A stretch of DNA of 64,000 nt from Sphaerolaimus hirsutus (lineage: Eukaryota; Nematoda; Chromadorea; Monhysterida; Sphaerolaimidae): positions 1,550,001 to 1,614,000 of the forward strand of contig OZ038458.1 in assembly GCA_964036195.1 (NCBI GenBank), written 5' to 3'. The translations under genes were made by a program, and so were the position numbers. Each line of letters begins with the position of its first letter. Within the stretch, counting starts at the first letter, position 1. This document shows positions 1 through 64,000 of the stretch, one piece after another. The notes under the pieces are model-generated. The model ran no database searches, was not told where the DNA came from, and was given only the letters and a program-made list of their open reading frames with translations.

Positions 1-684
1 CCCTGAAACCCCAAAATTTCTTTCAGCTATCTATCCCTCCAGAGAAGCGAATTGTTATCTACCTTTCCTCCGGAGGGTCAAAATCTACGATACCCTTGTC
101 ATTGAGTAAATATGAGCACCGGATAGTGCAGGATGAACACCGGGTAGTGCAGGATGAGCAGTGCCTGTATCTTGTGTTTTTGTATCCATGGTGTGTTTTG
201 TATCCAAATGATCACATAAGATTCGGATTCAACAACAACATCATTTGGATACAAAACTAAGGATTTAGAAATAAAACATAAGATTTGGATACAATTTACT
301 TAACAATTGACAATTTAGTTTATATTTACCATGCCAATTGACAGTTTACTTTGCATTTGTCATGACAATTGACCCTTTGCAATACATTTTACGTGACATT
401 TGACATTTTTCAAACTTTGGGACTGTCCCCAGATTCATGAATAAATAGAGACTCAAGCAATGAGATAAAATTTTACAAAAAATATGAATTTTTATACAAT
501 TTTACAAAAATACGATTTTTATACAATTTTATAAAAATACGAATTTTTATACAATTTTACAAAAATTTGAATTTTTATACAATTTTTATTCTTATTCTTA
601 AATTTTCCGTTTTATTTTATTCTTCAATTTCCCATTTTATTTTTATTTTATTTTTATTTTTTTTCCGAGATTTTGCCAACCCTG
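1..684. mobile_element. hAT-like MITE, right part (CAGGGTTGG family)
   Basis: The right end reads GCCAACCCTG, followed by TTGGGGAT as the presumed 8-base target copy. The A/T-rich body (ATTTTTATACAATTTTAC repeats, ATAAGATTTGG blocks) matches the full copies at 24351-25402 and 33711-34729. The left terminus lies outside the window, so the second target copy cannot be checked. Confidence 0.7.
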
Positions 685-727
685 TTGGGGATTATTTCAT
701 CAGACGCAAATGCGGCACTTTACTAAC

Positions 728-865
728 CTGAGTACCATTGTCTCTACTAGCTGCCGCTCTCAAAGTGTTGCGCAAGTCCCTATAGTGCATTATGGTGTGG
801 TGCAGGGCTCCGTGGATGTCCAGCAGCAGGGGGTCCGCTTCCAGGCGCTCGCAGTGGCCGCACTG
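728..865 (-). CDS. internal exon of an unidentified gene, possible zinc-finger-family relative
   Basis: On the minus strand a 46-codon open exon runs from acceptor TTGGTGCAG to donor GTTAGT, phase 0 at both ends. It begins with a CxxC pair (QCGHCERLEADP) and continues into a helical, basic stretch (HYRDLRNTLRAAASRD). The layout resembles exon 7 of gene B at 48963-49140 (WQCGKCYKPP followed by a helical stretch), which suggests a third paralogue running off the left edge. GC content is clearly above the flanking repeats, as expected for coding sequence. Function is unknown, and the family link is by resemblance only. Confidence 0.6.
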
Positions 866-1122
866 CTGCACCAATGGTATGTTGAGAGTAGGTTTTGTGG
901 CCGACATTGTGTTTTGGCTGGATCTGAAGTGTGGTTGGGGGGGGGGGGTTGGTTGGATGTGTATTTTCATGGTTTGTGAAACTTGGTAAGACAAATTTGG
1001 CATGTTTCACTTAATTCAAGTAAAAATGACTTGCGCGTGTTTCACACTTTGCAACGGTATGAAGTGTTTCGGCACTCAGTGAAGTGTATTCACTTGAAGC
1101 TGACGCCTCATCGAGGCATGAA

Positions 1123-1605
1123 TAGTGATGGAAAAATAGCACCGGAAAAGTAGCACCGCACCGGCACAATCGCGTCAAAATGGCACATGGCACCTTGGCA
1201 GCGGAAAAAAATGGCACCGCACCGCACCGGTGCCATTTTGAAAAAACAGCACTGGCACCCAAAGGCACCGAACCGGGCTGAAATTTACGGGTATCGGGTA
1301 TGAGTATTTATTGGGTGTTTTCTTAGAGGAACTTTGGACCTTTGGACTCTTAATCTTTGGAACTGCGTATTCCATGGTTTCTCTACCGATTTTGATAGTT
1401 GAGCACTTAAAATGATCAGAATGATGTGGTGATTAGGGTGTAAAATTTCCGTTGTCTGTTTCCAGAAGGCAAATTTTTTGCCGTTTTCCGGCCGCTGAAT
1501 TTTTTTTCCGTTTTCAACAAAAAAAAAATTTTCCATGCAAATTTCATTTTTTTCATTTCCATTTTTCCAGCCTTGTTTTCCGTTTTCCGTTGTAATTTTT
1601 TGCCA
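1123..1605. mobile_element. hAT-like element, left end (TAGTGATGGAA) with GGTGCC array
   Basis: The element starts TAGTGATGGAAAAA after flank GGCATGAA and holds a run of GCACCG/CGGTGCC units at 1140-1275. Complete members of this family lie at 18257-18473 and 43295-44231. The right end is lost at or beyond the assembly gap. Confidence 0.55.
1435..1605. mobile_element. Mutator-like MITE, left part (CCGTTTTCC repeats)
   Basis: AGGGTGTAAAATTTCCG opens a tract of CCGTTTTC units ending at the gap. Complete copies with 9-base duplications are at 13339-13482, 17265-17388 and 27251-27484. The low-complexity tract may explain why the assembly broke here. Confidence 0.55.
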
Positions 1606-1805
1606 NNNNNNNNNNNNNNNNNNNNNNNNNNNNNNNNNNNNNNNNNNNNNNNNNNNNNNNNNNNNNNNNNNNNNNNNNNNNNNNNNNNNNNNNNNNNNNN
1701 NNNNNNNNNNNNNNNNNNNNNNNNNNNNNNNNNNNNNNNNNNNNNNNNNNNNNNNNNNNNNNNNNNNNNNNNNNNNNNNNNNNNNNNNNNNNNNNNNNNN
1801 NNNNN
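1606..1805. other. assembly gap (200 N)
   Basis: Exactly 200 undetermined bases, a usual placeholder length, so the real distance is unknown. Any open frame across it is meaningless. Confidence 0.99.
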
Positions 1806-2825
1806 TTTAATGATTGCAGCACTGACACAGCTCACACTGCCATGCAAAAGTTTGGTGAAATTGTTTCTTGTGATGCAGTTTGCTGTGTTGATAGCCTATA
1901 TTATTAGCATTTGTATACATTTCCCTTGATATACATCTTTTGATAGCTCGATAAGAAAATGGCATGGTATATGATATATCACTTTTGTGCATTCAAAAGC
2001 ATACACATGTTTAGGTGCAGCGTCCACTTTTTGTTGGCTTTAGCCATTTTTTATGGGATAGTCAAACGTTCATGACTTCAGGTGAAGTTTGGCACGGAAT
2101 AGTCACCAAACAAGGTTATAAAAGGAGATTGTTACTTTAGGAGTGAAGTTACACACTGTGGAGGTACATGGAAGCACATTACCTCAATATTATATACTAC
2201 AGCAACATATGACAGCTTATTAACCCATGGTAGCACATAGAAATGTATGCTTTGATACTAAAAATGCCACAAAACCAATGAAAACAACCACAAATGTCAA
2301 TTTGTGTGTGAAATTGCACGCTTGCGCGCAAAAATTTTGCAAAATGCCTAGTGCTTAGTACTAGTGCTTGCAAAATGCCTAGTGCTTAGCAAAATTTCGG
2401 CCGAAAAAAAACATTTCGGACGTCATGTTTTTTTTATTAAAAAAACGTTGTTTTTTTAAAACAACGTTTGAAAAAAACTCGGCCAACCCTAGTACAACGA
2501 ATATAGAACACGCATGTGATCTATTCAAGCAACACGTTTTATTCGCATGAGACGTATGGGCGCGCGATTTGAATTGGATTCGGTACTGGTTAGTAATGGA
2601 AGATCGATAAACCGACATCCTATTTTTATGTAAAAAAGCAATGCGCTACTTACTCTATGTAGCTATCACCTAATATCAATTCAAGATTCGTAAAAAATTG
2701 TAATAGACATTGGCGCACTACACACGGTATTTTTTTAATTTATGCGTTTGAGCGTTTTATTGGAGTCAGAAGCAGAATTTTTAGATAGGTATTCTCAAAA
2801 AAAAAAATTTGGATGAAAAACCGGG
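1806..2825. other. no recognised gene
   Basis: AT-rich sequence with a short local duplication (TGCCTAGTGCTTAG near 2344 and 2378). No open frame with splice signals or coding-like composition was seen on either strand. Confidence 0.6.
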
Positions 2826-3303
2826 GGCCAGTTCCGCTAGTGTAAATACAAGTTACTACCTAGTTAAAACATATGAGTTAAGTAAAATTAGAAATGGCGA
2901 GTTAAGAGTAAAGTTTAAGTTTAAGAGAAAAGTCTAAATTTAAGAGTTGGGTTAAATGACAAATGATTAGTTAAGCGATAAGAGTAAAGTTAGGAGTCAA
3001 GCAAGCGTATCCAAATCTTTTTTTCATATCGAGATCTTATGTTTTTGTATCCAAATCTTATGTTCTCTCATAAGATTTGGATACAAAAACATAAGATCTG
3101 AATATGAAAAAAAAATATTTGCATACACTTGCTTGACTCTTAACTTTACTCTTATCTCTTAACTAATCATTTGTCATTTAGCTCAACTCTTAAATTTTAA
3201 TTTTTCCCTTAAACTTAAACTTTACTCTTAACTCGCCATTTGTAATTTTACTGAACTCTTATATGTTTTAACTAGTAACTTGTAGACTTGCGGAACTGGC
3301 ACC
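2826..3303. repeat. foldback palindrome, about 480 bp
   Basis: The two halves are near-perfect reverse complements. GGGCCAGTTCCGC at the left end pairs with GCGGAACTGGCACC at the right. Matching inner blocks include TAAGAGTAAAGTTTAAG, CAAATGATTAGTTAAG and ATAAGATTTGGATACAAAAA, centred near 3067. Outer target duplications were not resolved. Confidence 0.75.
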
Positions 3304-3354
3304 TGGTCAACCAAACAGTTTGAAGCAAGTTTATATACTTACGACTGAGTTTTT

Positions 3355-3692
3355 ACACCCCAAATTGAGTGTAAAGAGAACGCAACTGACAAAAGCTGCG
3401 GTTTGCGATCCGAGCAATGCAGAACACACGTTAAAAAAACATAACTTTGTTACGTTAGAACATGGTTTACACAATCTACATATTTAGGTACTTATGAGAG
3501 TCTATAGACTCTTATACATGGTGCTTATTGTTGCATTCTACCTTACTAACAACAAATTAGTACTGGCAGTTCAAAAAAATTTCTGGCGAAATAATAACCC
3601 CCTCCTCGAAATACCCCCTCGTTTAACGCCCCTTAAAAATTTCACTCTAAAAAAATAAACCTCCGCGGGGTATTTCGAGTAAATACGGTAGT
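3355..3692. mobile_element. TA-flanked element, right part (CCGTATTT family)
   Basis: Ends with GTATTTCGAGTAAATACGG followed by TA. The body has the family internal block (ACGTTAGAACATGGTTTACAC, TTATTGTTGCATTCTACC) also seen near 12737, 45175 and 52105. Confidence 0.6.
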
Positions 3693-3933
3693 CCCGATTC
3701 CCAAAAAAACGTTGAACGCATAGGTAACTAAAGATCAAAGTGCGTAGTGCGAAAATCGAGATAAACATCAGAGTTGTTAAAAGGTACGTACGTTTACTCG
3801 AAAAATACGCGTACGCGAGTACGCGGTAAATACGTTTACATATACTTTTAGAAAAAGTAACGTACTCACATGTACGCGTACATTTTTGAAGCATACGCGT
3901 AAAGAAAATGTATTTCTGAGAATGCAATGTGGG

Positions 3934-4849
3934 TAGTGATGGAATGGCGCCATGGCGCTGGCGCCATTTGAGGGCGCCAAAGGGCGCCGCGCCATGGCGC
4001 CATTGGCGCTTGGCGCCCTTTTTCTGTGGCGCCCTTGGCGCCTGGCGCCCACATTCTGAAAGGCGCCATGGCGCCCTTGGCGCTTGGCGCCCTTTTTCCG
4101 TGGCGCCCTTGGCGCCTGGCGCCCTGCTTTTAAAGGGCGCCAAAAAGGCGCCAGCAGGGTTTCAAGGTGAGTGCTGTATAAATGGTAAAAAAGATGAAAA
4201 ACGCATTCATGGATGATCTGAATTCGCCAGAAAAATGGACGAAGTGGTGTGAGTGGGTATAAATCTTTTGTGCAACGGTTCATCAGATGTGTCTGCAGAT
4301 CAGAAGACGAGAATGATGGAACGTTGAACTTGTAAAATCATAAATCAACGGATTCAAATCGTTGCAATTCCGTTTTTTTTTGTCCATTTCGAGGAAACAT
4401 GATTGGAAAAGTCAATTTGAAGTGAATGGATTGTTGTCAAATGACAATATCCATTGTGTTTGAATTGTCATATGAATTTTATTCAAATTTTTTTGTTGCT
4501 AGTGTTGCCTGTGTTCATTACACCCTGGAGAATGCAAATTAAGTAGTGAATACATGTACTAGGGTGCTGTAGAAACACTTTTAGCACACGCAGGGTGTTG
4601 TATGCCCTTATTTATCCTGGCGCCCTTGGCGCCTGGCGCCCTATTTTTCAAATGGCGCCATGGCGCCCTTGGCGCTTGGCGCCCTCTTTCCGTGGCGCCC
4701 TTGGCGCCTGGCGCCCGCTTTCGGAATGGCGCCATGGCGCCCTTGGCGCCTGGCGCCCTTTTTCTGTGGCGCCTTTGGCGCTTGGCGCCCACTTTCTGAA
4801 TGGCGCCATGACGCCATTGGCGCTTTTTTCTGGCGCTTTTCCATCACTA
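3934..4849. mobile_element. hAT-like element with GGCGCC arrays, target copy AATGTGGG
   Basis: Begins TAGTGATGGAATGGCGCC and ends GGCGCTTTTCCATCACTA. AATGTGGG is duplicated exactly at 3926-3933 and 4850-4857. Two arrays of TTGGCGC(C/T)TGGCGCC units (3945-4155 and 4617-4840) flank a unique AT-rich middle. The arrays are highly self-complementary and open in several frames at once, so the GA-PWRL-type reading frames here are not genes. Confidence 0.85.
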
Positions 4850-5119
4850 AATGTGGGACATATTTTTAAGGTGACTACACTGGAATGTACTTAATTTCCT
4901 CGAAACCCCCCCCCCCCCGGGATGGGGGGTGATTCTTTCATAGTGCAAATTTTTAGGGCGGTTAAACAATAACGGGTATTTCGAGGGGGGTTATTACTTC
5001 GCCAGATTTTTTACGTACTCTCAGTACTGATAATTGTTTGTAACATACGCCGAGGTAGAAAATGCAACAATAAGCACCATATACATATAATAGTCTATAG
5101 ACTTATATATTTACCTAAG

Positions 5120-5275
5120 TATGTAAATAGGAGCCTGTAGCTGTACGCACAGAAACTCGGTACGCACACAGGCCCGTTACGCACAGAAGTTAACTCGGTA
5201 CGCACAGAAACTCGGCCCGCACATAGAGGATGCCATGTGCGTACCGAGTTTCTGTGCATACCGAATTTGTGTGCG
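5120..5275. repeat. ACGCACAGAAACTCGGT inverted/direct repeats
   Basis: Several copies of GTACGCACAGAAACTCGG lie in both orientations (5147, 5197 and the reverse complement near 5238), with variants around CCCGTTACGCACAG. A related cluster follows at 5470-5615. The structure is palindromic and has no coding signal. Confidence 0.6.
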
Positions 5276-5469
5276 AGCTGTCAAGGGACATTTATTTACA
5301 TCATAATGAAAAATAGCACTGAACAAATAAATGTTCTTGGTATTTATGGTATAACTGAAAGTTGTCATGAAGTAAGTAGTGACAAATGATTTCATTGTCT
5401 CCAATAATGAATACCGTATATCCTCGAATATGACCCCAGGGGAGTTATTATTTCATCAGAAGTTTTGGA

Positions 5470-5615
5470 TTTTGGGCACAGAAACCCGCCACGCACAGGG
5501 CCCGTTACGCACACAGCCCCAGTTGTGTGCGCAACGGGTGTCTGTGCGTGGCGGACTTTGATCCTGTGCGTAACGGGCGCATGTGCGTAATGGGTTTATG
5601 TGCGTAATGAGCCTG
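5470..5615. repeat. ACGCACAG/CTGTGCGT repeat cluster
   Basis: CGCCACGCACAGGGCCCG near 5487 is mirrored by TCTGTGCGTGGCGGA near 5540, with further GTGCGTAA(C/T)GGG units behind. It belongs with the cluster at 5120-5275, separated by CCGTATTT-type sequence. Confidence 0.55.
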
Positions 5616-6300
5616 GCCCTGTAAATAGAGATGACATAAACCCTGTTCTAGCGTGACGCAGTCATTGTTTTAAAATGTGTCCTGCATTTCACAAAACACA
5701 AACTGAACGTTTTGATATTTACATTCTCATTACACTCACTTTGGGTGGGGGGGGGGGTTCGATGGGGGGTCTATTAGGTAATTCGTAGTGGCCATTTTGA
5801 GGGGGGGTAAATATTTCGAAAACCTACCCAGTTCTACATATTCTATGAAGAAAAGTGCTCACTTTGGCATTTTACTGGGAAAAAAATTTGTACTCGCATT
5901 TACGCGTACGTACGAGTAAAATAAAAGTATTTTACGTTTTCTATACTTTGTGATGAGTAAAAAAATAACTTTACGTTTACATATACTTTTAAAAAAGTTC
6001 AGTAATTCTAACAACTCTGATAAACATTACCAGCTGCCGTTTTTAACCGATACCAGTTAAAGTGGTATTTATTTTTACAGAAAATCACGCCACTACTCTT
6101 TGGATTTGGGAGTTAGCGCCGTTTCCAAACGGCGCGAAATCAGACATAAAGTCCATATAAATACATAAAATACCTAAGTAGGTAAATACATCCACGGAAA
6201 TGGCGGCACACAAAAATGCAGAATGTTTAATAACGATGTTAACAACCGCGTATCATCCAAAGTGATGTGCACTCGTTTCAAGGATGTTCATAAATACCTA

Positions 6301-7155
6301 CCGTATTTCTTCGAATTACCCCCCCCCCCTTGAGTTAACCCCCCCTCGAAATACCCCCAGGTGTTTTCGAGCTGGGGAAAAAAAAACCCTCGAAATACCC
6401 CCGTCTGGAAAAGGGTACATCATGTATATAAGGTACATGATGTATTTATTGATGTAAATTTGCATCGCAGCGACACATAGACTAGTGTATGTGTACATAT
6501 CTACGTTGATACCGTATTACCTCTAATATAAGGTATACCTTATATTGTTTTCGTCAGATTTTTAGAGCCAAAAGTTATACCTTGTATTAGAGGGTACCTT
6601 ATATTAGAGGGTACCTTCAATTTTTTTCGCCAGATTTTCATCTGGTCAACAATTCAAAGTTTCTCTTCGAGTGAATAGTGCCGCCGTAAACTGACACACT
6701 TTTCAGCGGCGGAAGTCGACGAAGAGTCATCGCAGTGCCCTTCAGCACCATTTCCATCATTTTCTGCTATGTCTAGCAACCATTTTTGTTATTTTGCATG
6801 TTTTGGCACGCAGCCAGCTGTGCCTTATTAGAGGTATGCCTTATATTAGAGGGTACCTTATATTTATTTCGTCGCGTTCAAAATGGCCAAAAGTTATACC
6901 TTATATTAGAGGGTACCTTATATTAGAGGGATGCCTTTTATTGGATGTAATACGGTATGTATAGAAATATCTTGTGAAGTCACCTTTATGACTGTTTTGG
7001 GTACGCCAAAGCCCATTCTTTACTACTACCCTTTACGAAAATTTCTGGCGAAATAATAAACCCCCCTCGAATAAGCCCCCCCCCCTCGAAATACCCCCCT
7101 CAAAATTTCCACTCTGAAAAAATAAACCCCCTGTGGGTATTTCGAGGAAATACGG
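6301..7155. mobile_element. TA-flanked element (CCGTATTT family) with nested relative
   Basis: Begins CCGTATTTCTTCGAATTACC after TA and ends GTATTTCGAGGAAATACGG before TA. A second TA-flanked element (6512-6955) is nested inside. The runs of G or C just inside the termini are a family trait. Confidence 0.7.
6512..6955. mobile_element. nested TA-flanked element (CCGTATTACCTCTAATA termini)
   Basis: Starts CCGTATTACCTCTAATATA and ends with the reverse complement TTGGATGTAATACGG, with TA on both sides. The interior repeats TTATATTAGAGGGTACC. It is a variant of the CCGTATTT family. Confidence 0.65.
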
Positions 7156-8170
7156 TATATATTTACCATGTTCCTTTTCAAAAGAGTCAATCAGATGATA
7201 AAGATGGTAAAGTTATTGTCAACGTGCAATTATAGCTAATGTAACATCTGTTAAATGAGATAAATTTAGTCTTTCCACTGATATACCATATCCCATTTGA
7301 ATACTGGGATAAAAGATTGTTGATATTTACTTATGTGTGTAAATGGAATTGTGGATAAATTTTGCGGCAGAACTGAAAACAAAAGGCACAATCAGAACCG
7401 AAAGACACCGGGAACAAAAGAGAAAATTTATCAAACAACTCAGATAAATACATCATAAATACATCGATAAGCAACAGAACTAGGTATTTTATGTATTTAT
7501 TGGATAAATTTACAGTTCATTTATGCGCAGAGAAAGCCTTTAGCACCTTAAAGTGCGTTGCAAATGTCATAAAAACATTTTCAGTATCTACCTAAGCAAA
7601 CCAAAAACAATAAAACATGATGTAAAATGGAAATGCGTATTGAATCCCCTCCTTTGAATAACTCCTCCCTCAAAAAACTGATGAAAAAATAACCCCCTAC
7701 CTCGAATAACTCCCCCCCCTCTTGAATAACTTCCCATCTGGGTGAAAAAGATGCTGAAAAAATAAACAAAAAATGATCGATGAAAATACAAAAGAATGTG
7801 AACGTATGGCAGAAACAGCAGATACATAACGTGTACACAGTGTACACACATGTCTTTGTTGTTGTTTAACTGTTAAATACCCACCCGGATCCGGATTACA
7901 TGAGTCTACGAAATACACTCATAAAAACAATGAATTAAGTCCAAGTTTTTGAGGAAAAATAGCCCCTTCTTTAATAACTCCTCCCCATTGAATAACTCCA
8001 ACCTCAAAAACCCTGACGAAAAAATAACTCCCCTGGGGTCTTATTCAAGGATACCGTATTTCCTCGAAATACCTCCCGGGGTTTTTTCAGAGTGAGAATT
8101 CTATGAACATTAATAAAGATTTGAATGTGTGCAATACAGTGTTGGACGGCCATTTTTAGCACACGCAGGG
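7156..8170. other. no gene; CCGTATTT-family fragments
   Basis: AT-rich with fragments of TA-flanked elements at about 7640-7745 and 7960-8110 (CCTCGAATAACTCC, CCGTATTTCCTCGAAATACC). No coding frame with splice signals was seen. Confidence 0.55.
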
Positions 8171-8174
8171 TATC

Positions 8175-8331
8175 ATATACACTTATTTATCCTGGCGCCC
8201 TTGGCGCCTGACGCCCTTTTTCTGTGGCGCCCTTGGCGCTGGGCGCTCGCTTTCCGTGGTGCCCACTTTCCGAATGGCGCCATGGCGCCATTGGCGCCTG
8301 GAGCCCTTTTTTCTGGCGCTTTTCCTACACT
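8175..8331. repeat. GGCGCC array, right end of a TAGTG-type element
   Basis: Units of CTTGGCGCC(T/C)GGCGCC end in TGGCGCTTTTCCTACACTA. This resembles the right part of the 3934-4849 element, including the preceding TTTTAGCACACGCAGGGT block shared with 4580. Target copies were not found, so it may be truncated. Confidence 0.6.
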
Positions 8332-8445
8332 AGATACAAGGGGCACAAGCCACAACGCCCCGGAATGTTTACTGATTGCATCACAGCAAAGTGATGTTGT
8401 CTGTGGGATTTTATAGTGTGTGTGCAATCTGTCGATGGCCTGAGC

Positions 8446-8809
8446 CATAGGCGGCGCAAGGTCCCAATTTGCGCTTGTGACATTCACATTAGCCAAAACT
8501 TCACCTTGTGACATTTTTTTATTGGAGCCTTTATGTGAAGTTGGCAGCCAGCCAAAAATTTCGAAATAGCCATAAATATAATGAAAATGGGCTACAAATA
8601 GGTATATAACCATGTAAATAGTGATTATATAGGTGAAAATTTTGCAAAACGGAGCAAATCTTAGCGATTTTGAACTAATTTTGTGAGTTCACTCTCATTT
8701 TACAATACACGCTTGTGAATGTCACAATGTGACAGTGAAATTTCTGCTTGTGACACCAAAAATTCCGCTTGTGACATTCACAAGCGTACAAGCACTTACG
8801 CCGCCTATG
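8446..8809. mobile_element. hAT-like MITE (CATAGGCGGCG termini)
   Basis: CATAGGCGGCGCAAG at the left is mirrored by CTTACGCCGCCTATG at the right. The flanks GCCTGAGC and GCCTGTGC match at 7 of 8 bases. The interior has TTGTGACATTCACA repeats and a GCCAGCCAAAAATTTCGAAA block shared with 61280. Confidence 0.7.
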
Positions 8810-9302
8810 GCCTGTGCTGGCTGATTTGCGTTGGTGACACTTTTTAAATGTGCAACGATGTCAGCGAGATCACATTGTCGTCATGATTTTTTTTCGTGAA
8901 GTTTTCTGGTCACAGTGGGTCTCCTCTCCAGTATGCGATATTGTGATTTTTTGATGTATGATATCAACCTGATTCACGCCTATGTTTTTCTGCATATACC
9001 GTATTTACTCGAAAAATTCCCCCCACTTGAATAATTCCCCCCCTCGAATAATTCCAGAGTTGTGCAAATACTGGTATTTTTGGAAAACGTAAACGTAAAC
9101 GTAAATACCTTTTCCAAATCAAAAGTATAAATACTAAAATGTAAGGTATTTAAAAAATACCAAGGAATACGTAAAAAAACGTAAACGTAAAAATACTTGT
9201 GCTTTGGACAAATACCTTTATTTTCACCTTTAGATGGGTCAATCGCTCCATCTGCACCACTTTCTGTAGTAAGTGTGGCAAAATCCAACTATACGCTGGT
9301 GA

Positions 9303-9494
9303 TTCTGGGGGAGTCCCAGACCCTGTAAAATGCCTTGTAAAATGTCAAATGGCATGCAAAGTGTCTAAAGTCATGCAAAATGCACGGAAGGTGGCAAATA
9401 TTTGCCATTTTGCTGGGCATTTTCCATGACTTTTGACACTTTGCATGATGTTTGACATTTTACAGGGCTTTTTACATGGTCTGGGAGTGGCACC
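9303..9494 (-). mobile_element. introner-like element, third full copy
   Basis: Read on the minus strand it starts GGTGCCACTCCCAGACC and ends GGGACTCCCCCAG, the same ends that act as GT and AG splice sites in genes A and B. The middle has the family arms TGTAAAATGTCAAA and ATGCAAAGTGTC in inverted order. Whether it is spliced here is unknown, because it lies within a hAT-like element beside exon-like fragments. Confidence 0.7.
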
Positions 9495-10029
9495 AGAGCT
9501 TGCACTCGCCCTGCCAGTTTCAAAACATTTTTAAAATGTTACTCACAGTTGTTGCAAGTGGCGTCGTTGGTATTCATCAAAAAAAATTTATAGACGCAAG
9601 GCTCCACAAACAAACAAAAAAAGGTTTCTGTGTTCAGTGTTTGAACACATTTATGAATATGTACCCAGTATTCCATGTGTAAGTGCAAGCGTGCAGTCAT
9701 GTTACGTTTATGCGATAACATAAGAATATTGTTGGCTGCAGGTGGTGCGGCCCATTTGAATATGTGCACGTGTGAACAATTACAAGTTGTTTTTTTTACG
9801 TTTTCCCAAGTACCCGGGTATTTTGGTCAGGAAAACGTAACAAAACGTAATGGTATTTTTGAAAAACGTAAACGTAAACGTAAGTATGTCAGATATTTTA
9901 CGTTTTTACTAATTTTACTAGTTTCTGTTTTTACCACAAAAATACGCCACTCGTCGAATTTGCCGCGGTGGAGAATTGTAAATTCCGGTCCCTTTGCGCT
10001 TTTAATTGCGTGCGTAATTAGATAAATGT

Positions 10030-11540
10030 TTGTTTTTATGGTACGGGGATTTTACACGCAAATCAGGAACGGCGCCAGTACCCCTTGGGGTCCTGACAGT
10101 TCCTGAGGACGGACACGGCAACTTACCAATCCCTTTTGTAACTGCAGCCGGCGGTTTACTTCGATTACTTGTTAATAAGCCGTAAATAAAAATAAAGCCG
10201 TAATTAATAAAAATTCAAATTAATATTCAAGCAGTTAGTATGCTTCAGGGGGACCAAGTTGGATTCACGGGAACTTTATTTAGCAATATAATCAGAGTCA
10301 ATTTCACAATAGCTCAAGTGAGTCGTATAGCCTCTAGTGGGTGAAAAAATGTAAAATCAGCGCGTTTATAATCACCAAAAATCTACCATAATAGAAATGA
10401 ATACTAAATCCGAGACACAACAATTAACCATAATGAGAGAATTATAAGGCGAAATCAATGATCACTGGAAAACCATTAACGTAGCGTACAAGGCACAAGC
10501 AAATTAATTAAATGCGGGAAAGTAAATAATTAAATAAAAGGATGCAAACGTGAATTAATTGTAATTAATAATGACGCAATTAAAATACAAATTATCTCAG
10601 AGGTGGGTGTCATAAACTGGGTTTCTATTCAAGGGTTACGGTACATTTTAGAGCAGGTGGTGTGACACGTGTTATCAACCTGCGCCCCTTTAGGTGAAAA
10701 ATATTTTATAATGCGCCCGACCAAGGCCACAGAAAGAATGCTCATTTGCGGGGGTTTGTTCAAGGTTATTGCATTGCCGGGTAAGGGTTGGAACTTTGGG
10801 CCTGAACACACGCTACAAAGACACTAGCACCTATGAGTTCACCAATCACCCTGGGTGATGGGAATAATTAATCGGCACTGCTGTGCTCTTCACTGTAAAT
10901 TGTGCTCTGCATGTGTCTTGCAGTCGCATGTCGACAATAATTGCCGTTTAGCCACTTTTCCACCCATTACCTAGTCCTAAATAAAAATTGCACTTGGTCG
11001 GGGAATTTTCTGAATGTTATCTATCGGGGCGCCAAGGTGTTTAACAGAGTCGACACCTTTTAGCTTAACAGGAAACTTCAAAGCTTTTCTAACCCATTCC
11101 CAGACACTGCACCCTTTTGACCAAATATGTAAACTTGATAAAAACCGAAAAAAGGAATTAACATTCGAAATTACATATTGGAAAGTGCATTTAGAAAACG
11201 AAAGTAATCACTTAATTAACTTAAAATGTGGGTAACTTAATTAGCTTAATTAATAAAACAGGAAATGAAGAAATTAACATCACACGGGAAGTAGTTACGT
11301 AATTAACGGAAAGGAAAAATACTTAATAAAATCATGGCCGCAGTAATGTCCATTCGGGCGTACCGTCCTGGGGCTGCGGCTTCGTTGGCGGATTTGCAGT
11401 GCACAGCGAACCGCACGTTCACTGTGACTTCCCTGTGCACCGCGGGCCGTCATTCGGTCACACATGGTCGTCCTCGAGTCGTCGGAGTGTCTGCACAAAA
11501 TTGTCATTACGTTTTTACGCCTGATTGGCTAGCCGTATTT
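10030..11540. other. unrecognised unique sequence inside the hAT-like element
   Basis: Rich in TTAATTAA words and without a long frame. One block, GGAACGGCGCCAGTACC near 10067, is a possible retroelement primer-binding remnant in minus orientation (TGGCGCCGTTCC), but no LTR pair was found. Confidence 0.4.
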
Positions 11541-12117
11541 CCACCTACAAGTATAAATACCCGAATAACCGGGTATTTCGGGTAAACGTAAATACGTTTT
11601 TCCAACTCTGAATAATTCCCCCCTGTTAGATGAGTGAGGAAAAAATAATTCCCCCACTTGAATAATCCCCCCCCCCCAATGACGGAGGGTAGATAATGCA
11701 CATTTATTTGAGAGAAAAAAACGATTGATGAAGTCAAACCAAGCAAAAAACCTGTGGTTTGATTCATCGAATGCAGTGTAGCACGCCAAGGGTGCAAAGA
11801 TGCAATGTAATGTGCACTACCAATAGAAACAGGACATACATGTGTATGTAGTGTGATAGAAACATGCTTGAAAATTTTGACGAAATAATAATCCCCCCAC
11901 TTGAATAATTCCCCCCCTCGAATAGTTCCCCCCTAAAAAATGTCTGACGAAAAAATAATTCCCCGGGGGAATTATTCGAGTAAATACGGTAAATACAAAT
12001 GTGAGAATTGCATGTCTTCATTGGCGGCCCACACACCAGTTGACACACATGTGTACTTGACATCAGGTACTTGAAAACACATTTTAATGTCACTTTGCAA
12101 CGTGGAAAAAGCACGGG

Positions 12118-12203
12118 GCGGCACCCAGTTGGCTGAAATCCAGCGATTAGTTTGCTCGTGTTTTATGCAATAGGCGCAAGTTCGATTCCCACCAGTGACA
12201 TTG
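12118..12203 (+). repeat. tRNA-derived sequence, possible SINE head
   Basis: CCCAGTTGGCTGAAATCC resembles an A box, and AAGTTCGATTCCCACC about 50 bases on is a good B box. No complete cloverleaf closes, so a decayed tRNA gene or the head of a SINE is more likely than a working tRNA. Confidence 0.4.
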
Positions 12204-12643
12204 CAAGTTTTGCACTATTGCCTGTATCTAGCATAAATCTTCGAATAATTGTCCAGGTAAGTTATCTTTTTCATTTCAATTTTTATTTTGGGAGTCAATT
12301 TTATTCCACCGGAGAAGCTATAATCGTTAGACTTTTCGGTGAAATTTTCATGATCAAATTTTTGTACGACTTGGGCTCTATAAATTAAGTAATGCATGTT
12401 CGGCTCAATTGCTTATTTTCGCCAGTTCAACGGGCTTATCTGCTCGCGAAAACATGATAAGTGGCATCGCGATATAAACTTGATAAACTTTGACCATTTT
12501 TTTATGCTTGGGCTTTACAGTAATGCGAAAACGTCACCAGAATATGAGCAATGGATTCGTGAACACTCGATACAAAACGGCAGGGACCCGTTTCGGCCGC
12601 GTTATCTCGCCCGCGGACATTTCGGCCGCACTCATTTCATCTA

Positions 12644-12887
12644 CCGTATTTCCTCGAAATACCCCCCCCCTCAAAATCGGCACTATAAAATTGTGGTCCG
12701 AGAAATGCATAACAGATGTTCAAAACACTTACTGTGTTACGTTAGAACATCGTTTATACCATCTACATCCTTATATAAGGCTGTAAAAACTTATAAATGG
12801 TGGTTATTGTTGCATTTTTCACGTTTTTCTCTCAAAATTTTCACTCTGAAAAAATTAACCCTCGGGGAGTAATTCGAGGAAATACGG
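12644..12887. mobile_element. TA-flanked MITE (CCGTATTT family), complete
   Basis: Starts CCGTATTTCCTCGAAATACC after TA and ends TTCGAGGAAATACGG before TA, about 244 bases. The family internal block with ACGTTAGAACATCG is present. Confidence 0.75.
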
Positions 12888-12923
12888 TAATCGCGATTTC
12901 CCACCCACAAAATGCGGCCAGTC

Positions 12924-12966
12924 GAAGTTTGGCACACGTGGCACACTTTCGTTTCATCCTGCCGCC
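12924..12966 (+). promoter_or_regulatory. conserved upstream block of gene A with CACGTG core
   Basis: TTTGGCACACGTGGCACACT followed by TTTCATCCTGCCGCCA-like sequence recurs at 58423-58466 in the same orientation. A variant (GGCACACGCGGCACAC) lies upstream of gene B, reading toward it, at 56738-56761. The core CACGTG is an E-box palindrome. Repeated placement upstream of paralogous genes suggests a shared promoter element. A repeat hitch-hiking with the duplication is the alternative. Confidence 0.55.
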
Positions 12967-13188
12967 ACCAAATTTCTCTTCGATTTCTCTTTGAGGATTC
13001 CATTACCATTAATCCAGGTATTATATCCATTAAGTATTTTCGGGCCGGATATCGGAACTCGGCTGAGCCTGAGAATATTAGCGGGATCTTTTATCTCATC
13101 AAGTTTGAAGGCAAACCGGTGCGGCACCTTTGATCGGGTCTTAGCTTAATCGAGTCAAAAGTGGCCGTCTGTTGGTGAGAATGTGGTG

Positions 13189-13195
13189 TATAAAA
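13189..13195 (+). promoter_or_regulatory. possible TATA box of gene A
   Basis: TATAAAA lies 390 bases before the gene A start codon and 265 bases after the conserved block. No clear initiator was pinned down, so it is only a candidate. Confidence 0.3.
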
Positions 13196-13338
13196 TCCCT
13201 GCGATTGAGCCATGCTAATCAATTAGCAGTCTTCTATCATTTGCGACGCTGTTGGCGTCAAACAGTTCACTACATTATAAAAATTGCCCATTTTCGCACC
13301 CAATCTCACTTCCCACGCCCCCAGTTACTGTCGCACGT

Positions 13339-13482
13339 AGGGTGTCAAATTTCCGTTTCCGTTTTCCGTTTCCGCCTTTCCGCAGGAAAATTTTTACTTT
13401 TCCGTTTTTCGTTTTCCGGCAACTGAACTTTTTTTACCTTTCCGTTTTCCGTTTTCCGTAAAAAATTTTTTTTGACACCCTA
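13339..13482. mobile_element. Mutator-like MITE, target copy GTCGCACGT
   Basis: AGGGTGTCAAATTTCCG at the left pairs with TTTTTTTGACACCCTA at the right. The 9 bases GTCGCACGT are duplicated exactly (13330-13338, 13483-13491). Nine-base duplications fit Mutator-like transposition. The body is CCGTTT(T)CC units with no coding potential. It sits in the 5-prime region of gene A. Confidence 0.8.
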
Positions 13483-13578
13483 GTCGCACGTCGACATGTC
13501 ACATTTCCACATTTGAAATGACTTGAAATTCACCGCAGAACTTCCTATTAAATTCTACATCCGCAATCGATCAAGGCC

Positions 13579-13632
13579 ATGGGCGACCAGTCAGAAATGA
13601 GCGAGTGGGAGTTTGCTCCAGCCAAGCAGCCG
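13579..13632 (+). CDS. gene A exon 1 (start codon, 18 codons)
   Basis: Begins GCCATGGGCGACCAG and ends at CCG before donor GTGCCA. That donor is the first bases of the introner-like element. The encoded segment is acidic and polar (MGDQSEMSEWEFAPAKQP). Confidence 0.75.
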
Positions 13633-16600
13633 GTGCCAGTCCCAGACCTTGTAAAAAGCCCTGTAAAATGTCAAATGTCATGCTCATGCAAAGTGTCGAA
13701 AGTCATGGAAAATGCCCTGCAAAATGGCAACCGAGTTGCCTTTTTGCAGGGCATTTTACATGACTTTTGACACTGCGTGACATTTGACATTTTAACGACA
13801 TTTTACAGGGTCTGTGACTGCCCCCAGAACGATGTCGACGCAGCGGAGCGGTCGGTGTGGACGTTCGACTGCGACGACTTTGTGCTCTCCCCCACAAACG
13901 TGAGTTCGGGAATTTGTGCTCCATTTTGTGATATATTCTGCACGCATTGACGATGGCAAATCCTTCCGTAAAAAAAGTTTTTGAATTTTCGAATTAGGTT
14001 TTCGATTTTTTTTGAACACTTTTCGAATTTTTCCGCTAGATTTTTGCATTTTCGAAATTATCCGGTCAATTTGGAATACCTACATCGTCATTTTTGCGGA
14101 GATGTGTTATTATGTGAGATTATTAAGTATTGATTTTATAAGAAATTATTTTTCCGAGTTTTATATTCAGAAAATATTTTACCCGTTTCGATTACCGGTC
14201 GAAATTTCGATTTTTTATATACCGTATTTCTTCGAAATACCCCCAGGGGGTTCATTTTGTCAGAGTGAGATTTTTGAGGGTAGGCGTAGTAAACAGTAGT
14301 TATCGTAGTAAAGAGTAGGCATTTTTATACCCAAAACAGGTAATAAATGCGTCCAAATAGGATATATTTGGACATAAAGACGTAGATTGCTACACAAACA
14401 AGTCTATGTGTAGCTGTGATACAAATAAGCAGTAATAAATACATCATGTACATTGCATACCTGATGTACATCATTCAAGAGGGGGGGAGCATTTCGAGGG
14501 GGGGGGGGTTATTATTTCTCCAGCCCTTTTTTAGGGAGGGGGTAATTCGAGGGGGCTTAATCAAAGGGGGAATTGTTCGAGGTGATACGGTAATAAACCC
14601 CCCTGGGGGTATGTAGAGGAAATACGATATGTGTGTGTGTCAAAATTTTATGTTTTATGCGTGTCTACAAATAAACCGCCTCCACAGATGCTGGCGCCCG
14701 CTGCCGGCTGGGGTGTCACTGTTCAGCAGGTCGAAGACTGGAAAGAAATCACAAACGCGGAACAGGTAGATTATTGTGGTGGGAGTTTTTAATTAACGTA
14801 GTTCCTCGAATTACCTTATTTTTCAGAGTGGAAATTTTGAAGGGGAGTTTAACGAGGGGTATTTCGGGCGGGGGGGGGGGTGTATTTTTTCGCCAGAATT
14901 TTTTTGTCCGATTATCAAATTGTTGTTTGTAACGTACCTATATGGACATCAAAAAATGCAACAAAACCGCCATGTATAAGACTCATTTATTTATATAAGT
15001 AAGTAGGCGGTATAAACCCGGTTCTATCATAACACACTCATTGTTCTGAGTTTCCCGTATCACAAACCGCAGCTTTTATTTTTTACGTTCTCTATACACT
15101 AAATTTGTGATGGGGGGGGGGAATTTACAAACATCTTGCGAAGGTCGCCCCTAATTGAATGAAGCCTGTTTCTGGCTCACATTTGATGGACACATTCGTT
15201 CCGCAGGTCCGGCACGACTGTGGCGAGGCCCTTGTTATGGAGAACCACGAATTGGCTGACGACATCGCAAATCGTATTTTATCACCTTTACGCGGAGTAT
15301 TTCGTCAACTCGCTTGTGGCGTCTTCGGAAAGTATTGTGCGTTTTGCGACGAGGAGATTTTTGGACCCCGGAGCTGGTAAGAAATTCTACGCCTATCCAG
15401 TGTTCCGCATTTTGAACAGTTCACAAACTGCTGTTTTTAGGAATTACATTCTCTTTGCATAATATTTGGGTGGGGGTATTTCAAGGGGGGGTATTTTGTC
15501 GTAAGCTCTCAGACCTATTTAGGTGTAGGCTATGGATGTATTTGGACAAGATGTAAATATCGGCTAGTGCATTCAACATGCCAATTTAAGCATATTTGAT
15601 ATCTCTAACATAGAGACTAAGTTCTAATCTCTAAGTTAGAGATATCAAATATACTTAAATTGGCATGTTGAAAGCACTAGCCGATATCTAAACTGGTGGA
15701 AAATATAAATGAGAAAATCACTTTATTGTATTTTACAGATCCCACATGAAAGCTGTCAGGCTGTCATCTTGTGTGAGGGTGACCCCAAGTGTTCACTATA
15801 TATACCCTAGGGGGCACCCCCCTCAGGCCACCCTTGGTGCAGAAAATAATTTTTTTATCATTTTTTTCTGGAAAATATAAATGAGAATTCCATACAAATT
15901 TTTGTTCCCGATGAAATTTATATTTTTAATAAATGTTTTTCTAGACACTTTAGACAAAAAAGTTTTTTTGACATTGGTAGAGTGTAAGTACGTGCAACTT
16001 TTCTACCCCCTCAGAAACCCCAGAAGCCCCACACAATGATGGCCTTGTTGATCAAATTAAAAAATTTTTTTGGAGAAAAACATAGGTTAGAAAAAGTGGA
16101 CAATCCACTATCCCAAGCTATTTATGGAGCACATGGGGGCCAGAATTGGCTCGCTCAGTGTCAGGGGCAACATATGGCTGCTCCTGGGCCCCGTTTTTGC
16201 ACTTATGTATTTTTTATAGCAAATGATAAAAACAGCCCTGTGTAAAGAGGGCACTCACGTGACAGCGCGTCCAGCGCCTGCAGTGTCATGATGCTAATCA
16301 CAAAATACTTGTGCCCATTCAATGTGGGCACTAATTATCTGATAAAAACCTATAGGGGCCGATGGGCAATGTGCCCTGTATCTAGTGTGACTGGCCCAGA
16401 CAAAAAAAGAGGCCATGTCCAGAAAATCAAAAATCACAGTTTTTTAATTACAACCACAATTTAGGTAATCACAAAGTTTAAAATCATTGTTGACATGGCT
16501 TTGTGGCACATGTCTGTATATTGGGGGTAATTTTTGTGTGGGGGAGTTGGCTGGGGGTCGAAATATACCCCCTACTTACCAGTGGGTCAAAAGATGGCTT

Positions 16601-18610
16601 TGGGCAAGCCACAAGGAATTTTTATTTTTTGAAAAACCACCAACACAAGTGTATTCATCACTTGTGTTGTCAGCACACCAAAAAAAGGCTGCACACTTTA
16701 CCGCAGCCATATTTTGTGTGTTTTTTTGAAAATTCTCATTTATATTTTCCAGGAAAAAATTGGCAAATTTTTTTCATTTATCTGTAGCAGCAGAACAGGG
16801 GGGTGCCATGGGGTGCCACTTGGCATTTATGTAGGCAAATGTTGTGGGCACCCCCACAACAAATGGCAGCCATATTGGGCTGCACGTTTCCCTGTGAGAT
16901 TGTGATGAAAAATGAGGTACCTGATTTCTCATTTAAATGTGCCACCAGTTTATATCTTGTCCAAAAACATCCGTAGGCTACTGTATTTCTAGAGATGCGA
17001 ATTTTATGTTCAAATTCCATAGTTTGTCGACATTTGTCGAAAATTTTTCATTTCTTTTGCCAACAAATTGTGAAATGTTGACGTAAAATACAGTAGAATT
17101 CATATCTCGAGAACTACTGGTGGTTTTTGAAAAAAATTTTGACACGTAGATATTGGTTAGTGCCTTAGACATGTCAATTCATGCTTAAAACTTCCATCTT
17201 CGGCGAGCTGTAGCCTGTAAGTCCTCCATGAACTGTTACAAAACTAGCGCACGCAGCGCTAATAAGGGTGTCAAATTTCCGTTTTCCGTTTTCCGTTGGC
17301 AAATTTTTTCCGTTTTCCGTTCCGTTTTCCGGCCGCTGAAAATTTTTTTCCGTTTCCGATTCCGTCAAAAAATTTTTTTGACACCCTAGCGCTAATACGG
17401 CTCTAGCTCGCAGGGAGACGATGCGGTCGCACCTGCGCTTCCACTTGGGCGAGTCCACGTCCGAAGGCGAGCTCAACCCGGAGACGGGCCGCTACCGCTG
17501 CAAGATGTGCGAGCCCGATGTGCTCAAGGAGTACGCGAACAGAGGCAGTTTGCGCGCCCACCAGAAAACTCACCAGTGGGTTGGCAAAAGTTTTCTGATT
17601 TTAAATTTGGGAATAATTTTTGTAGTTCAACAATGTAAAGCGATGAGTTACTATTTAGGCAAGCATGCACATAATCTGTGAGCTAATTCTTCGTGGAAAC
17701 TCTGAAAAGAATGAATGATTAAGTTGTGTGACATTTTGTGAATTCCTCGTTCATGTACACTCGACTCGTCTCGACAAAAATATATCCGAAAATGTCGTGA
17801 TTCTTTCAATTTCATTTTCTTCCTTCAAAAAAGGCTCACCTGTTGTGATGGAAACGTGCCAGGACTTTGGTGCCATGACGCCATGGCGCATTTCCGACGC
17901 CCAGCACCATGCGCCATGGCGCCAGAGCACTACTACTATTTAGGTGCTTGTACACCACTACTCACTCCACAACCACAAAGCGAGCGATTGTTGTGTCCGT
18001 GTCACACTAGTGATGTAAAAAGCGCCAGGATTTTGGTGCCAAGCGCCAAAAGCGCCATGGCGCTTTCACCTTTGGCGCCAGCGTCAAGGGCGTTTTGTTC
18101 CTGGCGCCAAGCGCCAGAAGCGCCATGGCGCTTTTCAAGTGCATGGCTCCAAGCGCCAATGGCGCCACAGCATATGGTAGCGGCAAGCGCGAAAAGCGCC
18201 ATGGCGCTTTTTGCTCTGGCGCTAGCGCCAAGCACTTTTACATCACTAGTCACAACTAGTGATGTTAAAGGCACCGGGAAAAATGCTAGCACCTTTGGCA
18301 CCGGTAAAAAAATGGCACCGCACCGCACCGGCACCGGTGCTATTCTGAGAAAAATGGCACCGGCACCGGCATGGCACCCCTGAAGATCGCAATGGCACCG
18401 CACCAGCACCGGTGCTGGTGCCCTTCGGTGCCCAGCACCGGGGCACCGGTGCCCCGGTGCCTTTACATCACTAGTCACAACCACATCCCTATACCGATTA
18501 CCGTATCCAACCCCACACGCAGGCGGTTCGTCTGCAGGGAGTGCGGCAGGGAATTTGAGGAACGCCGCTTTTTCACCTACCACAAGAAGAAGGAGCACGG
18601 TTGGTGGACA
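13579..18610 (+). CDS. gene A: C2H2 zinc-finger protein, exons 1-6
   Basis: Exons 13579-13632, 13828-13899, 14688-14765, 15207-15376, 17414-17575 and 18523-about 18610 join with matching phases (0,0,0,2,2). Three C2H2 fingers result. The first is split by the exon 4/5 junction (CAFCDEEIFGP, then MRSHLRFH). The second is in exon 5 (YRCKMC to LRAHQKTH, long loop). The third is in exon 6 (FVCRECGREF to YHKKKEH). Probably a nuclear nucleic-acid-binding protein; the targets are unknown. Gene B on the other strand has the same finger order and phases, so the pair arose by inverted duplication or transfer. The start ATG has a strong context (GCCATGG). The 3-prime end is uncertain: frame 18523-18691 reaches a stop with no clear donor after 18610. 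Confidence 0.8.
13633..13827 (+). mobile_element. introner-like element forming intron 1 of gene A
   Basis: The intron is 195 bases and consists of the element alone: GTGCCAGTCCCAGACC at the 5-prime end, GGTCTGTGACTGCCCCCAG at the 3-prime end. The two arms are inverted repeats (TGTAAAATGTCAAATGTCATG and its complement), with a hairpin centre around GGCAACCGAGTTGCC. The flanks are open in one phase-0 frame. A target duplication is not evident, unlike in gene B. Confidence 0.8.
13828..13899 (+). CDS. gene A exon 2
   Basis: 24 codons from acceptor TGCCCCCAG to donor GTGAGT, phase 0 at both ends, with acidic-aromatic composition (WTFDCDDFVLSPTN). Confidence 0.75.
14222..14626. mobile_element. 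TA-flanked element (CCGTATTT family) in intron 2 of gene A
   Basis: CCGTATTTCTTCGAAATACC after TA at the left, AGAGGAAATACG at the right, with long G runs inside. The right terminus has changed (ACGATA instead of ACGGTA). Confidence 0.65.
14688..14765 (+). CDS. gene A exon 3
   Basis: 26 codons between acceptor GCCTCCACAG and donor GTAGAT, phase 0 at both ends (GWGVTVQQVEDWKEITNAEQ). Composition is coding-like against AT-rich flanks. Confidence 0.7.
15207..15376 (+). CDS. gene A exon 4 (CxxC half of finger 1)
   Basis: 170 bases from acceptor TTCCGCAG to donor GTAAGA, phase 0 in and phase 2 out. It ends in YCAFCDEEIFGPRS, the cysteine half of a C2H2 finger whose histidines start exon 5. Two frames are open, but only this one joins exons 3 and 5 in phase and completes a finger. 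Confidence 0.75.
15524..16982. mobile_element. TIR element of about 1.46 kb in intron 4 of gene A
   Basis: GTAGGCTATGGATGT and TTTGGACAAGATGTAAA at the left (15524-15557) are mirrored by TTTATATCTTGTCCAAA and ACATCCGTAGGCTAC at the right (16948-16982). The inside contains a hairpin (15557-15687) and no transposase-like frame. Confidence 0.6.
15557..15687. repeat. perfect-looking hairpin palindrome
   Basis: ATATCGGCTAGTGCATTCAA at the left is mirrored by AAAGCACTAGCCGATAT at the right. Further in, CATGCCAATTTAAG pairs with CTTAAATTGGCATG and GATATCTCTAAC pairs with GTTAGAGATATC. A diverged relative lies near 17148-17190. Confidence 0.75.
17265..17388. mobile_element. Mutator-like MITE, target copy GCGCTAATA
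   Basis: AGGGTGTCAAATTTCCG to TTTTTTTGACACCCTA, flanked by exact 9-base copies of GCGCTAATA (17256-17264, 17389-17397). It ends 25 bases before gene A exon 5 and so lies next to its splice acceptor. Confidence 0.85.
17414..17575 (+). CDS. gene A exon 5 (histidines of finger 1, finger 2)
   Basis: 162 bases from acceptor CTAGCTCGCAG to donor GTGGGT, phase 2 at both ends. It encodes MRSHLRFH, then NPETGRYRCKMC and ANRGSLRAHQKTH. Gene B exon 4 is clearly homologous (NPETGRFRCTMC, ANRGHLRSHQRGH) and has identical phases. Confidence 0.85.
18008..18248. mobile_element. hAT-like element E1, GGCGCT/AGCGCC array
   Basis: TAGTGATGTAAAAAGCGCC to AGCACTTTTACATCACTA. The left flank GTCACAC and right flank GTCACAAC agree apart from one missing base. 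The interior is an array of AAGCGCCA(A/T)GGCGC units. Confidence 0.75.
18257..18473. mobile_element. hAT-like element E2, GGTGCC array, target copy GTCACAAC
   Basis: TAGTGATGTTAAAGGCACCGG to CGGTGCCTTTACATCACTA, with exact GTCACAAC on both sides (18249-18256, 18474-18481). It shares its left target copy with E1, so two elements landed side by side. Its right half is nearly identical to 44110-44231. Lies in intron 5 of gene A. Confidence 0.85.
18523..18610 (+). CDS. gene A exon 6 (finger 3)
   Basis: Acceptor CCCCACACGCAG is followed by the base that completes the split codon, then RFVCRECGREFEERRFFTYH and KKKEHG. Homologous in place and phase to gene B exon 5. The end is uncertain: a GTGAAC donor at 18611 or read-through to a stop at 18689. 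Confidence 0.7.
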
Positions 18611-18764
18611 GTGAACACTAGGGTTCGGAATTTGGAAACTTTTCGGCTTCATACAAACTTTGCTTGTTTGGGCTTAGTTTCAGAAAATTAAGGTGCAGGT
18701 TTTCTGGTCAATTTCGCGTAATATATTTGTTGGGTATTGTGTAATTAAATGATCTTAGTAAATA

Positions 18765-19185
18765 CCGTATAACCTCTAAATACCCCCATGGGGGTTTATT
18801 ATTTCGCCAGCAAAATGTGAGGGGGGGGGGTTAATTCGAGGGAGGGGGGGTATTCGAGGGAGGGGGGTTATTTCGTCAGAAATTTTCGTGAAATTCAGAT
18901 TTCGTGAAATTTTCTTACACAACAACGGTAATAAACATGAGAAAATAGGTTATATTGGGGCTATAGAAGTTCATCTGTACGCAAATGAGCGTAAAGTGTA
19001 GCTGCGATGCAAATAAGTAGTAATAAATACATAATGTACATTGCATACATGATGTACATCATTCCGGAGGGGGAGGGGGATATTTCGAGGGGGGGTTAAT
19101 TATTTCCCCGGCCCATTTTGAGGGGGGGTTAATTCGAGGGGGGGGGGGGGGTTAATTCAAGGGGGGATAATTCGAGGTAATACGG
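18765..19185. mobile_element. TA-flanked element (CCGTAT...) with G-rich arms
   Basis: Starts CCGTATAACCTCTAAATACC after TA and ends TTCGAGGTAATACGG before TA. Runs of 8-12 G occur at 18829-18870 and 19070-19153. Confidence 0.65.
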
Positions 19186-19728
19186 TATTATATTTAACAG
19201 CAAAAAGTACGACAGGTGTAGTGCATGTGCAGCCCAGATTTGTTAAAAAACTGAACTTTTATCAAAGTAAACATAGAAGTAACGTATTTTGTTTATACTC
19301 GCGTATGAGTACAGAAAATGTTAAGTACCTAATTTTTTTACTTTGTGTAAAAGTACTTTTTACTTTTTTTCTTTTTACTTTTTAGGCTGTGTTAAGCGGG
19401 AATTAGAGATAGCATAGTTGCTGCTTGCAATAGTCTGACGTGAAATGTCAAGTTGTTCCCTGACACTGTGACGTGAAATGATGATGACGTGGAATGATAA
19501 AAATTGAATTTTTCAATTCGCTCTAGTTGTGGCTGATAACACTCAGTATTGGACACGATTAAGGTATTGATTCATATATTATCCTTAGAAAATTGTAGAC
19601 CCGTAGCATGATCCACACTCGTGTAATTAATTTCACGACATCATTTCACGTCGTCATTTCACGTCGAATCGACGCTGAGCTCTAATTCCCGCTTAAGAGG
19701 TGAGTAAACATAAATACCAGTATTTAAC
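19186..19728. other. no gene seen
   Basis: Contains a tract of TTTTTACTTTT words and an internal inverted repeat: AAGCGGGAATTAGAG near 19393 and CTCTAATTCCCGCTT near 19679, with GACGTGAAATG blocks between. This is probably a decayed TIR element. Confidence 0.45.
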
Positions 19729-20085
19729 CAGAGTTGTTAAAATACCGGTATTTTTGGAAAGCGTAAGCGTAAGCGCAAATACACTTTATTTTTTTATTAG
19801 GTATTTTTTAAATACCTAGGGAAGCGTAAAAAAGCGTAAGCATAAATTTTTTTAAGCGAGCGCTCTTGCTTTTGAATATCAGACAACACCCTTGCTTTCA
19901 CTTTTAGAAGAATTTATTCATCATTTATATTCATTATTTCATATTACCTCATCAAACAGTACAACAATTCACATTGTTCAATACCTTGGGCCTCGTAGGG
20001 TGATTGGGGGTAAGCGTAAGCGAAGGTAAAAATACCCATTTACCCGGGTATTTTGGGTAAGCATAAATACTCTTTCGCGACTCCG
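19729..20085. mobile_element. hAT-like MITE, CAGAGTTG family
   Basis: CAGAGTTGTTAAAATACCGG to TCTTTCGCGACTCCG. Flanks TATTTAAC and TATTTTAC match at 7 of 8. The body has AAGCGTAAGCGTAAGC tracts. Confidence 0.6.
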
Positions 20086-20488
20086 TATTTTACCTCTGGG
20101 ACAATGTCTAAGCAATTTTTTTCGATTTTGTACCTAGGAAGGACGATGGAAAAATTAGTAAAAGTGAATGCAAGAATCGTTACTTTCCCCTACCCATTGC
20201 AACTTCTATCACTTCCACTCCCATTCTTGCAGCTATTTCAATTCCTTTGAGTGGTTTTTGCTTTTTTTGCACCCCTAAAAATTTTCTTACTTACGTTTTC
20301 TGTACTTGCGTACTTTCAAAGAGTATGCCAGTAAGTGAGTACTGGTATTTTTTAGCGAGGAAATGTAACCATATTTACGCCGTAATGGAGTACCTATACA
20401 TATTTATAACAAGTAAACATAAATACCTACACTTTCACAACTAAGGTATAGCTGTCACCAGGTGAATAACCAAGTGTAAATACAAATG

Positions 20489-21120
20489 AGGCATCCAATT
20501 CTAAAAGTCGACAAGTCCACAAAATGTGATTTTGAGTAAATCGCATTTTAAGTTTCCGATCCAATTCCAGGCCCGTGGTGCATGTCCAATTTGGCTCTCT
20601 CATGGTTTTCATAAAGTTCCATTTGTTGACAATAAAGTGTCAAATTTTCAGCCCCTAATCTCAACGTATATGTGAAAAATGGGGTGTCCATAAAATTCCA
20701 TTCGGTCAGAGCAAAACTGTTTCGGGGAGGGAAATGCACTTGTCGCCTTCTTGCACGCGAGAACATTTTTGTTTCCGGGGAAGCCGAGGCTGCCTTATGG
20801 GAAAATTATGGACTTGTCGCCCTTTAGAAATCGGTTTCCATAGTGGACTTATCACATTTCTTGCGTTTTTTTCCCATTAAAAAAGGAAGCGGAGGATGGA
20901 CTTGTCGCCTTTTAGCCCAAAACTAAGTGGACTTGTCGACTTCTTGCCCAAACTTTTTGCATTTTTCCCCAAAAATGTCAGATTTGGCACTTTGCCATAT
21001 GGGCATGTGAGGTCAAAAAATTTATGGAAAATGATGAAAAATGTGCAGAAGTAGCCCCAGATGACGTTTCCGGGCCTAACTCGAAATTTTGGACTTGTCG
21101 ACTTTTAGAATTGGACGCCT
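20489..21120. mobile_element. TIR element (AGGCRTCCAATTCTAAAAG), target copy CAAATG
   Basis: AGGCATCCAATTCTAAAAG and its complement CTTTTAGAATTGGACGCCT bound a 632-base element. CAAATG is repeated exactly outside (20483-20488, 21121-21126). GACTTGTCGACTT words recur inside. Related copies are 44794-45883 and 50771-51409. The 6-base duplication and AT-rich palindrome-like targets do not match the hAT, Mutator or TA families here. It has no transposase frame. Confidence 0.75.
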
Positions 21121-21129
21121 CAAATGTAG

Positions 21130-21602
21130 AAATGCTGCAATTTTTCCTGGCATCATGCTCAAGAAAAAAGCATAAATATAAACTATTATACTAAATCAAT
21201 CTAAAATGTATTTGTAATATACGTTTAGGTACTTTTTTCTCGTCTCATATTGGGTCCCCTTTAGTAGACAAAGCCAGTATAACTGATAATACTTTCAGGA
21301 GGCAGGAGGCAGGCACACCCAGAAATCTGGCAGCCATTTTGGACCACCTGGGATGAATCTGAATTGTTTTCAATCCGATCGAAACAACATTGAGCGTTTT
21401 GCAACAACAACATTGCATGTTGGCAGCAGTTCGGAAGCAGAAGCTATTTTGTAGGGATTTTTTTGTCAAGTGCGATAATTTGAGGGGATAAATTTAAGGA
21501 AATGTGGTTGTGATTTAGCAATATTTTGTATCTTAATGGGTTTTGCCAATTTTGTGTTGCAAATTTGTATGTCAGTAGTTCATTTTGACGCGATAAATAT
21601 AA
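21130..21602. other. no gene seen
   Basis: Unique AT-rich sequence without splice-bounded frames or recognised repeats. Confidence 0.5.
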
Positions 21603-21610
21603 ATAGGTAG

Positions 21611-22487
21611 CAGCGTTGCTGAAACGTACCTATTTGGTATTTTTGGTAGTTTGGCATTTTTTTAACTGGTATTTTGGGAAAACGTAAAAGTAAAACGTAA
21701 ACACCTTTTCAAACTTTGGAGTATAAATACTAAAACGTAAGCTATTTAAAACAACCTGGGAAAATGTAAAATGTAAAACAAATGTAAAAATTTCATTTCT
21801 TGCTTTCACTACCCAAAACAACGTTTTTACAAAACTATGATGTTGCTTTGATCTCCATCGACATTATCCTCCCACGTTTTTTTAGAATGATGAGATCGGT
21901 ATATTGAATTGGAATCAGAAGCGGTTGACAATTGCCGTTGTTGTCAACTACTGTGTGTAGGTCCGTTCAGCAAATGTGGTCAATCCCCAAGGTACCAATT
22001 TCGCAAGTGGTGAACTAACAAATATTGATAAGTGTTAAGTAATTCCAAGTTAAATGGCAGGTAAAAAGAAAAAGAAAATTAATTCATAAGTGACAAGTTA
22101 AATGGCAAGTTAAAAGACAAATGGCAAGTCACAAGACAACACTAAAAACTTTTTGGCTTTTTACTTGCATTTCACTTATTACTTATAAAATTACTTCTTT
22201 CAACTTTTTACTTATCACTTACCTAAATATAAGTTCGTGTTGTGGTTCTCCACTTGCCAAATTGGTAACTCTTAACATTAAATCTTGTTGAACTCATCAT
22301 AATACGCTACATTTGTCTTACAATACAGTTCCATATAACATATTTTTTTACGTTTTCTCTGGTACACCCGGGTAATTGTGCCAAGATAGTGTAATAGTAT
22401 TTTTGGAAAGAATAAACATAAATGTAAATATAAATACCCAAATAACCGGGTATTTCGGGTAAACGTATATACGTTTTTGCAACACTG
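21611..22487. mobile_element. hAT-like element, CAGAGTTG family, target copy ATAGGTAG
   Basis: CAGCGTTGCTGAAACG to GTTTTTGCAACACTG with ATAGGTAG duplicated exactly (21603-21610, 22488-22495). A palindromic insert (22005-22270, GGTACCAATTTCGCAAGTGG and its mirror) and a block with GATCTCCATCGACATT are shared in reverse order with 47908-48731, so the two are copies of one subfamily. Confidence 0.8.
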
Positions 22488-22495
22488 ATAGGTAG

Positions 22496-23987
22496 GCATG
22501 TACAAAATTTTTTCAGGCAATATCAGTATGTGTTGGTCCTTTTATTTTTCTATTGCATGCATAGAATATCGTAATTTGGCTAAATTAGCCTTGTCGCTTT
22601 AAAATTGTACTTTTGTAGATATGGTGTCTTTCATTTGATTCACATTCATTGGGTCATTTTTAAGGCCCTCGAAAGATTTATTTAATTATTTATTATGTAT
22701 TATGAATAACAATTTATTTAAATTTCTGTCAACAGTTCAAAAAATTACTTAATATATTTATATTTATTTCTCCTTTTATTTTTTTGTTTGTAGAAAAAGT
22801 GAATGGTTCTCATTAAAATAGTGTTTCTTTACCGTAGTATTTACTTGCTCGAATAATGTCCCGGTTTGAATAATACCTTCTCTTGAATTGTTTCTTCTGT
22901 AAGATGAGTGGGGTAATTTCCCCCTCGAATAACTCCCCCGCCCAGACTGTAAAAATGTTGTGTTCAAATTGAGCAAAAATAGCATGTGTTTTGTTAATAA
23001 AGCATTTCGTGAAATGAGTTCATAGAAATTTTGAAAGTTTTGACGTTGAAAATCATGTTTGAAAGTTTTGACGGAATTACCCCTTGAATAATCTACCCCT
23101 GAATAATCTCCATTGAATTACCATTTATGAATTACATAACATACCCTAACAAGCCCCACTAAAAATCAGATAAAACAGATGCGGAAGGGGATTATTCGAG
23201 CAAGTACCTAATATTCAAATCACTTGATTTTATCGTGTGTGTTTTGCATGCTCTTCTAATGCACCTGTAGGTAAACCGTATTTCCACAAAATATCCCAGG
23301 GGGTTTATTCTTTTGACAGAACTTTTTTGTGGGGGTTAATTCAAGGAGGCTTGTTCAAGTGTTTTTTTACATGCGAAGATCCATGTCCAATTTGTTGCAT
23401 AACCGCACTCTGATGTAATGAGGGGATATGTTAGGAGGGGGTATTTCGAGTGGGGTTTATTCAAAGGTGTATTTCAAGGAAATCCAGTAACATGTACCTA
23501 CTTATATTGTAAATATTTATGCCTTGAATGGAATTGTCTGAAATCCACTGATGTTATGTCATAGACTATAAAATGTATAATATAACCATTCTGCACTCTG
23601 TCCAGTCAAGGTGACAGGGTTACTGTTAAAAATCGTGTGATCATCTCAGTCTGAAATTTGTTAACTAAAAACGTATTTGTAAACTGAAAAGTTTTTACAA
23701 ATTTTTTCACTTTAGTGTGGCGCAGCATGTTGGGGGAAAGCTCAGAATCCAAACGAAAATGAGGCATAACCCAAACACTCACTTTGCCTATTCTCATGCA
23801 TTCTTGTATTTTTTACATGATGTTGCCATTTTGACAACCACTGCACTGAAATTGCAATAATGGCAGAAACTAGCCATTGGTCAGTCAGTCGGCCACTTCA
23901 AAGCTACAACTCAAGTCATTTTCCCATTAAATCTGCCTCTTAAATCTTTTAGTAGTGTTCACGTTTGAGGGAGTGCTTGGACAAGTG
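22496..23987. other. no gene; CCGTATTT-family fragments
   Basis: TA-flanked element remnants lie at about 22832-23215 (CTCGAATAATG, GATTATTCGAGCAAG) and 23277-23490 (CCGTATTTCC, TTCAAGGAAATCC). The rest is unrecognised. Confidence 0.5.
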
Positions 23988-24085
23988 TTTGGATTTTGCA
24001 CCATTTTTGTTTGGATTTTGCCTCATTTCTGTTTGGATTATGCCTCATTTTTGTCTGGATTATGCTGTTTGGATTATGCGCTGTT
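23988..24085 (+). repeat. tandem repeat, about 25-base unit
   Basis: About four to five copies of TTTGTTTGGATTTTGCCTC-like units, with TTATG variants. Open frames here (FGFCLISVW type) are repeat products, not genes. Confidence 0.65.
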
Positions 24086-24350
24086 TCGATTTTGATGCAG
24101 ACTCCGCGGGTTGTTTATGTGCTAATTACTCGCATTCTATTGTTTGTGCCATCATATTTTGCGCTCTCGTACAGCTTGGAGTTCAGGAAATTTGTCTCAT
24201 TTTTCAACCAACAAACTAATTTATGCCGCCGTGTGACGCGATGATAACGCGGGAAATAAATGACACAGTACTTTGAGGTGACACAAATGATTGAAAAAAT
24301 ATATTTCTGAGCTTTCGCCCAGCCATCACAATATTCAAATTATTATCAAC

Positions 24351-25402
24351 CAGGGTTGGTTTTATAAAAATTCATTTTAGTAAAATTGTATAAAAATTGT
24401 ATAAAAATTTTATTTTATTTTAATTTTATTCTTGTTTCATTTTATTTTATTTTATTTTATTCCCAAAAGTGATTAATAAAATAAAATGACACATTTTACA
24501 AAAATTGTTCAAAATTTTTACAAAAAATCAGAAACATGCATGCAAGGCCAGAAAAATGTGATAATTAGACCCATACATGAAAAACCTGTGACAATTTTTT
24601 CCCTTATTTTTCAAAAGTTGCATGCAGAATGTATTGTTAGCTAGCTGCAAGTGTAAAGTTACAATTATTGATAAGAATGGTTTGCATTTTCAGTAGAAGG
24701 ACTAATGGAGTGTGCTGGGCACATTTGTAAAATGTCATGCAAAGTGTCAATTGTCATGACAAATGTAAAGAAAAGTATCAATTGTCATGCAAAATGTCAA
24801 GTGTCATGTAAAATTTCAAGCAAAGTGGCAATTGTCATGACAAATGTCATGCAAAGTGTAAACTGTGTATCCAAATCTTGTGTTTTTGTATCCATAGTAT
24901 GTTTTTTTATCCAAATCTTATGTTTTTGTATCCAAATGTTCACATAAGATTTGGAGTCAACAACAACATAATTTGGATACAAAACATAAGATTTCGAAAT
25001 AAAACATGAGATTTGAACACAATTTGCTTGACAATTGATACTTGAATTTTTACATGTCATGACAATTTACACTTTACTTTACATTTGTCATGACAATTGA
25101 CACTTTGCATGACATTTTACATGACATTTGACACTTTACAATGCTTGGGACTGCCCCCAGATCCATCAATAAACAGGTAGAGACTCAAGCAATGAGACAA
25201 AAGTTTACAAAAATATGAATTTTTATACAATTTTACAAAAATATGAATTTTTATACAATTTTACAAAATTTTTACAAAAATTCGAATTTTTATACAATTT
25301 TTATTTTAATTCCTCAATTTTCCATTGTATTTTATTTTATTTTCTTCTTGAATATTCCATTTTATTTTATTTTTATTTTTTCCTGAGATTTTGCCAACCC
25401 TG
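24351..25402. mobile_element. hAT-like MITE (CAGGGTTGG), complete, target copy TTATCAAC
   Basis: CAGGGTTGGTTTTATAAAA to ATTTTGCCAACCCTG, with TTATCAAC duplicated exactly (24343-24350, 25403-25410). It carries an introner-like palindrome in its middle (24712-25158: TGTCAATTGTCATG arms, GGGACTGCCCCCAG end). Near-identical to 33711-34729 over most of its length, hence fairly recent. Confidence 0.85.
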
Positions 25403-25410
25403 TTATCAAC

Positions 25411-26712
25411 TTTATCCAATACTGCCCCACCTCCAATGTACCTAAGTATACCTCCAATATAAGGTATATTACCTCCTATACATGGCGGTTATTGTTGCAT
25501 TTTTCTATATCTGGGTACATTACAAACAACAAATTAGTACTGGGAGTACAACAAAAAATCTGGCGAAATTCCCCCATCGAAATACCCTTCTCAAAACTTC
25601 CACTATGAAAAAAAAACCCGCGGGGGTGGGGGGGGGGGGGTAATACGACGCAATACGGTACACGCAAATCATTGTTGCATAACGACAATAATGGGTACTG
25701 GGAATTCAAAAACATTCTGGCAAAATAATGAACCCCCTCGAAATACCCCCCTCAAAATTTCCACTAAATGAAAAAATAAACCCACTGGGGGTATTTCAAG
25801 GAAATGCGGTATATTTATATGTTTCCATCAGATCCTGTAAAATAATGCAATATTGTAAATATAGATTTAAAAAAGAAAATTATCCAGACAGAAAATTAAC
25901 AACAGAAAAGAAAACAAAGTCCAATATATATTTTTTCACACTTATTAGTCACATGTCCCATTTACTGGTGTGGGAAGCAAAAAACTGACTGCAAAAGTGG
26001 AAAATTTTTCCCTGGAAAACAGTTATCACCATTCACTACCGTATTTCTCTGTGTAAAGCACCCGGGTGCTATACAAAATTGAGACCCTTTTCAGCAACCT
26101 TTTTTAAACTTGTATAACACACAGGTGTTAATTAGGTCAGGAGATGTTATAAATATTAGGGTGTAAACTAAGTTTCTTATATTTTTTTGTGATCTCATAG
26201 AAATGCACATTCCTGGGTCCCATTCTGTTGTACATTGGCCGATTTTGATGTCCTTTAAGCGTGTTAGGGTTTGTTGTCTGGGCTATGCCGTATTGTTTTG
26301 GTTTGCTCGAAAAATCCCCCAGACCCGAGATAAAGGGGGTCTAAAAAAGGGTGGTAATTTTGCACAGATTATCTGCACATTGAATTTGAAGCTAAATAAC
26401 TTGGCCATTTCTGGGCCGATTTGGGTCATTCAACGATTAAAATGATCGGGACCACCTGAAAATTCCATTTTTGCGGTTAGTGATGTCTTAACTTCGTATG
26501 CCGATTTGACCCGGTTTTTAAACATGAAAAATTGTCATAATAATAATTTTTAAAAACTGTTGTTTTGAACATGCTATCATTTTAGACAAAAATAATAAAT
26601 CTGGCCCAAAAATTATTTTGACATCTCTTTCCAGTCAAAAGTTACAGCACTTCAAACTTCCACCCCCAACCATAAATATAAATTACTGCATGAAGAACAA
26701 AGCAAGCAAATT
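25411..26712. other. no gene; CCGTATTT-family fragments at 25480-25815
   Basis: Two partial TA-flanked elements lie head to tail, ending at about 25665 and 25813. A CCGTATTTC start near 26040 opens into sequence with GTGTAAAGCACCCGGG. No coding frame was supported. Confidence 0.5.
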
Positions 26713-26877
26713 CAAAATGCCCTGGAACATGTCAAATGTCATGCAAACTATCAAAGGCAGACAAATAGTTTATAAAGTAAATAATATTTGACATCATTTA
26801 TGACATTTTACAGATTTTTTGACACAGCATGATATTTGACATTTTACAATATATTTTACACAGTATTGGAGTGCCCT
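26713..26877. mobile_element. introner-like element, diverged copy
   Basis: AAATGCCCTGGAACATGTC and ATGTCATGCAAAC at the left answer GCATGATATTTGACATTTTAC at the right. Terminal splice-like bases are not preserved and there are no exons nearby, so this copy is not a working intron. Confidence 0.5.
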
Positions 26878-27250
26878 AGTTATTTATCTCTGGACCTTGG
26901 GGACAAGAGTTATGGGGGGCTGTTCAAAAGAAAGTAATGACAAAAATTTTAGGGTTTAGCACCCCCTTTCGTACCCCTACAGGTATAATGTGTTTATACA
27001 GAAACATAAGATTTGGATCTGATAACATAAGATTTGGATACACATGACACTTTACAGGGCCTTTTACATGACATTTGACACTTTACAATAATAGACCCCC
27101 CCTCGAATAACCCACCCCCCCTCGAATTAGTCCCTCCCCCCTGAAAATTTGCTGCCGAAATAATAACCCCCTGAGGGTATTTCGATGTAATACGGTAGGT
27201 ATTTATTTTCAATAAAGTTTGTATAAATGATCCAATTGCCTGTCAAAAAT

Positions 27251-27484
27251 AGAGTGTCAAATTTCCGTTTCCGTTTTCCGGCAAGTGCAAAATTTTTCCG
27301 TTTCCGCTTTTCCGCAGGCAAAATTCTTTCCGTTTTCCGCTTTCCGCTGGCATTTTTTTCCGTATTCCATTCCGTTTTCCGGCAAGTGCAAATTTTTTTC
27401 CGTTTCCGTTTCCGTTTTCCGGCAAGTGCAAAATTTTTTCCGTTTTCGTTTCCGTTTTCCGTAAAAAATTTTTTTGACACCGTA
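27251..27484. mobile_element. Mutator-like MITE, target copy GTCAAAAA(T/C)
   Basis: AGAGTGTCAAATTTCCG to TTTTTTTGACACCGTA, flanked by GTCAAAAAT and GTCAAAAAC (8 of 9). The body is CCGTTTCCG and CGGCAAGTGCAAA units. Confidence 0.75.
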
Positions 27485-27694
27485 GTCAAAAACGAACCTA
27501 GATAATTCTCAGTTCATTATTCGGATGGGTTGTGGTTGTTATAGTAATTATGACAAAGTTAAACACAATTAGCATTCGAAAACGAGTGATTCATGTTCAT
27601 GAGAAAATACGATTCAATATAAGCTCAGAAATTCTCTCGAAAAGAAAATGTAATCAAATCTGTCCAGAGTATCGCCAATCCTGCGATTACAGCT

Positions 27695-28470
27695 CACGTA
27701 AAATTCAAGCGTAACATTTCATCGCAAAATTGATTACATGAAAGTGGACTATGATACAGGTCTATAGTTTTTCATGGACAATATACATATGTAACAATAC
27801 CTTAATTGTGTCAAAAAATCAGTGCCAACGGCCACTGCTATTTTATTCTGAAAATTGGAAAATTTCGATTTTACGCTATAATTTTACCCCAGCTGAAGAA
27901 AAATCAATTCTACGCCAGGCAATTGCATGCAATGCAAGGTATTGATACCGTAAATGCTCTAATAATACAACAGGTCTCCAATAATACGACATCTCCAATA
28001 GTGCGACAGGTTTGGGCACGTTGTGTGAAAATAATCCGACACTCTCCAATAGTACGACACTCTTCAATAGTGCGACACCCGAGAAAAAAATAAAAAACAG
28101 CGTAATGATGTCGCAATCTGCGGAAGCCGTGGATTCCGCGCTTTTGGACAATTGTTTTGTTAATGTTGATGTTTAATGGCGATTTAATGGGCGATTGTTG
28201 ATGTTTATTGCTTTACTAAGTCATGCTCACGTTTGAGTTGTGGACAATGAAGTTGTTGATTTGATGAAAACAATAATGCGACACTCTCTAATAATGCGAC
28301 ATCTCCAATAGTACGACACCTAAAAATGTGCTGAAAAAAATAGTACGACTGTCGTATTATTAGAGCATTTACGGTACATATATTGTCCATGAAAACCTAA
28401 AGACCTGTATCACCATCCACTTCCATGCAATCAATTTTGCGATCGAATTTTACGCTCGAATTTTACGTCG
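27695..28470. mobile_element. long-TIR element interrupted by a TA-flanked element
   Basis: About 100-base inverted arms: 27695-27797 (ACGTAAAATTCAAGCG, TGATACAGGTCTATAG, TTCATGGACAATATA) match the complement of 28377-28470. The arms differ by about 10 percent. The TA-flanked element 27948-28374 lies between. It ends 16 bases from the last LDLa exon. Confidence 0.7.
27948..28374. mobile_element. TA-flanked element (CCGTAAATGCTCTAATAATAC)
   Basis: CCGTAAATGCTCTAATAATA after TA and TATTATTAGAGCATTTACGG before TA are exact mirrors. The interior has repeated AGTACGACA(C/T)CTCCAATA units. Same terminal design as the CCGTATTT family with different internal sequence. Confidence 0.75.
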
Positions 28471-28485
28471 ACCTGTACTCGCACC

Positions 28486-28664
28486 TTAAGCGCAATTCTC
28501 TTCGTCCGCCCCATCGTCACACTCTTTGTGGCCATTGCACTTATAGTAATCATCACGAGCGCAGACCTTCGTTTCCTCAGACAAAACAAGATTATTAATT
28601 CTTGCGGGATGACTCAGCGTCCTGGTGCGGCATGCAAATCTTCCTTTGGGGCATTCGAATGTCA
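28486..28664 (-). CDS. LDLa gene, last recognised exon (LDLa repeat, stop)
   Basis: Acceptor CCTCGCGCAG, then six cysteines in LDL-receptor class A order: ECPKGRFAC, a long loop, KVCARDDYYKC, NGHKECDDGADEENC. It reaches TAA at 28486-28488. The DDGADEENC end is the calcium-binding signature of the fold. The first loop is longer than in typical repeats. A donor-like AAGGTGCGAG follows the stop. The entry phase does not match exon 4 directly, so a small exon between 28.7 and 31.7 kb is probably missing from this model, or this is a neighbouring gene. Confidence 0.65.
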
Positions 28665-28749
28665 CTGCGCGAGGTGGCAATTTTTTAGAACATTCAAAAA
28701 AAAATATTTTTTTAAAGTTTTTTTACGGGATTTTAGTGAGAAAATGCCA

Positions 28750-29325
28750 TTAATACAGCCCTTTATTTGTAAACTTTTGTACACTCAACTTCTAATTTGT
28801 AAACTGCAGTAAACACAGCACCTAATTTGTAAACTCCGATAAACTCAGTCCCTTATTTGTAAATTTCTGCAAACTCTGTTCTCTAATTTGTAACCTCCCA
28901 TAAACTGAGCAACCTGACAAATTCAAGTCAACCCTCCTAATTTGTCAACTCCCATAGACTCAGCCCCAAATTTGTAAACCCGCATAAACTCAACCCCTTA
29001 TTTGTAAACTCCCATTAACTCAGCCTCTAATTTTTAAACCTGCAAAAGCTCAGCCCCTTATTAGTAACTGCCATAAAATCAGCCACTAATCTGTAAACTC
29101 TCATAAACTCAGCCCTTTATTGTAAACTCCTGTAAACTCAGCCTCTAACTTGTAAATTCCTATAACTTCAACCCATAATTTGTAACCTCTTGTAAACTCA
29201 ACCCCTAATTTGTAAACTCCTGTAAACTCAGCCCCTCATTTGTAATCTCCCAAAAATTCAACCCCTAATTTGTAAACTCCTGTACACTATACCCCTAATT
29301 TGTAAACTCCTGTAAAATCAGATGT
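28750..29325 (+). repeat. minisatellite, about 30-base unit
   Basis: Around 19 copies of a unit like CCCCTAATTTGTAAACTCC followed by (T/C)(A/G)TAAACTCAG. The array appears again inverted at 29455-29745, so the pair could fold into a long stem. Confidence 0.85.
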
Positions 29326-29454
29326 TAGCATACAGGTGAGAACAGAAACTTTTTCTTAAGTATGCATATTTATGCATATATGCATATTTACTCAGTACTT
29401 GAGTATGTGTACCTTATGAGTAAAAGTAAATATGCATTAACAACTGTGCACATC

Positions 29455-29745
29455 AAAGGCTGAGTTAATGGGCTTAAAAATTAGGGGCTGAGTTTATTGA
29501 AGTTGACAAATTATGGGCTCAGTTTACTGGAGTTGACAAATTAGGGACCGAGTTTACAGGAGTTTACTAATTTGTGGTTGATGTTATGGGAGTTCACAAA
29601 AATTTTTTTGGTTTCTGGCAGTTAAAATGTTAGGGACTTAGTTTACAGAGGGTCACAAATTAGGGGCTGAGTTGACAGAGGTTCACAAGTTAGGGGCTGA
29701 GTTGACAGTAGTTATAGGCTGAGTTAAGTGGAGTTTACAAGTTAG
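29455..29745 (-). repeat. inverted minisatellite array
   Basis: Units such as TTAGGGGCTGAGTTTA and GGAGTTGACAAATTA are the reverse complement of the 28750-29325 unit, more diverged, about nine copies. Confidence 0.8.
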
Positions 29746-29801
29746 GGGAAAAAAGCTTCTGTTACGATATATTCACGTGCTAAAAAAGTGACTTTTATCG
29801 T

Positions 29802-29991
29802 TGACGCCATTTTGGCGCCCGGCGCCAATTTTTCTGGCGCCCTTTGGCGCCCGGCGCCATTTTTTCAGATGGCGCCGTGGCGCCATTGGCGCCTGGCGCC
29901 ATTTTCTCTGGCGCCCGGCGCCATTATTTTGAATGGCGCCATGGCGCCATTGGCGCCTGGCGCCATTTTTCCTGGCGCTTTTCCATCACTA
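29802..29991. repeat. GGCGCC array with TAGTGATG-type right end
   Basis: Units of TGGCGCC(C/T)GGCGCCAT end in TGGCGCTTTTCCATCACTA. A left terminus was not found. The open frames inside are array artefacts. Confidence 0.65.
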
Positions 29992-30691
29992 GTATTCATA
30001 TGCAGAACACATGAGCTGTTTGTTGTTGATTTTGCCATTTGTAAATATTGTTGATCGATCTCATAGTTGTTTCTGTCAGAATTGAGGGTCCTCGTCTAAA
30101 ACTCGAAAAACCCATAACTTTGGAAATGAAATTTAGCTTTAGTATTTATACTCCAAATATAAAAAGGTATCGACGTTTACATTCACGTTTTTCAAAAATA
30201 CCAGTATTTTAACAACTCTGGTAGTGCTTAGATATTTAACAAATTCATAATTCAACGTGCCCAAACAAGCTGATTTTCATGGTTCGAATTTGAAAACTCG
30301 TTCAAAAACCAAATGGCAACGTGAACGCTGATTGAAGGTTCCCGTTCCACCACACCGTAATTGACCACTTCGACTCAGCGCACTAGTATTGGGAGGATGC
30401 AATTTTTAGTGTACAGAAATGATCAGTCCATGAAATACTATTTAAGGCTATTGACAAGATTTCATACGAGTTTTCAAATTGGAACCATGAAAACTAGCTT
30501 GTGTGGCGCCAATAACAGCGCAGCTGTGCTGATAAACATTTTGCCAGGAACTTGGAATTGCCTACAATTTGTCATTTATAAGTGCACTTCACATACAAAA
30601 GCAACGTGTAACATACAACATTTGTCTCTTTGTTCATCCTCACCACCGACACAGTCAATGATGCCATCGCACTGAAATCTCGCAGGTATAC
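29992..30691. other. no gene; fragment of CAGAGTTG family at 30150-30226
   Basis: ACGTTTTTCAAAAATACC to TTTTAACAACTCTG at about 30185-30222 is a right terminus without a recognised left partner. Nothing else is supported. Confidence 0.4.
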
Positions 30692-31682
30692 CTGGTCTGT
30701 TCGAAAAGTAGCGGCACAGAACACTTTCTGGATTAATAATGATTTTAGTAAAATTCTTTTTACTAAAATTGTATTTAATTTTTATTAAAATTGTATTTTA
30801 TTTTTATTTTATTCATATTTATCTTTTTATTCAGAAATGTCATGAATAAAATAACATGAAACATTTTACAGATATTTGACAATAATTTTACAAAGAATGT
30901 GACAAAAAATCTGAATCTTGCATGAAAGAAATGAAACAATGTGCAGGCTAGATGCATGCAGTATGCAGATGAATTCAAAAAAATTTGAGCATGTGGAATT
31001 GCGAAATGGGTTGTGTTGTGACATGGCGTCAATCCATCACTACTCTCTATTCTGATCATAGTTGCTAACATGCATTCACATTTACTCGATAAATACATAT
31101 ACTCAAGTACTGCGTAAGGTATGTTTACGCTTCCTCCCAAAAACACTGGAGCTCACTTACTCACATACTTTTTGAAAGTATGCGAGTACAGAAAACATAT
31201 TTCAAACAGGCATTTTATAGGCTTTTTCAGAGAAAAAAATGAATGGAAAATAGGCATAAATGAAAAAAGGAGAAAAGCTAAAAATAGGGTCTAAATATCC
31301 AAAATAGGATAAAAATAGGCAAAAACTCATTAACTAGTGAATCTGATAGTGAAATTTTTTCTGAAAATTAGTCATTTTGAGTGAAAATTGGGGCAAAATT
31401 TCTCAAAAATACCCACTTTTACGTTTTCTGCAAACAAAAGTAATTTACTCATGTTTAATCATGAGTAAAAGTAATAAATAAATACTTAACATTTACTGTA
31501 CTCACCTGTGAGTAAAAAATAAATACTTTACATTTACGTTTACTCTTGAGAAAGTTCAGTATACTTTAAACAACTCCGATTCAGATGGAATAATATACAT
31601 AGCAGTCTGAAGTGTGCCATCAGCGAACTATTTCACCCAAGCCAGAAAGCATACCATACCGCTACTTTTAGAACAGGCCAAG
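30692..31682. mobile_element. TIR element (TGGYCTGTTCKAAAAGTAGCGG class termini)
   Basis: CTGGTCTGTTCGAAAAGTAG at the left and CTACTTTTAGAACAGGCC at the right are mirrors with two differences. The interior has ATTTTAGTAAAATT and ATACTTAACATTTACT tracts. Target copies are not obvious. Confidence 0.55.
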
Positions 31683-31713
31683 CACAATCGAAAAAATGTT
31701 GCACCACTTGTAC

Positions 31714-31880
31714 GTATCCACTTGGGCACTTGACTGTGCAGTCGGGATCGGGATCATAATCAGCATAGCGGTCACCATAGACAAGTTGGGCGTACTTATC
31801 CTTTCCTTTCTCACTGTGACCATAGTCATCATAGAATCGATCATTGTAATAGAGAAATTGATTCCCCAGACCAAATTGAT
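31714..31880 (-). CDS. LDLa gene exon 4
   Basis: Acceptor ACCAACTCAG to donor GTACAAGT, 167 bases, phase 1 in and phase 0 out. The single base left by exon 3 plus AT gives AAT, so the frame closes. It encodes a tyrosine- and acid-rich spacer (LYYNDRFYDDYGHSEKG, DRYADYDPDPD) and then CTVKCPSGY, the beginning of another LDLa repeat. Confidence 0.7.
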
Positions 31881-32147
31881 CTGAGTTGGTGAGATTTTGT
31901 CAAACTTTTTTACTATAAATCCTTGGTTAATGCTTCTTGCTGCGGGTAATTTTTTGTACTTTTTATTTTTAGCGGTTGGTTACTTTTCAAGGGGGGTTGT
32001 TGTTATCAGCACTTTCAACCACGTTTTGATTAATCCATTGTAAATGTGAACAATGTTATATGGACGGGAACGATCTGGCTGTCAGATTTTTTTGCCAGTT
32101 AACAACTATGCACCCACTCTCCGCCAGTTTAATAATGTCCAACTAAC

Positions 32148-32237
32148 TGCAAACTTCTTCAGTTTCATCAGTGCCATCGATGCAGTCATAGTGCCCATCG
32201 CAGATGTGAGCACGATCCAGGCAATACGATGAAAGGC
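32148..32237 (-). CDS. LDLa gene exon 3 (second half of an LDLa repeat)
   Basis: Encodes YCLDRAHICDGHYDC then IDGTDETEEVC, the DxxxDGxDE acidic end of an LDL-receptor class A repeat, and stops at donor GTTAGT. The first half of the repeat (CEVFKCEKGFNYKSQ) lies at 42610-42730, more than 10 kb upstream, on the far side of nested transposons. Before those insertions the two halves were probably one exon. Confidence 0.75.
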
Positions 32238-33609
32238 CAGGGCCACTCCCAGACCGCGCAAAATGCCATGTGAACTGTCAAATCCACGTGCAAAGTGTCT
32301 AACGTCATGTATAATGTCGTGAAATTTGGCAAACCACTAGTGAAAAATAAATATAAACACCTTCCCGGACAAGTTCACCACCCATTTTTTTATTTCATTT
32401 TGAATGCAATATCTCTGTCCATGGGGGTGTTATAAAGCTGAAACTTTGTATATATAAAGTTGTAAGACCCCTCTACTCCCCAACAATGGGGGAGGTGCGG
32501 CGACTCACTACAGGTTGGGTCACCCTGTATGCAACATTTTTTTGGCGTTTTTGGTGTCCCAGTCAAGTTGGGCCATATCTCTAGCTGTGAGGGTGGTATA
32601 AAGCTGAAATTTGGGGGATGTCTTGCCAACAACCCCCCTCACAATACACCAGTGGGGTGGTTGCTGACAACCCACTAAAGCATGGGTCACTGCATATAAA
32701 GTTGACCATTTTCTAAAAACAGCCCAAGTGCCCCAAAACAAGTTCATCACCTAACTGCATTAAAAAAATGTTGCAACAACATACCTAATATAAAACTGAA
32801 TCGGGTTGGAACCCTAGTTCAGCCAAAAAAAATTTTTTTCAGTAGGGCGGGCACCCGCCCTGTCCTGTAAACAGTAGACCAAAAATTTCGCTTTAAACCA
32901 ATTTTTTGTTTCACACTTAAAAAAGTTGGTTTACAAAGTTCACTAGAGAATGGTTTAAGGTTCAAAGTTGTGTAAACAACATAACCTATAAAATGCCTCC
33001 ATAAGGAAATTTACTTGGGGTGAATGAAAAAGTGAAAATTTTGTCAAATTTTGTTCCTGCAATGATGTCATTTTGACATCATAGAATTCATCCCAAGTAA
33101 ATTTCGTTATGGAGGCATTTTAGAGGTTATGTTGTTTACACAACTTTGAACCTTAAACCATTCTCTAGTGAACTTTGTAAACCAACTTTTTAAGTGTGGA
33201 ACAAAAAATTGGTCCAAAGCGAAATTTTCGGTCTACGGTTTACAGGATGGGGCGGGTGCCCTACTTAAAACAATTTTTTTGCTGAACTCGGGTTCCAACC
33301 CGATTCAGTTTTATATTAGGTATATTGTTGCAACATTTTTTTTGCAGTTGGGTGATGAACTTGTTTTGGGATACTTGGGCTGTTTTTAGAAAATGGTCAA
33401 CTTTATATGCAGTGACCCATGCTTTATTGGGTTGTCAGCAGCCGCCCAACTGGTGTATTGTGAGGGTGGTTGTTGGCAAGACATCCCCCAAATTTCAGCT
33501 TTATACCACCCTCACAGCTGCAGATATAGCCCTCGTAGTGTAGCCAATCAAGTGGGTGGTGAACTTGACTGGGACACCAAAAACGCCAAAAAAATGTTGC
33601 ATATAGGGT

Positions 33610-34774
33610 TTTCGGAACCGCGGCAGTCGAAATGGAGATATTTATGGTAGATTTATTATCGTCCGACCGATCCTTTCTCACACCCATATGCACTATTAAA
33701 TAGTCACAGCCAGGGTTGGTTTTATAAAAATTCATTTTAGTAAAATTGTATAAAAATTGTATAAAAATTTTATTTTATTTTTATTTTATTCTTGTTTCAT
33801 TTTATTTTATTCCCAAAAGTCATTAAAAAAATAAAATGACAGATTTTACAAAAATTTTACAAAAATTTTACAAAAATTTTACAAAAAATCAGAATCATGC
33901 ATGCAAGGCCAGAAAAATGTTATAATTAGACCTATACATGAAAAACCTGTGACAAATTTTTCCCTTACTTTTCAAAAGTTGCATGCAGTATGTATTGTTA
34001 GCTAGCTGCAAGTGTAAAGTTACAATTATTGATAAGAATGGTTTGCATTTTCAGTAGAAGGACTAGTGGAGTGTGCTGGGCACATTTATAAAATGTGATG
34101 CAATTTGTCAATTGTCATGACAAATGTAAAGTAAAGTGTCAATTGTCATGCCAAGTGTCATGTCAAATGTCATGCAAAGTGTAAATTGTGTATCCAAATC
34201 TTGTGTTTTTGTATCCATAGTATGTATTGTATCCAAATCTTATGTTTTTGTATCCAAATGTTCACATAAGATTTGGATTCAACAACAACATAATTTGGAC
34301 ACAAAACATAAGATTTAGATATCAAACATAAGATTTGGACACAATTTGCTTGACAATTGATACTTTATTTTTTACATGTCATGACAATTTACACTTTACC
34401 TTACATTTGTCATGACAATTGACACTTTGCATGACATTTTACATGACATTTGACACTTTACACTTGGGACTGCTCCCATATCCATGAATAAACAGGTAGA
34501 AACTCAAGCAACGAGATAAAATTTTACAAAAAAAAATGAATTTTTTTACAATTTTACAAAAATACGAATTTTTATACAATTTTACAAAAATTTTACAAAA
34601 ATTCGAATTTTTATACAATTTTTATTTTTATTCTTAAATTTTCCATTTTATTTTATTTTATTTTATTCTTGAATATTCCATTTTATTTTTATTTTATTTT
34701 TATTTTTTTCTGAGATTTTGCCAACCCTGGTCACAGCGAAGGAAATACAACTAAATCAACACTATCCGACAACA
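33610..34774 (-). repeat. 3-prime LTR, interrupted by a hAT-like MITE
   Basis: LTR sequence 33610-33710 and 34730-34774, minus orientation TGTTGTCGGATAGTG to GGTTCCGAAA. The insertion 33711-34729 duplicates GTCACAGC. Confidence 0.85.
33711..34729. mobile_element. hAT-like MITE (CAGGGTTGG), target copy GTCACAGC
   Basis: CAGGGTTGGTTTTATAAAA to ATTTTGCCAACCCTG with exact 8-base copies GTCACAGC (33703-33710, 34730-34737). The uninterrupted LTR at 42197-42331 shows the empty site. Highly similar to 24351-25402, including the internal introner-like palindrome. Confidence 0.9.
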
Positions 34775-34785
34775 TCACCCTTTAA
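34775..34785 (-). other. polypurine tract of the Gypsy-type element
   Basis: Minus strand TTTAAAGGGTGA directly precedes the LTR start TGTTG. The small LTR element has a closely similar tract (AAAAGGGGTGAG). Confidence 0.6.
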
Positions 34786-34939
34786 ATTTTAAAACAAACT
34801 TCAAAACAAATCACTTTTTCAAAAGTCACATTTTCAAAAACTCTTTTTCTTCAAAAACTCAACATATTTTCACTTCAACTTCAAAAAACTTCTTCTCTCC
34901 TCCAATTTTTGCAAAAAAGAATTTTAACGCGGCGTTGAA

Positions 34940-36272
34940 TTAACGCGACGCTGAACGAGAACGCGGGCGCTGATAACGCGTGTTATGTTGACATGTATGT
35001 TTGGAAATACGGGAACGCATGTCTTTTTGTTCGCGGATGTATCTAGGGGGGCGGCGGTAATTTTTCCGAAGATAATTGTGGTAACTACGCGGCATTGGAG
35101 TTTTACAGCGGTTGAAATGGCTTTGTGGATAGCGTTCCGCCACTGTCTCTACACGCTGAACTGCAGACTGCCGTCGCATTGGCGACACATTTTCTTGTGG
35201 CCGCTCGTTGTTGTCCAGAAGTGCCTAGAATGTGTTAAACAATTCGATAATTGGTGTCATGGAGGCATTTAAGCGTATAATTAATGTGCCTGTGCAGCCT
35301 GGCGGCACATTTCTAGAGGGCTGACAGTCATGTGGCCATCGAAACGCATTAGCGGCCCATGTTCCGGATGGCGGAAAAATCGTGCGCCATCTAGATCCAC
35401 CGGGCCACTCTGTGTGGTACCCCGTTTTTGAGACAAGTTCGTTAAACATCAAAAATTCAGAAATGTTTTGGTAAAATAGTACCCACTGGCGGGAAAAAAG
35501 TTGTTTCCGTCTGCACTGAAATGGTAGTTGTACGCTTTTCCGATGTCAACTTTAATTTATTGAGGGCTTCTGTCAAGTCCCGAATTGTCACATTTTTCTG
35601 AGCTGACTCATTTTCTACTTTACTCAAGGCTTCACCCAGATGGCGATTTTCGATACGAAATCCAACCACTGTTCTATGGCGGTCGTCATTCTCGCACTGC
35701 AGCGAGTCGAAACCCCGCCGAAGGAGGCGATACTTCTCGCCCAGAGTGTCGAAGTCCTAAAATGGCAAAAAATCCGCGTCAAAAACGCATCTCCCCCGCC
35801 AACCACGTAAGGTCCACATTCCAAATGTATTCACCTGACACATTTGAGCGTAGATCTGTTTGTTGGCAGTGTGTTGTTTCTCAGCTGAACTGATGGACTG
35901 TTGTGCACTGGTGGATGGTTGTTGTTCCTCTGATTCATACTGTGGTGTGTGTGTTCCTTGTGTCAACTGATCCGCGTCAACTTGCAGCGTTTCGTCAACT
36001 GGATCTTCTATGTAGGTTGGCGTCGCGGGAGGTGCAGGAGAAGGAGTGTGCTCTTTGTCAGTAGAAGACTTGCTGCGTCGATGCTTGCGTCGACCTCCTG
36101 CCACCAATGAACACGTCAGCAAAAACAGCAAAAAAGTTGTTGTCAAGCACATCACGTTAAGGTTTTTCGGTCGCTTTTTTGTTGCTTTCACTCCATTTTT
36201 TTGTCTAAATTTGTTTACTAAAATACTGGGGAATGGGAAATAACTAGTAACCGACTTTCCTGAAGAGGTCAT
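34940..36272 (-). CDS. retrotransposon ORF 3, three phase-0 exons
   Basis: Exons 36272-35835, 35756-35487 and 35224-34940 have lengths divisible by three. Introns are GTGAAT...TTTTAG (78 bases) and GTGGGT...TTCTAG (262 bases). The ATG overlaps the pol stop as ATGA. Exon 1 encodes a basic N-terminus, a hydrophobic segment near residues 41-58 (TTTFLLFLLTCSLVAGG) and an acidic Pro/Thr/Gln-rich stretch. Exon 2 encodes a heptad-type coiled coil (LSKVENESAQKNVTIRDLTE). Exon 3 is Arg-rich (YRRPPRYIRE, SRSASR) and ends in TAA. The position is that of an envelope gene, but no fusion peptide or cysteine pattern supports that. A membrane or RNA-binding accessory protein fits better. Without splicing, exon 2 also reaches its own stop at 35457. 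Confidence 0.65.
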
Positions 36273-39200
36273 TTATCAAAATTTTTCACTTTCCAGCAAT
36301 AACGCCCTGGCACTGTTTCTAGAGCGTTGCCGCGCTGAAAAGACAAATTTGGGCCACTCGTTTCTACCACTATGAATGGCCCTGAAAAACAGGGAATCAT
36401 TTTATCCGGAGAAAAAGTCTGCACCATAATTTTGTCCCCAACATCAATATCACGTGAGGGTTTGCTATTGAAGTATTCGTGATATTTTGCCCTATTGTTT
36501 TCACTTTGTGAAAGTGCCACATTGCGTACATGTTCTGGGTTGCTGTCTCTTGCTGCAGCATAAAACAAATTCCAGTGTGGCAGGTGGCCAAAAATAAGAA
36601 AAAATGGGCAGCAAGTTAAATTTTTATTCATTGTGAGATTATGTTTCAAAATCACAACAGGTAGCAGTTCTTTCCAGTGGGTTTTTGGGTGCTGAGCTCT
36701 CACAAAACTGTAGATTTCTCGCATCCGCCCGTTCACTCGTTCTACCATGCCATTTGCCGATGGGTTATGGGCGAGAACCGGGGTGTGTTTGACACCAAAT
36801 TGCGAGCATAACAAGTGGAAATCCGAGTTTAAAAATTCAGTGCCTTGGTCAGTGATGATGAGACGCGGTGCCCCGAATACTAAAAATATATGTTTCATCA
36901 CAGCTTTGGCCACAGTTTCGCCTCTGCAGGATGAGAGTGGAAAAGCAATTACATATCTCGTGAAGGCGTCTACCGCGACTAGAACTTTTGACTTTTTATT
37001 GTTATACTCAAATTGCATCGTATCCATGTGAATAACGTCAAATGGTTGCTGAGGTGTTTCTGTAGTGCCTAAAGGGCTTGGTCGCAATTGGTGTGGTTTC
37101 CTTGTCATACACTCCGAGCATTCTTTGCAATATTGCAAAATATCATTTTGCATATCTGGCCATTCAAAATACTGGCAAAGAAGGTTCATGGTTTTCTGCT
37201 GACTGCCATGACTAGCATAGATACCCATATGTGCATGTTCTAAACATGCTTGTTGCCATGACCGAGGTGGCCATATCGCGTAAGAATCGTCCTTAGTGGG
37301 TGTTCTGTGATATAAAACATTGTCGATGACAACGGCATTTTCCAAAAAGTCAGGGTTGTTTTCTAATTGTGCAATGATGTCATTCAATTCCGGGTCTTGA
37401 CATTGGGCAGTTGCCCAATCAAATTCAACTTGTTGAGTGATCAGCTTTGACTGATGAATAGGCCCTGTTAAGTGAAAACCTGGGGTTGTTTTCATTGCTA
37501 AACCCCGCACCAAGTTTGTGGGAAAATCCAACTCATTGTCTCCAAATTCTGGTTCACTTATGGGATTGCGTGATAACGCGTCCACCACACAGTTAAATTT
37601 TCCGGCCCTGTGGACAAATTTAATTACTCTCTCCTGTAGGAAGATTGCCCAACGTTCTAATTTACTGTGTAATGGTGTCTTCAGCACCAGTTGTATACCA
37701 CTATTATCTGTGATAACTATCAATTTCTGCCCTTCCACAAAATCGGCCAAGCGGCAAACTGCCCACGCAATGCATAAACTTTCCAGCTCTGCTGCGGAAA
37801 AAGACTTGTGTGGATGTGTCAATCTTTTGGAGATGAATGCAATGGGATGTAATTTGCCATCATCGCTGTACTGTGATAAGACTGCCCCTAGTCCTACTTG
37901 GCTAGCGTCTGTCTCCAAAACAAATGGGCGCCCATCTCGATTCGGGTGTATGAGAACAGGTGGCGATGTCAGGCAGTATTTTAAAGTACTCCAAGCGTCC
38001 AACATTGCTTCCGTCCATTGGAACGGCGTGTTTCCATGCTTGGGCACTTTACCTTTTAAAGTTTCGTAAAGTGGCGCTGCTATGTGGCTGTAATTGGGTA
38101 TGAAATGTGAATAATACACGCATTTGCCCAAAAACTTTCGCAAATCTTGTTTGGTATGAACTTTTGGTAGATTGACCATTGCAGCCACGCGGGATGGTGC
38201 TGGCGAGATGCCATCTGGTGTGATCTGGTGTCCTAAATACTTTAACGAGTGCGCAAAAAAGTTGCACTTTGAAGGTTGCATTTTCAAATTCGCCCAGCGC
38301 ATCCGCGAGAACAGCCTTCGCAAGTGCTCTAAGTGTTCACCGACGTCATCGCTGCAAACCAAAATGTCGTCGATGTATGCGCGCACCCACGCGCGTGACA
38401 AATTTTTGTTCAAATCCATGAGCATCATGTTGATGAGGCACATGAAAGTCGCACCAGCGTTGCAGGTACCGAACGGCATTCTTGTGTACCTGTACTGTCC
38501 GAGGCTGCACACAAAGCTGGTGCGCTCACATGTATCTTCGTCGGTCAACGGTATATTGTAGTAACCGTGTCTGATGTCGACGGCGCTGAAAATTCCCCGT
38601 CCTGAGAATTCGGCTAAAATTTCTCCTATGCGAGGTAATGGGTAACTGTCGATTTTCGTGATCAAATTCAGTTGTTTAAAATCGACGCAAAATCTAAAAT
38701 TGTCTGTTCCCTTGGGCGCAATAGTAATCGGCGACGCCCATGGCCCATTTGACCGCTCGATTATTCCTTCTTTTAACATGCTTCGAATTGTTTTGTTTAT
38801 AAAATCTCGTTTGTGCGGCACTTCGTAGCGGGGTGCCTGCTTAATTGGCGGGTGTTTGGGGTCAGTTTCGATGGTGTGCGAAATCAGAGTAGTTTTCCCG
38901 ACATCATAATCATGACATGAATAAATGTCATGATATTCTAAAAGTAATTTTTTGAAAGCAGATGTTTGCTGGTCAGTCAGGGGGATTCTATTCACTGCTG
39001 GCAAATGCTCCCAAATGTATTCGAAACGTTCTTGGGGCGTGGTCGGTACTTTCTCATGAAAATTGTTTGCATTAGGATCTATGGGAGGCGAAGGTAATTG
39101 TACAGCAGGTTTCGCATGAGTGGTTGCTTGAATCGCTGTCGCGTGTGCATGCATTCCAATTGATTTTTGAAAAGGGACTTGTTCAAATAATTTTGAAAAA

Positions 39201-39865
39201 CGTGGGCCAGGGTAATAAACGCTATCGTTTGGTATCACCTGCATTTCTGCAATTGTTTGTCCCTTTTCTAATTCAATTGGAGTGTCAGATGGGTTAAAAA
39301 GTGTTAAGTATGTGCGTTTAGCACTTGTACCCACTAATGTATTGTACATATTGATTCCCTTGGTGTCAGGAATTCCTGTGTTTGAAAATACTGCAGTGCA
39401 TTGAGACCACTTCGTTATACTGAAATTACTTTGCCTGTGCCCAACTATCACAGGCAATTTCGCGTGTCCACGTGCCGGAACATACATCCGTTTTTTCAGT
39501 TGAACTAATGACATCATTTTTTCTAAAAACTCAGTTTCTAAACTGTCCAGTTGAAGTGCGGCTGAATCGTCAACAGGTGGATCGATGTGTGTATCCTTGT
39601 CCAAAGCCATTGGTATAATCCAAGATAACTTTAAATAAGGCATAATATCTGTCCCAGCTAAAATCTCGGGCATTGCATCCGGCAGCATGTTGACTAGAAT
39701 GACTGCCAACACTTTACGTGTTACATTATCCACAGGTGATGTGTGTTCAAAAAACAAAGCGATTTCACACATCGCTCCATCTGTTGTTGTTCCTGTGACC
39801 ATGTGTACACGAATTTTTGTTGGTTTTAAATATTTCTCCACATCCAAATTACTTTTTTTTAGCAA
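36269..39865 (-). CDS. pol: pol: protease tail, reverse transcriptase, RNase H, integrase
   Basis: Intact 1198-codon frame. Approximate residues: end of the aspartic protease with the ILAGTD flap-side motif (about 70), reverse transcriptase with YIDDIL (about 495), RNase H with DAS (about 650) and TDNSG, integrase with an HH-CC zinc site (about 880-920), catalytic MDTM (about 947), TDQGTEF (about 1005) and NGMVERVNG (about 1040), then a GPF module near the end. All catalytic residues are present. The frame opens without a usable ATG and relates to gag by a +1 shift at a run of eight A (39853-39860), so expression needs frameshifting or this run has changed length. Makes and integrates the cDNA of the element. 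Confidence 0.9.
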   Translation of the reverse strand: MLKKSNLDVEKYLKPTKIRVHMVTGTTTDGAMCEIALFFEHTSPVDNVTRKVLAVILVNMLPDAMPEILAGTDIMPYLKLSWIIPMALDKDTHIDPPVDDSAALQLDSLETEFLEKMMSLVQLKKRMYVPARGHAKLPVIVGHRQSNFSITKWSQCTAVFSNTGIPDTKGINMYNTLVGTSAKRTYLTLFNPSDTPIELEKGQTIAEMQVIPNDSVYYPGPRFSKLFEQVPFQKSIGMHAHATAIQATTHAKPAVQLPSPPIDPNANNFHEKVPTTPQERFEYIWEHLPAVNRIPLTDQQTSAFKKLLLEYHDIYSCHDYDVGKTTLISHTIETDPKHPPIKQAPRYEVPHKRDFINKTIRSMLKEGIIERSNGPWASPITIAPKGTDNFRFCVDFKQLNLITKIDSYPLPRIGEILAEFSGRGIFSAVDIRHGYYNIPLTDEDTCERTSFVCSLGQYRYTRMPFGTCNAGATFMCLINMMLMDLNKNLSRAWVRAYIDDILVCSDDVGEHLEHLRRLFSRMRWANLKMQPSKCNFFAHSLKYLGHQITPDGISPAPSRVAAMVNLPKVHTKQDLRKFLGKCVYYSHFIPNYSHIAAPLYETLKGKVPKHGNTPFQWTEAMLDAWSTLKYCLTSPPVLIHPNRDGRPFVLETDASQVGLGAVLSQYSDDGKLHPIAFISKRLTHPHKSFSAAELESLCIAWAVCRLADFVEGQKLIVITDNSGIQLVLKTPLHSKLERWAIFLQERVIKFVHRAGKFNCVVDALSRNPISEPEFGDNELDFPTNLVRGLAMKTTPGFHLTGPIHQSKLITQQVEFDWATAQCQDPELNDIIAQLENNPDFLENAVVIDNVLYHRTPTKDDSYAIWPPRSWQQACLEHAHMGIYASHGSQQKTMNLLCQYFEWPDMQNDILQYCKECSECMTRKPHQLRPSPLGTTETPQQPFDVIHMDTMQFEYNNKKSKVLVAVDAFTRYVIAFPLSSCRGETVAKAVMKHIFLVFGAPRLIITDQGTEFLNSDFHLLCSQFGVKHTPVLAHNPSANGMVERVNGRMREIYSFVRAQHPKTHWKELLPVVILKHNLTMNKNLTCCPFFLIFGHLPHWNLFYAAARDSNPEHVRNVALSQSENNRAKYHEYFNSKPSRDIDVGDKIMVQTFSPDKMIPCFSGPFIVVETSGPNLSFQRGNALETVPGRYCWKVKNFDK

Positions 39866-42092
39866 TATCTCTCAAAACTGCGATAGGGATGATAGTCCTG
39901 GTGCATCCAGTATCCAGCAACATATTGCAGGGAATATTTTCGACAAAAACTTGTGCATACACCTGTGGGCCATTACTCACTTCAACGCAGACGCAGACTT
40001 TCTGTTTATCTCCAACACATGTGAAAGCGCGTACATTTTGATCAGTAAATTTTGTTCCAAACACGGGGGGCGGTCCACTACTATCACTTATCATTTGATC
40101 AAAGCTCAAGAGGTTGCTCGAACAATTCAGCAAAGATGCCCGCGACGCGCTGCTCTCCGTTGTCTGTGTGTTTAATTTTTCACTGTGGCAAACTGCCCAA
40201 AAATTGCGGTGCCACTCAGAGAACTGACCAGGGTCAGCCTCGAACATTTCTGCTACTCGATGGCGAAACTCGGTGCAGTATTGTTCCCACGGCGGCGTGT
40301 CGTCGTCGCTGGTGCCCATGTTGGCGCCTGTAGTCGTGTCGGTCACTATTTCTGCGTCAGGGATCAATTCACCATACTTTGCAAATGAGGTCTGTTTGGC
40401 TTGGGGGGCACTGGAAGTATGTTGGGGTCCAATACGTTTCACGTGCCCATAGCCATCTGCTTTTGGGCTTGTTTGATTTGGGTTAGTGGCAGTGTTTGCC
40501 GTGTCACCCATTAGTTTTCGTTGCTGCGTGATTCTGCAGTCACTGGTGCAGTGCCCAGTGTGATTTGGTAGTGGGCACCATGGGTTGGTTTGGTTTTCGG
40601 CAAAAAATTGCTTGAAAGTTGGGCGCGCTGGTCGCGTGCCTCGATCATTTTTGTCCGTTTTTTGGGTGGTCATTTTTTCTAGTTTTACAGTCCGGAAATA
40701 TTCGTCGATGCACTGCATCAGTTGTGGGACTGTGGCCGTCGATGTTTTGCTTTTAGCCTTGAAATTGGCCATTACAAAATGATCAAATCTTGTTTCATCA
40801 TATCGGTGCCATATTTTTGCCAGCACCAATTTGTCTACCAGCACTCTTTCAAAATTTACAGATTCTTTTAACTCATCCAGGATTTTAGCTAACAATCGAA
40901 TGTAGAAATCAATCATGTTTTCAGTTTTGAACATGGCGGCCATTTCCCATTCGGGGTAAGTGTAAGACTTGTCAGTAGTTTTGAACACTGATGTCAACTC
41001 TTTCATAACATGCTCAAAATTGCTCAAATCAGCAGGTGTAAATAGGGCGGTTAGCACTTTGTGCGCCTCTCCCGTGAGCTTCGTTGTCAAAACTTCCATC
41101 CAAAAATGTTGCAAAAGTGCCGGATCGGGAATGGATAGCGCCGCCATTTGCACAATGCGGTGCCATTCCGCAAAACTTTTCAGATCAGATTTACCAGAAT
41201 ACACTGGAATTTTGTCAAAGATATGAGGCCGGATCACAAACCAATTTTGCAACAATTCCGGTCTTGTTTGGTGATTTACTGCTAAAGGCAATTTCGCCAA
41301 ATTTTTGACATGCCATGGGTTTTCCTGTCTGGTTTTTACCCCGGGCTTTTCTGGGGCGCCGCAGGGCGCCTCTTGCAGCACATGTGGTTCCGCGTGTGGG
41401 GTGCCAGCTCGGAAACGCTGCAAATTTGCAAATTGCCGCTTCAAACTTTCAAAAGCATCTAAAAATTCGCGCTCAGACTGAGTGTTGCCGAGCGGCGCTA
41501 CATCATTCGTGACTGTGAACGGCGGCGCGCGTGGCCTAATGTCCAGTTCCCCACCCAAAAAATCATCAACCAAAACACGCTGATACTGGGAAAGTTGCGG
41601 CGTCAACAAAACCTGATCCGCAAATTGTACATCACGCAAATCTCACATGTCCGTCCGAGCTTGTACTGTCGCATCTGGATGTACCACGGTCGCTGCGCGG
41701 GCATGGCGGTCATGCGCAACGGCTCCGACATGGTCTCGGCCGTCATCTGCACCTGGTAGGCGTACTCCGCCGTCACCTGCGGATTGCTCGACGCCTGTTG
41801 TGTATGAAAGCGTGAATTGCGGTAAACTCGGCCACGCAACGGCGACAAATGCGCGTCAACTGGTGAACTGTAACGCGCAATTGGCAAACGCGGCGGCGCA
41901 GCAGCGCGTCGAGGCGGCGCGGCGCATGGGTAGGCGCCCTGCAAGCGCTAACTGTTCGTCCTGGAAACGGCGGACAGCCTCCTCGGTCATCCCAGGTCTA
42001 GGCATGACGTTGACTGGATGGCTCCTAGTGTGCCGTTGGACGATCGCATCCTCATAGTCTGACACGCTGTTCTCCTCGTCTGTCATCAGCAT
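39849..42092 (-). CDS. gag: gag-protease region, broken by frameshifts
   Basis: The first likely ATG is at 42092 (MLMTDEENSVSDYED). The reading passes through three frames: to about 41860, about 41900-41650, and 41642-39849 (596 codons). At least two indels have therefore hit the N-terminal part. The long frame holds a capsid-like helical region, a zinc-knuckle-like cluster (WCPLPNHTGHCTSDC) and the aspartic protease active site LLDTGCTRTI close to its end. The stop after IAKKK falls inside the protease domain, whose remainder is in the pol frame. No restored sequence is proposed. Confidence 0.75.
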
Positions 42093-42176
42093 GGACTTGT
42101 CTGCGGACGACAGCCAGCGACGACAGGAAATCGGCAGCGGATGACAGCCACTCTCCACGCGGACAGCAAACTGGGA

Positions 42177-42195
42177 TTCCCCAGCACGTCCACCA
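42177..42195 (-). other. primer-binding site of the Gypsy-type element
   Basis: Minus strand TGGTGGACGTGCTGGGGAAT starts one base after the LTR end (CCGAAA). It agrees closely with TGGTGGACGAGCTGGGGATC of the small LTR element, so both appear to use the same tRNA class as primer. Confidence 0.65.
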
Positions 42196-42196
42196 C

Positions 42197-42331
42197 TTTC
42201 GGAACCGCGGCAGTCGAAATGGAGAGATTTATGGTAGATTTATTATCGTCCGACCAATCCTTTCTCACACCCATATGCACTATTAAATAGTCACAGCGAA
42301 GGAAATACAACTAAATCAACACTATCCAACA
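42197..42331 (-). repeat. 5-prime LTR, uninterrupted
   Basis: 135 bases, minus orientation TGTTGGATAGTG to GGTTCCGAAA, matching the two pieces of the other LTR. An unusually short LTR for this superfamily. Confidence 0.85.
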
Positions 42332-42609
42332 GGGTGACCCAACCTGTAGTGAGTCGCCGCACCTCCCCCATTGTTGGCATGTAGAGGGGTCTTACAACTT
42401 TATATATACAAAGTTTCAGCTTTATAACACCTCCATGGACAGAGATATTGCATTCGAAATTAAATTAAAAAATGGGTGGTGAACTTGTCCGGGAAGGTGT
42501 TTAGTATTTAGATTTGCCATTTTAGAGACTACCTATTTTAGATGACATTTGACACCTTGCATGACATTTGAAATAATACAAGGCATTTTACGGGGCTGGG
42601 ACTGCCACC

Positions 42610-42730
42610 AGTCACATTCACTTGCGATTTATAGTTGAAGCCTTTTTCGCACTTGAAAACTTCGCACAGGGCATCTTTGTCAAAATTAGCGTCAACTTTC
42701 ATTTCGTATGGTTCGTTAGGTAAACGCGAC
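42610..42730 (-). CDS. LDLa gene exon 2, third piece
   Basis: Open in the same frame as the piece at 44510-44793 once the MITE and one target copy are disregarded. Encodes LPNEPYEMKVDANFDKD then ALCEVFKCEKGFNYKSQ, the start of an LDLa repeat completed in exon 3. It ends at the introner-like element (GGTGGCAG). Confidence 0.7.
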
Positions 42731-44509
42731 CAGGGTTGGCAAAATCTCAGAAAAAAATAAAAATAAAATAAAAATAAAATGGAAAATTGGAGAATAAAAT
42801 AAAATAAAATAAAATGGAAAATTAATAAAATAAAAATACAATTTTACTAAAATTCGAAATTTTGTAAAATTTTAGTAAAATTGTACAATAATTTGAATTT
42901 TTGTACAATTTTAGTTAAATTTTACAAAAACTCGAGTGTCTGTTCAATTCTATAGAAAGTTTTCTATCATGTTGCTTAAGTTTCTTGCTGCCACTTTGCA
43001 GAACTGGTGCCTTGTTGTATCTTTCATTGTTGTGATTGAGAAATATTGTTGCTCAAAATTGCCAATTTTCACATTTTTTATAATATTTTCACCTTAAAAA
43101 TCACTAATTTGTGATTTTTTTCTTATTTTCTTCGTTCCATACCTTGAAAAAGCCTATAAATATATTGAATCCCGCAAGCCCCCCCCCACCCAAAAAACAA
43201 CAACCCACTTTTAGCTATCTTCCCTTGGGAGGAGCAATTAGCTCCCCCTGAGGGTCAAAATACAAAATACCTACCTCGCAACCCGTGTCACAAGTAGTGA
43301 TGTTAAAGGCACCGGGAAAAATGGCACCGCACCGCACCGGCACCTTTGCCAACGCACGAAAGGGGCACCTGGCACCCTGGGGCACCGGCCAGAAAATGGC
43401 ACCGCACCGCACCGGCACCGGTGCCTTTTGGAAAAAATGGCACCGGCACCGAAGGGCACCGGCGGGTTGCCGGTGCTAGCACCGAAAGGCACCGCACCGG
43501 GCTGGAATTTCTGAAGTAAATATCGGGCAGTTTCTCAGTGGTCTCACCTTTGGAAGTGCATATTTCCATGAATTTTCAACCGATTTTGATGGTTGAGCAC
43601 TTAAAATGATCATAATGATGTGGCAATCACTTTTATGAAGCAATTACAATGATTACAAATGAAAGATAAAATATTTAATTCACTGCAATGTCCATAGCCA
43701 CTATTGTCTACTGATCGGAATCGTTGCTGTACAGAGAATGGAACTATCTCTGTCATAAACTGACAACAAATTTTGAACAAACACTAAAAATAAATATAAA
43801 ATATAAAAATGATTTAAAATTCAACAAAATTTTAGATTCGCTCATCAGATCACGTATCGGGTATGATGGATTTCACACTAGGTATATTTATTTGATGGGA
43901 GGTTTACAAAATAGGCAAAAACAATTGGGTAAATATATCGCTGTTTTTTGAAATATGAATAAGCACATACTATGGACAAAATTGCACAACACATGAAGCC
44001 TTGGCCGGTGCCTTTCCCGGTGCCTTTTACTTTGGGCCTGGTGCTAGCACCTTTGGCACCGGCAAAAAAATGGCACCGCACCGCACCGGCACCGGTGCTA
44101 TTCTGAAAAAAAAGGCACCGGCACCGGCATGGCACCCCTGAAGATCGCAATGGCACCGCACCAGCACCGGTGCTGGTGCCCTTCGGTGCCCAGCACCGGG
44201 GCACCGGTGCCCCGGTGCCTTTACATCACTAGTCACAAGTTTACAAAAAAATTTTTTGTATTCATCCGCATGCTTCTAGCATGCACATTGTTTTATGTCC
44301 TTGCATCCAAGATTTCCGATTTTTTGTAAAAATTTTGTAAAATATTTGTAAAATTTTTTGTAAAATGGTTTCATTTTATTTTATTAATGACATTTCAGAA
44401 TAAAATAAAATAACATAAACTGAAACATGAATAAAATAAAAATAAAATACAATTTTAATAAAAATAAAATACAATTTTAGTAAAAAGAATTTTACTAGAA
44501 CCAACCATG
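42731..44509. mobile_element. hAT-like element (CAGGGTTGG), target copy AACGCGAC, in LDLa exon 2
   Basis: CAGGGTTGGCAAAATCTCAG to ACTAGAACCAACCATG, with exact AACGCGAC on both sides (42723-42730, 44510-44517). The last terminus has CATG for CAGGG. Contains the TAGTGATG element 43295-44231. A block near 43215 (CCTGAGGGTCAAAATAC) recurs at 70-90. Confidence 0.85.
43295..44231. mobile_element. hAT-like element with GGTGCC arrays, target copy GTCACAAG
   Basis: TAGTGATGTTAAAGGCACCGG to CGGTGCCTTTACATCACTA, with GTCACAAG duplicated exactly (43287-43294, 44232-44239). Two GGTGCC arrays flank a unique AT-rich middle, the same plan as 3934-4849. The right array is nearly identical to 18360-18473. Confidence 0.85.
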
Positions 44510-44793
44510 AACGCGACTCCCATACTCCGCGGATATCATCTTGCATGCTAATAAGATTTTCGTCACTTGCACCTGCATAAGATGACTGATTTAATTCCAG
44601 CCTGGCACAAGATGGAAGCAAATTGACACCTACTGCAGTGTAGGATTCAAACGTGACCCCAGGGGCCAGATTTAATTCTCGCGTACTGCGCCCTACGTGC
44701 ATGTAATGCACCCTAAATTGAGCAGCCTCCCTACAGATTGTTTGCAGTTGCCTTGCCCTACACACACGCGACTCAAGAATATGTAGGTAATTG
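44510..44793 (-). CDS. LDLa gene exon 2, second piece
   Basis: Open frame encoding YLHILESRVC, EAAQFRVHYMHVGRSTREL, FESYTAVGVNLLPSCARLEL and SMQDDIRGVWESR. Hydrophilic extracellular-type sequence with scattered cysteines and no recognised fold. In frame with the pieces on either side across both transposon insertions. Confidence 0.7.
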
Positions 44794-45883
44794 AGGCCTC
44801 TACTTCTAAAAGTCGACAAGTCTATAAAATGTGATTTTGAGTAAATCGCACTTTAAGTTTCCGATCCAATTCCAGTCCCGTGGTGCGAGTCCAATTTGGC
44901 TCTCTCATGCTTTCGATCAAGTTCCATATGTGTACAATAAAGTGTCAAATTTTCAGCCCCTGCTCTCAACCTACCGTATTTCCTCGAAATACCCCCCCCT
45001 TGAAATAACCCCCCCCCTCGTTTGACCCCCCCCTCTCGAGACCACTATGAAACAATCACCCCCCCCCCTCGAAATACCCCCCCCCAAATTGAGTGTTAAG
45101 AGAACGTACATGACAAATACGGCAGTTTATGTTCTGCGTAGTGCAGAACACACGTTAAAACAATGTCGGAATCACGTTAGAACAGTGTTTATACCATCTA
45201 CGTACTAATATTAGTCTACAGAACCTTATAAATGGCAGTTTTTGTTGCATTTTTCGACGTTTGCGTACGTTTCAGACGACAATTTCGTACTTGGTTTTCA
45301 AAATTTTTCTTGTGAAATAATAACCCCCCCCCCTCGAAATACCCCCCCCCCCTCGTTTAACCCCCCCCCCCTCTCGGGACCACTATGAAACAATCACCCC
45401 CCGGGGGGTATTTCGAGGAAATACGGTATATGTGAAAAATGGGATGTCCATAAATTTCCATTTGGTCAGAGCAAAACTGTTTTGGGGAGGGAAATGGACT
45501 TGTCGACTTCTTGCACTCGAGAACATTTTTGTTCCCGTGAAGGCGACGCTGCCTTAGGGGCAATTTATAGACTTGTCGACTTTTAGAAGTAGCTGTCCAT
45601 GACGGACTTATCACATTTCTTGCTATTTATCCCCATAAAAAATGAAGGCGAAGGGTGGACTTGTTGACTTTTAGGCTGAAACTAAGTGGACTTGTCGACT
45701 TCTTGCCCGAAATTTTTGCATTTTTCTCAAAAAATGTCAAATTTGGCACTTTGCCATATGGGCATGTGAGGTCAAAAAATTTATGGCAAATGATAAAAAA
45801 TGTGCGGAAGTAGCCCCAGATGACGTTTCCGGGCCTAACTCGAAATTTTCATATTTTGGATTTGTTACTCTTAGAAGTATCTT
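44794..45883. mobile_element. TIR element (AGGCRTCC family) in LDLa exon 2
   Basis: AGGCCTCTACTTCTAAAAG to TTACTCTTAGAAGTATCTT, a diverged copy of 20489-21120. Flanks TAATTG and CAATTG agree at 5 of 6. It is itself interrupted by the TA-flanked element 44974-45426. Confidence 0.7.
44974..45426. mobile_element. TA-flanked element, complete (CCGTATTT family)
   Basis: CCGTATTTCCTCGAAATACC after TA and GTATTTCGAGGAAATACGG before TA. Homologous copies of the host element at 20665 and 51229 show the empty site CAACGTATATGTG, confirming insertion at TA with TA duplication. Confidence 0.9.
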
Positions 45884-45929
45884 CAATTGCGTATCGGGTC
45901 GGGGGGTCGCTTTCGCGTGTAGAGCATAC
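45884..45929 (-). CDS. LDLa gene exon 2, first piece
   Basis: Acceptor CCTGAAAGTGCAG, then phase-1 entry that closes with the base left by exon 1, encoding MLYTRKRPPDPIRN. Continuing directly into the element gives a stop (AATTGA), so the present transcript is either truncated or spliced around the insertion. Confidence 0.6.
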
Positions 45930-46045
45930 CTGCACTTTCAGGCGCAAATTACGAAACAGAAATAAAGAATAAAGAAAATTCAGAAAAAAAGAAATGCGTG
46001 TAAAAATTGAAGAGAAAAGAAATGCGTGCACCAAGCTTTACTCAC

Positions 46046-46144
46046 CACTGGAAAGTGACACTGCAGACATTAAAATTACTCCCAGAAGAAACATGGCCAT
46101 CTTTTGTGCTGTTTTTTATATTTCTTCTAATTCAAAATCACACT
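46046..46144 (-). CDS. LDLa gene exon 1 (signal peptide)
   Basis: Coding part 46046-46100: MAMFLLGVILMSAVSLSS, a typical secretory signal with hydrophobic core and small residues near the cleavage site, ending at strong donor GTGAGTAAAG. ATG context is AAGATGG. The downstream exons are LDLa-type extracellular sequence, which fits a secreted protein. Confidence 0.75.
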
Positions 46145-46174
46145 GAAGGAATGCACAAGTAGATGACTTTTATA
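46141..46174 (-). promoter_or_regulatory. core promoter of the LDLa gene (TATA + initiator)
   Basis: Minus strand GGGTATAAAAGTC (TATA at 46174-46168) lies 30 bases before the A of initiator TCAGTG (46146-46141). The spacing and initiator sequence fit an arthropod-type core promoter, giving a 43-base 5-prime leader. Confidence 0.75.
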
Positions 46175-46524
46175 CCCTTCGGAAAGAACAAGAAAACACA
46201 CAAAAAGCCATTAAATCAATTTGAATTACTTCACACCTTTTGTGTCTATTCATATGGCAGAGAATTATGGGACATATGGCTATGATATTCAGACAGGAAA
46301 AATGCTTTGTTCTGCTAACACATTGACAGACCAATTTGTCAGCCCAATGTAGACAGTGGTTTCTTTCAATCCACGGTGCAAATTCATTCATATTGATGGG
46401 AATGCAGCAGATGGAAAACTGAGAAATTTGCTCATAACTGTATTTACACCAGAGTTGATATTGGATATTGATGCTTATTCTGATATTGATGCTTCTTATG
46501 AAAACGTATTTGAATATCGGGCCG

Positions 46525-46541
46525 TAAAGTTTATTTTTATT
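46525..46541 (-). terminator. polyadenylation signal AATAAA (tandem)
   Basis: Minus strand GAATAAAAATAAAC directly at the stop codon of the terminal exon, about 350 bases before the LDLa transcription start, so it separates two same-strand genes. Confidence 0.6.
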
Positions 46542-46635
46542 CACAAAACAGAATGAAATCGGCCGCGTTGTCGTCGATGCTGCCGAGCAGCTTGTACTGC
46601 TTCACGGTGCACGTGAGCGACGGCGAGGTGTGCAA
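46537..46635 (-). CDS. terminal exon, probably gene B
   Basis: Acceptor CGCCGCATTACAG, then LHTSPSLTCTVKQYKLLG and SIDDNAADFILFCE to TAA. The AATAAA that follows overlaps the stop. It is the next downstream - strand terminal exon after gene B exon 7, but the phases do not match directly (exon 7 leaves one base, while this frame starts at phase 0), so a further exon or another gene is possible. A second frame is also open here. Confidence 0.5.
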   Translation of the reverse strand: MHTSPSLTCTVKQYKLLGSIDDNAADFILFCE

Positions 46636-46880
46636 CTGTAATGCGGCGAGCGTATGGTGACTTGAAACGGTTGAAAGTGATTGACAGGCGCCAAAAAAAC
46701 TCCACAAAAAGCTTATTTTATCAAACAAATTCAATCGAGTCAATCATATCTAACTACAATGTAAAGAAATACAATTGTACACATGATATTATAAATACAT
46801 TCAAACAACACCAAGTAAGAATATTCACATACTCCGAATAGCATCGCCAAATGGCTGGGAGATTCGGGATTTTCGTTATT

Positions 46881-47220
46881 TACCGTATTCCCTTGAATAG
46901 TTACCCTCCTTGAATAATTCCCCCCTCGAATAACCACCCCCCACCCTGTAAGACGAATGGGGAAATTATAATTCCCCCCTCAAAAAATCCCACCCCCCTT
47001 AAAGATATTTCATCAATTAGTTGTGCCAAATTTTAACAAAAATGGCACGTTTTTGTGTTTTAATCACACAATTTCGTGAAATGACTTAATAGAAAAATAC
47101 TCAAACATTTTGACAAAAGAATAACTCCCCCCTCGAAAAATCTCCCCCCCCCCTGGAATAGTTCCCCCCTCAAAAAAATCTGGCGAAATAATAATCCCCC
47201 AGGGGGATATTTCTTCCAGG
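46881..47220. mobile_element. TA-flanked element, degraded (CCGTATT family)
   Basis: CCGTATTCCCTTGAATAG after TA, and GGGGGATATTTCTTCCAGG at the far end. The right terminus has decayed. Confidence 0.5.
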
Positions 47221-47907
47221 ATAACAAACACCATAAGCAAATGCGATATTTACGGTCAAGCAAAAAGATTTGACAGATAACAAAAGAAGATGTAAAAATT
47301 GATAATTCTAGTAAGAAAACCAAAGTAAACATTAGTTAATTCTCGGATATTTTTGGAAAGTGACAATGATTTAAGTGACTGAAATGGAAAACAACGAAAA
47401 AATACAAAGTTTGAGTTTCTCATCAAAATCATGTTTTACACTTTCCAGAAATTAGACATTAACTAAAAAGGTATGCGAACTGAGAGATTAAAGGCATCCA
47501 ATTTTGAATTATTAAGTTTTGTACATAACTATTGTACACATAAATGTACCCACAAAATTACGATAAACAGAATTTGAGTCACAAAATGCACATAACACTT
47601 GCAAATTTAAATATGTTGGCATATTTGCTCAAATTTATTGCCGTGAATTCCCAGCTAGCTAGGATGAGTGAGTGGGGGGATACAGCCTCGAAATCTAAAC
47701 CCCACAAAAATATTTACTATTTCACGATAAAAATTGGATGATGATATCACCTGCCTTAGGAACAAAAAAAAACACTATTTGGGAACAAATAAAAAACCAT
47801 TAACATTAATATATCCTGAATTGGCCCACCTACCCCACCACCTATAATATACCAAGGGGAGAGTGCGGTTCCGCACCCTGTAAATTGTAAAAAAACCTAG
47901 TAGATTG

Positions 47908-48731
47908 CAGAGTTGCGAAAACGTATTTACGTTTACCCGAAATACCCGGTTATTCAGGTATTTATACTTACGTTTACGTTTACGCTTTCCAAAAATACCG
48001 TTACGCTTTGTTACGTTTTCCTGGCACAATTGCCCGGGTACCAGAGAAAACGTAAAAATTTGCTACACAGAACCGTATTGTTTCACAAATGTAGTGTATT
48101 ATGATGAGTTCAACAGGTTCTAATGTTGAGGAGTCCTAATTCCGCAATTGGAGAACTGAAACACCAATTTGTAAGTGAAAAGTTGTAGGAAAGTAGTTTT
48201 GTGAGGGAAAACTGAAATGCAAATAAAAAGTAAAAGACATTTTTAGTGTTTTCTCATGACTGGCCATTTGTCTTTTAACTTGCCATTTCACTTACAAATT
48301 TACTTTTCTTTCAATTTTTGCTTGCCATTCAACTTGCCATTACTTCTCACTCATAAATTTTTTTGTTCTCCTGTTATGGGATTGGCACCTTATGGCCCTA
48401 GACCCACTAGTTGACAACGATGCAAAATGTCAACTCCAATCCCAATTCAATATCCCGATCCCATAATTCTAAAAATTTATAAAATACAGGTAAGAAGAAA
48501 ATGTCGATGGAGATCATATGAACATCCACATGTTGTAAAAAAACATTGTTTTTTTTTTCTATTCTCTGATAGCGGAAGCACTCAATATAATTTTTATGTT
48601 TACGTTTTATTTTACGTTTTCCCCGGTATTTCAAAAATACCTTACGTTTTGGTATTTATACTTTTGATTTGGAAAAGGTATTTACGTTTACGTTTACGTT
48701 TTCCAAAAATACCAGTATTTGTACAACTCTG
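47908..48731. mobile_element. hAT-like element, CAGAGTTG family, target copy GTAGATTG
   Basis: CAGAGTTGCGAAAACG to TTTGTACAACTCTG with exact GTAGATTG at 47900-47907 and 48732-48739. Internal palindrome 48135-48400 and a CATCGACATTTTC block are shared with 21611-22487 in reversed order. Lies between gene B exon 7 and the terminal exon. Confidence 0.85.
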
Positions 48732-48893
48732 GTAGATTGTACATGTCATGCAAAGTGTCAATTTAAATATTGGTATGTAAAAAAAAATATTGCTCATCTT
48801 TTGACATTTTGCATGACATTTGAGAAATTCGTATTTTACATTTTACACTTGACAGAGTGTAGGACAAGCACTTTGCATTAAATGCCGCAGTAC

Positions 48894-48951
48894 TAGTGAT
48901 GTAAAAAGCGCCAAAACTTTAGCGCCAAGCGCCAAAAGCGCCATGATGGAT
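48894..48951. mobile_element. truncated TAGTGATG element with AGCGCC units
   Basis: Starts TAGTGATGTAAAAAGCGCC and breaks off in GCGCCATGATGG, six bases before the donor of gene B exon 7. No right terminus. Confidence 0.55.
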
Positions 48952-48962
48952 TTCCTTCTTAC

Positions 48963-49140
48963 GGGCTTGCAGCGCTGCACGCACTTTCTGCGCGTCCTGG
49001 GGAGGTACATCGGGATCGGACTCCAGAGCTTCTACAAAAGCATCCAATGCGCGCTCAGCGAAATAATTCACGGGTGGTTTGTAGCACTTGCCGCACTGCC
49101 ATTTGTACAGGAGGCCTAGTTCGAACTCTTCGAAGGGCAG
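48963..49140 (-). CDS. gene B exon 7 (CxxC plus helical segment)
   Basis: Acceptor TCTATTTGCAG to donor GTAAGA, 178 bases, phase 0 in, phase 1 out. LYKWQCGKCYKPP is followed by a helical acidic region (ALDAFVEALESDPDVPPQ). The join to exon 6 uses a weak donor (GTTGGT) and could be a different gene. Confidence 0.65.
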
Positions 49141-52100
49141 CTGCAAATAGAGATATTCGTTATACAGTGGTATATATTGCGGGTAGCAGTGAAAAAAATT
49201 ATGGGAAAGAAATATTTAACAAATATAAAACATTAATTATCGTTCACAACTATTCTTGTCTGTTCCTCAGGTGAAAATAGGCAAAAGGTATGAAAATTAG
49301 TGATTTTGAGAGGAAATTGGGCCACAATTTTTTTAAATACCATATTTCCTCAAAATATATTTCCTCAAAGATATTTCCAAATTTCCGCTTAAGCCATTAT
49401 CATATCTTTCCGCCATGTTTAGCAACCGTTTTTAAGATTTTGCGTGTTCTGGCGTTGTTGGAAAACCGTATTTACGTTTACCCGAAATACCCGGTTATTT
49501 GGGTATTTATATTTACGTTTACTTTTTCCAAAAATACCACTAATACCACCAAAATACCAAAAATACTTTTACTTTTCCTGGCACATTTACCCGGATACCA
49601 GAGAAAATGTAAAAATCGTATGGAAAATGCACAAAAAGCATTTTGAACTTTTTGCATTTTTGAACTTTTTTCTGATACAATAAGTACAATTTATATTTTT
49701 GGCCAATTAGCTGCTTAATTGTTTGATAAATAACATAGGTAAGCAAAAATGTGATTGTATTAGCAGAGAAATGCTTGAAATAGGAAAAACAAAAGTGTTT
49801 TTCAATGCATCTGATCACGGGTTGTGCACTTCAAAGAAACTTTTACGTTTACGTTTTTTTACGTTTACTCATGTATTTTAAAAGTATTTTACGTTTTCAG
49901 TATTAATACTCACAATTTAGAAAAGGTATTTACGTTTACGTTTTCCGAAAATACCAATATTTGTACAACTCTGTCTGTCTGCGCACCTTATATTAGCAGC
50001 TGTGTGCTGGCACAGTGCCAACATTTCGTTTTGTTCATAAATTCAAAAATACGCACCATCCTGGGCCAATATTTGCCTACTGACTGATGGCAGACAATTT
50101 TGAACATGATGAAAAATCAGTGTGAGTGCATAGTATCAAGTCCATAGTGTATTCCATTTTGAATACAAATTCATAAAGTGATCAATATTTGAGCAGTGCA
50201 TCACTTTTTCACATCGCATCGCAGGCTTTTTCATCGTTTTAACATGTTTTTTCTTTTTTTGACATTTTCACGGAAGGGATAAAGACTTTTTTCCACCGGA
50301 AATTTGACTTTGGGTCGCTGTCAAACGAGCAGCAAGGCACACAGTAACCTAAAAATTTGCATGTGGCATAATAGCACCTTTATCTACAAAGAATTCAACC
50401 CATTTATATCACGACACGGGTCGCACGTTAGCAGAGGAGTCATTGAATATTTTTGTTCCCGATCAGGAGGATAAAGACATTTTTCCAGGAGTGTATGTAC
50501 TCTGTTATAAAATGTGAAGAATACCAACCAATTTGCTAGTGCATACGCGCCCATGTTTGATCAGTTCTAATTCGGAGAAGCTTTCCCAGTCGCTGCAGAA
50601 GCACTTGAAGGGCTTGCATTTGTCCTCGTCGAACTTGCGCTTGTCCGTGTATTCGGTGTCGCACGTGACGCAGGTGAACACGTGCTGCAGTTTGTGCGAC
50701 GCCAGGCTGCATTCCTTTGCGAACTTCTTCCCGCACCATTCGCATTGCAGTTTCTGCGCAATTGCATTTGAGGCGTCCAATTCTAAAAGTCGACAAGTCC
50801 AAATATGAAAATTTCGAGTTAGGCCCGGAAACGTCATCTGGGGCTACTTCCGCACATTTTTCATCATTTTCCATAAATTTTTTGACCTCACATGCCCATA
50901 TGGCATAGTGCCAAATTCGACATTTTTGGGGAAAAATGCAAAAAATTTGGGCAAGAAGTCGACAAGTCCACTTAGTTTTGGGCTAAAAGTCGACAAGTCC
51001 ATCCTGCGCATCCTTTTTTTATGGGAAAAAAACGCAAGAAATGTGATAAGTCCACTATGGGCACCGATTTCTAAAAGTCGAGAAGCGCATAAATTTCCCA
51101 TAAGGGAGGCGCAACGCGGGCGGGAACAAAAATGTTCTCGCGTGCAAGACGGCGACAAGTCCATTTCCCTCCCAAAAGCAGTTTTGCTCTGACCGAATGG
51201 AATTTTATGGACACCCCATTTTTCACATATACGTTGAGATTTGGGGCTGAAAATTTGACACTTTATTGTCAACATATGGAACTTAATGAAAAGCATGAGA
51301 GAGCCAAATTGGACACGCACCACGGGCCTGGAATTGGGTTTGAAACTTAAAATGCGATTTACTCAAAATCACATTTTGTGGACTTGTCGACTTTTAGAAT
51401 CAGACGCCTCATTTGTAAAGTTTGAAAAAGTTTGATAAATATGATGAAAAATTTTCATCATATTTATGAAAGCAATTGGATAAATACGATGAAAATTTTT
51501 TTTATGTTTGTTCTTTAATTCAGATGGGATATGGTAGATTTCATTGTAAGGTACATATAATGTCGCTGGAGTATACGATTCTACGCATCCTTCTATTTTG
51601 GCCGAGTGTATCCCCAAATCGACAACATACCGGGTCGTCGACTCCGTGCTCCTTCTTGAAGTGAGCGTGCAGCCCCGCGGCAGTGGAAAAGTGCCGACCG
51701 CAGTCGCCGCGCCGCAATTTGCTGTCGTGCCTCTTTGCGTGATGCCTGAGCCGGCCGCGCGTGGAGAATTTTGCGTTGCAGCGCTTGCAGATGAACGACC
51801 TGCGAAAGGGGTTGCAAATGCACTATTGTAGTGATGGGATGGCGTCATTGGCACTTGGTGCCCGTTTTCAAATGGCCCGCCACACGGCCACGGAAGCGTA
51901 CACGAAACAAGTCTACCGTATTTCCTCGAAATACACATCCCCCTCGAAACCCCCCCCCCCCTCAAAATGAACACTATGAATTAATAACCCCTCCCCCCTC
52001 GAAATACCCCCCCCCCAATTGAGGTAAAGAGAACGTTAATGATAACAGCTGTGGTTTATGACCAGGGCAATGGATAACACACGTTCAAAACAGTGCTGGA

Positions 52101-55100
52101 GTTACGTTAGAACACGGTTTATACATCTACTTACTTAAATATATAAGGCTGTAGACTCTATACATAGTGTTTTTTTGTTGCATTCGTACGTCTGCGTACG
52201 TTATTAGTACTGGGAGTTAAACAAATTTCTGGCGAAATAATAAGCCCCCCCCCCCCTCGAATTCCTCCCCCCCCCGAAATACCCCCTCAAAATTCTCACT
52301 CTGAAAAAATAAACCCCCGGGGGTTATTTCGAGGATATACGGTATCTCAAAATCCCACATCCCACACGGCTAAAATTATCACAAATTAGAGCACTTTTAT
52401 CAATATCAATCTGAACAAGGCAAGCATCACCTGTGGCCCCGCTGGTGCGAGCGCAAATGGCCCCTGTTAGCAAAGTCCTTCTCTGCATCACGGGGGCACA
52501 TGGTGCAGCGGAACCGGCCAGTCTCCGGATTGTACCCGTCATTGAGTATCGATTCCCGATTGCCGTGGTAGCGGCGGTGCGCCCGCAGCTGCTCCCTGCA
52601 AATTAGAGACAGTTTGAATCGGGCTGCCCGAAAAATCGGGCAAATTGAATTTCGTACCTGGATTCAATCGGGTACCCGACGCACCACAGACACGCCAATT
52701 TTTGCTGGCCCCGATGGTCGCTGCTTGAAGATTTTTGGTCACCGTTGTACAGCGACTTGCCCCCGGTTATCTGTGGATTGAATGTGCCAGTGTGCTTTTC
52801 GTGTAGTGGTGGAAAAATGGCGGTAGAAATGTGAAGGCGATATTCAAAAATGGCGATGCGTGCCACAGAAAATGGTACCAACCGAGTACATAGATAATGC
52901 TGGCAAAAAGTGTTTTAATTTTTGATGTTTTTGAATGACTTTGTGCATTTAGAATTTTATCCAAAAATCATGTACATACAGTGTCTTAATTTTTGCTGTT
53001 TTGCGTTTCATTCTATGTCTAGTTAGAACACTAAAATTCTACTGTTATTTAGCACACGAAAATTCTTTTACTTTTCCCATTTTTAATTTTTTTCACTTTT
53101 TAAATTTTTATCTCACCAGTTTATTCTGGATTTTAGAATTTTGTTTTCAAAATTTTCGGAAAATATTTTTTATTATTTATGACTACCGTATTACCTTGAA
53201 TTATCCCCCTTACATAAACCCCCCCTCGAATAAATCCCCCTCAAAATGGGCTGTGGAAATAATAACCCCCCCTCGAATACCGAAATACCAGGGTACTGAA
53301 AGCGTAAATTTTCTCTCGTAATACAAAACCCCAAGCTGAACAGTAAGGAGTTTCAAAAAAAATTACGCTTATGCTTTTTTGATGTGTTCCTCGGTATTTT
53401 ACATATACCTTACGCTACAGGTTTAATACACAAAATTTGGAAAGTGTATTTATGTTTACGCCTACGCTTTCCAATAATACCGGTATTTTAACAACACTGG
53501 CAGACACCACCAAAAATACTGAAAAAAATTCTCCTAAAAAACCGTTTGAATCTCCAAATTTAAAAAATTTCCTATTTTCTAGAATCTATTGTTGGCTAGC
53601 GGTGGGATAAACATAAAAAAAAGCCAAAAATGTTTTAAAAAACCTTTTCGAATTTTTGTTTGCTATCATTTCATTAGGCATCAGAATGAGAATGCAAAAC
53701 AGCAAAAATTACAGTACTGAGCATGATTAACAAAGGGGAAAAATATGAGAAGTCGAAAATCATTTAAAGTTCAGACGGCTGTTTTAAGGAGATGTATTTT
53801 ATAGTTTTATTGGAGTCCTCGAAAGCTCCTGAATGTACCCAAGATGGAGCTTACATACGTGGTGAATTAGAACAACACAATAATCACGTTTACATGTAAA
53901 TCACTTTTTATGCTTACACACAGCACCAAATCGTTGTGCTCTTAACACACTCACCCCTTTTAACTTTCACATTTTTCAAAATCACATTTTTTATGGTCCA
54001 CTGGAGGTGGATGGCATGTCGGCCAATGGATTCTCTGCGTTGTCGTTGGCCTGCATGTTGTGGTCGATGGTTGTGGTCGGTGTGGTGATTGTAGTCATGG
54101 TTGTCGTTGGCGTCTGCATGCTGGTTCCCGGCAGTTTGTCGGTGCCCGTGTTGTTGTTGGTTGCGATCTGTGTTGTCGTGATGTTGTTATGATGATGTCC
54201 TAAATATTCCAATTCGATTGGCAGTTCATTCATGTGGACCTGTTGAAAATGGGTGAAATCTTCACTCATTAAGAAATTTTCTTCATCAGGCGTGATAGGT
54301 GAGCCCTCTATTGGATCTTGCAGTCCAATCAGTTTGCTTTCAAAAGATAGGCTTTCATATGGAATGTGATTGTTCGGTGCAATTTTCATTACCTGTGTTG
54401 CATTAGCATTTTTAGCATTTTTACGCTACATGAGAAGTGTTTTCATTTGTGTTTTAGCATTTTTAGCATTTTTACGCTAAATAAGAAGTGTTTTTAGCTT
54501 AACACGATTCCATTTTTAATGTAACAATTAATCCTACGGGTGTATAAGAAACAAACTGGAACTTCGGTGGTGTCAGTGGGTTGTTTTTCGACCAGTGGTG
54601 TAGTTTGCATGGCATTGGTGTTGGCTTGATATGCAGGTGGTTGGAACACTGACTGTTTCAACGCCATTTGCGCCATGGTGTCTGCCACATTGGTCATTCC
54701 CGACACACTATTGCCCAAGATGTTGGAGCCCATGTTGTCTGCCAGCGAGGGCATCATGTTGGTTGAGCTTGTGGCAGTTGAATTTTCATTGCCATTCTGA
54801 TACACCACAATCACTTGCGGTTCATTCCAGTCATTATCCTGTGTTTTTATAGTTGTTAATGTTTTATAGGCTGAGATATTTTACTTTAAATTATCTTTAA
54901 CTTTTTCCATTTTATTTATTTTTCAAATCCATTTTTTATTTTACAAAATTCAAACTTTTGAAAATACTCAGTTATTATTTCAGTTTTTCTGATTTTCATA
55001 TTATCTCCAGAGATAGATTTCCATTGTGTGACAAGCGTGAAACTCCCATAAAGAAAACCTGATACGCATGTCTGCTGTATGGGGTTGTTTTCCAGGGCCT

Positions 55101-56543
55101 GCCCCGGTGGCCACCCCTGAATGTGCCCCTGAAACCCCTGGTGGCTCGGCCGCGGCCCATTTGGCCTCTGTTGTTTCCCAAATTCCACCCATTATTGTCC
55201 GACAATGTGTGGATTAGCCTTTGTGGATTTTCCAAGGCTTGTTGTTCAATCAGTGCCTCCAAACCCTTTGGCTGCATATTTGCCATGTTATTTGCCCCCT
55301 GTTGATTCGCCAATGGTATGGGAATTGTGACGAGCTGTCAAATTCGGGGAATTTTCTCATGTTTTTAGTGTTTTAATTATTTCCATAAGTTTTCAAATCT
55401 GTTGGCCGAACTACCTGGGGGTACATCATTTTGATGTATGCCAATTGCTGATTTGCCCCTGAGCATTTTGCATGTTCATTTTGCACTTTTCCCAATTCCG
55501 TTTTAGTGTGCACCAAAGCTCTAGCTAATTCGCTGTTGTTGGTTTCCCTTCCAACCACTTCTCCCGCCAGCATTTGAGTGTATGGACCACACCTATGGTA
55601 GAAATAGGACAAAATAGTACCTTTGATTTTCTATTTTACTGAGTTACTGAGAAGGTGAATTGTGTTAATTCCCAATTTAGTCACTTGGTTTTTCCAATTC
55701 ACAATTTTATTTAATTTCCAAGTCAATTTCCGATTTCCATCTTCCAATTTTCCAAAATTTTCAATTTCCAAAAATTAATTTCTAATTCTATTCCGCGGAC
55801 ACACCTGCGGCACGTCTGCATGTGATTTTTGGCCGTGAAGCAATATCCATGCGAGAAGTCCTGGGTTCGATCCCCAGCTCGTCCACCATGTGTTTTAAGG
55901 AGATGTATTTTATAGTTTTATTGGAGTCCTCGAAAGCTCCTGAATGTACCCAAGATGGAGCTTACATACGTGGTGAATTAGAACAACACAATAATCACGT
56001 TTACATGTAAATCACTTTTTATGCTTACACACAGCACCAAATCGTTGTGCTCTTAACAACGGCCCTAGGGCTTAGCATTCTGTAAAAATAATCGCACAAC
56101 TTTTCCCAATTTTGAAGTATTTTCAAAGAGCATTTCACACAAAAACGGATGTATCTTAGTGGTGTATTTGAAACTTTATTTCATGTGCATCCAAAGTAAA
56201 GTTCCAAATCCACGACAAAGTGCGGCGCGTACCTTGTTCCGGATGTGAGAAACTTCCCCATCGCTGTCGCTGTCGCTGTCACTGACTTCCGATTGCTCCA
56301 CGGGGCTGGCGCTGGGCGAATCCTGGGGGCACTCCCAGACCCTGTAAAACGCCCTGTAAAATGTAAAATGTCATGCAAAGTGTCAAAAGTCATGGAAAAT
56401 GCTCTGAAAAATGGCAACTCAGTTGCCACTTCGCAAGGCATTTTCCATGACCTTTGACACTTTGCATGACATTTTACAGGGCTTTTTACAGGGTCTGGGT
56501 GTGGCACCTGGGCGAAGAATGGCAACGGCGATGACTCGACCAT
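48963..56543 (-). CDS. gene B: C2H2 zinc-finger protein, exons 1-7
   Basis: Exons 56543-56508, 56322-56233, 52770-52658, 52595-52431, 51799-51631, 50753-50529 and 49140-48963 join with phases 0,0,2,2,0,0. Fingers: KLACLWC with LRAHRRYH (split by a 62-base intron), FRCTMC with LRSHQRGH (long loop), FICKRC with LRHHAKRH, a degenerate finger lacking its first cysteine, then LQCEWC with LASHKLQH and a C-rich module (FTCVTC, KCFCSDWESF). Probably nuclear and nucleic-acid binding. Finger order and intron phases match gene A on the opposite strand. Intron 1 is an introner-like element. Intron 2 hosts the small LTR element. Confidence 0.8.
49143..50524. other. no gene; CAGAGTTG-family tracts at 49452-49978
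   Basis: ACGTTTACGTTTTCC tracts with a right terminus TTTGTACAACTCTG at 49978. The left terminus near 49452 is altered and target copies do not match. The rest is unrecognised AT-rich sequence. Confidence 0.45.
50529..50753 (-). CDS. gene B exon 6 (finger 5 and C-rich module)
   Basis: Acceptor CAATTGCGCAG, then KLQCEWCGKKFAKECSLASH, FTCVTCDTEYTDKRKFDED, KPFKCFCSDWESFSELELIK and HGRVC. An upstream AG at the edge of the neighbouring TIR element (CGACTTTTAG) would also be in frame and would add element-derived codons. Confidence 0.75.
50771..51409. mobile_element. TIR element (AGGCGTCC family), target copy CATTTG
   Basis: AGGCGTCCAATTCTAAAAG to CTTTTAGAATCAGACGCCT, exact CATTTG at 50765-50770 and 51410-51415, 639 bases, reversed relative to 20489-21120. 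Its end lies 18 bases from gene B exon 6. Confidence 0.8.
51631..51799 (-). CDS. gene B exon 5 (finger 3 plus degenerate finger)
   Basis: Acceptor CCTTTCGCAG to donor GTATGT, phase 2 in, phase 0 out. SFICKRCNAKFSTRG and LRHHAKRH form a normal finger. KLRRGDCGRHFSTAAGLHAH has arginine where the first cysteine should be, so it should not bind zinc in the usual way. Confidence 0.8.
51916..52342. mobile_element. TA-flanked element, complete (CCGTATTT family)
   Basis: CCGTATTTCCTCGAAATAC after TA and TATTTCGAGGATATACGG before TA, with C-rich arms and the internal ACGTTAGAACACGG block. In intron 4 of gene B. Confidence 0.75.
52431..52595 (-). CDS. gene B exon 4 (histidines of finger 1, finger 2)
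   Basis: Acceptor CTAATTTGCAG to donor GTGATG, 165 bases, phase 2 at both ends. Encodes EQLRAHRRYH, NPETGRFRCTMC and ANRGHLRSHQRGH. Homologue of gene A exon 5. Confidence 0.85.
52658..52770 (-). CDS. gene B exon 3 (CxxC half of finger 1)
   Basis: Acceptor TTCAATCCACAG to donor GTACGA, 37 codons plus two bases. It ends KLACLWCVGYPIES. Joining exon 4 over a 62-base intron completes a C2H2 finger, which supports the frame and both splice sites. Confidence 0.8.
52773..53774. other. gene B intron sequence with decayed elements
   Basis: CCGTATTACCTTGAATTATC at 53186 is a TA-flanked start whose partner has decayed. TACGCTT/AAGCGTAA tracts at 53345-53500 ending TTTTAACAACACTG are CAGAGTTG-family. 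Nothing coding was seen. Confidence 0.5.
53780..53947 (-). repeat. 3-prime LTR of the small element
   Basis: 168 bases, identical base for base to 55891-56058 by eye. Confidence 0.9.
53950..53963 (-). other. polypurine tract of the small LTR element
   Basis: Minus strand TTAAAAGGGGTGAGTG runs up to the LTR start TGTTAAGAGC, the expected plus-strand priming site. Confidence 0.7.
53991..55573 (-). CDS. cargo ORF of the small LTR element, four phase-0 exons
   Basis: Exons 55573-55415 (53 codons), 55334-55059 (92), 54838-54557 (94) and 54392-53991 (133 plus stop) are each a whole number of codons. Introns: GTAGTT...TTGACAG (80 bases), GTTTTC...AACACAG (220), GTTTGT...AACACAG (164). Exon 1 is helical and coiled-coil-like (SELARALVHTKTELGKVQNE). 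Exon 2 ends in an RGG-type basic box (MGRGRATRGFRGTFRGGHRG). Exon 3 is Asn/Gln/Ser-rich. Exon 4 is acidic, then His- and Thr-rich, ending DMPSTSSGP. An RNA-binding, low-complexity protein is suggested. No known gag, env or host family is recognised. Unspliced, the frames are closed by stops, so splicing is required for the full 372-residue product. Confidence 0.65.
55829..55888 (-). other. primer-binding site extended into tRNA sequence
   Basis: On the minus strand, two bases after the LTR, TGGTGGACGAGCTGGGGATC starts the site. On the plus strand this reads as a tRNA 3-prime end: T arm CTGGGTTCGATCCCCAG, acceptor strand CTCGTCC, then ACCA. The likeness continues upstream toward GGCCGTGAAGC, far beyond the usual 18 bases, though no full cloverleaf forms. 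Confidence 0.6.
55891..56058 (-). repeat. 5-prime LTR of the small element
   Basis: 168 bases, identical to the other copy; bounded by the primer-binding site on one side and target copy ACGGC on the other. Confidence 0.9.
56233..56322 (-). CDS. gene B exon 2 (acidic)
   Basis: Acceptor GTGCCCCCAG to donor GTACGC, 30 codons, phase 0 at both ends, with a Ser/Asp run (EVSDSDSDSDGEVSHIRNK) typical of CK2-type acidic linkers. Confidence 0.75.
56323..56507 (-). mobile_element. introner-like element forming intron 1 of gene B
   Basis: 185 bases, GTGCCACACCCAGACC to GGTCTGGGAGTGCCCCCAG on the minus strand. TTCGCCCAG is repeated: once immediately before the donor and once two bases after the acceptor. 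The element thus brings both splice sites and has a target duplication. Same orientation and phase as intron 1 of gene A. Confidence 0.85.
56508..56543 (-). CDS. gene B exon 1 (start codon, 12 codons)
   Basis: ATG at 56543 in strong context (GAAGATGG), encoding MVESSPLPFFAQ. Removing both the element and the duplication would change frame relative to exon 2, so the present frame was fixed after insertion or the true start lies elsewhere. Confidence 0.6.
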
Positions 56544-56737
56544 CTTCGAATGATTTATCGGAATGTAGAGATGTATAGAGTTAAGTTGGATCGACTGCCT
56601 GAGTGGGAATTGTAGGTGGATATGGAATGTGACCACACACAATTTAGTTGACCACCAATGAGCAGTCAACTGAAAAATTCAATCAAAAGCAGTTTAGTTC
56701 AAAGTTCTACACAATATTTGTTTTCCATACATGTAAA

Positions 56738-56761
56738 AGTGTGCCGCGTGTGCCAAACTTC
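56738..56761 (-). promoter_or_regulatory. conserved upstream block of gene B (variant)
   Basis: Minus strand GAAGTTTGGCACACGCGGCA resembles the block before gene A, with CACGCG replacing the E-box CACGTG, about 200 bases before the start codon. Confidence 0.45.
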
Positions 56762-56781
56762 ATGCGCTAATATTTCGGGGG

Positions 56782-56936
56782 CAGGGTTGGCAAAATCTCA
56801 GAAGAAAAATAAATAAATAATAAATAAAATGGAAAATTTTAGAACAAAATGAAATAAAATGAAACACGAATAAAATAAAAATCAAATACAATTGACTACA
56901 ATTTTAGAGAAACGAATTTTACTAAAAATAACCCTG
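56782..56936. mobile_element. short hAT-like MITE (CAGGGTTGG), internally deleted
   Basis: CAGGGTTGGCAAAATCTCAG to TTTACTAAAAATAACCCTG, 155 bases. Flanks TTCGGGGG and TTCGCGAT agree only in part, so the insertion is old. Confidence 0.6.
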
Positions 56937-57401
56937 TTCGCGATTGAAAATTGATATCAAAGAAAAACAACGATTCAAAGGTGATGACAATTGTCTATTT
57001 TCCTGTGAATTAAATCAGTGATTAGCGCAAACAAACAGTTAGGTATACTTACAAAGCCTAACTCTATTATACTTCAAAGCAGGCTTTAGCGAGCGAGCAG
57101 ACTTAAGAAAGGCGCAAAAAATATCACAAAAAAATACGCAAGTGAAGTAACACATGAAAATCGGCGGAAAAACAACAGCAAAGACAAATAATGATCCATT
57201 CGTGTTCACGATTAAGTATAATCTACCTTGACAGGAAGTGTCAATCAAGCCTGTTTATGACAGAAAATGTGTCAATGTCCATAATTGGAAAAGCTGTGTA
57301 ATATAACACTGAGGCACAAAAATGAGTTTTTTGCATAGGCGGAAAATGCATCAAGCAGGGGCAGATAATTGAGAAAACTGTGTTATCAAAGAAACAGTAT
57401 A

Positions 57402-57854
57402 CCGTATTTCCTCGAAATACCCCCGGGGGGTTTATTGTTTCATAGTGAGAATTTTGAGGGGGGTTAAACGAGGGGGGGGGGTATTTCGAGGGGGGGGGTT
57501 TATTATTTCGCCAGAAATTTTTTGAGAACCAAGTACTAAATTGTCGTCTGAAACGTACGCAGATGTCGAAAATGCAACAAAAATCGCCATTTATAAGACT
57601 CTAAAGACTTGTATAAGTGTGTAGACGTATAACCACTGTTCTCACATAACATAGTCATCGTTTTTAACGTGTGTTTTGCATTACCCAGATGACAAACCGC
57701 AGCCTTTGTCATTTACGTGCTCTATACACTAAGTTTGGGGGGGGGGTATTTCGAGGGGGGGGTTTATAAGTTCATAGTGTCCATTTTGAGGGGGGGTATT
57801 TCGAGGGGGGGGGGGTATTTCGAGGGGGGGGGGGGGTATTTCGAGGAAATACGG
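57402..57854. mobile_element. TA-flanked element, complete (CCGTATTT family), G-rich arms
   Basis: CCGTATTTCCTCGAAATACC after TA and GTATTTCGAGGAAATACGG before TA. Six or more runs of seven or more G (57467-57835) could form G-quadruplexes on the plus strand. Confidence 0.8.
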
Positions 57855-58094
57855 TATCTTGATTTGGGACATAACGCATTTACGATAGCAAAACCTGTAG
57901 AATTTTTTTTTTGAATTTTAAAGCGTTTTTCAAAAAAAAATCGAATTATATTCGGTTAATTAATTAATTATGATTATTCAAGGGTTTTTTCTCAAGGAAA
58001 TATGGTACCTAAACACATTTTTCATATACCAATTTCCGAATCAGTCCTTCTTGACACACTCCTCGTAAAACTCAAACTTTCTCAAAAACATATA

Positions 58095-58150
58095 CCGTAA
58101 ATCCACGATGGGGGAGTTATTCGAGGGGGGCTTTATTCGAGGATTTACGG
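58095..58150. mobile_element. minimal 56-base TA-flanked element
   Basis: CCGTAAATCCACGATGGG and TTATTCGAGGATTTACGG are mirrors flanked by TA. It is little more than two termini back to back. Confidence 0.65.
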
Positions 58151-58422
58151 TAGCAAAAGTTCACAGACTTATGTGGGTTACATTTGGCATTGAATAAATG
58201 GCATTGAAAATATCTGCGCAATTGAAAATTACTGCTCTACAAAAGATAAGCACACGAAGTTTGGCACACTGAAATCGTGCCGCAGTTCGTAACGTATATA
58301 TTTTACTCGCGTAATTCACTAATAAATGTCACTGGAACATCAACAGTGCATTTGTGCACACTGCGCACAAAACTAAAATCAGCACTAATTGCGTTTTTCC
58401 GGCTCAGAAAACACGGGCACAC

Positions 58423-58466
58423 GAAGTTTGGCACACGTGGCACACTTTCATTTCATCCTGCCGCCA
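58423..58466 (+). promoter_or_regulatory. conserved upstream block, third copy
   Basis: TTTGGCACACGTGGCACACT plus TTTCATCCTGCCGCCA as at 12924. Similarity continues for about 200 bases (ATATTAGCGG, TTTATCATCGAGTTTG), matching 13070-13120. A weaker copy lies at 58256. It suggests a further + strand family member downstream whose coding part is not seen or was displaced by transposons. Confidence 0.5.
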
Positions 58467-58631
58467 TCTAATTTCTCATTGGGGATTATCTAGCAGGTCC
58501 ATTAAACATTTTCTGCCGGATGTCCCAGTTCAACGTTGAGAGTAAATATTAGCGGCGTATCTTTTTTATCATCGAGTTTGCAGCAGAGCCGCGGCGGCGG
58601 CGCGTTTGATCATTCCTAAGTTGCGCGGTAG

Positions 58632-58780
58632 GGCTCGAAACTCAATTTTTTTCAAACTCGAGTTCGAGTCACAACCCAAAAAATTTTCCGGTCGAGTCGG
58701 CGAGTCGAGTCGGGCGAGTCGGTGAAAAGTCGAGTCGAGTCGGGCAAAAATCTCGAGTCTCGAGTCGAGTCGGATGCGTT
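58632..58780. repeat. CGAGTCGAGTCGG array
   Basis: Irregular GAGTCGAGTCGGGC repeats after TAGGGCTCGAAACTC, a start that resembles TAGGGTTCAAAC of the next element. Probably another hAT-like element with a simple-repeat core. Confidence 0.55.
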
Positions 58781-59003
58781 ACTTTTTAGTATGACCCTTG
58801 CAGAAATTTTAGATACTATTTTCTGTACCTTGTTTTCACACACGCTGACACACAAACACACATGACGTCTAAATATGATGTCTAAATGCCAACAGTTCAT
58901 TTTAATATCAAAATAAAGTGAAAATATAACTTACATGTCCACTTTCTTGATGTTGACACAAATTAAGTTGCAAAAATAGAACCGGCCTACCCATGGAAAT
59001 ACC

Positions 59004-59624
59004 TAGGGTTCAAACGGGATCCCGATCCCGATCCCGGATCCCGTGAAATTCCGGGATTTACCAGTCCCGATCCCGATCCCGATCCCGAAACCCCAATCCC
59101 GATCCCGATCCCGATCCCGAAATCTCAAAAATACCAATCCCGATCCCGATCCCGATCCCGAAAGTTTTCAAATCCCGATCCCGATCCCGAGAAACTCCCA
59201 AGTCCGGGATCCCGATCCCGGAAAAATTAGTGGAAATTATAAAAAGTGAAATAATGACGTTTTTGCATGCAAAAAAGTGGATGCAAACCCCCAGCGTCAA
59301 TTTTATGCCACTTTTCTGGCATCCAACAGTGTTTTGAGACCTTTATGAACAACTGTGAATGCCAGAAAAATGGCCAAAATCTCTATCCCTAGAACCCAAT
59401 CCCGATCCCGGAAAAATGCCTATCCCAATCCCGATCCCGATCCCGTGACCCCAATCCCGGCCAATCCCGATCCCGATCCCGATCCCGAAATCTCAAAAAA
59501 CCAATCCCGATCCCGATCCCGATCCCGAAACCCCAATCCCGATCCCGATCCCGATCCCGAAATCTCAAAAAGTGAATCCCGATCCCGATCCCGATCCCGA
59601 AAAGTCAATCCCGTTTGAACCCTA
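59004..59624. mobile_element. hAT-like element filled with GATCCC hexamers, target copy GAAATACC
   Basis: TAGGGTTCAAACGGGAT to ATCCCGTTTGAACCCTA, exact GAAATACC on both sides (58996-59003, 59625-59632). Both arms are arrays of CCCGAT units around a unique centre (59225-59390). The RSRSRS and DPDPDP frames here are repeat translations. Confidence 0.85.
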
Positions 59625-59842
59625 GAAATACCTCTTAATGATCTGGTTTTTATAAAACAATTGTTTCTTTAAGAAAAACAATTGAAAAATGCCATCCCTA
59701 AACCACCCAACAAATTACATATAAAGCCAATGTCAGGCAATGATTGGAAAGCAACTTCCCTTGTCAGAAATAAGTATTGTTAATATTCACAAAAGACAGG
59801 GCACTTAATCATAAGAAGATTATCAGCTACAACCTGGGATCT

Positions 59843-60986
59843 AAACCCTTGTTTACCTCGATCCGGATGGTTGTGAATTTTTTTAAAACGTTTTGTTCAC
59901 GCCCCCCTGTAAAGTTTTCGGGAAAATTGACCCGACTCAAAAAATCGCCCAAAGAGTTGTCTACATGATGTACGGATCGCCCCCCAATATAACGCTGCGT
60001 GGGCCGTGTAAGCGGGCCACACATTTTTTTATACAAAAATGCAGTGTTTACCTCGGTCCGGATGGTGGCTCCAAATCTTATATAGTCTGTTTTTTTAAGG
60101 CCACAATTTGGCCGAAACATAGTACAGAGTCCTGGCTTAGTGCCAAATGCCATTTCAACGGCTTATTTACAGGCAGAAATAAGATTAGGATATTTTCAAT
60201 TTGCACTGTTTTGTACTGCGGATCACGATCAGCTGTGATTGTGATCATTTTATCGCCTCATCTTACATCTATAAACACAGAAAATGCTTCCACCAGAAAG
60301 AGAAATCTTTTGCGGTATTCTTAAAAACCTACTCTGCTTAAATACACCCTTCCCAAAAATGAGATATTGAGGGGTGAAATTTTAAAAAGTTAGTACATTT
60401 TGTCCAGGGAAGGAAATTAGTAGTAAGTAAAATTTAGCAATGTTTTTTAAATTTCGCCCCTCAAATTCTCATGTTTGGGTGGGTGAATTTAAGCGGTGTA
60501 GGTTTTAAAAATACCGCCAAAGATTTCTCTTTCTGGTGGAAGCATTTTCTGTGTTAATAGATGTAAGATGAGGAGATAAAATGATCACAATCACAGCTGA
60601 TCGTGATCCACAGTACAAAACAGTGCAAATTGAAAATATCCTTATCTTATTTCTGCCTGTAAATAAGCCGTTGAAATGGCATTTGGCACTAAGCCAGGAC
60701 TCTGTTCTATGTTTCCGCCAAATTCTGGCCTTGATAAACAGACTATATAAGATTTGGAGCTACCATCCGGACCGAGGTAAACACTGCATTTTGGTATTAA
60801 AAAATGTGTGGCCCGCTTACACGGCCCACGCGGCGTTATATTGGGGGGCAATCCATACATCATGTAGACAACTCTTTGGGCTATTTTTTGAGTCGGGTCA
60901 ATTTTCCTGAAAACTTTACAGGGGGGCGTGGACGAAACGTTTTTAAAAGATTCACAACCATCCGGATCGAGGTAAACAAGGGTTTA
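59843..60986. repeat. foldback element 2, about 1.14 kb palindrome
   Basis: TAAACCCTTGTTTACC at the left is mirrored by GGTAAACAAGGGTTTA at the right. Inner blocks GGGCCGTGTAAGCGGGCC and CTGTGATTGTGATCATTTTA recur inverted around a centre near 60408. The arms differ by a few percent. Mirror-image open frames occur on both strands and are not counted as genes. Confidence 0.85.
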
Positions 60987-61016
60987 CAGTGTATACCTAT
61001 TGTTATATTTATGGCG

Positions 61017-61312
61017 ATTTCGAAATTTTTGGCCGGCTGCCAAGTATGCATAAGACGTATCTCCGATTTTTCTTTTTCTTTTCGGGAGTAAAATCCCGCC
61101 CGACACGACACGGCCGTCGCGCCAGGCACCTGACAGCCGCCGCTCGACTGCCAGACAGATCGAGATTTAATTGCGTGCCGGGCGGCAGCTGTCAGGTGCC
61201 TGGCGCGACGGGCGGGTCGGGCAGGATTTTACTCCCGAAAAGAAAAAGAAAAATCGGAGATACGTCTTAAGAAAACTTGGCAGCTGGCCAAAAATTTCGA
61301 AATCGCCATAAA
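61017..61312. repeat. hairpin palindrome, about 300 bp
   Basis: CGAAATTTTTGGCCGGCTGC at the left answers GCAGCTGGCCAAAAATTTCG at the right. Inner arms include GACGTATCTCCGATTTTTC, GGGAGTAAAATCC and CGCCAGGCACCTGACAG. The outer block also occurs at 8540. Confidence 0.8.
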
Positions 61313-61545
61313 TAAAAAATCGGTATATAACCATGTATACAGATGAGAATAGCGATTATGAAGGTTGCAGTTTTCAAAATGGAGCGATTTTGGGCAAAAA
61401 AATGGGGGAAAAATCGCTCATAATTTGCTACACGTGAATAAATTGTTGCAGAGCGATTTGGGGGGGGGGGGGGGCAAGAGATAGTTGAGAAAAAATTTGC
61501 CTCTGGGTAGATTGATAGCTGAGCGGCGTCCAGGGGCTGTCCCAG

Positions 61546-61653
61546 ACCCTGTACAAAACCCTGTAAAGTGTAAAATTCCTTGTAAAATGTCATGTGTCGG
61601 GTAAAAGACCCTGTAAAATGTCAAATGTCATGTAAAAGACCCTGTAAAATGTC
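61546..61653. mobile_element. introner-like element, partial copies
   Basis: GGGGCTGTCCCAGACCCTGT, then repeated CCCTGTAAAATGTCA units, without the mirrored second half. Probably a truncated and locally duplicated arm. Confidence 0.5.
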
Positions 61654-61659
61654 TGTTGT

Positions 61660-62252
61660 AATGGAACACGTTAAAAATCGCCAAAATCGTCACCACAAAT
61701 GTTAATTTTTATTGTCCTAATTTCAAAAAATACTGCACAAATATGATGGTTGATGAAAAAAGTGCAAAAAAATTTGGCACCTTAAGGCGCGTTTGAACTC
61801 CCAGCAGAAACACATACACATTGACCACAGGACGTGTTGCTTTCTCTGTCTTAGCAACCTTCATATTCTAACACTGTATTTTTTGAACAATGTGGACAAT
61901 AAAAATCAATGTTTGTGGCGACGATTATTGCGATTTTCAACGTTTTTCATTACATCTGACATCCTCAGACGTTTTTTATCTAAATTTTTATTACAACCAT
62001 GAAATATCATGCAAATTTGCGCCCACCCTGCACCTCCGGGGCTGCAGGGCAGAATATCCTTTTTGATTCTGCCCGGCAGACGTGCAATTCCCCTCCCAAT
62101 TAAATCTCGTTAGCCATTTTTCGGGCAAATCTGGCACAGTGAGGCACGTCTGGCAGGCACTATGGTTGTGTCAGGTGCAAAAGGCAGGGAGGGCAAAAAT
62201 GTGTCTGCCCAATTAAATCTGGGGCCAGGGCACCGGTGCGATTCCATCACTA
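61660..62252. other. no gene; right end of a TAGTGATG-type element at 62252
   Basis: ACCGGTGCGATTCCATCACTA ends at 62252. Upstream are CTGCCC/GGGCAG-rich words without a clear left terminus. Confidence 0.45.
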
Positions 62253-62286
62253 GCCGCGGACACGATGGCCGCGCTGTGCAAACAAC

Positions 62287-63419
62287 CAGAGTTGCGAAAG
62301 CGTATTTACGCTTACCCGAAATACCCGGGTAAATGGGTATTTATACTTACGCTTACGCTTACGCTTTCGTAAAATACCCTTACGCTTTGTTACGCTTTCC
62401 TGGCCAAATTACCTGGATACTAAAAGCGTAAAAAAGCTTTCCACATGACCCAGTTTTACGCTTTTGAAAAAGTGTAAAACTACAACAAAGAAAATGAAAA
62501 AATACAAAAAAATAGAGACTGCGTGTGCGCAGTATTGCACTGGAAATTACGGCACATGTATAAATTGTGTCGCAAAGGCGCCACACACGCTGGATGTCAA
62601 CTGTTTCGGTGTCAACTCGATTTTAGTTCAATTTAGGTCGCAGGACGATTTCCTAGTGAATGTGCGGCAAAGTCTAAGAGGAATTTATATTTATAGTCAT
62701 GTGCTTTTGAACATAATTTCGCAGCCGATAAACTAAAAATTTATGAAAAACTGGGCCAACAGTTTTTCATAAATGTTGCGTTTATGGGCTGAGAACCCAT
62801 GTTCAAATGCACATGGGCATATAAATTTCTCTTCGACTTTGCCGCACGTGCACTTGAAAATGGTCCTGGAACCTAAATTGAACTAAAATCGAGTTGACAC
62901 CGAAACAGTCGACATCCAGCGTGTGTGGCACCAATATGAATTTCTGGTCAATATTGTGTCGTCGAGCAATACCGTGGCGTTAGATTTGGGACAGAAAATG
63001 GTGAAAAGTGATTTTGGGACAGAAAATGGATTCCGACGACTATGTTGTTGACGTCGACAGCACGAAATCCGAGTTAGAATACCTATGATATAAGTGTCGC
63101 TGCACATGAATTACTACGAGGGCAGACTACCAAATGAACGACCGAAAAATGTCACCGAGATCTTGTTTTGAAAAGAATTAACTGAGCAAAAATGGACAGA
63201 ATCTGTGATACATTGATCTAAATGTGAAAGGAAGAGTATTTTACGATGCTCAATGCCAAGAGCACTCTCTCAAAAAAAATTTACGCTTACGCTTTATTTT
63301 ACGCTTTCCTAGGTATTTTAAAAATACCTTACGCTTACAGTATCCATACTCAAAATTGGGAAAGTGTATTTACGCTTATGCTTACGCTTTCCAAAAATAC
63401 CGGTATTTTAACAACTCTG
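62287..63419. mobile_element. hAT-like element, CAGAGTTG family, target copy CAAACAAC
   Basis: CAGAGTTGCGAAAGCG to TTTTAACAACTCTG, exact CAAACAAC at 62279-62286 and 63420-63427. An internal inverted repeat (CACACGCTGGATGTC, AACTCGATTTTAGTTC) spans 62575-62945. It splits frames that are open across the empty site on both strands. Confidence 0.85.
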
Positions 63420-63482
63420 CAAACAACCGAGTATTACAATGAAAACAGAAAATGTGCAGGTGTGCTCAGAACAGGCGTGCAT
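63420..63482 (-). CDS. signal-peptide-like first exon, interrupted by a transposon
   Basis: ATG at 63482 opens MHACSEHTCTFSVFIVILGC, hydrophobic like a secretory signal. The frame resumes at 62286 beyond the hAT-like element (SAAIVSA). TATAAAAA at about 63628 could serve as TATA box. On the other strand a frame is also open across the empty site (ATG at 62265), so the coding strand is not certain. Confidence 0.4.
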
Positions 63483-63706
63483 AATTGCATTGCGTGTGCG
63501 GTGGAACATCAAAGGCGGTTTATCGCTAATCTGTCTTTATATCGAAGTGCCCAGGATTAAGTTCAAACTGCAAAATATTGTGCATGCAACAATGGGTGTC
63601 AACCATTTTTGGAATGGCGTTAAAATTTTTATAATTTTCAGCACCTGGAAATGATAAATACAAGTATTCTTGACATCATATTTAATATAAATACACACAA
63701 TCACAA

Positions 63707-63873
63707 TCACACATCACAGGAAACCGTGCAATCGTCTACATTTTCGAACACATTGTCATTTTTGCCACCATCGGATCTGATGTTCATCTTGAAACATTTA
63801 TCCATGCTTCGAACGTAGACAAAAACCTCATAGAATTGTGATGTAGAATTGCCCACTTGAACAGTTGTGCAGT
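63707..63873 (-). CDS. terminal exon of a secreted Kunitz-like protein
   Basis: Acceptor TTTTTTTCAG, then 54 codons to TGA. The pattern FYEVFVYVRSMDKC, SDGGKNDNVFENVDDC, TVSC matches the C-terminal half of a Kunitz-type inhibitor (FY, GG, NxF and CxxxC positions), but the cysteine expected after GG is absent, so one disulfide is missing or rearranged. The earlier exon or exons with the first cysteine and signal peptide lie beyond the window. ATTAAA follows about 30 bases downstream as a possible polyadenylation signal. Confidence 0.5.
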
Positions 63874-64000
63874 CTGAAAAAAAGCAAAACTGAGTTTACT
63901 GAAAAATGTATCGAAACAGAAAATACCACGTAAAGTCGGCGGACGTTTCACCCTACAAAATCGGAGAGTTATAATTCGCTCGTGAATAGAGCGAACAACG

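Follow-up and report, generated by a model that had tools for sequence, protein, structure and literature searches.

A short LTR retroelement found in the window, that is, in the whole 64,000-nucleotide stretch analyzed here (C14:1550001-1614000 in the searched genome of 348 Mb and 762 contigs from the nematode Sphaerolaimus hirsutus), is non-autonomous and very probably derives, by deletion, from a Ty3-type element of 10.5-10.9 kb. The deletion would have arisen during reverse transcription, and the parental lineage carries a head-to-head pair of genes, the sense gene S and the antisense gene A.

A recent, internally deleted insertion and its full-length relatives

The element (53780..56058, minus strand) was identified as an internally deleted Ty3-type LTR retroelement by its LTRs, target-site duplication (TSD) and relatives. 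Along the minus strand, the order is LTR, primer-binding site (PBS), exons, polypurine tract (PPT), LTR. The two 168 bp LTRs, 5' in element orientation at 55891..56058 and 3' at 53780..53947 (both minus strand), are 100% identical and have ends of the TG...CA type (TGTTAAGAG...CTTAAAACA on the element strand), and the repeat ACGGC flanks the element on both sides (53775..53779 and 56059..56063). The PBS, TGGTGGACGAGC (12 nt; 55877..55888, minus strand), is shared with a full-length relative, the PPT, AAAAGGGG (53954..53961, minus strand), precedes the 3' LTR, and the internal region of 1943 bp holds coding exons. The identical LTRs together with the TSD support a recent insertion and imply that the normal integration machinery was used. 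Next to the element, there is a long hairpin (56362-56478) with 58-bp arms that are 90% complementary; similar copies are located at 9303-9494 and 13632-13829 of the window. This is probably a small foldback repeat. Rfam matches close to the element fall on hairpins outside it and score under the gathering scores of the respective families.

The genome search for other copies with the same ORF, which the original prediction had suggested, yielded three that span most of the gene region, at C14:18.94 Mb (96%), C1:6.36 Mb (85%) and C13:22.15 Mb (85%), hereafter the C14, C1 and C13 copies. The second LTR begins 10.7 kb off in the C14 copy and 10.3 kb off in the C13 copy, for a full-length size of 10.5-10.9 kb; the LTRs of a pair differ at 1/168 and 2/168 positions, respectively, and the TSDs are TATAT and TGCTT, so that 5-bp duplications are present at three copies including the one in the window. 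The C1 copy consists of the 3' part only, within the stretches read. Between its LTRs, the C14 copy encodes, in order, a gag-like frame with protease, reverse transcriptase (RT) with RNaseH, and integrase (Pfam domains RVP, RVT_1 with RNaseH, Integrase_H2C2 and rve), gag being assigned from its location and from a zinc-knuckle match that is weak (E 0.027) and under the cut-off; the C13 copy shows 87-94% DNA identity to it. The TG...CA LTRs with a short TSD, the tRNA primer site with a PPT, and, in the C14 copy, the domain order PR-RT-RNaseH-IN are those of Ty3/Gypsy elements (Metaviridae); the domains themselves are absent from the window copy. The pol frame is broken into several pieces in both the C14 and the C13 copy, and the latter also has a frameshift in exon S3 and an altered intron-2 donor. 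With both full-length copies damaged, no autonomous partner is shown within the subfamily.

Another Ty3-type element located at 35-42 kb of the window (34900-42300, minus strand; RT, RNaseH and integrase) was rejected as the parent because its integrase is just 29% identical. The 3' gene of this element likewise appears to contain an intron (GT...AG at 35834-35757); one of its exons resembles a coiled coil by eye, and its end is Arg-rich. Its comparison with S1 gave one weak match (33% over 36 aa, E 0.036).

The original prediction depicted a young LTR element that carries a four-exon gene instead of gag-pol. Its case for recency, which was based on the identical LTRs and the intact duplication, is borne out, and the multi-exon ORF is indeed the only coding content of the window copy, although not of its relatives, where gag-pol and gene A are present. 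The cargo reading itself, under which a small LTR element took up a host gene of four exons and moves it in place of gag-pol, is hardly credible. It draws on the facts that S alone is left in the window copy and that the LTRs are identical, but in the full-length copies gag-pol is present alongside S, which occupies the env position beside the 3' LTR; S is present across divergent elements and co-diverges with integrase (see below); and the window copy lost gag-pol and most of the first exon of S, including its start, by deletion. No single-copy host gene for S was seen among the at least 21 places where exon S1 occurs: 16 of 21 have A opposite, two are the window and C1 copies, and of the other three, one (L057) was read in part. 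Thus, the full-length relatives, the junction and the exon/intron comparison led us to reject host-gene cargo.

The deletion junction

Relative to the full-length copies, the window copy lacks 8.3-8.6 kb, gag and pol included, and it is the sole one with this deletion among the copies listed in the genome search. In the C14 copy, the 12-nt primer site TGGTGGACGAGC is followed by leader sequence, whereas in the window copy 29 nt more of tRNA-Ala(TGC) come after these 12 nt, and then GATATTGCTTC... of gene S. The resulting 41-nt copy of the 3' part of the tRNA with CCA (55848..55888, minus strand), the first 12 nt of which are the PBS, meets gene S at a 3-nt homology, ATG on the element strand (55848..55850, minus strand), as established by comparison with the parental sequences. 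Both the C14 and the C13 copies diverge from the tRNA after 12 nt, the latter with one mismatch inside the 12. In the two tRNA-Ala genes read at C2:21.91 Mb, CCA is not encoded.

To judge from these sequences, read-through of the primer tRNA past the usual stop followed by a jump would be the simplest account of the junction. Plus-strand strong-stop DNA would have copied the tRNA-Ala primer for 41 nt, without the usual stop after the PBS; its end would then have jumped to the ATG within gene S on the template, bypassing everything from the leader through gag, pol, gene A and the A/S interval to the start of S; and the deleted product would have been integrated in trans, presumably via the machinery of a relative. 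Conceivably, the deletion from the leader to gene S was instead made in the chromosome after integration, by end joining, for which a 3-nt junction homology is typical too; moreover, L049/L050, a relative with a related LTR, has a 47-nt tRNA copy, of another tRNA-Ala form. However, the window copy follows the primer tRNA exactly for 29 nt past the parental PBS, and neither the C14 nor the C13 copy contains this stretch, which makes end joining very unlikely.

Copies of the tRNA-Ala primer across the genome

A genome-wide count of an exact 26-nt pattern with the CCA complement gave 17 occurrences (window counted), compared to 0 for the reversed control. Of the 25 tRNA-matching places listed besides the window, we measured 18 (19 loci with the window), leaving out three at C2:21.91 Mb (a tRNA gene cluster), those at C6:2.24 Mb and C14:25.98 Mb, and second, more diverged matches in the fetched C170 and C13:11.51 Mb stretches. 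All 18 copies begin with TGG, the complement of CCA, and the T-loop position usually occupied by m1A58 is copied unchanged in 19/19. The copies are 40, 41, 43, 44, 44, 45, 45, 46, 46, 46, 47, 47, 47, 47, 48, 48, 49, 67 and 75 nt long, such that 15/19 are 43-49 nt long and end at tRNA nucleotides 27-33; because copies shorter than about 40 nt are undetectable by the route used, only the upper edge of this range is informative.

An AATAAA-type signal is found 34-51 nt upstream of the tRNA copy in 13/19 loci (window counted), as expected of an LTR. The LTR character of L031 and L037 is less clear, and a second LTR was sought at L049/L050 only (the element of L040). The upstream 120-nt ends of the 19 loci form 14 groups at a gapped alignment score of at least 45 (shuffled maximum 28), with one further pair scoring 44. 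Three of the five pairs with common LTR ends (window/L040, L024/L036 and L025/L035) carry different tRNA-Ala forms, which supports repeated copying of the tRNA. L049/L050 is a 9-kb relative with identical 158-bp LTRs that combines an open 1308-aa gag-pol piece with a 47-nt tRNA copy; hence, long copies are not tied to deletions. At L040 (C13:8400351), a short stretch of anticodon-arm sequence recurs in inverted orientation after the tRNA copy, as if the strand had folded back.

A match of 43-49 nt might also be a selected, extended PBS and not a scar of primer read-through, given that the long match stands beside many different LTR-like ends and that one element with such a match has identical LTRs and an open gag-pol piece (L049/L050). 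We consider an extended PBS rather unlikely, albeit a serious contender: the C14 and C13 copies have just 12 nt, and the tRNA copies end at scattered places, from 40 to 75 nt. Under primer read-through, the next block to copying of the tRNA would presumably be m2,2G26. The inherited tRNA-Ala copies stand in contrast to Ty1, in which the primer sequence is reportedly not inherited. They also pass the T-loop base, unlike in HIV, where, according to the available text of the source, the main stop is at m1A58 (PMC13191261).

Structure and evolution of gene S

Four exons on the minus strand were delimited by frame and divergence: S1 (55415..55592), coiled-coil-like by eye; S2 (55059..55334), RGG-rich; S3 (54557..54838), Asn/Gln/Ser/Thr-rich; and S4 (53991..54392), acidic and then Thr/Asn-rich, with the stop at 53993-53991. 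The introns between them are 80, 220 and 164 bp long, all in phase 0, and the S1-S4 frame comprises 372 aa. These are the four same-strand exons and three phase-0 introns that the original prediction described. The ATG of that predicted frame (55573) lies within S1, and comparison with the full-length copies identifies, ahead of S1, the last 46 bp of a truncated exon S0 (55805..55850, minus strand) and the phase-2 intron 0 (55593..55804, minus strand; placed by the splice sites of relatives). In full-length copies, S0 opens with a conserved ATG, so that S has five coding exons with one phase-2 intron. GT follows S0 and AG precedes S1 in 12/12 aligned rows, and in 12/12 rows S0-S1 encode the motif C-x5-H-x3-C-x2-C followed by sequence that is coiled-coil-like by eye; S is RGG-rich in the C14 subfamily.

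When the window or C14 copy is compared with the C13 or C1 copy, divergence changes at the predicted exon boundaries: introns differ by 9-28%, plus many gaps (introns 1, 2 and 3 by 9-15%, 10-14% and 19-28%, respectively), and exons by 2-7%. Intron 0 with the S0 piece is 19% diverged between the window and the C13 and C1 copies. In the closer C13/C1 pair, the contrast is weak (exons 1.1-4.0%, introns 3.7-7.0%). A frame-by-frame test, on the C14/C1 pair only, gave the fewest amino-acid changes for the predicted frame in 4/4 exons. Purifying selection, a check put forward with the original prediction, is detected in the four comparisons of the window or C14 copy with the C13 or C1 copy (dN/dS 0.17-0.20; NG86, 370-372 codons), with Fisher p of 3e-10 to 7e-9 in the three comparisons tested; by the same method, C13/C1 gives a dN/dS of 0.30 and window/C14, with six changes, one of 0.27. 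From the predicted ATG on, S1-S4 contain no stop in the window, C14 and C1 copies; the C1 copy has 1-nt gaps in S0 and in S1 ahead of this ATG. Going by the splice boundaries and purifying selection, S is a real gene, and its introns are present across element copies, in line with the original view that they were kept through retrotransposition. In the window copy, the A/S interval and most of S0 are lost, so that the product would need a start in the LTR and would be truncated; it is expected to have no function.

The S1/S2 intron is precisely absent in seven related elements (L051-L055, L057 and L060) and present in the C14, C13 and C1 copies, L049, L058, L059 and the window. The seven elements group together in an unrooted tree (support 85), which is compatible with a single precise loss as well as with a single gain, according to where the root is placed. 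This difference amounts to intron turnover inside a retroelement gene.

An antisense gene head to head with S

In full-length copies, the interval between integrase and S contains conserved blocks that code on the opposite strand. The corresponding gene A consists of at least six coding exons, antisense, opposite the five sense exons of S. Between the C14 and C13 copies, A (322 codons) shows dS 0.183, dN 0.026 and dN/dS 0.14, and integrase (326 codons) shows dS 0.150, dN 0.024 and dN/dS 0.16; over the tests of S, A and integrase, Fisher p ranges from 7e-9 to 4e-11, with site counts for A and integrase back-calculated from rounded dS and dN. Exon aD on its own is not clear-cut, with 7 synonymous and 8 non-synonymous changes, and in the C14 copy exon aB is interrupted by an in-frame stop that its relatives lack. 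A start codon and GT donor are present in 9/11 rows (ATGTC in 8, ATGGA in 1; L052 has CTG at this position and L059 is unaligned), and GT follows aE in 11/11 rows. The starts of A and S point away from each other, 209 bp apart in the C14 copy, and between them GTATCCA is found in 10/11 loci and GTATACA in the remaining one, several loci being close relatives. We infer that this interval might be a bidirectional promoter, a suggestion for which we see an even balance.

The arrangement was followed in 12 stretches from 11 further elements, chosen among the tRNA/gene-region and aA matches, not randomly. S0, S1 and aA stand head to head beside an integrase (49-71% identical) in 9/11 of these elements, and all five A exons sought are present in 8 of the 9. 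L056 has S4 only, and L057 has S0-S3, aE and part of aD; S4 was found in 3/11 elements, in part because some stretches ended early. Genome-wide, exon S1 occurs at at least 21 places and aA at at least 27, and aA lies within 4 kb, head to head, at 16/21 S1 places; the five without it are the window copy, the C1 copy, C2:20.62 Mb (L057), C14:37 kb and C6:2.24 Mb. Against integrase distances, Mantel r is 0.948 for A and 0.877 for S0-S1 (0/5000 permutations each; 10 loci, with L053 and L057 left out as incomplete and L049 and L055 represented by partial integrase). On this sequence evidence, the A/S pair is old and long-lived in the element lineage.

Gene A also occurs on its own. At 11 aA places there is no S1 nearby; we fetched eight stretches around nine of these. 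Six of the eight stretches (L065-L068, L071 and L072, at C14:2.48 Mb, C16:16.01 Mb, C15:2.93 Mb, C9:25.85 Mb, C6:5.23 Mb and C14:1.49 Mb, respectively) represent one repeat, 93-99% alike over about 5-8 kb, which extends past the fetched stretches; within these six, the A exons are present and no match to S or integrase was found. A frame break interrupts aC in L066, and L065 contains a second, partial A. Of the remaining two stretches, L069 contains A and integrase, with no match to S, and L070 contains A and an integrase fragment. The two copies of the repeat that were scanned have long inverted repeats and 252-bp tandem repeats, and one repeat copy is located some 62 kb away from the window. 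Beside one copy, L073:4671-7606 contains several similar Cys- and Asn-rich, coiled-coil-like ORFs; a Pfam scan of two of these gave no convincing match.

The presence of A without S and integrase in another repeat, at the six fetched loci, would be compatible with an A/S pair that originated as a separate mobile unit or a captured host gene pair, entered the lineage once and is a passenger only; third genes are common to other elements as well (PMC5408684, in the text accessible to us). Such a passenger status is nevertheless unlikely, because co-divergence with integrase and integrase-like dN/dS argue that A and S serve the element and do not ride free.

Candidate role of S and comparison with known systems

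The original prediction recognized no known family for S, and this holds: there is no Pfam family for S, and the 372-aa S1-S4 product (without S0) found nothing in a set of 5.8 billion proteins, by a method that detects only proteins of similar length with 5-residue words in common. Profiles of exon aA and of the joined A exons likewise found nothing in this set. For A, Pfam gave weak scattered matches only, none convincing; the PDB search returned nothing convincing for S or A; and no relative of A was found in viral contigs. A hydropathy scan of one S and one A protein detected no hydrophobic segment, the best 19-residue Kyte-Doolittle means being 0.97 (S of the C14 copy) and 1.15 (A of L049), so that the transmembrane segment of a retroviral env is missing from these two proteins. 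Hence, despite the env position and the introns, it is extremely improbable that S is an envelope-type protein made from a spliced message, considering the lack of a hydrophobic segment and of a Pfam match.

A sense gene with up to four introns implies that the genomic RNA must stay unspliced, which calls for a retrovirus-like solution, and the conserved S is a concrete candidate for this task. Tentatively, and by analogy with CERV of the Cer1 element, S may act in regulation or export, allowing genomic RNA that contains introns to exit the nucleus unspliced.

More broadly, we might be dealing with a Ty3-type lineage that possesses a permanent, internally promoted, head-to-head pair of multi-exon, non-env genes, one of which would handle the intron-bearing genomic RNA of the element itself while the antisense one is constrained to the same degree as integrase. 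Many LTR families of this genome would inherit tRNA-Ala primer copies that reach as far as the anticodon stem, so that read-through would be a recurrent source of internal sequence and deletion derivatives. We regard this combined picture as quite possible, if somewhat short of an even chance.

TRIM elements are defined by a very short internal region without coding sequence. The window element resembles them in its short LTRs, PBS, PPT, lack of gag-pol and non-autonomous state; it differs in that its internal region of 1.9 kb contains coding exons that were under past selection, and in that a single deleted copy, not a family, came up in the genome search. No head-to-head, intron-bearing gene pair in an LTR element was found in the open-access literature, as far as its accessible text goes. 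LTR elements of bdelloid rotifers with an ORF3 show that unrelated retroelements can have third genes in common, much as A occurs in a second repeat as well; the ORF3 types are enzymatic or env-like, and the available text describes no head-to-head intron-bearing pair (PMC5408684).

Antisense genes are known from the plant elements Grande, RIRE2 and Retand (PMC7264820, PMC11963269). As in Grande and Retand, the antisense gene is located between pol and the 3' LTR in the relatives of the window element, and it is deleted in the window copy. The antisense ORFs of Retand mostly carry TRP28, and the accessible part of the source does not mention introns (PMC11963269); A, in contrast, has several exons and no convincing Pfam match, with none to TRP28 (PF04195) in our scans, and, unlike the plant genes, it stands head to head with S. 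The available text of both plant papers calls the role of retroelement antisense genes unknown (PMC7264820, PMC11963269), and an intron-bearing antisense gene with integrase-level constraint bears on what such genes do for retroelements.

Among the systems compared, the nearest experimental parallel that we found for S appears to be CERV of Cer1 from C. elegans, a 517-aa product of a spliced five-exon mRNA, encoded in the env position and needed for export of unspliced Cer1 genomic RNA (PMC10309623, here and below as far as its available text goes). CERV exons 1-3 share the gag frame, unlike S, and no antisense gene is mentioned for Cer1. In organization, the likeness extends to Ty3/Gypsy membership, an env-position gene of five exons, the lack of obvious relatives outside nematodes, an intron-containing genomic RNA that must be exported, and a potential leucine zipper in CERV next to the coiled-coil-like sequence seen by eye in S (PMC10309623).
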